In this document: positions 1 through 64,000 of the stretch, piece after piece
Position numbering within the stretch: the stretch's first letter is position 1
How the letters are laid out: each line of letters opens with the position of its first letter
Assembly: GCF_000002865.3 (NCBI RefSeq)
Contig: NW_001865051.1
Span: forward strand, 701,318-765,317
Reading direction: 5' to 3'
Source of the DNA: Monosiga brevicollis MX1
Taxonomy: Eukaryota > Opisthokonta > Choanoflagellata > Craspedida > Salpingoecidae
DNA length: 64,000 nt
Notes under the pieces: model-generated
What the model was told of the DNA's origin: nothing
The model's input: only the letters and a program-made list of their open reading frames with translations
Database searches by the model: none
Translations under genes and position numbers: made by a program

Positions 1-3000
1 CTCACCTTGACAGCGGCCTTGAAGCGAGATGGTAGCAAAGTTCCCTTGCGCCGCGAATCCATCCTGTCCACAAGATATTGATGGAAGGAATCAAGGATAA
101 GCAGGGCCAGAGCAGACAGCTAGAAGCCACGATTCCATTGAGATTGGTAGAAGGCAGACGAAGCCACGTACTGCCGACATGCTTTCAGAATCGACTGCCA
201 GTGGCGCGCAATGACGGGTTGCACCATGGCGTGTATCTCCTGCAACGGCTTGTCCGAAAACTGACGGGGAAAAATGCCCCGACACAAAGATTGAGCACAT
301 CAGGTGGTACAGTCACGCAGCAGTTGAGACAGTGCAAGCGCATTATCAGTAGTAGAGGAGACAGGAAAGGCCACAAAAGCTGGGGGCAAGACGAAACGTC
401 AAGGTTAGAGTTTTGGCCTCACCGTGACAGCGTTGTTGGCATTTGTGCTTCGTGCTGAGCCGCGAGATGGGTGTCCAGCTATGGCCGATGAGCAAAATAC
501 ACCAAGGTGGCAAAGATCAGAAGAGTCGGGGCAGGCACAAGCCGCGATTTCGAAAGCACAATAAAGAGGGATGGGGGAGGTCAAAGGGAGCGGATGACAC
601 GAACAAGATACGCGCGAAATCTCTTCCAGCTGCACTTGATGACTGCGGTATGGTGTGTAATGCCGCAGAAAGCGACGGTAGGGAATGCCAGCCATGCCAA
701 TCACGTCGGCGCCGTGGCAGAGGCGCCTGAATGCCACCTTGGTCACGGTCAAGCCATGTTCGTTGATGATGCGGCGCATGTCGTTACTATAGAAAAGCAT
801 CAAAAAAAAGCGAAGGGTCGTGCTGATGAAGCTTGGTGCAACCAAAGGTAAAGATTGGCATTGTGACAAAATTCGCGCGAATTGGAGGATGAAAAAAAAA
901 AGGGGGGGGGGGGGAGGTGAAACCGCGTACCCAGTGACAAAGCCCGTATGACGGCAGTCCTCTTGTTCGCAAGCTTTGATAAGTTTTTCTGCCTTGGTTG
1001 CACAAAGAGTACGCATAGCTTCGAGCACATCGGCGGCGTGCGTATCGGCGGGAAGTGAGCTCATCAAGAGGAGGCCAGCTCCGGGTCGATTGGCCAGCAG
1101 TTGCTCGCGCTCATTTTGAGACATGTCAAAAAGACTGCGACTATAGTGTGCATCCGTGTGCAAAGTAGGTTGCATTTTGGGGCGCTCGAGCCCTAGAGTT
1201 GGGGGCATGCGAATGCTCTTGTCTGGTGCGACGCCGCCGAGTGAGCGGTCCAAATTCAGCAAGTGTTGAGCGGGGGTGGGTCTGGATGGCAGAGATTAAT
1301 GACAAGTGAGGTGGTGCCGATTACGACCGTGAGTGAAGCAGCTGCTAAGTGGCGAAATGTAGCACAAAGTTGCGAACGAACCGAGGCAGAACATTATCAG
1401 GGCCGTTGGAAGTGGACTTGGCGCTGGCCCCTCGGGATGACGGGGTCGGCCGCCGCAGCGTGCGCATGTCAGCAGGGAGGTGCAGTGCACTCTCACTCTC
1501 AGAAGCAGAGGAGCCGCTCAGCGACCCTGGAAGAGCAGCGACGCTTACTGCAACCCCATTATCCTCCAGCATGTTGACCATTGTGGGTTCCTCTTGCTCA
1601 TCCCGTCTCTGGGTGAGGTTCAAGCCTTCAAGGCGCCCATCGAGCGTGCCCCGTGCGGGTGGCCGTTGCAAAGGGCCTGCTTGCGTGGATTCCGGCGAGT
1701 GCGTCACCGATGCTGATTCCTTGCGTGGCGATGGCGAGCGCGTTGTGCTCTGAGCCCCTTTGAGACTGTTAGAAACAGCGGCAGGTGCCTCTGCAACCAC
1801 CTGGCGGGGTGACTGGTGCTGGCCGTCGAGGATAAACTCAATATGTGACCGCTCCAACTCCTCGACTTCGTCCTCTCGGTCATGGACATTGGCAGTCTGA
1901 ATATCGCGCAACGTAGCGAGGTATTCTTCTACAAGGTCAGGCTCGCTGTGTACTGGGCTGACGACGCGCACCGTGCGATTGGGTGTGGGTGAATCAGAGG
2001 GATCATGCACGGGATCAAGGGGCTCGGCGCCCCCCCTGGGTGCGAGTGGTGCGTTCTCCCGCCGAGCCGGCACGCCGGTGGAGAGGTGTAAGATGGAAAT
2101 CTCGGTGGGACTGGCGTAATTGGGTTGCGTAGAGCCGTTGGGGTGAAGGAGGGCACCATACGACGGAAGCGGCGCGGCCAGAGGCATGCGAATGGTAGCG
2201 CTGGTGGGATCGGCAGCGTCAGCCGTTGTGGGCTGCTCATTCAGACTGCCGGATCCTTTGACATTGGTGACAGCTGACGGTGTTGATTGAGAGATGTTGC
2301 CGCCACTTTCACGTAGCTGCCATCGCACCTTAGCCTGTCGGTAGAGAAGACGGCCATGGTAACAACGTGGGGCCTGGGGCCCATACGCTGGCTCTCCTGG
2401 CAGCTGTACTACGAGTTGCTCAATGAGGATGCGAGGAGCAGCCGCACAGTTTGGGTAGCCAATGAGCCGTGCCAGAAACTCGCGCATTTGCGTGTTGTCG
2501 AGGATGCCGTCATGATCGGTATCAAAGTGACCAAAGAGCTGGGCAAAGGTTGTCTCATCAGAAGCAAGCGTGTAGAGCGCTTGCAGCCCATCCTCAAAGG
2601 ACGTGCAGAGTGGGAAGGACGGGTCGAGGTCGGATGAAGCCAAGGCCGGAGAGGGCGAGCGCAAGGGCTCTGCGTCTAGCGTTGCAAGGGCGTCAAGGAC
2701 TTCGCGCCAGTCAACGTTGACGCCGCTCTGTGCAACGGCCGCATCGAGGGCCTGGTGGACAAGGGTTGAAGGAAAATACTCCTCAAGGGCATCAGCAAGA
2801 AAGGAGCGAGGGACGCGACTCTGACCACCAGCTTCCAAGGCTTGGTGCGCCGCATTTAGAGCGGTCTGGCGAACGCCGACCTCATGACCCGCCCGATTGG
2901 GGGGCCGAGCGGGGGAGGCGCTTTTACGAGTAGTAGGGGGTCGCGACGTCGTACGGGGTGTGGAGTTGCGACTGCTGGTGGTGGCAATGTGGGCGTGACG

Positions 3001-3132
3001 GCTTTGTGGCGTCCGCAAGGTGGCCGCACCATTTGCTGCTGCAGTTGCAACAGAGTGTTGCGAGATGGGCCGGCTACCAATGGTCACCTGATTGCCCGAG
3101 ACGGACAACGGCCGGGAGGTGGCTTTGGCCAT
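1..3132 (-). CDS. EF-hand repeat protein (EFCAB6/C1orf87-like), 3' end beyond window
   Basis: Multi-exon minus-strand gene that enters the window from the left edge. The large first exon (about 1390-3132) holds a canonical EF loop, DTDHDGILDNTQ, with Gln instead of an acidic residue at position 12, followed by a Ser/Pro/Glu-rich linker. The next exons rejoin in phase: one at about 1230-1000 ends in CEQEDCRHTGFVTG; one at about 800-620 begins NDMRRIINEHG. Together they give EF-hand-like helices of the degenerate type seen in EFCAB6. A further exon near 280-190, spliced over a 108-bp intron, yields ACRQMDSRRKGTLLPSRF, another EF-like unit. ATG 3132 is chosen because the protein-like sequence begins there; an extra 5' exon starting near 3598 with a GTACGA donor is possible. 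A calcium-sensor or ciliary role is inference. The C-terminus is not visible. Confidence 0.6.
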
Positions 3133-4470
3133 CCTGAGCAAGGTGGCCCACACAGACTCTGAAGCGTGTGGAGATGGGTCAAGGGAGCTAGACGTGTAGA
3201 AGCTGCAGCACGGCCTGCAGGAGGAGCGCAGATAAACCAGCGCCAGCTGCAAGCGCCTGTTCAGCAAAAGCCACAACAAGTGAGCGGCACCAAACGATCA
3301 TGGTTGAAGCAGGAGCGGGCGAGGCGGATGGAAAAGTCGAGGGGGCGGGGATGGAAGGAGTTTGGGTGCCATGGACGAGCAGGGTCAAAAGACGAAAGAT
3401 GGCAGGTTGATGGATGGATGTGCGGATAAGATGATGGCTGAAAAGCGCGAGCGGCAACGCGCGCCCACGCGTCGCTGCAGCAAAAGCAGGAATGGAGAGA
3501 GGAACAGGGCGGGGGGCGGAGGCAAAGGCGAGGGCGGAGGAGCGGGCAAGGGCATCGTACCTGGGCTCAACAGCGTCGTCCAATTCAACCCGTGCCAACC
3601 GTCGGGCGACCGAGCATCTGCACCCTCAAGAAGCGCGAAAATTTGCGTATGCGTCTGTCTGTCTGTGTGTGGATCTGTGTGTGTGTGTGTGTGTGTGTGT
3701 GCGTAGGAGGGAGGGGGCCCAGAGAGCCGAGAGAGGCAGATGGCGCAAAAGAGAGAGAGTGTGCGCACAAGAGAGAGAGAGCTGTGTTTCTTCGACCTTC
3801 TATTTTTGGTTTAAGAGGACGACGAGAAGGTTGTTGAATGGGATTTTATGATAATATCCGCATTATAAGGGGTTTATGTAGATCTATACGGCTGTATTGT
3901 ACAGGTTCATGTAGATGATTGGGTAGTCGATGTATGTTTTGTAAAGGTTATTGTAGCTTCTGATGCGGTTGGTGCTGTGTTTGCTCGTGCTTTGTCTTTG
4001 TTTATTCGCTGCGTTGGGATGGTTGCTATACCAATCTGCAGTGCTTAACGTTAAAACACCTTTACGTTGTCACACATGCCTCAGAGCCACAACAACAACG
4101 TGAGCGGGTGTTATGCGCACCACTTGGCAACCAGAACTTTTATTTCCAGGAGCATGTTTTCACTTTACGCGTCAAATTCCGAGCGCGCATGATTAAAATA
4201 GTTAAGGGGGGTCATTTGAGATTGTACTCCGCGGCGGCTCTCGCACACACACGTGAACAACACACACACACACACGCACGCACACACACGAGAGGAGGCC
4301 GGCAGCAGAGGGGGGCCATCGCATTGAGCCAGCTGCAGCGGCAGCGATACGCACGCGGCCTTGCTTGTTGATTGGAAGGTCTCACAGCTCGGATAGGGCT
4401 GGCTCGACACGCGACACCGCGTGGCCTTGAAAACCCCCCCGCCAGCTGCATTTGAGCATCACCCTCAAAT
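3133..4470. other. Divergent intergenic region with simple repeats
   Basis: This lies between the EF-hand gene (-) and NOC3 (+) and probably holds both promoters. It contains a (GT)n run near 3676-3702, GAGA-rich sequence near 3750-3780, and a broken CA run near 4257-4290. I see no convincing coding sequence; the open frames here are low-complexity products of the repeats. Confidence 0.5.
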
Positions 4471-7400
4471 ATGGCCAGCTATAGCAAGCGCGCGCTGCAA
4501 CACTTTGCGTCGATTGACTTGCCGTACGTTCGAGTGCCAGCCCTGCTTGGGTCCACGCGAGCACCGCTGTGTCGCTCTCATTCGTGCCTGCACATTGCCA
4601 ATTGGGCTTAGGGAACCGCAACACTATCTGTCACGCAAGGGCCAGCGCCGTAAGGAGCGCAAGGACCGGATCAAGCGCATCAAAGCCTTGGCCGGCGAAG
4701 AGGGTCAAGGCTCTGCAGCTGAAGGCGGCAGCGCCGCTCCAGCCAAGCGTGCCAAAGCAGTGCGTGAAGAATACAACGCATCTTTGCTGTGTTGTTTTGG
4801 TTTTGCTGGGGCCGCGCTCTCCCGCACTCATCTCTGTGATGCTCCCGTTTGCCTGTGAGCAGCAAACCCGCGCCGATCAGGCGCTCGAGGCGCTCGAACA
4901 AGCACCTCGGCGAGCCCAGTCTTGGGAGGAAGAAAAGCCCGATGAAACGACGCGCCTTCCCATCAAGGTATTCCCACAGCCTGCGTCAAAACCCCCCATT
5001 CCCACCTGGCCCCTTGTCCCATCAACCCATTCTCCGCATCATCTTGCAACCTCCTGCTGAACCGCCCCTCCCCTTTAGGTCAACCGCAAAGTGCATGCTC
5101 TACCCAAACGTGAAGTCGCCGCCACTCCTGCGACCGATGCGGCCTCGGATGCTGGGGACGACACTTCCCTAAACGACACGGGCCCAGATTTCCCTGAAGC
5201 GACCGAGGAAGAACCTGTCAATGCCTTTGTATCCCGCGAAAAACGGTCCGTTCCATGCGAACCACACGCATACGGCATCCGCTTGCCTTTTGTGGGCTAA
5301 CCACGCCACCACTGGGCTGTGCAATAGGCTGCAAGCGGCCAAGGAAGAAATCGCCCGCCTCTGTAGCTCCATAATTGAGGACCCAGAAGGCCGGCACAAG
5401 CTTCTGGCCGACCTGCTGGAACTCTGCAGGTGCAAGCAGCAGGTGCGCCACTGCCTTGACCTGCGCTGCAACATGCTCATTGCAGAACCACGCACAACCA
5501 CCACAATGCCAATATTAACACACACACTCCCGCCCGCGCGCGCACACCCACACCACACACCCTGGTTGTTCTTCAGGGTATTGCACATACCGTCAAAAAT
5601 CTCGCCATCCTCTCCACCGCTGCCGTCTTCAAGGACATCATTCCTGGGTGAGTAGTGGCCTCTCGAATCCGCAGCTTGACGTTGCAAATTGCCCCTCTTT
5701 CCGTGTGCATCTCACCACCTCGTGCCTTGTCGCCTCGCACAGCTATCGTGTGCGCTCTCTGAGTGAAAAGGAGCGCGACTCCGTCGTGAGCAAAGACGTG
5801 GCCAAGCTTCGGGCCTTTGAACAAGGCCTCCTCACGCACTACCAAGCCTTTCTGAAGTTGCTGCACAACACCATCAAGCCCCTGATGCATGCTTTCAAGC
5901 AACTCAAAGTTCCTAACATTGGAGCTCTGGAGAAACACGTTCGCGTGCTTGGCCTTTGCGCCGTCGGCTGCCTCAGCGACCTTTTGGCCGAGGCCTTCCA
6001 TTTCAACTTTCGCAATAACATCATCGAAACGCTCGTGCCTCTCATGACGGGCAACTACGGCCCTGAGGTATGATTGGATGGCGCTGCTTCCCTGTCCATT
6101 GCCCTTACTTGCGAATCCAAGCCCTTTGCCCTGATCCTTGCCCTGACTCACTGACGCATTCGCGGAAACCCTTGGCACGGTGCTAGGTGAAGAAACGCTC
6201 TCTCAAGGCCGCTCGCACCGTCATCATCAGTGACGATGCCTACGACGCAACGTCAGTACATACATCTGTGCAATCACGGTTCTTGCTGTTTCTCAAGCCT
6301 AGATTGACGATTCAAAATGTCATGCTCTTCACCTCATTCGCCGCTGGTGCACATGCACGTCCGTTCTTTCTTTTGTTTTCCCAGATTGGATCTGGTCCGC
6401 TCAATCTGCACCCACGTAAAGGCAATCAAGTTTGAGTGCGATCCCGAGGCAAGTGAATTCATTGCAAAGGCTAAGTCATGGACGCTGTCTTTTCGGCGCG
6501 TCCACAGCTTACCCCGTTACCTGACTCACACCAACCCACTCTATTCTGCTACAGATTCTACGACTCCTTCTCCTTTTGCGCATCCAGGACCGCCACGTGC
6601 GCAACAAAGCCGATGCGCAAAAACATGCTCGTCGCAATGAGGTACTCACACGCGCTGCAGTTGCCCCCGCCATGGCTCATGCAACTCAACAACAGGCTTT
6701 AACCCGGAATCGTGCCATCATGTTGTGCCACGCTTTCTCGAGTTTCCCTTGTGGAACCAGTTGTTATTTCGTTTGTGTTTTTGTTTGCACACGCCACCGG
6801 CTCATGCTTGCTCTGGTTTAGGTGATGGGCAACCTCAAGAAGAGCAAAGACAAACATGCAACTCGTCGCAAGCGCAAGGTTTGTAGCATGCACCTGTTCC
6901 TTTTTGTGAGTCATCGTGATTCCTTCCTTATCTTGCATTGCACATCCTTGCGAATTTTGCGGTGTGTAGGAACTCAAGGCCGAAAAGCAGTTGAGCAAGG
7001 AACTTTTGGAGATTGAAGCAACCACCAACACGAAGCGTCTCTCACATAATCAAACACAGATTCTGGCACAGATGTTCGCCGTCTTCTTCCGCGTTCTCAA
7101 GTTTGCCCAGCACTCGCCCATCCTATCTGTGGCACTGGAGGGCTTGGGCCGGTTTGCCCATCTCATTGACACCAACTTTTACGATGACATTTTCCGCGTA
7201 CGTGGTCCGACCTTCGGCGTCACTTGGCTTTTGGTGCTTGCTCACGCCTCACCGAGCTTGATCTGTGTCGTACAACGCTGTGTGCCACGCGTGCACGTGA
7301 CCGCTTCTTCACATGACAGGCCCTCGAGGACTTGATCGGCAACGAGCAGCTGACGCTGGGTGCGACGCTTTCCTCAATCAAAGCAGCCTTTCGCATTCTA

Positions 7401-9231
7401 TCTGGTGAAGGTCAGTTCACCTGGGGTTGACTCTTTCATGTCTCCCGAGGAAGGCACCGCTTCTGGCCGATCATGGCCCGATCTCACTTTCTTGCCCAGG
7501 TCGCTCCCTGACCGTTGACCCTAGTCGTTTCCTGGTTGCCCTCTTTCGCTGTCTGGCGGAATTACCGACCGAACCCCAACACTTTCACTTGGTACGTTTG
7601 CTCGCCCCGCGCGATGCGCCATTTCTCCGTCGTCACCCAATGATCAACTTTTGACGGGTCCAGTTGTTTTGTTCGCACTGTTGTGTTTCCCCGCTTCTGA
7701 TCTTGCTCTTCGGGCTGCGATCGCCACTGCAATTTTGCGCACTTTTGAAACCTGCCATGAATCTTTTTATGTGCCTCAAATGGCTATCAGGCTCTTGATT
7801 GCATCAACAGCACACTTTTGCGCCGTGTCGAGGTGCGAAAATGTCGATCATGTCGTCTTGCGCTTGAGTTGGGCGGCCCATCATGCCCACTCCAGCTCAT
7901 ATCGTGTGTTTCCTTGAAGATTTCTGTGGAGCGTGTTGCCGCCTTTGCTAAGCGCCTGTTGGTCGTGAGTCTGCACATGGAGCACCACAACGAAGTCGCG
8001 GCCTTGGTCATGGTGAAGCTTTTGCTCCAGGTACGTCAGACACATTCTTCGCCGCTGTCGACTGCTCTTTCGTTAAGAGGACTGGGCAGACCCGTCACGT
8101 TCCTTTTTCTGCTGTCAGAAATATCCCCGTTTGCAGCCCATGCTCGACAACGATACGCTGGCCACCGGCGTGTACATGCCAGAGATGGAGTCACCCGAGC
8201 ATACCAATGCACTAACCACAGCACTATGGGAGCTGGAGTTTCACCAGGTGCGTGCAAGGAGACCTCGCGTGGAGATCTTTGAGGCGTGCTGCATAGGTCA
8301 ACGCGCAACGTATGTATACTCATACAGTTGGGTCACACCTCGCTGCAATAGAGTTTCTATCACCCATACAGTCGTCTGCATACCAAGCACTTGCTTGATG
8401 GCGCGCCTTTGTAAGTCGTTGCAACTATGACTTTGTTGAGTCATGAGAGCGGCCGTCACTTGTTTGTGTGCCTCTCGCACTCATTTTCTACATTGCTCGG
8501 CTCCGCAGGACGGGCCCGGGCACCCTGCCCTTGGACCATGCCCGAACTACGGCACGGGATATGCTGATAAAGCTGCATCCCCGCCGCTTTGACAGCCTCG
8601 TCTTTAACCCGAGCTTTGCCATGTCGACGAAGAAAGCCAGTACCAAAGTACGCCAAGGCAATTGTTGGCATGGATTTGGTTGCTTTGCCCCCGCAGTTGA
8701 CTCACTCACCCCCTTCACCATGGTGCAATTGAACGATTGCCTTGTTTGTGCAACTCCCTGGCAGCCGCTGATGGGTGGCGACTTGGGTGCACGCTTGAGC
8801 CGTGGCACCAGTGTCAACGTCGCGCCGTGGATGGAAACAGTTTCAGACGAAGCTGCGGATGAGGCCTCCAGCCAGGATGAATTTCGCGCCTTGTATCGTG
8901 CGCAGGTGCGTGCTAATCGTTGGGCTCAGCTCACTGAGGAGCGCAATGAGCAGCTGGAGACATTACGCTACTATCAACAGGTCAGTTTTCTGGATTGAAT
9001 TGTCGACTCCATCTGATGGATCATTCTGCATTTCTTGCCGACTCTGGCACACTGCGACCTGGCTCGCTGTATCCGGCCCGCGAGTGATATCCATGCAGTG
9101 CTCTAGTGCTTGCTCATGTTGTTGCTTTTGTTTTTGCATGGTGCTGGTGCGTGCTGTTGCCGTGCCTCTAGTGGAAGGTGACCACACAGTCTGAATCTGA
9201 AGCGAAGGGTCCCAAAAAGACACGCCGCTAA
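4471..9231 (+). CDS. NOC3: Nucleolar complex protein 3 (NOC3)
   Basis: NOC3 acts in the nucleolus and nucleus, with NOC2 in pre-60S ribosome maturation and, in yeast, also in replication licensing. I assembled 21 exons whose lengths sum to 2424 nt, an exact multiple of three, giving 807 residues; human NOC3L is about 800. Diagnostic blocks include VFKDIIPGYRVR, HFNFRNNIIETLVPLM, VALEGLGRFAHLIDTNF, LDNDTLATGVYMPEM and TTALWELEFH. The N-terminus is basic (RRKERKDRIKRIK), as usual for nucleolar proteins. Exons are 4471-4523, 4612-4759, 4863-4967, 5079-5245, 5328-5442, 5577-5647, 5743-6067, 6187-6251, 6385-6448, 6555-6641, 6822-6878, 6970-7197, 7320-7410, 7500-7591, 7791-7832, 7920-8030, 8119-8247, 8352-8410, 8509-8647, 8765-8980 and 9172-9231. 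The intron 6449-6554 has a GC donor. The stop lies 29 bp from the stop of the opposite gene. Confidence 0.95.
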
Positions 9232-9260
9232 GGCTTGGGATGCTCGCCAATAGAAGCCTG

Positions 9261-9744
9261 TCATTCTTCGGCCTCAGCCTCTGCCTCGTCTGCCGTCTGC
9301 TTTGGACTATTGTAGTTGTCGCCTTCGGCTCCTGCAAAGCTACTTGCCGTGGGTTGCTGCATGGCCTCGCGCTCTGCTGCCTCCGCCTCGGCAGCCTTGG
9401 CACGTTCCAAGGCCAGCATGTATTTGAGATACTCTCGCTCAGCTTCCATGTCTGGGTCATTGAAATACGTCAGCTCCTACATCCATGGGAAAAGGCACCG
9501 CGTTTGAGGTGGTCACGGCTTTTCGTAGAGTACAGACGTGTATCCGTCGTAGAAGGAGCGAAAGGTGGTGTTCTGAACAAAAGGCTTTGGTGTGATTGTT
9601 GATCAGCCTCACCGTGTATGCTGCCAGATCATCGCCGTGGTAGGTGAGATTATGGTTACCAATAAAGGCTTCCAGCCGCATCCCATGTTTTTGCATCTGT
9701 GAGGCCACCAGCCAGTATGCCATAAGAATCCGAATCGCACGTTG

Positions 9745-9790
<46 letters not shown>

Positions 9791-11750
9791 CAACGGTAGA
9801 TTTGTCGCAGATCTCTTCAGAACATCAACATACCAAGGCTTTATCGTACAAGGCAGCGTTGCCGGCAGTATCGGCCAAACGAACATATTCAATCTGCACC
9901 CATCCAATCAAGGACAAAAGTCAACGCGTGGCGCGCTCATCCAGCGTTCATCACGACGTGCCTACCTCCCACATGCCAGCCCACGTGTGGAGTGGCATTT
10001 GCACATGCAAGCGAAGCGTCCAAAGTCCTTCAGGTCCCGACCCCGTGGTGCCATTGCGCGCATCAAAATCAACAATGACCTAGAGAAGAATCAGACCACT
10101 GCAGGTGAGAGGCGGGCGGTATGGTGACGAGCTGGGAAGGCGATAGATGAGACGTACTTCCTGTAGCGCAGGCGCTGTGACACTGCGCAGTTTGATCTGA
10201 GAGCTGGGATTGAGAGCGAGCAAATGATTTTCTGCCAGGCCTGAGCCATGCTCTGTACACCAAGCAGAGGCGCAACGATGAGAAGCCGATAAGTACACCT
10301 ACTATGATCGAACCAACTGAATAGAGTACCGCCTGGCAAAGAACGGGGACCCACCTTCGAGTTGAAGTTCAATGACCACGTCTGTGGCTGGATCGTAGCG
10401 CGGCTCGGGTGGAAAGATGTTCAAAAGCCCGTCGTCTATGAACAGCTCCTCTTCTTGTACAGCTTGAAATCGCTCCTGCGCCCAGCGTACCCAGTGCAAG
10501 CGGGGTGCGTGTGGATCTGCCCGAGTGACAGACAGGAGCATCAGACACTGCGTTTGCGTGGCGGGGTGATTGATAAAAAGTCGGCACATACCGTGCTTGC
10601 TTCCTGTTACGTGGAAGGTGTACGAAAGCCCGCTCGCTTGTAGCGCCGCCGCCTCTATGTAGCCCTGCCGACCCAATTGATCCACCATCATGACATAAGC
10701 CACTTGATATGCACCTTCGGGCATGTTCCAACTTGGAAGCTCCAGTGTGCTGTTGAGTCAGGCCCGCAACGAGATGGATAGGAGCAGGCATGCGAGCAAT
10801 GAGATGTGATGTATTTGCTGAGCTGAGCTGAGCTGAGCTGAGCAGGGAAGGAGGATATCTTGCACTCACTTTTGTACAACGCCCACGTGGTCGTCGCCAG
10901 AAAGGAGATCATTGCTCAAGGTGAACACGACATTCATGACTTGGCCATCTGGTCGTATCACGGCCAATTGCGGGGGGTAGAGACCTGCGTGCTGGTAGGG
11001 GTCCAACAAACCTTGCGGGCATTGGTAGCCAACTGTACCGTTGGCCGGTGATGGCAGAGGCATGCGAAAAGCAGGTGAGCGGAGGAGCAAAAACATGTCG
11101 TCGGATCCTCAAGAACGGAAAGAGTGAGCAGAGGGCTTTGATACAACAGAGCAAGGCGGAACAAACTTGTAAACTTCACAAGGTTGAGTTCGCGCAAGTC
11201 CAGCTTTGAGGGATGAATGGAGAAGGCTGTCAGCTGGCAGTCCCTGTTCCACGAGCAATATGCAGCAAACAAGCCATTTGCCGTGAGACTGGCAGGGACC
11301 ACCAAGGTCAACATTTAGGCCGAAGACGTGCAAGTAGACAGGTGGTGGGGTAGCAGAAAAGTAGCACGCGCTAAAATCATACGTGAGCTCGACAGGCGAG
11401 GCTTCCGAGTCGAGTTCGTTATAGGGATCATATCCGTGGGAATCGTCCTCGTCCACCACCCCGTAAAGGTCCGTCTCAGACTCATGCAAAGCTACGTGTT
11501 CGCTGGGCACCTCTGTGCCCTCGTGTGGAGCAAGGCGAAGACCTTCATGGGCCTCGGCTCCGGCATCATGTGGCGCGGGGGGAGCGCTGGATTGTTGGGA
11601 GAAGTGACGGCCATTCGCCTCCTGCTGGTCGCGCCCGTTGTCGTACGCCAAAAACCCACTGCTGCTAAGACAGCCGATCATCAGCACGAGCACGACGATT
11701 CGAAGAACCCCATGCCACCGGCCCGCAGCAGCTGCTGCCACCAGCACCAT
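9261..11750 (-). CDS. Membrane-anchored or secreted protein with two beta-sandwich (DxAGN-type) repeats
   Basis: Not recognised as a named family. ATG 11750 opens with a hydrophobic segment (VLRIVVLVLMIGCL) that could be a signal peptide or signal anchor, followed by an acidic Glu/His/Asp-rich linker. Two repeats follow with the pattern of extracellular Ig-like/bacterial-type beta-sandwiches: one contains MPEGAYQVAYVMMVDQLGRQG, the other HTWAGMWEIEYVRLADTAGN. Both have a Trp or Met-Pro entry, a short strand, then D-x-x-G-x. The last exon is Glu/Ala-rich coiled coil and ends at TGA 9261. Introns hold a (CA)n run (9747-9789) and a pentamer repeat. One downstream junction, near 9525, is chosen to avoid an in-frame TGA (ending TS, then ELTYFNDPDM). 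An extracellular adhesion role is inference. Confidence 0.55.
9747..9789. repeat. (CA)n microsatellite in an intron
   Basis: About 21 CA units inside an intron of the minus-strand beta-sandwich gene. The true splice acceptor is the CTCACAG just downstream on the minus strand. Confidence 0.9.
10818..10843. repeat. GAGCT pentamer tandem repeat
   Basis: Five perfect copies of a 5-bp unit (TGAGC phase) inside an intron of the beta-sandwich protein gene. Confidence 0.9.
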
Positions 11751-12643
11751 ACTGCCTGCCACCTCCGGCTACCCAAGTCAATCCGACTGCACCGCACCAA
11801 CGCAACATCGGCCAGTGGGCATGTGTGTGTGCGTGGAACGACAAAACTGATCACACGACAACTTTTTGCTTATTTTTGCGCGAATTTTTTCATATTTTTT
11901 TCCAGTTTTTTGTTTCTGTGTGCGTGTGTCTGCGATGAGAGTGAAAGGGTGAGACTGAGATCTTTGAGTGGGGCAGGCTTATTCTGGATGGCCGGCACTC
12001 AATCTTGCTACTTTGCCACTTGTTTACTTTGCCACTTGTTTATGTGTATATGTGTGTGTGTCTAATTCAGTGAAATCCCTGGAGCAAAAACAAACAGAAA
12101 CGTGTGGAAAATCCAATGACCTGCTGATGAGCCCCTCGTCCACTATCTCCGAGCATCATCGTGTTTGACATGGTTGTAGACACGCTGCACGACTTTAAAA
12201 AAAAGACTGCTCTTCTGAATTCAGCCGAGGGATATTGCACCTCGTGTTTTCCCTTCACGTGTTTGACTCGCCCTACCATTTCGACATCCCCCTCCGTGCT
12301 GTCTTTTCTCTTCTGAATTCAGCCGAGAGATATTGCACCTCGTGTTTTCCCTTCACGTGTTTGACTCGCCCTACCATTTCGACATCCCCCTCCGTGCTGA
12401 GGAGAAGCATCGTATTGGGCAAGGAAAGGCATCGAGAGCTCGAGGGTGGGAAAGAAAGAGCAGCACACATGAACATGTCTAGAGCTTTGAACAAATTGTT
12501 TGCGAGAAGAAATTCTCATCGAGTTGATGACACGAAAAGTCAAGAGGTTCCAGTTTGTATCGACAAGGAACGGATAATGATGGCCAGGAAGCAGCTCGAA
12601 TCTAGCCATGGCTGTGCCCTTGAGTGGCCAAGCTGTCAAAGCG
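11751..12643. other. Intergenic region with a 98-bp direct duplication
   Basis: This separates the start of the beta-sandwich gene (-) from the end of the small membrane protein gene (-). It carries a T-rich stretch at 11860-11910, TGTG-rich sequence near 12045-12060, and the 12211/12309 duplication listed separately. I see no supported gene. Confidence 0.5.
12211..12399. repeat. 98-bp tandem direct duplication
   Basis: The 91 bp at 12211-12301 recur at 12309-12399 with a single visible difference (GAGGG versus GAGAG), giving a period of 98 bp. Each copy begins TCTTCTGAATTCAGCCGAG and contains a TTCACGTGTTTGA element. The near identity implies a recent duplication. Confidence 0.9.
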
Positions 12644-13523
12644 TCAACGACGGTGAGTTGACCAAAAGGAGACGGGTTCTGCAGGGACGTCCTCATGAGG
12701 GCTAAGAGGTCGAGGCGCGGTGTCTCGACCAAAGGCAGCAGCTGTCGTGGACTCCCAAGTTGCGGGTTCTGGGGGCGGCTCAAAGAGTTTCTGAGTCGAC
12801 TGACTGCACAGTGCCAGTGGTCAAGCAGAGACAAGTGAGCCTCTCGTGTTATCGGTAGTCGTTGCATATACCACTTTCCCGGGAATTGTGCAGTTTCATT
12901 CACAAAAACATACAAACAAACAAACAAACCCATCAACTCCAAAGTATCACAACTCACCGAGCCTCTTGTTCAAGACGCTGCTGCAACAGCTGGCGCCGGC
13001 GTCCTGCGAGCAAGGCGTAGAAGTACGTAGCCGCCAGTATCAGAAAGGGTATGCCTCTTTTGAGCATCTTTTTGCTCACATCTCTTCACACAGGATGGTT
13101 TGCGTGCGTAATGATGACATACCCATGGCCGGCTGTCCGGTTCCGGTGTGCGCAACGTACGACTCTTTGGCATGAGTGGAGGTTTCAAATTCGGTTCGTC
13201 CATGTGTGATCAAGTCCTACCACAAGACCGCCCCGTGAGTGCATTTCCCAAACCTGGCATTGGAAAAAGGCGCGCTCTGTGAGTGTGAGTGTGTGAGTGT
13301 GTGAGTGTGTGTGAGTGAGTGACGGGCACCCACCGAGTGGCCAAAGCGCAGGTCCCGTGCTTGATTTTGCTGAAGGCGCTCTTCAACCTGCTTGGCCCTG
13401 TACAAGTGCCCAGGAAGTTGCAGGTGGAGACAAGAGAAGGCCGAATGAGGACAGGAGAGCTCCCAGCACGGGTGGGGGTGAAAGCCAAGGCGCTCACCGT
13501 TCATTTCCGATGGATGTCGCCAT
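12644..13523 (-). CDS. Small protein with one predicted membrane segment
   Basis: Spliced by eye from five exons, about 155 residues. It begins MATSIGNERAKQVEERLQQ, continues through LRFGHSDLITHGRTEFETS, then one hydrophobic helix, IPFLILAATYFYALLAG, followed by a basic, Gln-rich stretch RRRQLLQQRLEQEA and a Pro/Glu-rich tail ending at TGA 12644. The splice phases agree: CG|A, phase 0, G|AT and CG|T joins. The cytosolic charge pattern (RRR right after the helix) suggests a single-pass protein with a cytoplasmic C-terminus. I do not recognise the family. The first exon is short, and the intron after GHS skips a possible small exon near 13250, so the middle of the model is the least certain part. 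Confidence 0.5.
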
Positions 13524-13695
13524 CGTGCAAGGTGTAGACCAACAACGTCAACCCTGGGCTGGTCAAGCAAGGATCAAAACCCAACTGTCCACAGCATGCG
13601 CTGTTCAACCCCAAACAGCCGTCATTCACGTTTGGAACGATGCCAGTCGCCTCTCGTCCCGAACAAAAAATGTAAAAATTTATTCCGTCAAGTGT

Positions 13696-13727
<32 letters not shown>

Positions 13728-13817
13728 TGTTGTTGTTGTTGCTTGGCATAAAATCACTTGACCCCTCCTTACTAGAATATTATCGATGTTTTCTGACATT
13801 TTGTCAGACGTTTGGAT

Positions 13818-13863
<46 letters not shown>

Positions 13864-14133
13864 ATTTGAACGGCTGAGAGCTGGGTGAGCGCGTACAGAA
13901 TGGTCCTGGCAGCGGTGAGGCAAGCAGGGATGGAATGGATGATCACTCGGGCTGATGGATGTGCTCGTGCTGTTTGAACAGGGTTTTGTGGCGCGAAAGA
14001 AGCTTTTTCTTGTGCTTCATCTCTACGATTAACGAGAGAGCGGCCACGTCACTGCGCACTTGGCTGGCTCAGACCGCTTGTGCATGCCGACACCCAAGCG
14101 GGGTGGCCACACAGATTCGGGCACATCGCAGTC
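13524..14133. other. Divergent intergenic region with (GT)n, (TTG)n and poly(T)
   Basis: This lies between the small membrane protein gene (-) and STIMATE (+). It holds a GT run at about 13691-13727 leading into TTG triplets, and a pure T tract of about 42 bases at 13821-13862. No gene is seen. Confidence 0.6.
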
Positions 14134-15536
14134 ATGGCTGGTAGTTGTGATTTGGTGGGTGAAATGCTGCCTAGCATGCAAACGTACTCTTGCTGGCACT
14201 TCCCTATGAACGGCTCACAGACGTGGTCAGCTCGATTCTTGGGGATTATGGGTGCAAGCTCTCTTAGGGTTTGTGGCTTTTGGGTCCCTCGTTCTCAAGC
14301 GCCAGATGGAGACACCACGTCGACCGCTTCAGATCTGGTATGCAGCACAGGCGCAATACATTGTTTGGGGTGTCTGGTCATTTGTTCTGCTGGCGCATGC
14401 GTTTATTCCTGACTGAATCGTGGCAGGTTTTTCGATACGAGCAAGCAGGCAATCGCCAACTCCCTCATCCATGTCATCAACGTCTTTGCCTCCGATTGGC
14501 AATCTGCCACTACAACTGACCATGACCCTTGCACCTGGTATCAACCTCTGCACAGCGAAGCGGGCTGATAGTCCCATGCTCCGCGCTCTACCCAACGGCC
14601 CACCTCATGCCCTCGTTGTCCATTTTAGGTATTTCATCAACATTCTTGTGGACTCAACCCTGGGCCTTTTTTTGATTTTCTTGATGATCAAGCATTCAAC
14701 GCTTTATATACGCCGCAAGAGGATATACCTTCTCTACCCAGGCCGCTACGGTTCGCCGCCCTCTTACAAGGTGCGGGTGGCCTTGAAATCGGACTGGCTT
14801 GGCCTTGGGACACTTGCTACAGCGCGCTTAGCACCATGGTTACAGCATACTTTGGCACCCGCATCGGAATTTTTTTCGGAAATTACAGGCCTCTGTCGTT
14901 AATCACTGCCCTCATTTTTGCGTCTGTACGCGTCGAGGGCACGCAGGCCTGGTCAGCGCAAGTCGGCGTGTACGTGGCAATTGTGGTGGCAGAAAAGATT
15001 ATCGTGCTTCTCATCATGCTTTTTCCTTTTTGGGCCAAGGTCAGTGATGGGCACAGTGACTGCTCGACAGGCCATGGCTTGACACAGTCGCATCTTTGTC
15101 CTTGCTCATCTTCCTCTTCTCATGTACCTTCAGGTTGGGTCTGCCATCCTTGAGGCCATGCGATCGATATCACCAAAGCTTGAAGCTGTTGGTGCCCTTC
15201 TCATCATGCCTTTTGTTATCACGGTAAGCCAGCTCATTGCTATTCTATGATGGATTCTTAAACGCTGCCTCGTGTTGATCAAGGTCTCACATTGCAACTT
15301 TCGTTTTGACATCATACCCCTGGCCCCAGGCCGTGTGGTTTTGGATCGTTGACAATCTGCTCATGTCAGCGGAGACCATGGAGGTTGGCGATGAGGAGTT
15401 TGAGGATGCCTTGCATCAGCACGGTGCTATCGCCATGGACGACTTGGCCTCTCCTTCGACCGAGATCAGACTTGAAGACGAGTCTGATGAATGGGACGAA
15501 GCCGCTGACACCGAGCTACTCATCAGGCGGCGTTAA
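14134..15536 (+). CDS. STIMATE: STIMATE/TMEM110-like ER membrane protein
   Basis: STIMATE is a multi-pass ER protein that in mammals binds STIM1 at ER-plasma membrane junctions and promotes store-operated Ca2+ entry. Seven exons (14134-14183, 14221-14337, 14427-14537, 14629-14770, 14938-15039, 15134-15223, 15330-15536) total 819 nt, 272 residues; human is 294. Matching blocks in order are LLGFVAFGSLVLKRQ, QIWFFDTSKQAI, DPCTWYFINILVDSTLG, RYGSPP, VGVYVAIVVAEKIIVLLIML and AVWFWIVDNLLM. There are four or five hydrophobic helices. The conserved FDTSKQ and WxVDNxLM motifs support the family strongly. The tail is acidic (EDESDEWDEAADTE) and ends LLIRRR, unlike the long basic human tail. Confidence 0.9.
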
Positions 15537-15886
15537 GTCAAGTCAGGTCTCAGAATTAGGTACATGACGTAGAAGAATTCACATGTCAAATTTTTTTCTT
15601 TTTGTTCTTTCGCTTGTCATCAAAAAGTTTCCCGCCAAAATCATCGCACATTTGTCGACAAAATCACCACACGCACACACGCAGCTTCCACACACAGCTT
15701 GATGTTATGCATGTTGTGGTTTGCCCGCAATTTGCCAGTTGGGGTGCAAGACGTGACGCTGGAAATACCACACGCGAGGCAAACAGGCTTGAGCCGGCAG
15801 TGTGAAGACCGTCGAAGAAGCACGGATCATCGCGTCGAAAGTGTGAGAAACGCCGTCGTTTGGAGCTCTCTGCCCATTTCTTGGCC

Positions 15887-16568
15887 ATGACGAGTCAGTT
15901 TCTAGATTACGAGCCCGTCTCGCCCAACTTTCTCTTCCAGACACAACAGGACCATTCCCAACGTGCATGGACGACGGAATCCTCGCTGCCGCGGCCGGAT
16001 ACGCAGTACCAGAGCCAATGTCAGACACAAAGCCAAAGCCAAAGCCAAACCCAGACCCAGAACCTAACCTCGACCAATAATGATTCGTGTGGCGCCAGCT
16101 CGCAACGCTCAACCCAGCGCCCAACGCCACCCTTTGAGGCAGCACCGGGGCCCCGGCCGTGGACATCTGCTGCAAGTTCAACATGCAACCTGCCCCAGCC
16201 TCTTGTTCCAGCAGATCTGGTTCTGATCCAGCGCCCAAGCAAGTCAAGCCAGCTTTCCCCCATCTTTCGTCCCAAACCCAAAACTGCCAAACACTCGGAC
16301 GGGCTGGATCAAAAGGTTGCATTGGATGCCTCAGTGCATCTGCAACTAATGCAGCAGCGACGACACAGCGAGGTTGGAGTTGTTTTTGTGCACATGCTAT
16401 GGTACTAGTGATGACGTGAACCACAACTCACATCGTCGGCACCTTTGCTTGCTGTGCTGGCCCCTAATGCGCAGCGTCAAGAGCAACAGGCGCGGTAGGT
16501 CGTGCAGCATCTCTGTGGCATGAAACCTTTGCTCGGTTGCATGCGTCGAACATGCACTTTTATTGCGT

Positions 16569-16611
<43 letters not shown>

Positions 16612-17382
16612 CCACACACATTGATATTTGGCCTCACAGGGAATCACTCCAGCTCAGTCAACAGTCGCTGGTGTCTGTCACACAAGAGGTAGATGGCTCA
16701 GGCCTCGAGCACGCTCTTCTGCCTTGATTGCATGTATAGCTCATCATTGTCTGTGTCATGTCCGTCTGCCTCAGGTGGCTGCACTAGCTGACAAGCTGAC
16801 CACAGCAGCGGACCACAACTCTTCTCTCTTGGACCTACTCAATCGTTGTACGTAGCTGGTACCTCGACCTCTGTAATGTCAAATGCGGACCTTGCAGCCT
16901 CATGCCCGATGTAGTAAACTCCAAACTCGATGAGCAAAACACCGCGGTAGTCCAAGGCATGGCACGGCTTCAAGCCAGCACCGAGCTCTTGCACAAGAAC
17001 CTGCGAGAAGAGATGAACGACCTCAGTATTGCGTTGGTTCGAGAAATGAGGCATTCCATGGTGAGACCAAGCCAACAGGCAGCCATGCCCCCACCGGTAG
17101 TAGCCCCAAGTCGGTGAGTATCTGTTAGTGATATCCATGGGGTGTATAATTACTCAAGGCGAGGTGTACAACCATTCCAAATGAAACAATGTTTCAAATT
17201 TGCATTATTGTGCATGAACATCCCGTAGGCTGGACGCCATGCCTAGCAAGCCCAGGCAGCTGGCTGTTTTGTCATCCACCCAGCTGGACGCCGTGCTAGC
17301 AGCAAGCACAGCAATCAACCACACAAACACCGACTTGTTCTTTCCAGCGTGCAACGATGGCGATAGCGACGAGGACGCATGA
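15887..17382 (+). CDS. Unrecognised Gln/Ser/Pro-rich protein with C-terminal helical region
   Basis: ATG 15887 sits in GGCCATGA. Exon 1 (to about 16371) is low complexity, with Gln/Ser/Thr repeats near 16021-16065 (QSQSQSQTQTQ). Later exons join in phase: RQEQQAR, then ESLQLSQQSLVSVTQE, then VAALADKLTTAADHNSSLL, then a helical exon (VVNSKLDEQNTAVVQGMARL), then a last exon containing AVLSSTQLDAVLAAST and ending DGDSDEDA at TGA 17382. The helical part has heptad-like spacing and could form a coiled coil. No domain is recognised. The end converges on the acyltransferase gene with 126 bp between stop codons. One intron contains a 38-bp GT run. Confidence 0.55.
16571..16608. repeat. (GT)n microsatellite in an intron
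   Basis: An uninterrupted run of 19 GT units inside an intron of the Gln-rich gene. Confidence 0.9.
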
Positions 17383-17508
17383 GCGTGAGCTGCAGACAAG
17401 CCGGTGCCTGGCCCAGAGCAAGGACAGCTTTGCTCAAATGGTCAATTGATAGTGTGTTCATTTATGTACTAGCTTTACAACAATCTACTAGCCTTTGAGG
17501 CTGATTCG

Positions 17509-20500
17509 TTACAACATGCTGGCCAACTGTTTTTGAAGCGCTGACAATGTGTTCATGAAGTCCTTTACATCGTCCTGCAAGTGCCAGTCGCGGTCGCGAT
17601 CAAAGTGTAACAGGTCGTCCATGAATCGAGAGGCTCGTTTAGACAGAGTGGCGGGCAAGCTCGCCGTGGGCTTGTCAGCTGAGGACGTGGGCTCCTGATC
17701 CACAGATTCTTGATTCGTGATTGGTGCCTCGTATTGGCTGTCCCTGCTCCAGCGTCAGACCAGCCAGAGTGCCGCAAATGAGTGTGCAATGACAAAGCAA
17801 CAACAACAACAACGACATAACAGCGCACAACGAGCGCCAAGCACATACTCAAAAAATAGCGACTGCTGCATCAAGTCTTGCAAAAGTTCATCAATAATTT
17901 CTAGCAAAACCCGGGATCGCACAATTTCACGATGCTCCTGACCATCGACCTCGAAAATGCTGGTGGAGAATCCCTCCTGTAGACATGGGCCATGAGCTGT
18001 TCTTTGCAAACTTGTGGACACAAGGAACAGAGTATGACAGCAAAGCTAGCTCTGTCATGAAAGCGTGTGCACGATGCATTCCAACAGGCACCTGAAATGA
18101 GTCAAAACGAGTCTGACGGGGTTCCACGGTGTTCATGACGGAGAATACGTTGCGTTCGCCCCATTGTCCCAAAAGGTGCTTGTAGTATTCGCGCACGCGA
18201 CTGGGTCGATCTTGCACTCGAACCTATCGGGCCAGCAGACAGATGTAGTGGTCAGCGAGCAATGGGTGTGGTAACATGGTTGGCCCACTTGCGTGATGTA
18301 GCGAGCCAAACAAACCTCATTGCTTAAATGCCAGGCATGAGCCCAAGACAGCGAAACATAAGGAACTGTGCCATCTCCACTGCGCCGAAGGCCCGTCTTG
18401 CCCTTGACCTGTCCCTTGTCATCCACCAAAGTACCCTGTTTTTGAGCCAAACAAGAGAAAGCAAGTAAGAAAGAAAGAGAGGGGCGACTGTAAGACCCTC
18501 AGCAAGGAAATGTATATGGGGTGTGAGAGTTAGGGTATAGGCGTGGGGCTGCTCAAAAACGTACGCCAGTGGTCTCCCACCAGGTATTCCGAGGCGTGTA
18601 GGGTCCAGCAGGAGCTGATTGTTCAAGGTCCAGAAAGTGCTTGGTTCGCACATTCACTCCATATATGACGGCCACCTGCGCGCGAAAATATCCAACACGA
18701 AAATTTGTTACTCCAGAGTGGACGGTCACGCCAAAGCTGGAGGGTGTGCTGTCCACCTGTCTGAGGGTCACCCTCCTTTCCATGGTCAAGTTTGTTTTCT
18801 GGATATGCTAGGGCGGGCCGAGTCCGTGCCTGGCGGAGCGGCGGGCGGTATGGCAAGGAGGCAAATGGGTTATACTCATGGTCTTCATCTTGATACCCGC
18901 CCGTCACGTAGTTATCATAGACGTTGGCAGACATGCTATCGAGTCCATATAGAGCAATCAACTGAAGCAAAGCACCAGCGAGGGGGGTGATGTGAGCTGA
19001 GAATAAGGCAAACAACTGCCGCATGCCAATCAAGTGCTGGAACAGACTTCGAATGCGCGGCCGCTTTGCAAATCCTTGGGCGTCAACGACAGCGTGGAGC
19101 CATTGTGAAACGTGATGTTGAGGATGTGGCTCATCCAGCCCTCCTTGAGTGCTTCTGGGTTGAGCAATCAGTTTGCAGACGTCGAAAGAAAGGCACGGTG
19201 GCATCACCAGCAGTTGTCTTATCAGCTAGTAACTAAAAAAAAACTCAAAGCCGACAAACAAACAAACAAACAAACAAACAAACAAACAAACAAACAAACA
19301 AACAAACAAACAAACAAACAGAACAGGTGCCTTGCTAGTTGCCTGTAACATGCGGAACCCTCGGACGAACCTCGTGAGGACGGGTTGCTTCTCGAAGAAA
19401 ATGACGGGTCTCCTGCGTCAATGCCAGAACGCAAACCGAGTGGGCCATCCGTAGCGTAGGATGAGTTCAACATCTTCGCATGGCATGCATATATGTTGCA
19501 TTGTGTGAGATGCATCGTCTTATGAACGAGGTGTTTGCGTGCGAACCTTCTGTTGCTGGTTGTTCATCGAACGGTGGATTCTCCACGCCAGCCATCAGGG
19601 GTGCGTTGGTACCTGAGGCCACACATGCCCCTGACGGACCGCCAAAGGCATGATCAAAAGGTTTTTGGTCCGGCGCGGGCTCGCAGCAGCGCTGGCGTAC
19701 ATCTGGTCGAGCATGCGCCTGTCCCAGATCGGGCCAGTCCTCATCGTCAGGCAAAGAGGCAGTCGATGTCACTCTAGAGGTTGCTTTGGATGTGGTCGCA
19801 TGCGACGTCGTGGAAGTGTCGCGAGCGGCGCCATCGGGCATTGTCTTAGGGTCCCCATTGGCGTCGGAGACGTGTCGCGAAAACAATTCGTTCAAGGTGT
19901 GCGTCATGCCCTTGAGGTACCTTTTCGTTTGCTGCGTCTTTGGCGTGTTGTCTACGCGCCATCAGAGACATTCAGTGAGCTTCTTTAAAGAGTGAGGACC
20001 CTCTTGGCATAACAATGGCTCTGGGCACCGCACCGTTGAAATCCACCAGCCAGGACTCAGGGGACAGCGATGCGTTCCAAGGCAGATGCTCGCGCAGCTG
20101 TAGGGTCCGGGCACCCTGTCCTCCCCTGTCATTGCACGCAATCGGCGGCAAGCCCAAGGACAGGCAAAAGCTTGAGAAAGGTGCAGCTGGACGCGCATCA
20201 ACTTCAATCACATCGCGAGCTTGCACACATACCAGGCATGGCTCGGTTTATAGCCACGGCGGGAGGGGTACGGTGCCGGTCGCGGTTGCATCCATGGAAG
20301 CGATCCAAAGGTTGCGCCCATGCCTCGGGCTTGAGCTACACGTTGTCATCGAGAGAAGGCATGTGTAAATAAAGGGACAAAAAAGGCATATGATGAATGC
20401 CTGCCGATACTTTGAGACGGCTCGTGACCAACCACTGCTGACAGGCAAGCCCATGTTGTCGCCGACCAGCGTGGCAAAGGTTGCCTGAGTGGCTCCCATG

Positions 20501-21581
20501 AGGGGAGGGGCTACTCAGAAGCACCCAACACCAGCAAAAGAGGCAAGCTCATGTCAGTTCATTCATTCGGTAGCCAAGGGTAGAGCAGAGACTAGCGGGA
20601 CATCGGCTGTGCGAGAGAGGCACGTGTACGCGCCCAACGCAACCCATGACCGCAAACTAACCAATGCTGTAGTAAGCCACCACGTGCTTGTGAATCCATC
20701 GCAGATGGGTCTTGGCAAAATTCGTCTCGAGCCACGAAAAAAATTGCTGAATGACACTGTTGCCCAGCGAGTGCCCAATCAGTACCGCTGGCATGTGGTT
20801 TAGGGCGTAAGCTTGCTCAATGTTCTGTTTGACACGCGTGAAAAAGGCGTCGCGATACTGCAGCATGCTCGGCGAGAGTCGCCAATCGTACTGTCCAGGA
20901 CAGGCGTACGTTAGCATGAGGCTCCACAAGGGGTGCACCACAAAATGAGCTCAAAGGACGTTGCCTAGCTATCATACCGGCATGCCCAGCAAGGAGTTGG
21001 CGTCAAAGCCCCACGTGTAAACGAGGTATTCGATGAGCGTTCGAAAAATCGTAGTAATGCCGCTTAGCTCTGTGCTGAGCTCGGAGACAGCGTTGATGCC
21101 ATGGGCAGCACGCACTCGACACTCATTATCGGCCTACATGGGCTCGTGCCATCAACAAAACAGAGAGCACGGCGGTAAGTAATAACGCCCTGGCTGTCCG
21201 CTTGACTTGTGATTGTCAAAACAACAAGCAAGCCTGGCTACGGGCCCTGTAAGCACAGGCTTCTCAAGCGGCAGACCTGGCGGGGCCCCAAAGAAAGGCA
21301 GTCGAGCCAACATTTGCCATCAACCACCAAAGTCTGCATCAAATGCTCAAGCGAAAGCCACACCTGGGCCAGGTCCAACATTGCAAGGCACGCGGCACGC
21401 TTGAGTACGTGAAGCATGGGGAAGAAGGTGCAGGAGGTGCAAGAGAGGCGGATGGAGGACTTACTTGCGCCAAAGGCACCACGTCAAAACCTTGGCAATG
21501 TTTGTGCTTCCATGACTCCATGCGCGAAGACACTAGATTGTGACGTGGCAGACCCAAGCTGGGTGAGATGAGCGTGATCAT
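17509..21581 (-). CDS. LCAT/PDAT-family phospholipid acyltransferase
   Basis: Lipid acyltransferase of the lecithin:cholesterol / phospholipid:diacylglycerol acyltransferase fold, which moves an acyl chain from a phospholipid to a sterol, diacylglycerol or similar acceptor. Visible landmarks in order: VWLSLEHLMQTL followed by CWLD; YDWRLSPSMLQYRDAFFTRV; the nucleophile elbow AVLIGHSLGNSV; PPLMGATQATFATLVGDN; GMGATFGSLPWM; AVIYGVNVRTKHF; the acid site SGDGTVPYVSLSW; and the likely catalytic histidine in GQEHREIV near the C-terminus. So Ser, Asp and His of the triad can all be placed. The N-terminal oxyanion segment is diverged (ISPSLG where the family usually has VPGxxG). The start is uncertain: ATG 21581 is the first in-frame ATG, though a hydrophobic stretch continues upstream without one. 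The stop is TAA 17509. A CAAA tetranucleotide repeat (19254-19320) fills one intron. Confidence 0.85.
19254..19320. repeat. (CAAA)n tetranucleotide repeat in an intron
   Basis: About 16 units of the tetranucleotide CAAA within an intron of the acyltransferase gene. Confidence 0.9.
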
Positions 21582-21689
21582 GCTTCCGACCAAAGCGGCA
21601 GCATGCACGACGAAGCATCGTAAGATCAACCCGTACTAAAGCCCGGGAAGAGAAAAATGGGAAATTTGCGGTTGTTGTTGATCAAGATG

Positions 21690-21700
21690 GTTTTATAAAC
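21690..21700 (-). promoter_or_regulatory. Possible TATA box for the acyltransferase gene
   Basis: On the minus strand this reads GTTTATAAAAC, about 110 bp upstream of the chosen ATG (21581) and just after the stop of the upstream gene (21774). It is placed by motif and position only. Confidence 0.35.
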
Positions 21701-21773
21701 TTGGCGGCGCATCAACGCAAAGACATCCTGATTGGCTATCGGACAGGTGAATCGCGTTATTCAAGAGGTCTGG

Positions 21774-23506
21774 TCACATGCGCACGCGTAAGTTGCAGCG
21801 TCCAAGGACAGTCTGCAATTCTAACGAACCACTCTCATTCAGCAGACGCAGTGTGGTCACATCGATGGCCCACACTGTACCAGCTGTCTTGCTAATGACG
21901 CGGACAGGCGCGGGCGTATGCTTGGTGGCCGAGAAGAGCCCTGTGTTCCGCACCAGCCAGCTCCCCCTCGTGAGACACTGTAGACTCCTGGCAGTCAATA
22001 AGGGGCGCTGCCTCCCGAACAGAAGGAAAACGTACCAAAAATGGCACCAGGGCCGATTTGTTGGAGCAGAGTTCGCGAAACGACACCGCTTTCGTAGCGA
22101 AAACGTCCGGTCGAGATCTACTCATCCGGGCCACAATAAATAAGTGCTGAACATACGATAAGCGCGAATAAAGCACCTCTGTGCTAGTCCAGGTTCCTGC
22201 CGCCACGCGGCGGATCGAAACGGTAAGCGGGGACGGTGCTACACACCACAATGACGCGCTTCGAAACTTCATTGAGCGAAATAATTTCTTGCCCCGCCTG
22301 TACGGGCATCATCTGCCAGGCAGAGAGGAGTCGTGTGCGGGCATGGAGGTCGTCAATGTCCTCCATCCAGGGCATGTCGAGTGCCTATTGGGAGTTTCAG
22401 AGTCAGTGTTCGAGTCTGACAAACGACGGACGCCTCCAAAAGTCAAATGCGACAAGGGCCAAACATGGCGCTCCAGTGTTTTTTTAAAAAAAAGAACATA
22501 CCTTCCGAATCATCAGTTCTGTCTCGTTGATGATGACAGCGGGCGTGTTTTCGATGATAACCTACAATTGATGGACAAGAAGGCAGTTGGATGATCATCA
22601 AGTAAGGGTGGGCGCGGTTCAACGTCTTGTTGTCGGGGTGAGTCTGGTTCACTCCTTGCTGAGCAACGCGATACAAGGGCAGTGCGTTACCGTGCAGGTT
22701 TCAAAGTCTGACTTGAGGTTGCCACCAGATGGGTTGGCTAGAGCAAAGTGAACGCGGTCATCGGGAAGATGTTCGTGGTTGTTTGACAAATGCATCTGAA
22801 GGGAAGAGACCAGAGCAGCGATGCTCATGAGAGAAGCGTTGAAGAGTTGGGTGGAACGGTTGGGGAATGATCAAAGAGAGGAGGGTGTTTGCTGCACCTC
22901 AAAGGTTTTCGGACTGTCGTCGCCAACTGCCCAAGTCAGGCGGGTAACGGGGGCGACGAGGAAGTCGATGCCATCAGATCCGGTGCTGCCCAGAAAGTGA
23001 ACCTCCACTGCACCGCTGACCAGGACATCGCTGGATTCGCGAAGCACTGAAATTTCAGCAGTAATGGCATCCTCTTGAACAGTGATGATGGACGTGTTGA
23101 AACGGAAGAAACCCGAGCCCATGCTTGTGCAGTCGTAGCGGATGCGCTTGCGCTGGGCTTTGGGGTTGATGGCGGCGCCCTCGGTGGGATCGTGGAGCAC
23201 AATCTCAATACCAAGGTCATCCACAACGCCCTGGAGAGTGAAGAAGGCGGGGCTATGGAGTTGTACAGGCTGTGGCGCGGCTTCACCATCCTTCCAAGTG
23301 AGGGTTTGCGTTGAGCGGTGGAGTTCATACTGAAAGTTGGATCGCATCATCTTAACTGTGGCGAGCACCGAGACGTCTCGATCGATTCCCTTGCTGCGAG
23401 TGACCGCCACCGCAAACTTGAAGCAAGAAAAGGGGAGCCAAAGCAAGAATGGATGCGTCAGCGGGAGCATGTGCACTGCATCACGAGATACTCCAGCAGT
23501 GGATGG

Positions 23507-23581
<75 letters not shown>

Positions 23582-24299
23582 CAACGACGAGCCGCGCACG
23601 CCGGCGACTCGAACAGGAGCTGGGTTCAAACCTGATCCGATTCTGGGCAGAGGGGTTGCTCAGGATTGCCAGCAAAGCCAATGAGACCCGGCTGGCAAGG
23701 CACCTCGACGAGTGAACAGAGGCTGGCGCAGCCCAGCATGAGCGTGCCACAAGCTTTGGAGCCGGCGGAGAAATGGGTGGCACCTGCTCCAGCAGCGGAG
23801 CGATTGTCGTGAGACTGGCGCACATCAGCACAAAACAAGGTACAGTGCCTGGCCAGTTCCCCCCCTGCAGGGGCGATAGCGCGTCAATTGCGACGACGTA
23901 CAAGAGAGTTCGTTGACAAGTCGACCACCGGAGGAACAATGCCGACTTTGGGCACTCGCTGCAAGCGCACGAGTGAGAAAGAGGAGGCCAAACATCGCTT
24001 GTTGGCCGTCAGAGGGCACAGCCAGCCACCGGCAAGGCTGGCTATCCGAAACACCAGCTACGATCAAAGGCGGAAGACCCGACCCACCTACCAATCGGAC
24101 CGCACGAAGAGCTCCAGTAGGTGCGTGAGGTGCCACACAGCTGCACGTTGAGCTTGCGACCATGATGCACAGGGGCAAGCAAAACCACCACTAGCAGCAA
24201 CCAGTGCCATCTTAAAGACGCTGTACGCCATCCCACAGTTGGGTCCGACCGGCCGCGCCTACATAACCGCGGCATCACGGCCAGCACAGGCACTGCCAT
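21774..24299 (-). CDS. Secreted or membrane protein with two Calx-beta domains
   Basis: The first exon (ATG 24299) has a strong hydrophobic leader, WHWLLLVVVLLAPVHHG, then a Cys-containing segment. A Cys-rich exon (about 23815-23625) ends LIGFAGNPEQPLCPESDQ, which begins the first Calx-beta domain. That domain continues FAVAVTRSKGIDRDVSV and STQTLTWKDGEAAPQPVQL. The second runs from FFRFNTSIITVQEDAITAE through TRLTWAVGDDSPKTFE to HFALANPSGGN. Calx-beta domains bind Ca2+ in Na/Ca exchangers and in integrin beta-4 and FRAS-type extracellular proteins. The last exons (about 22370-21774) hold SAWQMMPVQAGQEII and ISKTAGTVWAIDVTTLR, which faintly recall cyclic-nucleotide-binding folds; I do not assign that. 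A 70-bp GT run lies in an intron. The N-terminal exon joins are ambiguous: two phase-compatible options exist near 23830-24070. Confidence 0.6.
23510..23580. repeat. (GT)n microsatellite, about 70 bp
   Basis: A pure GT run inside an intron of the Calx-beta gene, immediately upstream (on the minus strand downstream) of the exon that opens the first Calx-beta domain. Confidence 0.95.
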
Positions 24300-24912
24300 G
24301 CCGTCGTCAAGTCAGCACTCTGCCAATGTGAGAGAGAAACGCGAGAGAGAGAAATGCGAGAGAGAGATTTCGAGAGAGAGAGTTTAGAGAGAGAGAGAGG
24401 TAGGTGTCACGCTGAAATGAATCTGTGACTGAAAAGTCTTACATGTGGTGATTAGCCTTGGCTTGCTTCATCGTCTTGGGCTCTGACTCTGAGTCTGCTG
24501 TGTTGCCCGGAGGTGAGCGTGTGTGAGCAAGCAGCGTGCCAAAGTTTGGTCTGACTCAGCATGGATGCGAAGGACCGATTGCGGCAATTAAGCTTGGTAA
24601 ATTGATTTGGGCGCGCACACGGCCGAGGGAGAAAACAATGTTCGACCCAGCGCGAGCATGCTGCTGATACACGGTATCAAAGTAGAGGGAGGGCAGGTTG
24701 ATTATACAGTACACATGCCAAGCTGGGGTGGGTAGCCAGGCCAGACGCGAAAAGCACACGAGAACAATTTTCAAAGCGCAGTGCACACAAGAGCAAACAG
24801 ACAGGGGCTTCAGCCACAGTACAAGTACTACAAGGCGGCTGCGGCGACGAGGCGCGTTTCAAAGCTGACGCCTAGAAGCCCACGAAAAGAACGCACAAGA
24901 GGAGCTACCCGC
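24300..24912. other. Intergenic region, GAGA-rich
   Basis: This separates the start of the Calx-beta gene from the end of the zinc-finger gene. It has GAGA-type purine repeats at about 24330-24400 and nothing I can support as coding. Confidence 0.4.
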
Positions 24913-25695
24913 CTAGGCCCGTGCCGAGATGTGCGGGTTGAGACCAAAGGAATCCTTGCATCCTTCAGGAGGCTGCGACGTCAAGGCACAGGGAAGGGTG
25001 AGAGGGGGCGAACGAATCGGATACCTCGAGAAGCTGGAAGCTGAGGCATGGCATGGCGCCTACTTGGGCAAAGGCGCTAATGTCAGATTGGATGTGGTGG
25101 ACGGTAATGGGTGTGACCTCAGCCTCATTCATATCAGTGGCCATCGGGCTGGCATCTGCCTCGGATAGCCTGGAGGAGCTAGCAGAGTCGCTTCGGGCCA
25201 ATCGCGATTGGTTCAAGCGTCCGCTGGTCTTATCTGCATGCAAAGAATCAGGCGCGGTGCTGGGGCGCGTCTTGGCATCGTTGGGGGTGTTTGCAAACAG
25301 CCGGGTCACTTTGGCGCGTTTGTTGCTCGAGTTGCGGTTCAAATTATCAATAGCCATCTGCGTTGGCAAGAAGCAGGCTCACGATGAGGGGAAGCCCAGC
25401 AGCGTGTCGTTCAGGCGACGGGTATTGGTGACCGACCTGTTGTTCTTGCAGTTTGGCTGAGGACATGGTGTGGCGACGCGAGGAACCGCGCGGCGCCGAG
25501 CAAACTGGATGCGAGGAGAAACAGGCGGGGTGCGATGGTGGTCAGACCCACAGAAAGGGGAGCGATGCGAGCACTGTTCTGAAAGGGGTTGACGAGGGCT
25601 GACGAGTTGCCCGAGCAGCGGGGGAGAGCCGTACCTTTGCATCGGTGGACGCGCCCCTGGTTCAGGTAGGTGCAGGTGGTGCAGTTCCAGTCCAT
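24913..25695 (-). CDS. Small RanBP2-type zinc-finger protein
   Basis: ATG 25695 gives MDWNCTTCTYLNQGRVHRCK, and splicing over a short intron adds EQC. This completes the RanBP2/NZF-type pattern W-x-C-x2-C-T-x-x-N-x-C-x2-C. Such fingers bind ubiquitin or RNA. The intron falls between the third and fourth cysteine, which supports the splice. A basic, Arg/Pro-rich segment follows (IQFARRRAVPR), with a second Cys pair in TPCPQPNCKNN, then a Ser/Asn-rich exon with KRAKVTRLFANTPNDAK. The last exon ends GLNPHISARA at TAG 24913. The join after NCKNN uses a weak GT donor and is uncertain. No named orthologue is recognised; the protein is roughly 190 residues. Confidence 0.6.
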
Positions 25696-27186
<1,491 letters not shown>

Positions 27187-27762
27187 ATGCTGAGCGGCTC
27201 ACATCGTGCTCGCGACGGTGATCCCGCCCGCTCGCGTCGGGCGGCGGCACCCTACGATGACCTCCGGCGCCAGTACGGCCAGGATGCCACTATGAAGGAA
27301 GCCATCGGTACCCAGCACTATAGAAGCTTGAGCAACGACCGTCATACCACCCGCGCAAACATGGAATCCGCAGAGCCCAGCCTCTCCACTTCACGCGTGG
27401 AGCAGCTGCGTCTGAAAAACCAGTATCATATTACCAGTACCACCTATCGGCAAGTCTATGAAGTTGACTCGCCCGCCGTGCGCCTGTGCGAGGATTTTCA
27501 GCAGCATCTCAGCTCACGCATGAGCGAGACCGAACAAGCCGCCGCCGCCATGCGCGACGCGCGCCACAACATTAATGCCGAAGCCATGCTGGCTCAAGCA
27601 AAGGCCGAGGCCGAGGCTTGGCGCCACGACAAAAGCCGAATCGCCTCAGTTAAAGCTGCACAGAATCTCAGTCCTCTCGGCGTTCGCGCCATCATCGCGG
27701 AGAGAGACGAGCTTCGTTATCAGCTTCGCAAAGCTGCCGCCGAACTTGCTCGGGTACGTGCT

Positions 27763-27831
<69 letters not shown>

Positions 27832-30800
27832 GTCGCAATTTTATCCAACTGCGGACCGTGCCATCAATCAATACTGCTGTGCCCCCAACACGAACACTCC
27901 TTGCCGCTCACCACCTCACCGCGCTAACAGATTGAAGCTGCCTCCGGTGGTCGCTTTCATGAGCTGCCCAATCTCTGCCTCCAGGATATGGAGCGGTTAG
28001 CCGCACTAAAATCACAGGTTTGGACTCGGCATTCCCATGCGTTGCGCTGGCCGGTCAAATGAAGCCAGCAGCTTTTTTCCTGAGCAGATTTTGCCAACCA
28101 ACCCACTTGTTAAGTGCACGGCAATGAATGTACCAGAGCGCCCACACTGACATTTCCAATTCCGATGACCAGGTGGCCCTCGAGTTGGAGCAAAAATCCA
28201 ATCGCATCGCCGAGCTGGAGAGAATTGCCGGCGATTCGCGCGGCGTCCGTCGCCACACCGACTACCAACTCAGCACGCTCCAGGAACAACTTGCCGAGCG
28301 CGATGAAACAATCCTACATCTTCAAGAGGAGCTGGACAATCTAACCTCTGAGCTTGAGGCCCAGCGAACCGAAGCTCGCAGTGAACTGGATCAGCGCGTG
28401 GCTGAAGAACGTGATCACGTCAACCGTGCCGCCTCACAGCAACAGTGCGTGGTTTGCTTGCTCGTTACAGTGCACCCTGCAATGTGCCTGACCTTTGTGT
28501 TGCTCATTGCTTGTCCTGAAAAAAATCTTGACACAGGCGCCACGCGCTGGAACAGCTTGAGGCCGAAATGCGGGATGAAAAGTATCGCGAACTAGATCAG
28601 CTACGCAGTCAGCTCGAGTCACAATACGCAGCCATCATGGAGGATAAGCTTCAGCAGCAGCGAAACACCTTGCTGCAGCAGGAGAATGAGCGACTGGTAT
28701 GTGGCGCATGTTTACCGCAACGCAGGAGATTGGCAGGTTGCGTGTCAACGGGGCCCTTGGTCATCAGGCGCGTGCCTTGGCGTGGGCGTACAACGCCCCA
28801 CCCTCACAATTTTCTCTTTTGCCACAGGCTGATGAGATGACCCGTCTACAGTCAGAGTTGTACCATCGCGAGGCAGCCAACCTTGAGCAGCTGCGAACCG
28901 AAGTGACGGGCGAAAAGGAGCGTGCCGTGGCCGCCGTTCGCCGTCAGATGGCAGCCATGCAGACTCGATACGAGGGGGAGCTCGAACAGCTTCGTCACCA
29001 CGCTGAAGCGGAACTACAACGGCAGCTGGAAGACCTCCGCCGCGAACTGAGCATGGCTGCCGATGCTGAGCTTCGATCTGCTCTAAATAACCAGCAGGTG
29101 GGTGGCTCCCACGAAGGAACTCAAGACCCCGCCGCCTCCCGCTACGTTGCCCGCGACTGGCGTCAGAACATCATCTCATGTGCGATGCCCTGCGAATAGG
29201 CCAAGCTCGAGGAGGACCACCGTGCCGCTATGAACCGCCTGCGGCAACAGGTGGAGCAGCATGCCTCCCATCAAGCCGAGGTGAACCTCAAAAAGCAGCT
29301 TGATGCCCAACGCAAGAAGCTTTTGGTGCGTTGGCGCTTGGCCACTTGAATCAAGGCAGGCTGGGCCGCCATGCTTCACTTTTTTCTTTCCTGTCCTTTC
29401 CGCTTCACACATACCTTTCCCGTTTGTGTCTTCTTCGGGGTCTCACCGCGGACACTCCCTGCATTTAGGACACACATCGCCGCCAACAATCCGTTGCAGT
29501 CAGCAATTTGCGCAAGGAACTGGAGCAACAGCACCAAGCCGCGTTGAAGGACCAAAAGTCAGCGCTAGCCGCTAAAAAGGACCACGCACACGAGCTCAAG
29601 TTGAAAAAGGGACTCGAGTCAGAGCGGCGCAAGGCCATGGGTGAGGCCATGCGCACCAAAGCTGGTCATATGGAGACTGCCATCACCGATCTCAAGGCTG
29701 AAAAGACGCGTGCATTGGACAACCAACGCCGCAAACTGCAGGAACATTACGAGAGCGAACTTGGTGAGGCCATTTGGCGCTATGATCACGGCTGTCTGTT
29801 CTTTTGCACTGGGGGTAAGGGTTCCAGCAGCAGTGCATGCTTTTACTCATTCTTATCGGCGTCCATCTGTGATGCCCCCCTCGTGAAAACAGAGTCCCTC
29901 AAAGCACAAAACGCCCAGCTTCGCAGCGAGCTTGATGCGGCCCGTCGGGCCGACAAGCAATCCAACGAGTGCGTAGCCATGTCCGCAATCGATACCGTTG
30001 GAACAGTCTGGCCAGCCACAGGGACGGCCCAAGAGGATAACGTTCTGGGCTTGTGGGCATATGGCGTAATTTCTGACACCTTGGCTGGTGCACATTGGCA
30101 GGTCCACGGCAACAGCGAATGCACAGGCACGCCGCAGCCACCAGTTGCTCAAGGAGCGTTTGCGCCATTTGCACAGCAACATGCGTACAGCTGTGCAGCC
30201 ACGCAGCGATGCCCTGCTGGACCATACTCAAGGGTCCTTGACGGAGGGCATGCATGCCATTCTCTCGCTCGTGGATCAATTGGGCAAGGATACGGTCATC
30301 CAGCCTCCCGCATCGGAGGAGGCACAGCATGCACCAGCTCTGACCGTGGACGTGCTATTTGATTGTGCACATGAGATCACCGACTTTCTTCAGACGACGA
30401 TTCGCCAGGTACGCGGCGCCTTGCGTCTAATTTGAACCCCCGGTCGATGTGGTGACACTTGCCTCACCCGTCATCGCTGATGCCAGCTGGAAAGCATGGA
30501 GAATCAGCTTCGACGCGAGAAGAAGCTTATTCGCCATCAGATGGAGGAGGAGATTCAGGAGCAGCGTCAGAGTGAGCTGAATCAGCTGCGTGCCGAGGTA
30601 GGCACCGGGCAATTGCCCCTGCCCGTTTTCAATCGGACGTCCCTCCGTTCAACCCTGTCGTAACTGTTGTTCCCCTGACTGACCAAATTTTTCATGCAAT
30701 GCAAACTAACTGACAGATGGAGCGTGAGCGCGAGGTTGAGATTCGCCAGCGCGTGCAAGCGGCACATCATCTGTACGAAGCCGAGTTGGCGCGCGAACGG

Positions 30801-31554
30801 AAGGACATGGACAACCAGCTGAAGGATTTGCAGGCGCAGACGGCCGCCCAGCAACGTCAAACAACTCGGGCCTTAAAGCAGAACCTGGCGGATCAAGAAG
30901 CCAATCTAGCGGACAAGACAAGAGCAGAGCACAGCCACCTGCGCCGCCTTGAAGCTCAGCTGGAACAGCGCGAGGTAAGCTTATGCTTGTGCGAGCACAC
31001 GCCGTGGGGTTGGATTCGCCACTGATTAGAAAGGCTTTGGTGCGTTGCTGGTCTCGTTGTTTGCAGCGCGAATTGAACGATCTCGAGCGAGATCTGCGAA
31101 CCTGCCGTTCCCTCCTGGAGAAGGCCCAACAAGAGAACGACCGTCTTCGTGAGGTGCGTGGCTGCTGGTGGCAGAGCCTCCTTTGGAAAAATCATGTTCA
31201 GCGATGCGCGATTTGTGCCTAACTTGCATTTGCTGTGCAGCACGCAAAACAGACCGCTCGGGCCCAGGCCTCCGCAACACCCGGGTTGTCAGCCTTGACC
31301 ATGGAGATGGGTGCCCAGCGAACGTTGGCCGCTCCTCAGGTACAAACTTGTGTCTTTTTCGTGGGCGCAGCTCTGCCGTGTGCTCCCACCGGCTCGCTGG
31401 CCATGCTCACTCTCTTCAACTTGGTTGCTTCTTCCTTGCACAGAATGCTGCATTGGCAGCCAAGGTGGAGGCGCTCGAGCAAGAGAAGCGGCAGGCTGAG
31501 CGAGAACGCTTGCGTCTTGAGCGAGCGCTGGCTTCGGCTCAAGGACGGGCTTAG
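27187..31554 (+). CDS. Long coiled-coil protein, possibly centrosomal or ciliary
   Basis: ATG 27187 opens a multi-exon frame with a short disordered head (SGSHRARDGDPARSRR), then almost continuous heptad-patterned helix to the stop at 31554. Typical stretches are VALELEQKSNRIAELERIAG, EELDNLTSELEAQRTEARSE, LEQLRTEVTGEKERAVAAV and EMEREREVEIRQRVQ-type segments near 30719. One exon near 30100-30410 is less coiled (HAILSLVDQLGKDTVIQPP; VLFDCAHEITDFLQTTIRQ). The last exon ends RERLRLERALASAQGRA. I estimate roughly 900 residues. Long Glu/Gln/Arg-rich coiled coils of this kind are common in centrosome, basal-body and FAM184-type proteins, but I cannot assign an orthologue. The first intron begins with a (GTT)n run. 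Confidence 0.75.
27765..27816. repeat. (GTT)n trinucleotide repeat at an intron 5' end
   Basis: About 17 TTG units starting 13 bp after the donor GTACGTGC of the first intron of the coiled-coil gene, followed by a few GGT units. Confidence 0.9.
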
Positions 31555-32049
31555 ACAAGAAACAAGTTCAATTAAAAACTGTCCATTTCTCCCCTAATGC
31601 GGCAGTTGGACGTGGCTTGCCTGCCTGCCGCGTGTCTTTCATGGTTGTACGTGCCGCTTTAGTTTGATGACGGCCAACCGCCAGTATAAGCGATTTGTCC
31701 CTAAAGTCTATCTGCCATTGTACTCGTGCCGTGTGACCTGCCCGTATAAATTTTATTGTCCCCTGATCAGGCTGAACATTGCCACGCTGTGTCTTGTGCT
31801 CGTTTGCTGCCATTTGAAATTCATCCTTTGATTCATTTTTCATCGATTTGTGATTGCCTTTGCCATTAAATTATACACCATGATCATCAACGCTGCCCTT
31901 TGTGTACATTGGTCCATCTCAAATTGGTGGTCAAAATGCATTCTTGCGCGTCATCGATTGGTGACACGCCAGGCTGTGGGCACAGCTGACGAAAATGGCA
32001 CAATCAAACGACCCGCTTCAGCCGGAGCTCAAGCACACAAGACTCGGCC
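31555..32049. other. Convergent intergenic region, AT-rich
   Basis: This lies between the stop of the coiled-coil gene (+) and the stop of the acidic repeat gene (-). It is AT-richer than its surroundings and probably holds both 3' untranslated regions. A minus-strand open frame here (31568-31843) has no recognisable domain and is not called. Confidence 0.4.
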
Positions 32050-32577
32050 TCATTCGTTGGCACAGTTCATCTCGGATGTCTCATCATCTGCCTGTGCTCC
32101 ATCACATTTTGTTTTCTTGGGAGAAGGGGTGGGGTCCTCCGGATCTGCTCTGGTCTTAGCGTCGCTAGCCTGATCGGCCTTGGTGGCGTCTCCTTTGTTC
32201 TCGGCAGCCGCCTCCTCCTTGGTCTCGGCAGCCGCGTCCTCCTTGGTCTCGGGAGCCGCCTCCTCCTTGGTCTCGGGAGCCAACTCCTCCTTGGTCTCGG
32301 GAGCCACCTCCTCCTCGGTCTCAGGAGCCGTGTCCTCCTCGGTCTCGGGAGCCGCCTCCTCCTTGGTCTCGGGGGCCGCCTCCTCCTTGGTCTCGGGAGC
32401 CAACTCCTCCTTGGTCTCGGGAGCCGCCTTCGCCTCAGTCTCGGTGTTGGTTGTGGCTGGAACTTCCGCCTGGATCACGGGATCCGGCTTTTCAATGACC
32501 TTGTCGTTCTGAACCATATTGGCGGTGTTGTTGTTGTTCTCGGCTGCTGCCATTTCGGTGTCATTCATAGGTGGCAT
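32050..32577 (-). CDS. Acidic octapeptide-repeat protein
   Basis: Single open frame of 175 codons from ATG 32577 to the stop at 32050. Residues 52-131 are ten tandem copies of an 8-residue unit with consensus APETKEEA; copies vary at positions 1, 2, 5, 7 and 8. The head is Asn/Glu-rich (EMAAAENNNNTANMVQND), and the tail has PSPKKTKCDGAQADDET, which could be a nuclear localisation signal. The protein is strongly acidic, predicted disordered, with no signal peptide or membrane segment. I do not recognise a family; acidic KEE-type repeats occur in histone chaperones, axonemal and stress proteins. A frame kept open across all ten copies suggests it is translated. Confidence 0.6.
   Translation of the reverse strand: MPPMNDTEMAAAENNNNTANMVQNDKVIEKPDPVIQAEVPATTNTETEAKAAPETKEELAPETKEEAAPETKEEAAPETEEDTAPETEEEVAPETKEELAPETKEEAAPETKEDAAAETKEEAAAENKGDATKADQASDAKTRADPEDPTPSPKKTKCDGAQADDETSEMNCANE
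32185..32424 (-). repeat. 24-bp coding minisatellite, ten copies
   Basis: Ten contiguous 24-nt units encode the octapeptide repeats. They are not identical: several synonymous and replacement differences separate copies, and adjacent blocks share variants (the EEL and EEA copies recur as pairs), which suggests block duplication. Confidence 0.9.
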
Positions 32578-33416
32578 GTTCACGGGTAGTCAAGCAGACA
32601 AGGAATGGATGTGTGCAAAGCGTAGTCCTCAAAAGGTGATGGCGGGGTTGTTTTGAATTCAGTGGCCAAGCTGGTAAATGCCACTCCCGGCCTCTTCGCT
32701 CCGTGATGTTTCGAGGGTGGGTGGCATTCACACAACACGCTTTCCTTTGGCCGTTGTCTGCAGCTTGGGCACCAACAACAAGCTTAAACATGTTCAGCCT
32801 CATTCATCATCATTGATTGATCCTTGCGTTGGTGACTGTTGATGCGTTGATTTGGATTTTGTCGACAATTCATCAAAAAATTTTGGCGGGAAAAAACGGT
32901 TTGTAACAGTCATCTTCGCAAATCTGATTGACATGTGAGGCTCACGTTGGTCGTCATCGACAAGAAATCAATTCACACATTCAAAAAAACACAACTGGGG
33001 TGGGGGCTCACCTCACGAAAACACGTGACAAAAGCCAGCAAAGGAACCCCCACAGTCAGGTCAAAGCGCGCTTCGCTTAGAAATCAAGAAATGTACAACA
33101 AACAAATTTGGCAAAGGAGAAAACAAAAACACTTGCGCGCGCGTTTAGACGCTGTGCCTAAGGAGATCGAACGGGCCAGAGAGATACCACTCGTGGTTGG
33201 TCTGTACATCGCGTGCTGGGGCAGGCTACTAAAAAGCCTTGAAAACTTTTTGAGACAACAAGCCCAATGCTTGTCACCCTTGTTGTCCTTGTGGATCCAT
33301 CAATCATCCACCAACCCACTGACTTAAAACAAAGAAAAAGAACACCGACAATGAACAACGTTTGCTTAAGCAAGCTGGTGCAGACCAGAAGTTCTTTTGA
33401 AGGCTAACACGGGAAA
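32578..33416. other. Intergenic region between the acidic-repeat gene and the Ca2+ pump
   Basis: Both flanking genes are on the minus strand, so this holds the pump's 3' UTR and the acidic-repeat promoter. It is AT-rich at 32820-32920 and contains a 130-codon plus-strand open frame (32935-33327) without any recognisable domain, which I leave uncalled. Confidence 0.4.
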
Positions 33417-36400
33417 TTACACAACACTCTCACGCCTACACACACAAGCCATCCACGGGGGCGCGTAAGCATGACATGAGCATTCATCTTATGACGGGAT
33501 GATGGATGGCTGATAGCGGCGACTTACTTTTCCAAGGGAGCAGGCAGATCAAGTGTTTGTTGGGGCAGCTGCTCTGGGTCCTCGCGTCCACGGGCCTGGC
33601 TATTCGAGGACAGCGTCAGGGTGGTGGTGGCAGCCTGATCAGCATTGATGGCTGGGTTGGCCACCTCATTCACTACGCCATTCTTGAAGGCACGGACGAC
33701 GCGGAGTTGGAACCGGACGCGCGCCACGGCCGTGCGCCACATGGCGCTAGCTGGCGTGGCCACTGAATGACCCTTTTGTTCAAGGCTGGCCTGTTCTGAG
33801 GCGCGACGCGGCGCGCGGGCCTCGGGTCCGCCAATGGCATGGGTGGCCAGCTGGGCAGTGCGGCGACGCAAGCGCGCAATTTGGCCAGCCGTGCGGAACG
33901 CACCAATCACACGGATATGACGGCGAACGCGACGGCCGACTCGCGACCAGAGAACGCTGGTGCTCGTGGCCGGCTCAGCCCCGCGCTGTGAGGACACTGT
34001 GTTGGAGCGCTCAACACGCGCTGTTTTGGGGGTCGTGGGCGCGTCCAGGCCAGCAGGGGGCAGCTCGGGCGTCGTGCCTCGCTGCTCCTCTTCAATCTCC
34101 GCTGCACGGTCTGGGCTCAGATCAGCATATGCCCCCGGTTCCAGCCACTCGGGAATCCATTGCCAGGGGAAGATGTAGTGAAGAATGACGTTCCACACGA
34201 GTGAGCCCGCGCCAAAACCAATGCAGGCACCCCAGATGTCGGCATCAAGAGGCTCGGTCTCAATGGCACGACCACCAAATTCCACAATTAGCACCTGCAC
34301 CACGGCGGTACCCACAATGACACCCACAAAAATGGGGTTGGAGAAGAAACCGCGGAAGGGACGATAGAAGTTGCCCACGATACGTGGCATGCCTGGCATG
34401 TTCAGATTGTCGTCCACCACGCGGGCGTTGATCTCATTGAAGATCTGCATCCACACAAAGGTGTTGAAAACCATCGAATAGTGCTGTGTCAGAATCTGGT
34501 CGTCCTTTTGCTGCTCCGTGAGGTCATAGCGACGGCCACTCTGAATGTTGAACATCTTATCACCATAGAAGATGAGTAGGAGGAGTACAACGAGCTGGTA
34601 GAAGGAGTGACCAAAAATCTGGCGCAGCATGATGCGCGACAAAAGAGGCTTGTTGCGGCCGTAAGGGGCGCGATCGAGGAGCTCGGGAGTGGGAGGCTCC
34701 GTGGCCAGGGCAAGGGCAGCAAACACATCCATAATCAGGTTGACCCAGAGCAGCTGCACAGCACGGAGGGGTGATTCGCGGATGGCACAGGCTCCGATGA
34801 AAGCCACGAGAATGGCCACAACGTTCACCGTGAGCTGGAAGACCAGAAACTTGGAGATACCATCGTAGACATTGCGGCCCCAAGAGATGGCCTTGACGAT
34901 CGAGCTGAAGTTGTCATCAGTGATAACAATGTCCGAGGCCTGGCGAGCCACGTCCGTGCCGGCAATACCCATGGAGAAGCCAACATCAGCCTCCGAGAGC
35001 GCGGGACCATCGTTCGTACCGTCACCGGTCACGGCCACCACCTCACCGGCCTTGATGAGACCCTTGACCAGGTTGAACTTGTCCGAGGGAGAGCAGCGGC
35101 CCATGACGCGGAGCTTGGGCGCAATGCGGTTAATCTCGTCAAAGTCGAGTGAGCCGTCATCCCGGACGACGCGACGACGAAAGTCAGGGCCCTCCATGAC
35201 GACGCCGTCGCCGTCTTCCTCCTCAGTGATGATGCCACAGTTGATGGCAATGGCACGAGCTGTGATCATGTTATCACCCGTGACCATGCGGACGGTAACG
35301 CCGGCGCGGCGGCAAGTGGTAACGGCATCGGGCACTTCGGGGCGAACGGGGTCTTGGATACCCACAAAAGCGGAAATGACCAGGTCAGAGAGCAAAGCTT
35401 CTTCCTGGTCCCAGTCTTGCGCGTCGTCAAAATCCTTGTAAGCGATGCAAATCACACGCAGGGCTTGTTCGGCAAAGCGAATAATGACGTTTTGCTCGAG
35501 GCCCTCGCGGTCAGCCGCAGTCAGCGGGGTCGTGCTCTCGTTTCCAGCGTCGTAGGCGGTGGCATACTTGAGGATAATCTCAGAGGCACCCTTGACAAAC
35601 ATGCGGTACTTGCCATTGGGCAAGCGAACAATGGTCTCCATGCGCTTGGTGGCCGAGTCAAAGGGGTAAACCTTGACGTAGCTATCAACGGGGTTGTCCT
35701 TGCGAATTTCAGTGTACTTGCGAGCCGCAATGTCATCGCCAAACTTGAGGCAAGCGCACTCGGTCTTGTTGTTCTCTTGCACAGGAAGCCCAGACTCCTC
35801 GTCAATGTAGTAGTTGGAGGCGCGGTCACTGTTGAGGGCGATACCGGCCTGCAAACGAGCCAGCAGATCCTGGGGCAGGCCCTTGACCTCAGTGGAGCCG
35901 TCATAAACGCGACCGGCCATCCACGACTTGACCACAGTCATGCGGTTGGTGGTAAGAGTACCCGTCTTATCAGAGCAGATGGTGGTGGCATTGCCCATGG
36001 TCTCGCACGAGGCGAGAACGCGGACGAGGTTGTTGTCGTTCATCATCTTCTTGACAGAGTAGGCCAGGGAGATGGTAACGGCCAAAGGCAGACCTTCAGG
36101 GATACCGACCACCAGGACAACAATGGCTACGGTGACAAACTCGACGTATTCGGACCAGACGCTGGCTTCGTAGTCGTGGTTGTCAACGCCAAAGTGCTGA
36201 ATGGAGAAGGAGAGAATGAGGACGATGAGCGTGAGGATGGACATGAAAGTAACGCCGTAGCCAATCTGCAGCGCCATGCGTTCCAGCTTGGCTTGCAGAA
36301 TGGATTCCTAGGGTGGTTCGAGACATGTGAGCCGGAACCAGTGAGAGGGTTATCGGTCCACAAAAACGACGACTGCGACATGTAGATCACCAGCGGCCGT

Positions 36401-38143
36401 CACAATGTTGAGCAGACCACAAAATCTGCCCGTGTTTCCAAAAGTACTATGCGGTATTGTTTGACCACACCACCTGACACAAACACGGGGTCTTTCTTGT
36501 TTGGGGAGTCACCCATTGAAGAAGGAGGATACGGTAGAAAAGGACGAAGAGAACAGAACAAAATCCAAAGTGTGGACATGATACAACAACTTACGCGCTT
36601 CTTGGATTTTTTCTCTTCGGCTCGCTCCAGCTTTTCTTGCTCATCCTCGGGAAGGTTATCAAAGTTTTCTTGTTGGCGTTGGTCCATGCGCTCCACCAGG
36701 TGCTCCACCTCCGACACGCCCTCCTTGTCGAGGGCAAGAAGGCGTTCCGACTCTTCCTCGCCGACACCCGTAATGAGTTTCTGGATGATGCCTTCTTCCG
36801 AGAAAAGACCGACGCAGGTGATGATCATTGCTCCCGAGCCCTGCTTGACGCTCGTGCCTGACAGGAGCCAAGGGTTCTCCTCGAGCGTCTTCTCAATATC
36901 GTGTGATTCGCCGGTGAGGGCCGACTCGTCACATTTGATATTGTTGGCGCGGAAGAGAACGCCATCGGCGGGTAGGATGAGACCAGCGTTGACGAGGACA
37001 ATGTCGCCGACGACGAGATCTTGGTAGTTGACACGTTGCTGTTGACCGTTGCGGATGACGTCTGCCATCTGGGTTGACGACTGCTTTTCGAGGAGTTCGC
37101 GAAACTGCTTTTCCTTTTGAAGATCGTTGATGGCAGAAACCATGACGACGACGGCGATGGAGACAAGGATGGCACAGCCCTCGATCCAGCCCGTGTCGGC
37201 ATGGCCCTCGACTTCAATGCCGAGGATGAGGGAGATGATGGCGGCGATACCAAGGACCAGCAGAATGGGGTCTTGGGCGGCTTCCCACATGAGTTCAAGA
37301 AGTGTCTTGGCGTCCACATCAGGGGTCTTGTTGGCGCCAAAGACATGTGCGCGGTTGGCAAGGTCTTCTTCCGTGCCAGAAATACCACGATCAAGGTCCG
37401 ACTTGACCTTATCAGCCAAGCCCTTGGCACCACCAAAAGTTTGTTCGTAGCGTTCGATACCATTAGTGCCGCGCTCGCTGATAAGCTCGACGAGCTGGGT
37501 CAGGCGGCAACCAAAGCCACCACTGGCCGCGATGGCGCCAAGGGGCTTCATTTCAATAGCTTCGCCTTTGTTGGCATCAAGATCTGTGCTGGTCAGCGCC
37601 GGGGCGGGGGCTGACTCTGGCTTTGTGCTTTGGCGAAGAATGGTCAGGGTGGGCGTGGGGGTCTTGAGGGCCTTATCAATGGCCTGGAAGGCTTGATCAT
37701 GAGTTTTCTATCAATCAACAACACCAAAAGAATGAAAAAAAAGGGAAAAAAGAGAATAAGAAGAAAGAAAAAGAAAAAAGAAAAAAGAAAAAAAAAAAAA
37801 AAGGAAAACAAAACAGCATGTTCGGTCAGAACGCGGCCAGTACAACGAGGTGGAAAATGATGTGGAGCAGAACCAGGAGGGTGATCTTGGTCGCCCTTGC
37901 CTGCCCTTGGTGTATCGGTCAACAGGAGAGCGATAAAAAACGTACGCCTTCCAACGTGTCGGAACCCACGGCCAGGATCTTGTCCCCGACTTGAAGACCA
38001 GCCTTTTCGGCGGCACCGCCAGGCAAAACCTCGGTCAAGTAGACGCCGGCATCTTCCTTGCCACTCAAAGGTGAATCAACACCACCTGCAATCTTGCAGC
38101 CCAGACCATACTCTGGGCTGAGTGTCACCTCAAAGCGTGACAT
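33417..38143 (-). CDS. P2B-type plasma-membrane Ca2+ ATPase with N-terminal PDZ domain and C-terminal PDZ ligand
   Basis: Ca2+-extruding P-type ATPase. Exons are 38143-37946, 37707-36595, 36307-33528 and a proposed last exon 33435-33417. Exon 1 and the start of exon 2 form a complete PDZ domain: YGLGCKIAGG binding loop, LQVGDKILAVGSDTLEG, and helix B THDQAFQAIDKAL with the class I histidine. Then follow the ATPase landmarks: LELMWEAAQDPILLVLGIAA, CDESALTGES, GIPEGLPLAVTISLAYS, the phosphorylation site CSDKTGTLTTN, MVTGDNMITARAIA, VAVTGDGTNDGPAL, and the C-terminal helices (WVNLIMDVFAALALATEPP). The tail has two calmodulin-binding-like segments, SVLWSRVGRRVRRHIRVIGA and AMWRTAVARVRFQLRVVRAF. 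The stop after PLEK overlaps a GTAAGT donor; splicing to the GTGTAG acceptor 92 nt on gives RESVV at the end. Length is about 1369 residues spliced and 1364 unspliced. The family call is certain; the last exon is inference from splice signals and protein logic. Confidence 0.92.
37630..38143 (-). other. PDZ domain encoded at the pump's N-terminus
   Basis: The domain is split by the 37708-37945 intron between strand and helix B (EG|KTHDQ). GLGC replaces the common GLGF carboxylate-binding loop. His opens helix B, the position that selects Ser or Thr at ligand position -2. The frame continues directly into the ATPase in exon 2. Confidence 0.9.
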
Positions 38144-39887
<1,744 letters not shown>

Positions 39888-41883
39888 ATGTATCGCGCCA
39901 CGCGTCGACTCGCCACCGCGGCCACCGCGACCACGAATCCCTCCGAGCTCCTTTCCGACCTGACGGTCCATGCCAAATATGCCCGCTATGTGCCAGAGCT
40001 TCGGCGTCGTGAAACGTGGCATGAGCTGGTGGCTCGCAACGAGGCGCTGCACACGGAGCGCTTTCCGGAGCTGCGTGACGACATCCGCCGCGCCTACCAA
40101 CACGTCTATGCCAAGCGCGTCCTGCCCTCGATGCGGTCCCTCCAGTTTGCCGGTCCGGCCCTGGAAACAAACAACACCCGCATGTTCAATTGCAGCTTTG
40201 CGCCCCTCAACCACGTGGACACCTTTGGTGAACTAATGTTCCTCCTTCTCAGCGGCTGCGGTGCCGGCTATAGCGTGCAAGCACATCACATCGCTCAGCT
40301 TCCTCGTCTCTTGCGCCCCCGCACTGATGCCCATCGCACCTTTGTCATCCCTGACTCAATTGAAGGCTGGGCCGAGGGCCTACGTACTCTTCTGGAAACC
40401 TATCTGCCCGCGTCGGGTCAGCGCCAACCCTCGGTCCGCCTCGACTACTCCCAAATCCGCCCCAAAGGTAGTCCCCTCCGCACTGCTGGTGGTCGGGCCC
40501 CTGGCCCCGATGTCCTGCGCTCAGCCTTTGTCGCTATCGAGCAACGTTTGACCTCGCTCTCGGACGGCCAGCCCCTCGCCTCTATCGACGCCCACGACAT
40601 CATGTGCCACGCCGCCACCGCCGTGGCCTCAGGGGGCATTCGCCGCTCCGCTCTCATTAGTCTCTTCTCCCCGGGCGATGAGGCCATGCTGAGCGCCAAG
40701 AGTGGGTCCTGGTGGGAATCCAATAGCCAGCGCGCCATGGCCAACAACTCCGTCGTCCTGGAACGCGAACGCCTGAGCCACGGCGAGTTTGCCGATCTCT
40801 GGACGCAAATTCGCGCTTCAGGAAGCGGCGAGCCTGGCGTATACTTTACCCATGACCGTGACTGGGGTACCAACCCCTGCTGCGAGATTGCACTCGAGCC
40901 CTTTCAGTTTTGCAACTTGACGGAGATCAACGCCAGCATCGTTCGCACTCAGGCCGACCTGGACGAGTTGGCGCACACGGCTGCCTTTATTGGTACCTTA
41001 CAAGCCTCCTCCACCGATTTTCACTTTTTGCGCCCGCAGTGGCGTGCCGTGACCGAAGCCGCCGCCCTGGTTGGCGTCAGCATGACTGGTATGTTCTTGC
41101 CTCCCCCCGCGACCGCTCCCCTGGGCCCCGATCTTGTCACGTGTGCCTCACCCAAAGGGATGTTTGACAGGCATTGCCAGTGGGACAGTTTTGAACAAAG
41201 ATCTGGCCCGCGCCGCCCGTACGGCTGTCGCTGCCAATCAACGTGCAGCTGCACAGATTGGCATCCAGTCGGCAGCTCGCGTCACCACGGTCAAACCGGC
41301 AGGAACCACGAGCCTTGTCCTGGGCACCTCAAGCGGCGTGCACGCGTGGCATAGTCCCTATTATCTGCGTCGCGTTCGAGTCAACAAATCCGAGGCCATA
41401 TACTACTATCTCCAGGCCACCAACCCCGGCCTGCTGGAAGACGATCAAATGGCGCCCGAAACTACCGCCGTCATTGCCTTTCCTCAAAAGGCGCCCAGCA
41501 ATGCCCTTCTTCGCTCCGAGTCAGCCCTCGACCTCTTGCACCGTGTGCAAAAGCTTCACCAACACTGGATCCTTCCCGGTCACGCCTGGGGCGCCAACAC
41601 CAATAACGTCTCCACCACCGTCTCAGTCAAGCCGCACGAGTGGGAGGCCGTGGGCAACTGGATGTGGGAGAATCGCGGCGCCTACAATGGCCTGTGTGTC
41701 CTCCCGTTTGACGACCATACTTATGTGCAAGCGCCATTTGAAGAGTGCGATCAAGCGACCTTTGAGCGGCTCTTGCCGCAAGTCAAGAGCCTCGACTTCT
41801 CGCAGGTCGTTGAGGACGAGGACGATACAGCCTTTCACATGGCTCCGGCCTGCGCCGGCCAGCAATGCGAAATTGCACCCTAA
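39888..41883 (+). CDS. Class II (adenosylcobalamin-dependent) ribonucleotide reductase, monomeric
   Basis: Reduces ribonucleotides to deoxyribonucleotides using coenzyme B12 to make the thiyl radical, so it needs neither oxygen nor a small subunit. Two exons, 39888-41088 and 41171-41883, total 637 codons. Landmarks of the monomeric RTPR/Euglena-type subclass: RRETWHELV, VLPSMRSLQFAGPALETNN, the first active-site Cys in MFNCSFAP, SGCGAGYSV, and the radical and redox site NPCCEIALEPFQFCNLTE. Then come TTVKPAGTTSLVLGTSSGVHA and the C-terminal redox pair CAGQQC just before the stop. The N-terminus MYRATRRLATAATATT is rich in Arg, Ala and Thr and lacks acids, compatible with a mitochondrial presequence. 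A single 82-bp GT-AG intron and animal-type surroundings show a resident nuclear gene; bacterial origin is inference. Confidence 0.93.
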
Positions 41884-42374
41884 AGTAGAGCAAGCCGGCC
41901 CATCGTTGTGGCCAGCAGAGTAGCTCCCACCCAAGGTTTGCTGTCGCCCGCCGGCGGGTCCCTTTTGTTTTTTTCTTTTCGAGTTTGTGTTTTATTTCAT
42001 GATGAGCGATGATGACAGAGAAATCGAAAGTTCACATTGAATTCTTAGACACTTGGTTCAACTGAACGCACACGTTGTGTGATGATGGGAAATTCAGTTG
42101 TCAGACAAACTTGTTTTTGGCGGGAAAACATCGCAGTGTCAGGCACTTTTTTGGCGGGTGTGGCGAATGTAAATGCAATAGCATTCATCTTCTGTCGCCA
42201 CCGTACGTCAGGGGGCTGGCTCTCCGGCGTGACTGGTGCATGCTGGCAGAAAATGGCGGGAAAAGAAGAGCATTGCGCGTCCCGCTGGCATGTGCCATGG
42301 CCGTTATGGCTGGGGGAGTCGAGTCGGGTCTGGGCATTTCCTCTTTCAGTTCTCAAGTTGCAAGAACTATCGCC

Positions 42375-45300
42375 ATGAGCAGAATGCAGTGGGCGCCATC
42401 GCCCCTACCAGCCCCATCGAGTTTTGCGGCACCTCGATCATCACCACCAGCCATCTTCGGCGGTGATGGCGGCCAGGCTACCACTGGTACCGTGGCTCTG
42501 GCTTGGATGGTGGGCATCAGGTACGTGCGACTGGTGGGCCGTGCCTTGAAAAATTGCAAACACCGGCTTTCTGCATGCTCGGTCTTAATCTTGCACATCT
42601 TGGAATGGTTGGGTCTCACAACGACGCGGGACATTAGTGGTCTGGCCAAGACAAACAAGCGCCTGCTGCTCAAGGTCAAGGTCGCTGATATCTGCCTGGC
42701 CGTGGTGGCAGATGAGGGTGCGCTGCTGCGTCGCGATGCCGTGCTTATGTATGGTCTGATCCTCATACATCTGTACAAGGCCGATCGGCTACTGTGTAAG
42801 GCGTGCTAGTCATGCAAAGACGCTGCTTGATGCCCGACATGTTGTTGGTGACCTCCCTGCCTCTGGTACAAGCGTGTCGCTCAGCTGGCTCACGCCCTAC
42901 TGCTTTGCTGCGAATCCATTGGCTGGTCTGGCTTTCTAGCCGACCTGTTGGCCTTGCAAGCTCAATGCGCCTTACGCTTCAACGTCGCAGCGCCATCCTT
43001 TCAAGCCCGGTAGGCTGGTCACGGTTAGTAGTGGTTGAGCCTCACCTCATTCTGACCTGGTGCTGGCGCCTGCTCTTTGTACTTTTAGTCCCGAAAGCAT
43101 CACCCTGGCGGTGCGCGATCATTTGGCTCAGGACCCCTTGAGCTTGACTCAGGAATCTCTCAAACTCAGAGCACCGGTTCGATCTGCTGCAGCCGCCCAT
43201 CTTCATCGTGTCCTCTGGTGCCTGGTTAAAAGTGCCCCCAAATTTTCTTATTATTTTTTGTTGCATCGTTTGCACATCGCCCTCACACACTCTAGCCCGA
43301 GCTGGCCTATCACACCGTAGGCCTAGTCAATGACAATCTCGTGTTTTTTGTAAGTTTGTGATCCGCCTGCCTCAAGTACGCCTGCGGGGAAACTTGGCGT
43401 TGAGTTGTTGATTGAAGGAGATGCGACTTGCTGTAGGAAAATCTGAGTCATTGGCCGACTATTCCACTCTCGGACGAGTTGTACACCGTATGTCACGTGT
43501 GCGCCGAGCCCACATTCTGTTGCTGCGCCTAAAGTGACACAACTATTTGTGCGTCGGTCTAGGCAACCCACCCACATGATCTACAGCTATCTACAGAGAG
43601 CTCGCCGCTTGCCCGACCTCCTTCTCCGGATGGCAGTCACGACTCCATGTTCACCACGAGTCGCCGCGAGGCCACCATCCTGGCACAAGGTCAACTTACA
43701 AATGAGGGAGGGGAGGACGCAGTGTGCTAGCAAGGTGGCGAGGGGGCGGCGAGATTAACATATCTGCCTGGTTACACACGGCTCATCGCAGCTTGACTTC
43801 CCTTGATCGCCTGGTTGTATTTTTCTTAGCCATGCCTGACACTGCCGATGAGCTCGTACAAGGGCAATTGAGTCAGGCCTTGGAGCGGACCACCGTGGTT
43901 CGAGCCATTCTGCCGCAACCCAATGATCAACTCTACGACGACGCTGACGATGACGACGCAGACTTTGGATTCAGCCCTCTCGACAACTCGTCTGAGCCAG
44001 GCTTGCCAGAAGATTGTGATATGAGGCTTCCCTCGCGTGCGTTGAGTTTTTGCTATTGTCAGCAAGGCAGTCTCAGCATTTTGCTCATGTTGATGCTGGA
44101 ATTCCTTGCATTGGCAGCAGTCATGCAATCTCCCCTGCCCGGCATTGGAGAGCCAGTCATGACCGACAAAATCAAGGTGTTCTTGCTTCAACTGCACCTA
44201 CCTCCCCTAAACAGCCAACCTCTTTTCATGAGCCCCCCCCCCCCGCCCTCCATCCCCGTCCCCACACCACAGTATATGGAAGAGTGGTTGCAAAACATCT
44301 TCAAAGCATTCATCTAACTTCTTGGTCGCTAACTCGTCGGAATGATATCTTTTTTCGCCTCTCCACGTGACAGATTTCACCACCAATGGATACAACACCC
44401 AGCAAGCACACGCCATCAGCACAGACCAGGAATGACCTGCAATCGCCTGTCACACCACTACCTCAACTTCCCCTGATTGACGACTTGCCTCCCTTGCCCC
44501 CAATTACCAAAGTCGCTGAACGACGGCACCCTCGCCGCGATCTACGGCTGCAGATACCCAAGGGCGAGCTGCGTGATCGTGTCGCTGATGCAAGTCATCC
44601 GCCATCGGTGCCTCAAGCACCATCGTTTCGTTCAATGGTAAGGCATGTCTTGAAGTGACAAGGGCAAGTAAATATTGATCGCCGCATCATGTGAATGATG
44701 TGGACTTGCTTGATTCTAATCACAGCACCCAAGCCATGCGGCCAAATGGACTCTGCGAGCAGGCTGTGCAGTGCCACATACAGGTGCGTGTGACTACGGC
44801 TGCCACAAATGCCAATGACCTATAGTTAGCGCATAACACCAAATTTTGCCGTGCCATAGTGCTGGGGGAGATGCCTCAATTACGGGCCCTTCTCAAGAAA
44901 AGCAAGGCTTCACTGGTGCAATTCATGCAGAAGCGTAAACCAAGGCCTCCAATTCTCGACTTTTTGCCTCGTTTCCTGCCAGTCATGAACTCAGACGACG
45001 GCAGCAGTGACGTGGGCGGCATCCCAAGTGATGATGATGCAGACAGTGAGGTGCCATATATTCCTACTCCTGAGCAGGGGCGCTACCAGGCCTCAAGGTT
45101 GGTTGCACGCCTTCGCCTTTTTTTTATCCTCGACAGAGCATGTATCTCACTGCCTCGCTCATGGTGTTGCGTGCCGGCGTCTGCCCGCTTACCAACAGCC
45201 ACGGGGGCCCATCTTCAAGTGGAGTGATGTCTTCACCTCCCGCGCTCTTGCTGCAGTCACCCGAAACACAACTCCCGCCTTGGTCGAGTCCTTCATATAC

Positions 45301-46195
45301 GGGTGCGTTGAAGCGGGAAAGAAACGTTCCAGGTTTCACGCAGCAACAGCACGATTTCCTCACCATGCCTGCTGAATAGCGCGGGCGCTGCAGGCCTTGC
45401 AGTTGGAGGAGGAGCCTTTTCCTCCGACCGGGTTCGTGCCAATTGAACGAACTTTGTACATTCGCTCTGTACTGGATTGCGCAAACTGACCTCTCATGAC
45501 GTGCTCCCTGGTTAGAAATCAGACGAGTGTTTCATCGATAAATGCATCACCCCTCTCAGAGGTCAGTGGCATTCGACCACTGTCAGAAGGTGAGTCTGTG
45601 TCCATGACCTGAATCAAGCCGTTGCTGAACATGTGCTGTTAGCCATCTTCCCTGAGCAATGCGTCATATTGTGCGGCAGCTTCAGTGAATAGCATCAAAT
45701 CTGTGCCAGAAGGGCTTTCTCGAGATGCCATCGATTTTTTTGGGTGCGTCACATCAGCAGCACATGACCATTGGCTCTGCAGCTGTTTTTACTCGTTCCA
45801 ACGCATTCGCCGATGGATGATGATCTGCTTGCCTCCTTCGTGTACTGTCATAGTTTCTTGTTGGTGCAAGCTGGCCCAGAACTGACCACCACGCTTCAAC
45901 CACTGCACCAAGTTATCCCTTCGCCAACCAAGGTCTGTTCTCGCTCTGTGTGCTCGTTCGCCCACAGCGGTCAACCACCCCTTGGGATTCTGCACACACG
46001 TCGCGTTGGGCACGGGCCGCTCACGCGTCCGCGGGTCTGGACGCGCAGCAAATGGTGGCGAAAGCTTTTGGTCACTTGCTGCAACTGGCGACTTTTGGAC
46101 ACGTGGCACTTGGCCAGCTCAACGGTGACATGGCTGTTGGCGTGTGCCTGCGGAACTTTGAGCTTCAAGCAGAGCCAGCTCCAGAAGTGGTTTAA
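42375..46195 (+). CDS. Kleisin cohesin subunit (RAD21/REC8 family), divergent
   Basis: Cohesin ring-closing subunit: the N-terminal domain binds SMC3, the C-terminal winged helix binds SMC1. The N-terminal exons give GTVALAWMVG, then LLLKVKVADICLAVV and RRDAVLMYGLILIHLYKADR, in the same order as the GTVWLAA, RxNVxxTCxxIL and LxxxLLxGVVRIY blocks of REC8/RAD21. A middle exon has RRHPRRDLRLQIPKGELRDR, like the Arg-rich segment before the separase region. The last exon gives LDAQQMVAKAFGHLLQLATF then HVALGQLNGD, matching the winged-helix end, and stops at 46195. Intervening exons (for example DTADELVQGQLSQALE and the DDDDADFGFSPLD block) are acidic and poorly conserved. Exon borders between 42800 and 45900 were not all resol­ved. 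REC8 versus RAD21 cannot be decided by eye. The stop lies 4 bp from the stop of the opposite gene. Confidence 0.7.
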
Positions 46196-46199
46196 AAGT

Positions 46200-47691
46200 T
46201 CAAACCTGAAGCATCTCGGCAAGAATTCGGTGGCTCGCCGAGTCTGCGGCCAGGTTCTCAATGACTGTAAAGTGGTCTTCACCTTGCAAGTCATGGAGAG
46301 CCACGGGCCCTGTGGTTGCAAAAAGCCGGCAGAGCAATTGATAAGTGCGGGAAACCTTGACAGGGCAGTTGAATGATGGAGCTGTGCGAGCCAATCAGGG
46401 CAGCTAACCCATGTTGCCGGCTTGATATTTTTCAGTGTATTCGCGACCATGACGACGAAATTCATCTGGCTCATGTTCTCCAATCACGACGATAAGCTGC
46501 ACACCACACGTTACAAGTGAGATTGGTTCATCTGCCAATTCAGTTGCATGGATCAAGTGGGAGGCCACACCTGGGGCGGAGAAAACAGTGGCTGCTGGCC
46601 GGCAGCAAGGCGAAGCAGCGGGCTGTATTGGGCAACCTCAGAATCGCTCAGCTGAAGGGCCTCATTTGCATAGCTAGCTTGCACGGGGGTGAGATCTAGG
46701 AGGGGAGAGCCAGCAAAGACGCCTGCCAAAGCAGAAGTGGTCAGTTGTGGCGAAGAACAACACAGACAACCCCCTGCTATAGATTGTCAAGTCTTGATGA
46801 ACCTTGATGGAAGAGTGTTGTCTGTACGTCAAAAGTGGTGCCGGGCACGTCACAATGTACCTGAGATGGCGGCGCGTAGGGATGATGGAAGGTCCAGCCA
46901 TTGCATCATGATCTGGCGACGATGCACGGCGCACGGTGAGATGCCAACACTTTAAACAAGCACGAAATACAAGCGCCAGGCAACGTACAGCCAAGTGACC
47001 GCCGGCTGAGTGCCCGGCAATGACCAGCTGGGCCAAGGGGTATGTTGCGTGCAGGCGCTCGAGCCCACGTCGACACTCCTCAACCATCTGTGTCAGGGTC
47101 CCTAATGACAAAGTGTGGTGGCGAGGTCTGCAGCATTGAGAGATGCGGAAGCCACTAGCCATGGCATGATGCCACCAAAAAACGACTACCTGCTGGGGCA
47201 ATGGTGTACTCGACAGCGGCCCAAGCGCAGTTGTCCGAGACGAAACGGTTGGCCGCAAAGAGAGAATCAGCAAGCGCCAATGCTTGCCACATGCCTCCGT
47301 GGATGTAATACACGATGCGACCTGGATCCTCTCGATGTCACGCCACGAGTTGAGGGCGAGATACTAGCCTGTATCTCTGACTGAGCCTGGCAGTGAGACA
47401 TGGCACACCGACCTGCAAAATCAGAACCCAGCTTTGCCTCGGCCACCACTCCAACCACGGGGTCGGCTTCATTGTCCTTGGGTAGTTCATAGTAGATCTG
47501 TGCCCTTTGGGCGGCCTCACTTTCTGTGATTGACGGAAGGGCGCGGCAGGCCAGCATATGTTAGCACATTGATGTGCGCGAGTCCTGCCACTCTGCAAAC
47601 ATCAAACATTCTTACGCTCTCGGAGTCGCTGGCAGTGCAGCTGAATGACCTGGTCTGGCGTGCCGCGGGGTGACCACTGACTAGGACTCAT
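46200..47691 (-). CDS. AFMID: Kynurenine formamidase (arylformamidase)
   Basis: Hydrolyses N-formylkynurenine to kynurenine and formate in tryptophan breakdown; cytosolic alpha/beta hydrolase. ATG 47691 gives MSPSQWSPRGTPDQVIQL, the family's N-terminal segment. Exons then join in phase through IYYELPKDNEADP to the oxyanion motif YYIHGGMWQALALADS, then AWAAVEYTIAPA, TLTQMVEECRRGLERL and the nucleophile elbow LVIAGHSAGGHLA. The acid loop is VVIGEHEPDEFRRHGREY, and the catalytic histidine is in GEDHFTVIENLA near the C-terminus. All three catalytic residues can be placed. The exon carrying the region between the elbow and the acid loop (about 46960-46520) was read less securely. The stop is TGA 46200-46202, four bases from the kleisin stop. 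Confidence 0.88.
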
Positions 47692-47917
47692 CTGTCGATT
47701 GACCTCGGCGAGGTCCTAAAATCCCATTTCCAAACGCGCAGCCCATGAGCAAGCCGCGTTCCATCAAGCCACTCAAAACCAACGTCAGCGACCATCTTCG
47801 TCTCACGCCATGCCACAACAACCCTCTCACCTCCATCCCTCTGGTCTCAGCTCCCCAATCCTCAGATCTTGTTCGTTCAACGCTCCAGTTCCGGCAACAG
47901 CTCCAAGCGCCCAAACG

Positions 47918-48058
<141 letters not shown>

Positions 48059-48102
48059 AATTAAATTTTGAAATCCGATCAAAATTTTCTTATCGACCAA
48101 AC

Positions 48103-48111
48103 AGAGAGAGA

Positions 48112-48158
<47 letters not shown>
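48103..48158. repeat. (GA)n microsatellite
   Basis: A GA run of about 56 bp with one GGGAG interruption, 47 bp after the CA tract and about 145 bp before the MAPK15 start codon. Confidence 0.95.
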
Positions 48159-48161
<3 letters not shown>

Positions 48162-48301
48162 GTGGGACGTTTGGACGGGTGAATCGCGGGAGGGCGAGCG
48201 GCAGGTGTTCTGTTGGGTGGGCTGATGGTAGAGCGGGGGTTGTGGTGCATGGAACCGGGGTTGGGTGTAGGGAAAGTCGGTGGCTGGGTTCGTCGTGCAG
48301 G

Positions 48302-51859
<3,558 letters not shown>

Positions 51860-51997
51860 AAGGCACCGCAACTGGGCCTGCTTCATGTGGAGGCATGGGG
51901 ACTGTCCAGTTTTAAGCGTGGAGCGCAATCATTTTTTTTTTGGTAATTGAACGGTGAGCAAGTGACCGAGTTGGGTGTACACCGATGCCCGTGCTGA

Positions 51998-54295
51998 TTA
52001 CACAAAGAAATCAGGTGTAAGCTCGTGCTGGGCAGCCTTTGGATCCACATTGTACTTGCTAAGCTCTGTGGTGCCCTGCAACAAAGCCGCCACGAAATAA
52101 GTGTCCAAAAATTTGATGCGAAAAGGATGTCATATTGCAATGGCCGTGCTCACCTCCGAAATCAGCACTTCATCATCGACGAAAAAGTTTCCCGTTACGT
52201 GGGCCTTGCGCGTCAGGATGGCGTGTGCTGCATCGGCCATGATCTCAGGAGTGCGCGAGCTGCATGCGGAGTGTACGCGTGCCCACGTAAATACGACGTT
52301 TGGTCAAAAGAAGTGGCTAGCGTTGCAAGTTTTGAAGAGGCGTACCGTGAGATCATCTCGCTTCCACCCAGAACGTTCTTGACAGCTGCTGTGGCGATTG
52401 TGGTGCTGGTCAAAGAGTTGAACAAACATGTGAGGTGATTTGCCTGTCACACGAGGATCAAGTGTCCAAACTGCAAGGCTGAGAGCTGGCGCTGGTCAAA
52501 GAAGCAGACACTCACCGGGGCCAGAGAGCATTGACGGCAATGCCAAACTTGCGAAACTCAGCTACGGCAACACGACAACTGGTCAGTGACAGCAAAACAA
52601 CAACTATTGCAAAAGAACATTGGGATTGGCACCCATAGTCGAGGCGCAGCAGGCATACGTACCACTGTGGCCCATCACATACATTGACATGCCATACTTG
52701 GCAGCCGAATAAGCCACGTGGTGTTTAAACCTGCAAGTTGAGCCACGCGATGGAATGAAAAAAATATTAATGTTGTTATTGCAGAGCCATCCAGGCCAGC
52801 AGGCCGCCTTCAACATGCTCGCGCACGCACACTCAGTGCGACTTGCTTACCATTTGGCTTGCAGTTGATCCAATGGTGGGGACAACGTCAGCACGTGTGG
52901 ATTCTTGCCCTGCAAGTGGGGAATTAGTAGGTGTAAGGTTGAGCAGACCCAGTCAGGTGCAAGCTCAGGATGCACGGGGCAGCTGGATATTAGGTCTGGA
53001 AAACATGTGCGCTTTTACCTTTTTGAGGTGAGGTAAACAGGCTTTGGTGCAAGCAAACGTGCCACGAGCATTGATGCTGTGCATGAGGTCGTAGCGCTTC
53101 ATGTCCACTGTCTCGGTATCTATGCCCCGGTTCAAGCCAGAAAGTGAAGACAACAACATCAACCGCCACCGCCAGCACCACCACAGCAGTAACAACAAGC
53201 AATGAAAATGAGCGGCGGGCGCGTGGGCCTTTTTTTGAAGACCGGTGTGGCTAATGAAGCAAGGCATGCACGTCGGCGAAACTGACCGGTGAGGTTGATG
53301 GCCGAGGCGTTGTTGACAAGAATATCAATGCCACCAAAGTGCTCAACGGCCCGCGCCACCGCCGCCTCCACTTGTTCGTAGTCACGAATATCACAGACAA
53401 TGGGGAGTGCCTTTCCACCAGCCTCTTCAATTTCCTTGGCAGCTGTGTGGCGGCAAAAACAAAATAAAACAAAAACAAATCAGGATTGAGAATGACCACA
53501 ACAAAACCAGAGTACCTTTGTGAACGCCGATGCACGTACCCGTGAAGACGGTGCCTGGAAGCTTCGGATGGGGCTCGGCGGTCTTTGCTACCACGACCTA
53601 TCATGACGCCTTCATGTCAGCAGTGCTTCGAAATGTGACGTCTCGATCATAGGACTGTGTACTTGCCACATTCGCCCCATCTTGCGCCGCGCGCTTGCCA
53701 ATGGCCAGGCCGATGCCTCGGCTGGCGCCCGTGATAAACTAAACGGCATAACATGTATTAGGATGAGTACAGCGGCACCACTGTAGCTGCTGATGGGGCA
53801 AGTGACTGTTCGATGCCAAGCCAAACGTACCAGCGTTTGCCCCTTTAGAGTGCGTTCAGGGAGCACGTCCTCGGGGTCAACCTGATTGGAGCCCTCAGCG
53901 CCTGGTGAGATGGTTGCATGTTTAACTGCGTCCCCAACCGGTCTCGGACAAGAGGCAGAGAGGATCAAGGGCGCGGGAATGCTTCATTTTCATACCTTCA
54001 TGATGCGCTTCTGGGCCCAACCGCCTTGCATGTAGGCGTCCAAGCCATCCGAGTTTCTGCTGGGGAGGGGTGATGCGTCAAATGAAGTGAATTCATAGGC
54101 TGGCAGCCACATCCACAGGTGCGTGTCTTGGCAAATTGCCCAGAGGTACAAAGAGGCTTTGCAAGACATACGATGAGGCCAGGCGCCGGCCCAGCAGCGG
54201 TTGGCAGGGTGCCAGGTGGCGCTATGTGCAGACGTCCGCGGCAAGGACGTCAAACCAAATAAGTGGCAGCTGCAACGCTCGCACGCCCAGCGCAT
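51998..54295 (-). CDS. HSDL2: HSDL2-like short-chain dehydrogenase without SCP2 domain
   Basis: NAD(P)-dependent short-chain dehydrogenase; the animal orthologue is peroxisomal/mitochondrial and linked to lipid metabolism. Landmarks: RTLKGQTLFITGASRGIG (cofactor loop), the HSDL2-specific AKTAEPHPKLPGTVFTAA, GGKALPIVCDIRD, EHFGGIDILVNNASAINLTG, SINARGTFACTKACLPHLKK, the catalytic YSAAKYGMSMYVMG, FGIAVNALWPR, TAIATAAVKNVLGG and TGNFFVDDEVL. The last exon ends AAQHELTPDFFV at TAA 51998, so the protein stops where the human one continues into its SCP2 sterol-carrier domain. One intron (53598-53666) has a GC donor. The 5' end is uncertain; ATG 54295 is a guess based on the open frame, and the exon with VDPEDVLPERTLKG is secure. 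Confidence 0.88.
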
Positions 54296-55395
54296 AGAGT
54301 CTCAGCTGTTGACCAATCCTAGCAAGGCCCTATTGGCTCTAACCTGAAGCACCGCCAAGCGTCGCGCTGCTGCAACAGCCGTCATCTCGTCCAGTGGCCT
54401 TGCCGTGCCGTCTCGGATCTCCCTGCACCAAGCTCACTGTCCTTCACTGATCTCGTTGTTGATGTCTCAAGGCAAAGAGAGGCAAGGAAACTGCGCAACA
54501 TCTCTCTCTCTCTCTCTCCAGAACAAGCTGACAAAATAATTGTCAGACGTTTCCAACAGTCCGTATCTAAACACAACATCTTGTTTCTAAAAGGTGTGGG
54601 GTGCGTGTGGTGTTTTACAATCTCAAACAACAAATGACATTGTATGAACTCCTCCCACACATGCTCTTTATTGTCTCTGGTTTAGCCGCTGTTTTGTTCT
54701 CTCTCTCTGTTTGGGTTTTGTCTCTCTCCTTATCTCTGTCTCTGCTTTGTTTATTACACTGTCCCTGCCCCTAAGTTTGTTTCCGTCTCTTATCTTCGCA
54801 CCTGGCTTGTCACTATCTCTACCCCTACCACTCCGTCTCACTCTCCCTCTGCCTCGCCTTCACCTTACCATACCTTACCATCCAATTGTAGGCGTCTCCC
54901 GCTCTCTCTCTCTCTTATGCGCATACTGCATCCGTCCAGTCAAGTGTGTAGTTTCCGGCTCGACCCCTGCCCTCCTCCTCCTCCTCCTCCTCCTCCTGCT
55001 AACTCTGGCCTCCTCGTAGACTGCCGCTTCTGCTTTTGAGGTATGAATGGGTTGGGCCGTCGGCCTCGTGTGACAATGGTGTTGGGGATATGGGTAGAGC
55101 AAAAGGAGATAGAGGGATTGGTTGGGCATGACATGAACGCAAGCGCGTCCTTCTGTCGCGATGTCGCCGCCCGCGGAAGCAGAGCGGCAGAAGCCTGCAC
55201 ACACTGCACGGGCTCACCCGGTATCTTTTATCCTCGCCCCTTTTCTCCTGTCATTTGTTGCCTCCTTCTTGTAGCGTTTGTGCTGCGTGGCACGCAATTG
55301 TGTTGGAGCCTTGCGGCCCTTTTGGCGCCTTGCTTGGCTACCTGGTGGCCTACCTGGCTGCTTGTCGGTGAACACACGGCTCGGGAACCGGCAGC
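54296..55395. other. Divergent intergenic region, pyrimidine-rich
   Basis: Between the HSDL2-like gene (-) and the collagen C-propeptide gene (+). It contains CTCT-rich sequence at about 54695-54910 and a CTC trinucleotide run at 54972-54997. No gene is supported. Confidence 0.45.
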
Positions 55396-58300
55396 ATGAC
55401 GACCATGATGGCCACATGGTGTCTTCTTTTGCTCGCCGCCACGCCTCTTGTTCAGGGTGTTGAGCCCATGATCGAAACCACAGGCAACACCCTTCGCTTC
55501 GTGGCCAAGGTGGGTCAAGCCTCGCCTGCCTTTCTCGCACCTCTTGCTCGTGGCCGTTTGACACGGTTGGCCTGTTCCTTTTTTGCCGTTCTTGCATGTC
55601 TCCTGTTGGTACGTAGGCAGCAGTCTTTGAGGTCGATGGGCACACGGTGGACGTTGCTGAGCTGCACCAAAACCAACTCGACATGGGCCTTTTCGTCGAC
55701 GCCTTGAACACAAACCTATCAAGTGTCGCCGCTGAGGCTCAAGGCCGCTCCAACACCCTGCAAGGTGCTTTGGCGACTCTGCAGGGCACCGTCACGACCA
55801 ATTTCTCCCGCGTACGTCTGTTTTAGCGCTTCGGTCGACCGTCTTTCCACGTTTGCACCAAAGCACAGTTCTTTTTTTTTTCCAAACCACGTCTCATGCT
55901 CCCCCACTCTCGCCTCCTGGTTCAAATCTTAATGACTCGCTTCTTCAGCTTGATGATCATCTTCAAGAGACCAATGCGGCCACCAATGGGCGCATCTCTG
56001 TAAGCCTCGAGGCCTGACCGCAAAGGGTGAGCTTCACAACTTGGTTCAAACTGACAACTGGCTTTGTGCTGCCTGGACCACCCATCACAGGCCCTCAACT
56101 CCAGCCTGCAATCCTCGTTGCAAGAGGTGGCCGTCAGCATGGCCGCGGACCGTGAAGACCTTGCCACACTGGAAAGCAACCTCAATCAGAGCCGAATTCA
56201 AGTATGATTTGCCTGAACCTGCGCCTAAACATGTGCCAAGAGCCCCAAAGGGAGAGCTCATCCTTCTGCGAACCAAATCGCCTGGGGGCTACAGATGGAT
56301 CAAGCGCTAGCTGATACTTATGCCAATCTGAGTTTCTTCACTCTGCAAAATCGCCGAGAATTGCACGAGCTCTTCAACAACTCGCTCAATGTGACCGCCG
56401 ATACCATCAGCAGCAACCTCCTCGAGGTCCGCTCATCTGCGCCCGTCTTCGGGGCCCCTCGCTCGCGCTCTCTCTCGTTGTGCTGTTTTCTCGATCAACC
56501 TGTTGTTATTATGATTATGATTATTATTATTATTCTTTTTGCTTGTCATGCTGTTTGTGAATGGAAAATTCTGCCGGGATGTGCAGACCAAAGTTGTGCT
56601 TGTTCCATGCGTGGCAAACCTGTCTCGGTGATTCTCAAAATGGAATGTCGTACCACACTTCCTCCTGCTACGACCGTGCTCAACAGGAGATCGATAGCGC
56701 TGTGACCCGAGCAAATACGATTGAGGATCAGGTGGATAGCTTGCAGACCAGCACTGCTGCAGAAATCACCCGACTGGATTCGAGTGTACAAGACATGGCC
56801 AATGCCGTCCGCGAGGAAATTGCTGGCAACCGCACGGAGGTTGGTGCTGAGTCGCCTGTCGTATTGTCGGCAACTGCTATGCTTGTGGTCGTGCACGCGT
56901 TCACCCACTGTTTGGCGGCCCACGGCGCGTTTTGCGGTCTCTCCTCGCCATAGTTGAGCAACGCAGTCGCCGAGGACGTCGATGCCGTCAGCTCTCGAGT
57001 CACCAACCTGGAAAATCAGCCTTTTGTTCTTCAGTCGCAGCTCACCGCAGCTCAAACCGCCTTGTCAAGTGATATATCCGAGGTGACGCGGCTGCTAGCG
57101 ACTGGAACGCCCGGTGCTGCATACCATTTTGTTGTTTGGTCCAAGGCTCATTTGTGTTGGCTCTGGCCGTACTTGTTAATCAGGGCGACGACGCACTGGA
57201 AACCTCCATTACAGCTTTGACAGGCCGCGTGGCCACACTCGAGGATCAGCCCACCGTTATGGACGGCGCAAGCCGCGCCGCTTCAGCTCGCTCTTGCGAA
57301 CAAATCCTGGCTGTCAAACCCGCCATGACTACGGGGACCTACTGGATTGGTCGGTGGTGTTTTGTGCTTGCACCTGCCTGCCTGTTTGCGACCTCCTTTT
57401 TTTTTCTGCATGTGTTTTGTCGAGCCTCATCTGCCCTCGCCTCTGGACTTCCTATCGCCTCGATCAGATCCAAACGGTGGTGATGTCTTGGATGCTGTTC
57501 AAACCACTTGCCACGTGGTATGTGACCAAGAATGGCGAGCCTTCTTTCACTGGTCCTGGCCTCTGCTTCATCATTTGCTGACGCGCACGCGGATAGGAAA
57601 ACGGCCTGGTGTACACTGTGATTGCGGCACCCACCGCCTTGCCCTTGGCTCATCACGTGGTTTTGGACAATGATGCTGACAACTATGAAAATGTCCGGGA
57701 TCAAATTGCTGCCCATGCATTTGACTATGGCCTGCCTGATCACCAGATTCGCGCGTTAATGGTATGGGCTGCCTGCCGTTATGTCTGTGGCTGTGGCTGC
57801 GTCTGTGGCTGTGTCTTGTGACTGTTTTGTTTATACTCCCTCCCTCCCTTCCCTCCCTTACCTCAAATTGTCTCTTGTCCATATTCACCTTTCTTCATCC
57901 CACTTGCCTTCATGTGCTCGTGTGATAGGCCCAGTCATCACACGCCACGCAGCAGGTGACGCTGAACTGCCAAGGCATCATCAACTTTCTCAACACAAAC
58001 AACAGGAGCTATTATGCCTATCCTGCCATTTGGACTTCGCTTGAGTGAGTGTCGTTCCTCAGCAAGACTAAAGCTGCCAGACACACCAACACTCACGCGG
58101 TTGTTTGGCGCATCTTTGGCACAGTGGCGATGCCTGGACCGTACCCACGGCGGATGAACTGGTAGAGGCTCGCCGCATCTACCGTCCGCGCCTGATCCAA
58201 GATGGCTGCTATCAAAATAGCGGCAGCGTGATTAGCAAGACTGTGTCTCTGCTGGAGGGTCCAGCTGCTTCGTTGCCCGTGGCAGATCTGTACCTCTATG

Positions 58301-59682
58301 ACTTTGGTGGTGTAAGTTCTTTCGTGCACCTTTTGCGACACGACTTGGCAACAGGCTTACTGTTGTTCTTGATATGTACGCGGCTTTTTTATGTTGCAAC
58401 ATTGGTTCCTGGCGATAGGCCGGGGAAATGTTTGGACTGGAGCTTGGTGACGTGTACGTTTCGGGTGCCTACAAGGCACCGAGCAATGGCATGTTAGGCA
58501 CCCGATTCAATCCGGCCAAGACTTGCTATGATTTGTACCTGAGCGCGACCTATGCCGCCGATGGTGAATACTTTATTGATCCCAATGGCGGTTCGCACCG
58601 CGACGCGATCAAAGTTTTCTGCAACATTGTTCGTAATCTTGAGCTACCCCGTCTTTGTTGACTGCATTGTGCCCTCTTGCCTCACCTGTGATGTCCTGTC
58701 ATTATGAAAACAATGTGCCTGCAGACTGGGGGTGGCTGGACCGGCATCTACCCATCAGAGCAGGTGACCCACATGGCCCTTGGATTCCTGTAGCGTGATC
58801 GGTGCCTCGCGTGGCCGACGCCTTTGCTATGGGTGGGGTGGCCGCGGTCGCTCATCCGTCTTGTGCAATGTCCACAGGTGCCGTTGGCGCATTACCTTGG
58901 AGCCTCTGGGGACGCGTACACATGGTACTCGAGTAGGTTTTCCATCAGCTCGTTGTTCGAAAGATGAGTGCGCCTGTCGAGTGTGTATAGAGCCTGCCCA
59001 CTGACGCATGCGCTGCCGGATGGTCGGGTGAGATCAGGCACGTCGGCTGGGTCGCAGCTGCAGTACTCCATTTCCGGATCACAGCTGACCGCCCTGCTGG
59101 ACCTCTCCTTTGAGGGATGGCAAACCATTGCTTGGCAATGCAAGGGTGTCGTGGTGTAAGTGCCGCCTACAGGGGCCATGCTGCTACATTGCCCTGCTGT
59201 AACATTGGCACCGGACCCACATATTCACAGCCCGTGACAACGCCTTACATGTTCAATAGCATTGGCAGCGGTGTCGATGTTCGTTTCAAGGCCTCACAAG
59301 GCTATGTCTGGACCATTGATGACTACACGGTGGGCCAAGCGCTCGTTTCCATATTGGCTCGTTTTCATTTTCATTATTATAGATAGCTTTTCTCATGCGT
59401 TGCCTTGAATGTGATTTCTGTATGGACATGCTTGGTGCGCATGGTAGGTGCGCAACGATGAGTGCCATGTCAACAACAACAATCAGCTTCTATCGGGTGT
59501 TGCTGACCTAGTGGGCGAGCCTTCGAGTGAGTGACACTTGAAAGGTGCTTGACTCTTGCTCTTTGGGTCGGGTTTGATCTGTGCAAATCATGACCATCAT
59601 TGTTGCTGGGCGGCCACACACGTAGATCTTCCTATTATCGACTTTGAATTACGGGACTGGGGAGATGCACCAGAAGAGATTG
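55396..59682 (+). CDS. Secreted protein with coiled-coil stalk and fibrillar-collagen C-propeptide (COLFI) domain
   Basis: ATG 55396 gives a clear signal peptide, MTTMMATWCLLLLAATPLVQG. The middle exons are repeated Leu/Ser/Asn heptads with many N-glycosylation sites (LNSSLQSS, LNQSRIQ, FNNSLNVT; then RVTNLENQPFVLQSQLTAAQ), predicting an extracellular coiled coil. I see no Gly-X-Y repeat. The C-terminal part matches a fibrillar-collagen C-propeptide: KTCYDLYLSATYAADGEYFI then DPNGGSHRDAIKVFCN; TGGGWTGIYPSEQVPLAHY; SGSQLTALLDLS then IAWQCKG; VWTIDDYT then NDECHVNNNNQLL; and LPIIDFELRDWGDAPEEIG. The Ca2+-loop residues D-P-N and the following D are kept. The Cys residues corresponding to C1, C4, C6 and C7 are present; C2 and C3 are Ser or other. 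The exon after 59682 is not settled, so the true stop is unknown. Confidence 0.75.
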
Positions 59683-59890
59683 GTATGTACTTCACAGCCG
59701 CGTGGGTACGCTGAGCTCAGGTTCGCCCCAAGCTGTTGGTGCACTGCGACCCTTCTTGGCTTGTCTCTTCCTTGGTGCTTTTCGTACCATGGACATCTAC
59801 ATGCGCTTAATTGACATGCTTCGTGAAGTAGCAGTGCAGACTTATGAGGTCAAAAACACAGCAAAGGTCGATTGCAAAGATGACAGAGGC

Positions 59891-62800
59891 TTATTTAAGT
59901 CGATATTTAAGCCATCCCTCATAGCCAATAGCCACTTCGATGGTGCTGTCACCGGTCAGCTCTGTGTTCAAGTGGTCAGGGGCCATGAGGTCCGTTGTGG
60001 TCGCACGCAGTCTCAAAGACAACCAATTCCACACATACCGTTGTAGCCACCGGGCAGGGCAAGTTGCAGCAACTCAGCATCAATTGCCAACTGAACATTC
60101 GTCTCAAGCAGAGCCAGGCGAACGAGATGCGGGCGCCCATTGTTCAAGGATGTCAAGCCCTGTAGCCAAATGATTGTGGGTAAGGGAGGGGCGGGTAAGA
60201 TGTAAATCGAGTCAGCTCGGCATCGACTCCAAGAGATCAAGGAAGCAGACAGACGGTTTGACCGACGACAGACCACTAAACGCCGCAGACCTCCGCCCAG
60301 ATCAAAATCCAGCTCCAAATGACCCTTTTTCAGGCGTAGCTGCAAGCGATCCCCTTGAGTGGAATAAACATCCAAAAGGATGGCATCTAAGTCCAGAAAC
60401 ATGCACGTGAATGGCGAGGCAAGGGAAAAGTTGAGCAAGGACCACCAGCAAGTTGCGTACCAGCATCAAAAGTCGACAACGTGAAGCTAGCGCTCCCGTT
60501 GTGCTGAAGTACGGCGCTGTTCTGAAGCATCACGACCTACAGATCGATTGCAGATTTGATTAGGCGTGGTCAGGCACTATGCTGTCCCAAAAAACATTCC
60601 ATTTCTGAAAAGCAGTTATGCCTGGCCACGCTGACCGTGAGATTTTCTGCTTGACTCCCATCGTAGTATGTGCCATCTGTGGAGGGTGCGTGCGGCGACA
60701 TGAGCACACACTGTGTGGACGGCTGGCGAGCTCCGAACCCATGTTGCTTCACATCGCAGCACGGGACCAAGACTCACCAGCAATGGCGGCCAGAGTTTGG
60801 GAGGTCGTGGCCGCGGGTGCCGCCAATGCCGCGCTCAAACTCGCATCGGCATTGGAAAGCCTGGCCCACGGAAAAGATTCGGGTTGGTCACGTGAGCGTC
60901 ACTTCCGATCGGAGGCACCAGCGAGCAGAACAGCCGGCGTTGAGTCCAACCACGTCATGAAGCCAGAGCACTGACCGGAGGGCGGGGAGCTGCTCAAACA
61001 AGGGCGTATTTTGAACATGTACGGCGGCATAGAGGGCCGGGCCGGCCAAGCTGCAGGCAATGAGGCGCGACACGGCTATCAGAAAAACACAGATGCAGCA
61101 CGGGCCGTCGTGTGCGGGTGTCAGTGGGGTGAAACGTACGTTAGGGTGGCGTTGGGGCTCGTCAGATCAAAGAGGTGGTACCCAGATGTTGGCGCTGTGG
61201 CCCAGGTGGCAACGCCGTCCGCGATCACCTGAAGAGCGGCAGGGGCGATGCGAATGGCAAGGGATAGCCATTTGTCCGGCGCAGGCAGCGGGTTGTCCAC
61301 GCGCAGGACCTGACCACCACCCAGATGCACGAGCACCACCAAGGCGTGGGCTTGCCAAACCACCTCAAGAGCATCTTCTCCGGGGTCGTTCGCGCCCAGC
61401 CGAGCCAAAGTGAGGGGCACGGCGGGCGGCGTGGCACTGGGAAGCCGTAAACGCAGGGTGGTCAGCAAATTAGAAGAAAGCTCCCACGCATCCAATGCAA
61501 AGATCTCCTTTTCATCATTCGTGAACAAGTCTGCAGGCATGATGGAGAGGAAAAAAAGGGTCAAGGACAGCCATTTTGAGGGAGTCGTGCAGCTGCTGCA
61601 GCGGGGAGGATCGAGCCGCTAGGAAGTTGAAGGCGTTTTTGCGCGGTCATGGACAAACCGAGCTGAGCCAGGGCGCAAGTGGGGCCGAAAAAGTCGGAAG
61701 TGCAACGACAAGCGGGGCCCGATGCTGCGGCAGATAAGCGATGACACATGGTCAATGAGCTCCCGAAGCGTAAGATGTGACACCAGGTAGCTAATTCTCA
61801 GTCATTATAAAGAGCCAGAGACTTACGCGTGCAGACAGGGGTCCCGTGAGAAGAACAGGTGGTCTTCTCCAGCTGACAGGGTGGGGCGCTGGCATCACAG
61901 TGCCCAGACCAATGCGAGAGGAGTGTGTTGTTGACAGCCAACGCATCTGCCGAGGACAGGTTTGATGTATTTATTGTGAGGGGGGTGAGTGAGTGCTGGC
62001 AATGAATGTTGGGTGGGAGAAGATGGCTGCTGTCAGGGTCGACGGACCAATGCCGTCGATGGTCGCTTCAAACAAGCAGCCTTCAAAGGGATCGTGGTGT
62101 GCCTATTCGAACCGCCCGTGCACCATCGGTCGCTTGAGCTGCTGCGACACGTGTGTGTGGGGCCTCAAGGCCAAGCGATCTGGGAGACGATTTGGCAACC
62201 AAGCGCATTTACCACGGGACCACCCCGAACGGCTGGTTGAAAGGCGGATGTGATGGCAGCCAGGGCGATGCGCCCTCCACTGCGGAGGCCGAGCCCTTGC
62301 TGAGAAAGCTGCGCGGGATGTTTGGACAAGGTGAGGCCTGGTGCCATGAGAAGGAACTATTTGGCCGCCATGACGAGCCAGTCTGTAGAACCTGAGGCCA
62401 GAGGATGCGAGACTGAGGGGAAAAGACGGAACATGGGGACAAACAAACCTGAGTGGTAGCAAGGCACTCTTCCTCGCCCTGATCCACGGTCATCCACAGA
62501 GCTCGACCTTGGCGGATCAGGCGCTGGCAAAGTGGAGTGGGTGGGGGCGGAGAGAAAGTAACGTGACGTGACGTGACGTGAGGAGGGGTATAGCGAGCAT
62601 GGTGGGAGATACAAGGGCAAGGACGTGGGCGGCACTGTTGCAGCTGCGACTGACCAAAGTGTGGGGTTGGCCGTCGTTGACGGCACGCTGACAGGCAGCA
62701 ACGGTTTGCTGGTGCCCTGTGGACAAGGACGGGGTCAGGAGGCGGTTGGATGGCGGTGGCGGGGAAGGATGCTGCGTGCTAATCCAGTGATGTTTGTGAC

Positions 62801-63365
62801 GTACCAAGAACAAAAGTGGCGCGCGGTCGGCCTTGGATGAGGTCAATGATTAGGCCATCGACCTCGGCACCAGCCGTCATCACTTCTGGCTCGCTGCGGC
62901 GCGGATTGCGTGAGCCAGCAAACATGCATGTGTAAACGCATGGGCAGGCAGTGGTGGGTGCACTGAAAGATGAACGACCCAGGTCAGAAACTTGGGTGGG
63001 GGTCCTCCAAATTTGGCGCATCGTTGCGTACATGTGAAGGAGGATGGCGCGGGGCTGTACAGTCTGAAGCCCGAGAATAACTTCGTTTTGAAGCTCGCCC
63101 AGCTCGAGTTCAACGACATGCTGATCGGCTTGGCCTAATCAAAGCACACAAACCGTGGAGATGAGATGAGATGGGTCGCAAGGTGGGGATGAAGCCCGGC
63201 GCAGCGAGGAGGTGATCTTGACGAATCACACAGTTGGGCTTGTGATGGAGTGGCGAGAGCGTACGCACCGTCGAAGCGCAAGCCCGTTTGCGTGTAAACG
63301 AGGGACGGGGCCGTGCTCAGGCAGAGCCAGAGGGCCAGCTTGAGGATGGATTGGGACGGGCGCAT
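59891..63365 (-). CDS. Secreted laminin G / EGF multidomain protein (neurexin-like order)
   Basis: ATG 63365 gives a signal peptide, SILKLALWLCLSTAPSLVYT. The mature part opens TGLRFDG and continues in LamG style: QADQHVVELELGELQNEVIL and LLHM (about 63140-63030), then EVDGLIIDLIQGRPRATFVL and a VNDGQPHTL block. An EGF-like domain near 61950-61650 has KTTCSSHGTPVCT and ACRCTSDFFGPTC. More LamG sequence follows: IFALDAWELSSNLLTTLRLR, VVLVHLGGGQVLRVDN and WLSLAIRIAPAALQVIADG; and SPFTCMFLDLDAILLDVY with LTSLNNGRPHLVRLALLE. The last exon ends EVAIGYEGWLKYRLK at TAA 59891. LamG-EGF-LamG is the neurexin/agrin/pikachurin style of cell-surface or matrix proteins. No C-terminal membrane helix is visible, so it is probably secreted. 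Exact domain count (three or four LamG) is uncertain. Confidence 0.75.
62561..62581. repeat. ACGTG pentamer tandem repeat
   Basis: Four copies of ACGTG in a row within an intron of the laminin G gene. Confidence 0.9.
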
Positions 63366-64000
63366 GACACTGGGAGCAGGATCCTGCGGGGCCTTGCCCC
63401 TTGACAAGGAGAGTCGGGGGAGAGGAGGGCCCTCGTCTTCTGTGGTAGATTGGGTGGTCCGATGCGTGCAAGCGAGGGCCGGGCGGGCCGGCAAGCAAAG
63501 GGGGGGTACGCAGCTGGCACGGTGACACAGAGGTGGCCGTTATCTCTCCTTATCAAAGTGAAGACATCAGCATAGTAGGCTGTTACTTCCTGCCTGGCGT
63601 TGACCAAGCGCTGAAAAGCGAGCTCTGTGTGTGTGTGTGTGTGTCGTGTGTGAGAAAGTGTGTGGACCCGGTGTGCATGCAGGCATGCATGTTCCGAGCC
63701 CTCGAGTCTCGCTGCATACAAGGAGACTTGCGAAGACTCTCGAGGACTGGCGATGTTGCAATCGATCCGTTTCAAAGTGTAGCCAAAAATACAGTTTCTC
63801 GCTAATGACTCAAAACCCATGAGACCCACACTTGAGGTACTGGCGTTGCTCGAGAACATGATGACCTCAGGCTGGACACTGTTGCACAATCAACTCTGCC
63901 TCCAGAAACTGTTTCTTGATTTTTTTTGTTTGTTTGTTTGTTGTTGTTAAGATGATGCAGATGTTTTATTCGAGTGAACTCCGGCGTTTGTTCGTGCGCA
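63366..64000. other. Region upstream of the laminin G gene, right edge
   Basis: Contains a short GT run (about 63626-63644) and, near the edge, TTTG/TTG repeats at 63925-63948. Open frames exist on the minus strand, but none shows a recognisable domain. It may hold the laminin G promoter and the end of a gene beyond the window. Confidence 0.35.

Follow-up and report, generated by a model that had tools for sequence, protein, structure and literature searches.

By its sequence, the gene at positions 38143-33417 on the minus strand of the Monosiga brevicollis window (the whole stretch of 64,000 nucleotides analysed) is a fusion that places a PDZ domain and a Ca2+ pump on one predicted chain. 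Four exons separated by GT-AG introns give a spliced CDS of 4110 nt and a protein of 1369 amino acids whose end reads LPAPLEKRESVV. The introns start, in order, with GTACGT, GTAAGT and GTAAGT, and all three finish in TAG. The first-pass annotation of this DNA had placed the gene at 33417-38143, with exon 1 (37946-38143) joined to 37707 and a spliced ESVV end, and its coordinates are right. The N-terminus could be longer, were the ..CTCCTAG/GCCGCCATG before the ATG at 38143 the acceptor of an upstream exon. The elements of the gene model are the following.

38143-37946, minus strand: exon 1, Met1-Gly66, the first PDZ part including the GLGC carboxylate-binding loop.
37707-36595, minus strand: exon 2, residues 67-437, the PDZ end, a linker, Cation_ATPase_N and the first E1-E2_ATPase part (PF00690, PF00122, TIGR01517).
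37707-37630, minus strand: start of exon 2, residues 67-92, PDZ helix B (THDQAF..) and the last strand, with the frame open into the pump.
37549..37551, minus strand: Met119, besides Met1 the sole Met of residues 1-200 and a possible start of a PDZ-less pump.
36307-33528, minus strand: exon 3, residues 438 on, the remaining PMCA-type core and the greater part of the C-terminal tail (TIGR01517).
35957..35971, minus strand: the DKTGT phosphorylation motif (residue 550), intact.
33887..33955, minus strand: first calmodulin-binding-like helix, residues 1222-1244, VLWSRVGRRVRRHIRVIGAFRTA.
33677..33745, minus strand: second calmodulin-binding-like helix, residues 1292-1314, AMWRTAVARVRFQLRVVRAFKNG.
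33527-33436, minus strand: last intron, 92 bases.
33435-33417, minus strand: exon 4, 19 bases, the last base of a Lys codon, RESVV and the stop, a class I PDZ ligand.

The pump is the larger part of the product. Exon 3 alone matches TIGR01517 (PMCA-type) with 731.2 bits against a cut-off of 507.05, exon 2 matches the same profile with 229.6 bits, and the TGES, PEGLP, DKTGT, GDGTND and NLIMD motifs are all intact. The closest PDB relatives are PMCA2 and PMCA1. Judged by these matches, the gene product is a plasma-membrane-type Ca2+ pump (P2B). Ion pumps of this family have ten membrane helices, and the N- and C-termini of P2B pumps are both cytosolic.

The PDZ domain matches PF00595 at residues 10-81 (profile positions 8-74 of 81) and scores 59.5 bits, well over the 23.2-bit cut-off; its residues from 67 on are encoded by exon 2, the frame of which is free of stops from KTHDQAF into the pump. 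Because the second half of the PDZ domain shares one unbroken exon with the pump, the fusion does not depend on splicing alone, and a separate upstream PDZ gene is ruled out by the position of helix B within the pump exon. When all 584 enumerated GT/GC-AG joins were scored against a PDZ profile built from 11 PDZ domains of the same genome picked by the analyst, the proposed join of exons 1 and 2 ranked first with 62.8 bits (runner-up, 55.2; exon 1 by itself, 52.2), and none of 2000 shuffles of the exon 2 part matched this score (top shuffle, 59.9). These results (PF00595, TIGR01517 and the first-ranking join) bear out the initial reading of a complete PDZ domain, with a GLGC loop and a helix B beginning THDQAF, in frame with a full P2B ATPase. 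They also make an artefact of the gene model or assembly, to which an exon 4 of merely 19 bases (one Lys base, five codons and a stop) might point, highly improbable, as helix B and the pump lie in a single unbroken exon and no other join scores as well. In a six-frame scan of the window no further clear PDZ domain was found, the exon 1-2 domain being the single clear match; a second candidate at 44589-44675 was rejected as weak (E 0.13).

The binding cleft has the main features of a class I site. The X-L-G-hydrophobic loop is present as GLGC, with Cys replacing the usual Phe, and helix B+1 is a His (H69); both H69 and the loop align with PSD-95 PDZ2, and the combination is as expected of a class I site. 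Two features count mildly against a strong site of this class, as far as the alignment predicts: the bulky F73 at helix B+5, where the 9 other PDZ domains with His at B+1 in the own-genome alignment have V, I, L or A (L004 has no His, and L029 was set aside, its frame seemingly entering an intron), and the absence of a basic residue immediately before GLGC. The best single-domain PDB scores for this PDZ domain are those of SAP97 (48.7 bits), TIP-1 (46.1 bits) and Scribble (44.4 bits), so that DLG, TIP-1 and Scribble PDZ domains score alike; within the genome, a C48 multi-PDZ protein reaches 45.1 and mbDLG 39.9 bits.

At the other end of the chain, ESVV fits the S/T-x-hydrophobic class I pattern. 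In the best gene model this end requires splicing of the 92-base intron onto the 19-base exon and is thus a predicted one, supported by a consensus donor, by the end of the closest paralogue, QETIV, and by the choice of acceptors: of the 23 AG sites listed up to 400 bases from the last-intron donor, no other yields a class I end. Given the composition of the window pump and this paralogue, an E[ST]xV end would arise by chance with a probability of 0.0007, and any [ST]x[VIL] end with one of 0.03. If the last intron is retained, translation halts at once (..PAPLEK*) and the ligand is lost. The claim that a class I-type PDZ domain and a class I ligand occur on one Ca2+ pump therefore stands in the gene model, the ligand by way of last-intron splicing.

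Animal PMCA a/b tails are splice forms, and a comparable switch might keep the two elements apart here, so that PDZ domain and ligand would seldom meet in one protein: a start at Met119 would give an ordinary pump, and retention of the last intron a ligand-free tail (..PAPLEK). Met119 lies 12 residues ahead of an FGCRL stretch, which we take to resemble the usual PMCA N-terminus, and the retained intron does give an immediate stop. The PDZ domain, however, is well kept (59.5 bits), exon 1 is read without a stop or frameshift, and its GC content by codon position (65/47/59%) is roughly like that of exons 2 (65/37/66%) and 3 (62/43/70%), if only roughly. We consider this explanation improbable.

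Between the pump core and the ligand, the tail contains two candidate calmodulin-binding helices. None of 3000 tail shuffles reached the score of either segment against the PMCA2 helix, and none of 5000 reached the score of the first repeat against the second. The second segment contributes only 0.2 bits in the whole-chain alignment of the PDB search, and a search with the tail alone gave no PDB match up to E 5. The two helices make Ca2+/calmodulin a likely switch, if a latch exists.

The remainder of the genome provides a context for the fusion. Typing of the seven loci that have a PF00689 match gave three P2B pumps, a minimum for the genome; among these three, a PDZ domain was found in the window pump only, which gives no sign of a conserved arrangement. 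Its closest paralogue (L018, on C46) is 71% identical over 1092 aligned positions and resembles the window pump in its class I end, QETIV, which needs no intron. It differs in that neither a PDZ match within its 9.9 kb locus nor a calmodulin-like helix in the tail of its open frame was found; both of its ends have His-rich stretches. The open frame of another pump (L021, on C42) stops at ..AFRRHRR, and a further exon is possible. PDZ domains are abundant in the genome, with at least 146 matches (150 of the 197 candidates were scored), and include those of an own DLG, whose PDZ3 is identical to PDB 6x1n (mbDLG-3). Coordinates were compared by eye against this PDZ list, itself a lower bound: among 13 P-type ATPase loci (the analyst's grouping of 18 PF00122 matches, with the sole match of the C47 locus below cut-off), the window locus alone has an entry of that list at 10 kb or less, and none of the 19 Ion_trans and 9 Na_Ca_ex matches has one among the matches listed within that distance. 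On these counts (1/13, 0/19 and 0/9, against the PDZ matches listed) we reject the idea that ion transporters of this organism generally carry a PDZ domain.

The first-pass annotation had stated that animal PMCAs end in class I ligands. Among the ends listed in Table 1 of PMC1876816, this holds for human (LETSV, LETSL, VETSL) and fly (TETAV); the worm end, ETNNL, is not class I, so the ligand is not universal within that listing. The ESVV and QETIV types of end resemble the listed human and fly ends (ETSV, ETSL, ETAV), unlike that of the worm, and suggest that the E-[S/T]-x-V tails of PMCAs are older than animals. An earlier survey described the presence of PDZ ligands across taxa as generally undecidable (PMC2824662); of the three P2B pumps identified in this genome, two offer a concrete PMCA case on this question.

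Combining these findings, we tentatively propose, with rather less than even confidence, that the PDZ domain latches onto pump tails of the E-[S/T]-x-V type, primarily the pump's own and mainly in cis. The predicted P2B pump has a class I-type PDZ domain on its cytosolic N-terminus and a long cytosolic tail in which the two calmodulin-binding-like helices are followed by a terminal ESVV. In the resting state, the tip of the tail would be seated in the PDZ domain, with the calmodulin helices held near the cytosolic domains of the pump. The latch would be opened by Ca2+/calmodulin binding beside the tail tip or, alternatively, by phosphorylation of Ser(-2) or by a rival partner, for instance mbDLG or the sister pump with its QETIV end. 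The sequence itself gives the fusion, a PDZ fold recognised by homology, the intact pump motifs and the two helices and, as far as the best gene model goes, the ligand; from these we infer binding of ESVV by the PDZ domain, a cis arrangement and possible consequences for pumping or clustering. Self-binding is plausible, being compatible with (i) a class I-type cleft, (ii) a high estimated effective concentration and (iii) precedents of the Dishevelled type. In a Gaussian-chain estimate, which takes no account of crowding, calmodulin or tail-pump docking, the effective tail concentration is 0.03-7 mM over 15 linker/distance cases and the closed fraction at a Kd of 50 uM is at least 0.76 in 14 of them and 0.41 in the remaining one. 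A stricter form of the latch, in which the pump's C-terminus is gripped in cis by its own PDZ domain and the two calmodulin helices just upstream free it on a rise in Ca2+, switching autoinhibition, clustering and scaffold choice together, seems to us somewhat unlikely.

The same anatomy could serve different partners. The PDZ domain would then tether the pump to another protein with a class I tail (a receptor, channel or adhesion protein), ESVV would dock on mbDLG or a different scaffold, as the tails of animal pumps do, and self-binding would have no importance. We regard this as a serious possibility, well short of an even chance. The organism has mbDLG, which could bind ESVV; the MAGUKs PSD-95 and SAP97/hDlg bind mammalian PMCA b-tails, according to PMC9307954; and the many PDZ matches of the genome mean that partners abound and could, with mbDLG, compete for ESVV. 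A ligand covalently attached at an estimated 0.03-7 mM would nevertheless be a strong competitor in cis if the PDZ domain accepts ESVV at all. The partner of the window pump's PDZ domain may instead be the sister pump or some further protein. With its QETIV end and no PDZ match, the sister pump is as good a candidate for a ligand in trans, and the PDZ domain may grip its tail, or that of a neighbouring copy, to form clusters or chains in the membrane. This arrangement draws on the intron-free class I end of a 71%-identical pump and on the dimerisation that the PMCA b-form ligand can mediate (PMC9307954), but low pump density would favour cis binding, judging from the chain estimate; we think it unlikely. 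The anatomy of PDZ domain and ligand on one pump, as first read, is supported, and binding of the pump to itself is a proposal that the sequence permits; the further suggestion that the pump would act without a separate scaffold is not forced, because the organism has its own DLG, the scaffold type that binds PMCA tails in mammals.

No PDZ-PMCA fusion is announced in the titles and abstract beginnings of the partial, open-licence literature covered; public protein databases may well already show this combination of domains. To our knowledge, animal PMCAs have no PDZ domain of their own, and they carry one calmodulin helix. Plant ACA8-type P2B pumps have two calmodulin sites at the N-terminus, whereas both calmodulin-like sites of the window pump lie in the C-terminal tail, with the PDZ domain at the other end. 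With the animal PMCA b-forms (ATP2B1-4) the window pump shares the P2B core, the calmodulin-type tail helix and a C-terminal ligand of the kind seen as E-T-x-V/L in human and fly (PMC1876816, Table 1). Mammalian PMCA pumps are placed by separate PDZ scaffolds (PMC9307954); compared with b-forms and their DLG/PSD-95-type scaffolds, the window pump has the PDZ domain fused to it and the calmodulin helix doubled. PDZ proteins closed by their own C-terminus have precedents in Dishevelled, whose PDZ domain binds that C-terminus with a Kd of 7 uM (PMC4577825), and in tamalin and NHERF1 (PMC2891790). Like Dishevelled, the gene model has a PDZ domain and a C-terminal class I ligand on one chain; these precedents are soluble adaptors, whereas the window protein is an ion pump with a putative tail closure. 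M. brevicollis is a close, single-celled relative of animals, and with PDZ domain and pump on a single chain its protein lends itself to the question whether PDZ-tail contact alters activity or just location. The latch, if true, would make it the single-chain choanoflagellate counterpart of the animal pump-DLG contact in trans, beside a sister pump that has no PDZ match yet presents the same plug.

The pump is encoded on the minus strand by four exons joined at GT-AG junctions.

Features of the pump gene and its neighbourhood (window coordinates)
39879-41351, plus strand: ribonucleotide reductase-like open frame, adjoining the pump on the opposite strand
38454-38617: long GA repeat, then a GT run; lies 5′ of the pump start, in the gap separating the pump from the divergent reductase-like frame
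38143-37946, minus strand: pump exon 1 (GT-AG gene model)
37707-36595, minus strand: pump exon 2 (same model)
36307-33528, minus strand: pump exon 3 (same model)
33677-33955, minus strand: two tandem calmodulin-binding-like helices (residues 1222-1244 and 1292-1314)
33435-33417, minus strand: pump exon 4 (same model)
32050-32589, minus strand: APETKEE-type repeat open frame, directly downstream of the pump

The coding sequence (4110 bases) specifies 1369 residues arranged, from the N to the C terminus, as a PDZ domain (residues 10-81, 59.5 bits, Pfam), a linker, a PMCA-type Ca2+ ATPase core (TIGR01517 family model), a tail roughly 220 residues long and a KRESVV end. The TGES, PEGLP, DKTGT, GDGTND and NLIMD motifs are all intact, and the nearest solved structures in a PDB comparison are PMCA2 and PMCA1. 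GCCGCCATG is the start of the frame, and a stop codon in the same frame lies immediately 5′ of it. Splice-acceptor-like bases, CTCCTAG, stand ahead of this start codon (38144-38160, minus strand), so an extra exon further upstream is possible. The plus-strand neighbour resembles a B12-dependent (class II) ribonucleotide reductase (PDB 1l1l, E 4.1e-21; TIGR02505, 184.5 bits, which for this partial frame is below the whole-protein cut-off of 340.05), and the APETKEE-repeat frame has no Pfam match at E 0.001.

The first-pass annotation had placed a PDZ domain, with a GLGC loop and a helix B His, in frame with a P2B ATPase, and both parts of this claim are borne out. The open frame starting at KTHDQAFQAIDKALK, in PDZ helix B, runs stop-free into the pump N-terminal domain; this shared frame, which is independent of splicing, is the strongest case for a PDZ-pump fusion, and an artefact is highly improbable. 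For the junction of exons 1 and 2, a profile of 11 other PDZ domains from the same genome was used to score the 584 GT/GC-AG joins that we enumerated. The proposed join ranked first (62.8 bits; runner-up, 55.2), and when the exon-2 residues were shuffled 2000 times its score was never matched. Since exon 1 by itself reaches 52.2 bits and the best shuffle 59.9 bits, the bulk of the PDZ score lies in exon 1; the exon-2 part supplies the remaining elements that a PDZ needs, correctly placed. In the alignment to PSD-95 PDZ2, GLGF is replaced by GLGC and the next Ser by Lys17, while the His of helix B is conserved (His69).

The predicted ESVV end requires the removal of a 92-base intron, without which the protein would end in PAPLEK. 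The proposal of this spliced terminus is supported by (i) a consensus GTAAGT donor, paired with a TAG acceptor, (ii) a list of 23 AG sites no more than 400 bases from the last donor, in which this acceptor alone gives a class I end, and (iii), the best support, a paralogue in the same genome. PF00689 has eight matches at seven loci, three of which (window, C46 and C42) are P2B pumps by family models (C46, 680.6 bits; C42, a partial frame, 507.3 bits, barely at the cut-off). The C46 pump, 71% identical to the window pump over 1092 aligned positions, ends in QETIV directly in a long open frame. From the composition of these two pumps, the chance of an E-[S/T]-x-V end is 0.0007 and that of any [S/T]-x-[V/I/L] end 0.03. 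The C46 pump (L018, 3056-7290, plus strand) also has a stretch rich in His near each end and one rich in Gln near its C terminus. The accompanying statement that animal PMCAs end in class I ligands holds for the human (LETSV, LETSL, VETSL) and fly (TETAV) entries in Table 1 of PMC1876816, but not for the worm entry, ETNNL, which is outside class I. The human and fly ends resemble both Monosiga ends and likely share their origin, although such short tails do not allow proof.

Across the genome (39.5 Mb, 57 contigs) we found at least 146 PDZ matches (150 of 197 candidates scored); 178 PDZ domains are cited for the species in PMC8512817, whose main text contains neither ‘ATPase’ nor ‘calcium’. 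By eye, among the PDZ matches listed, the window locus alone of 13 P-type ATPase loci (our grouping of 18 PF00122 matches) has a PDZ within 10 kb; none of 19 Ion_trans and none of nine Na_Ca_ex matches has one. In a six-frame scan, the PDZ profile built from this genome gave no PDZ at any of the other six pump loci (9.9 kb per locus) and detected the DLG and C48 multi-PDZ loci, both of which are among the profile sources. The empty scan at the other pumps suggests that the PDZ was either acquired by the window pump or dropped by its sister.

The M. brevicollis DLG (named mbDLG in PMC8512817) comprises, by eye, three PDZ domains, the beginning of an SH3 and a GuK, and its PDZ3 matches PDB 6x1n (mbDLG-3) with 91/91 residues identical. 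Alignment scores do not clearly mark the pump PDZ as copied from DLG; in the PDB, domains of SAP97, TIP-1 and Scribble score similarly, and within the genome the C48 multi-PDZ protein (C48:74500-83500) outscores DLG, one domain of the C48 protein being the closest relative at 47% identity. The repeats of that protein are of the GLGFSIAGG type. As mammalian PMCA b-tails are bound by MAGUK scaffolds, e.g. PSD-95 and SAP97/hDlg (PMC9307954), the presence of DLG makes a scaffold available in trans, and it is a serious possibility, if not the favoured one, that the PDZ and ESVV each serve separate partners.

Over such alternatives we tentatively prefer the PDZ as a latch for pump tails, chiefly the window pump's own, the tip of which would be held in the PDZ. 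Lys17 could pair with the ligand Glu(−3). In a rough Gaussian-chain estimate with assumed stiffness (15 cases; linker 60-270 residues, anchor distance 0-80 Å), the effective concentration of the tail at the PDZ is 0.03-7 mM, and the closed fraction at a Kd of 50 µM is at least 0.76 in 14 cases and 0.41 in one. Two features count against tail binding: no basic residue precedes GLGC, and Phe73 at helix B+5, which together with B+1 is among the seven cleft positions (PMC8512817), is bulkier than the V, I, L or A of the nine other His-bearing domains in the 11-domain profile alignment (leaving out L004, which lacks the His, and L029, whose frame apparently enters an intron). We regard pumps linked to each other in trans as unlikely, and a PDZ and ligand that seldom meet as more doubtful still.

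Each of the two tail helices resembles the PMCA2 helix (PDB 9gsd) better than any of 3000 tail-segment shuffles. The C42 pump carries a single helix of this kind (0/3000), and the C46 open-frame tail has none (2161/3000 shuffles match the PMCA2 helix as well). The two repeats resemble each other (0/5000 shuffles as good) and the C42 helix (28/5000 for the first, 1/5000 for the second). The second helix gains only 0.2 bits in a whole-chain PMCA2 alignment and the tail alone has no PDB match up to E 5, as expected of short motifs. Calmodulin binding is putative, following from PMCA family membership. Animal PMCAs have a single calmodulin helix, whereas the window pump has two candidates in tandem.

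The PDZ and PMCA domain pair may already be present in protein databases; the partially covered open-licence literature (titles and abstract openings) yielded no announcement of the fusion, and passages of PMC2824662, a survey of Monosiga relatives of post-synaptic proteins, PMCA included, do not mention it. The proposed latch has precedents in proteins closed by their own tails: Dishevelled, whose PDZ binds its own C-terminal peptide with a Kd of 7 µM and which adopts a closed form (PMC4577825), as well as tamalin and NHERF1 (PMC2891790).
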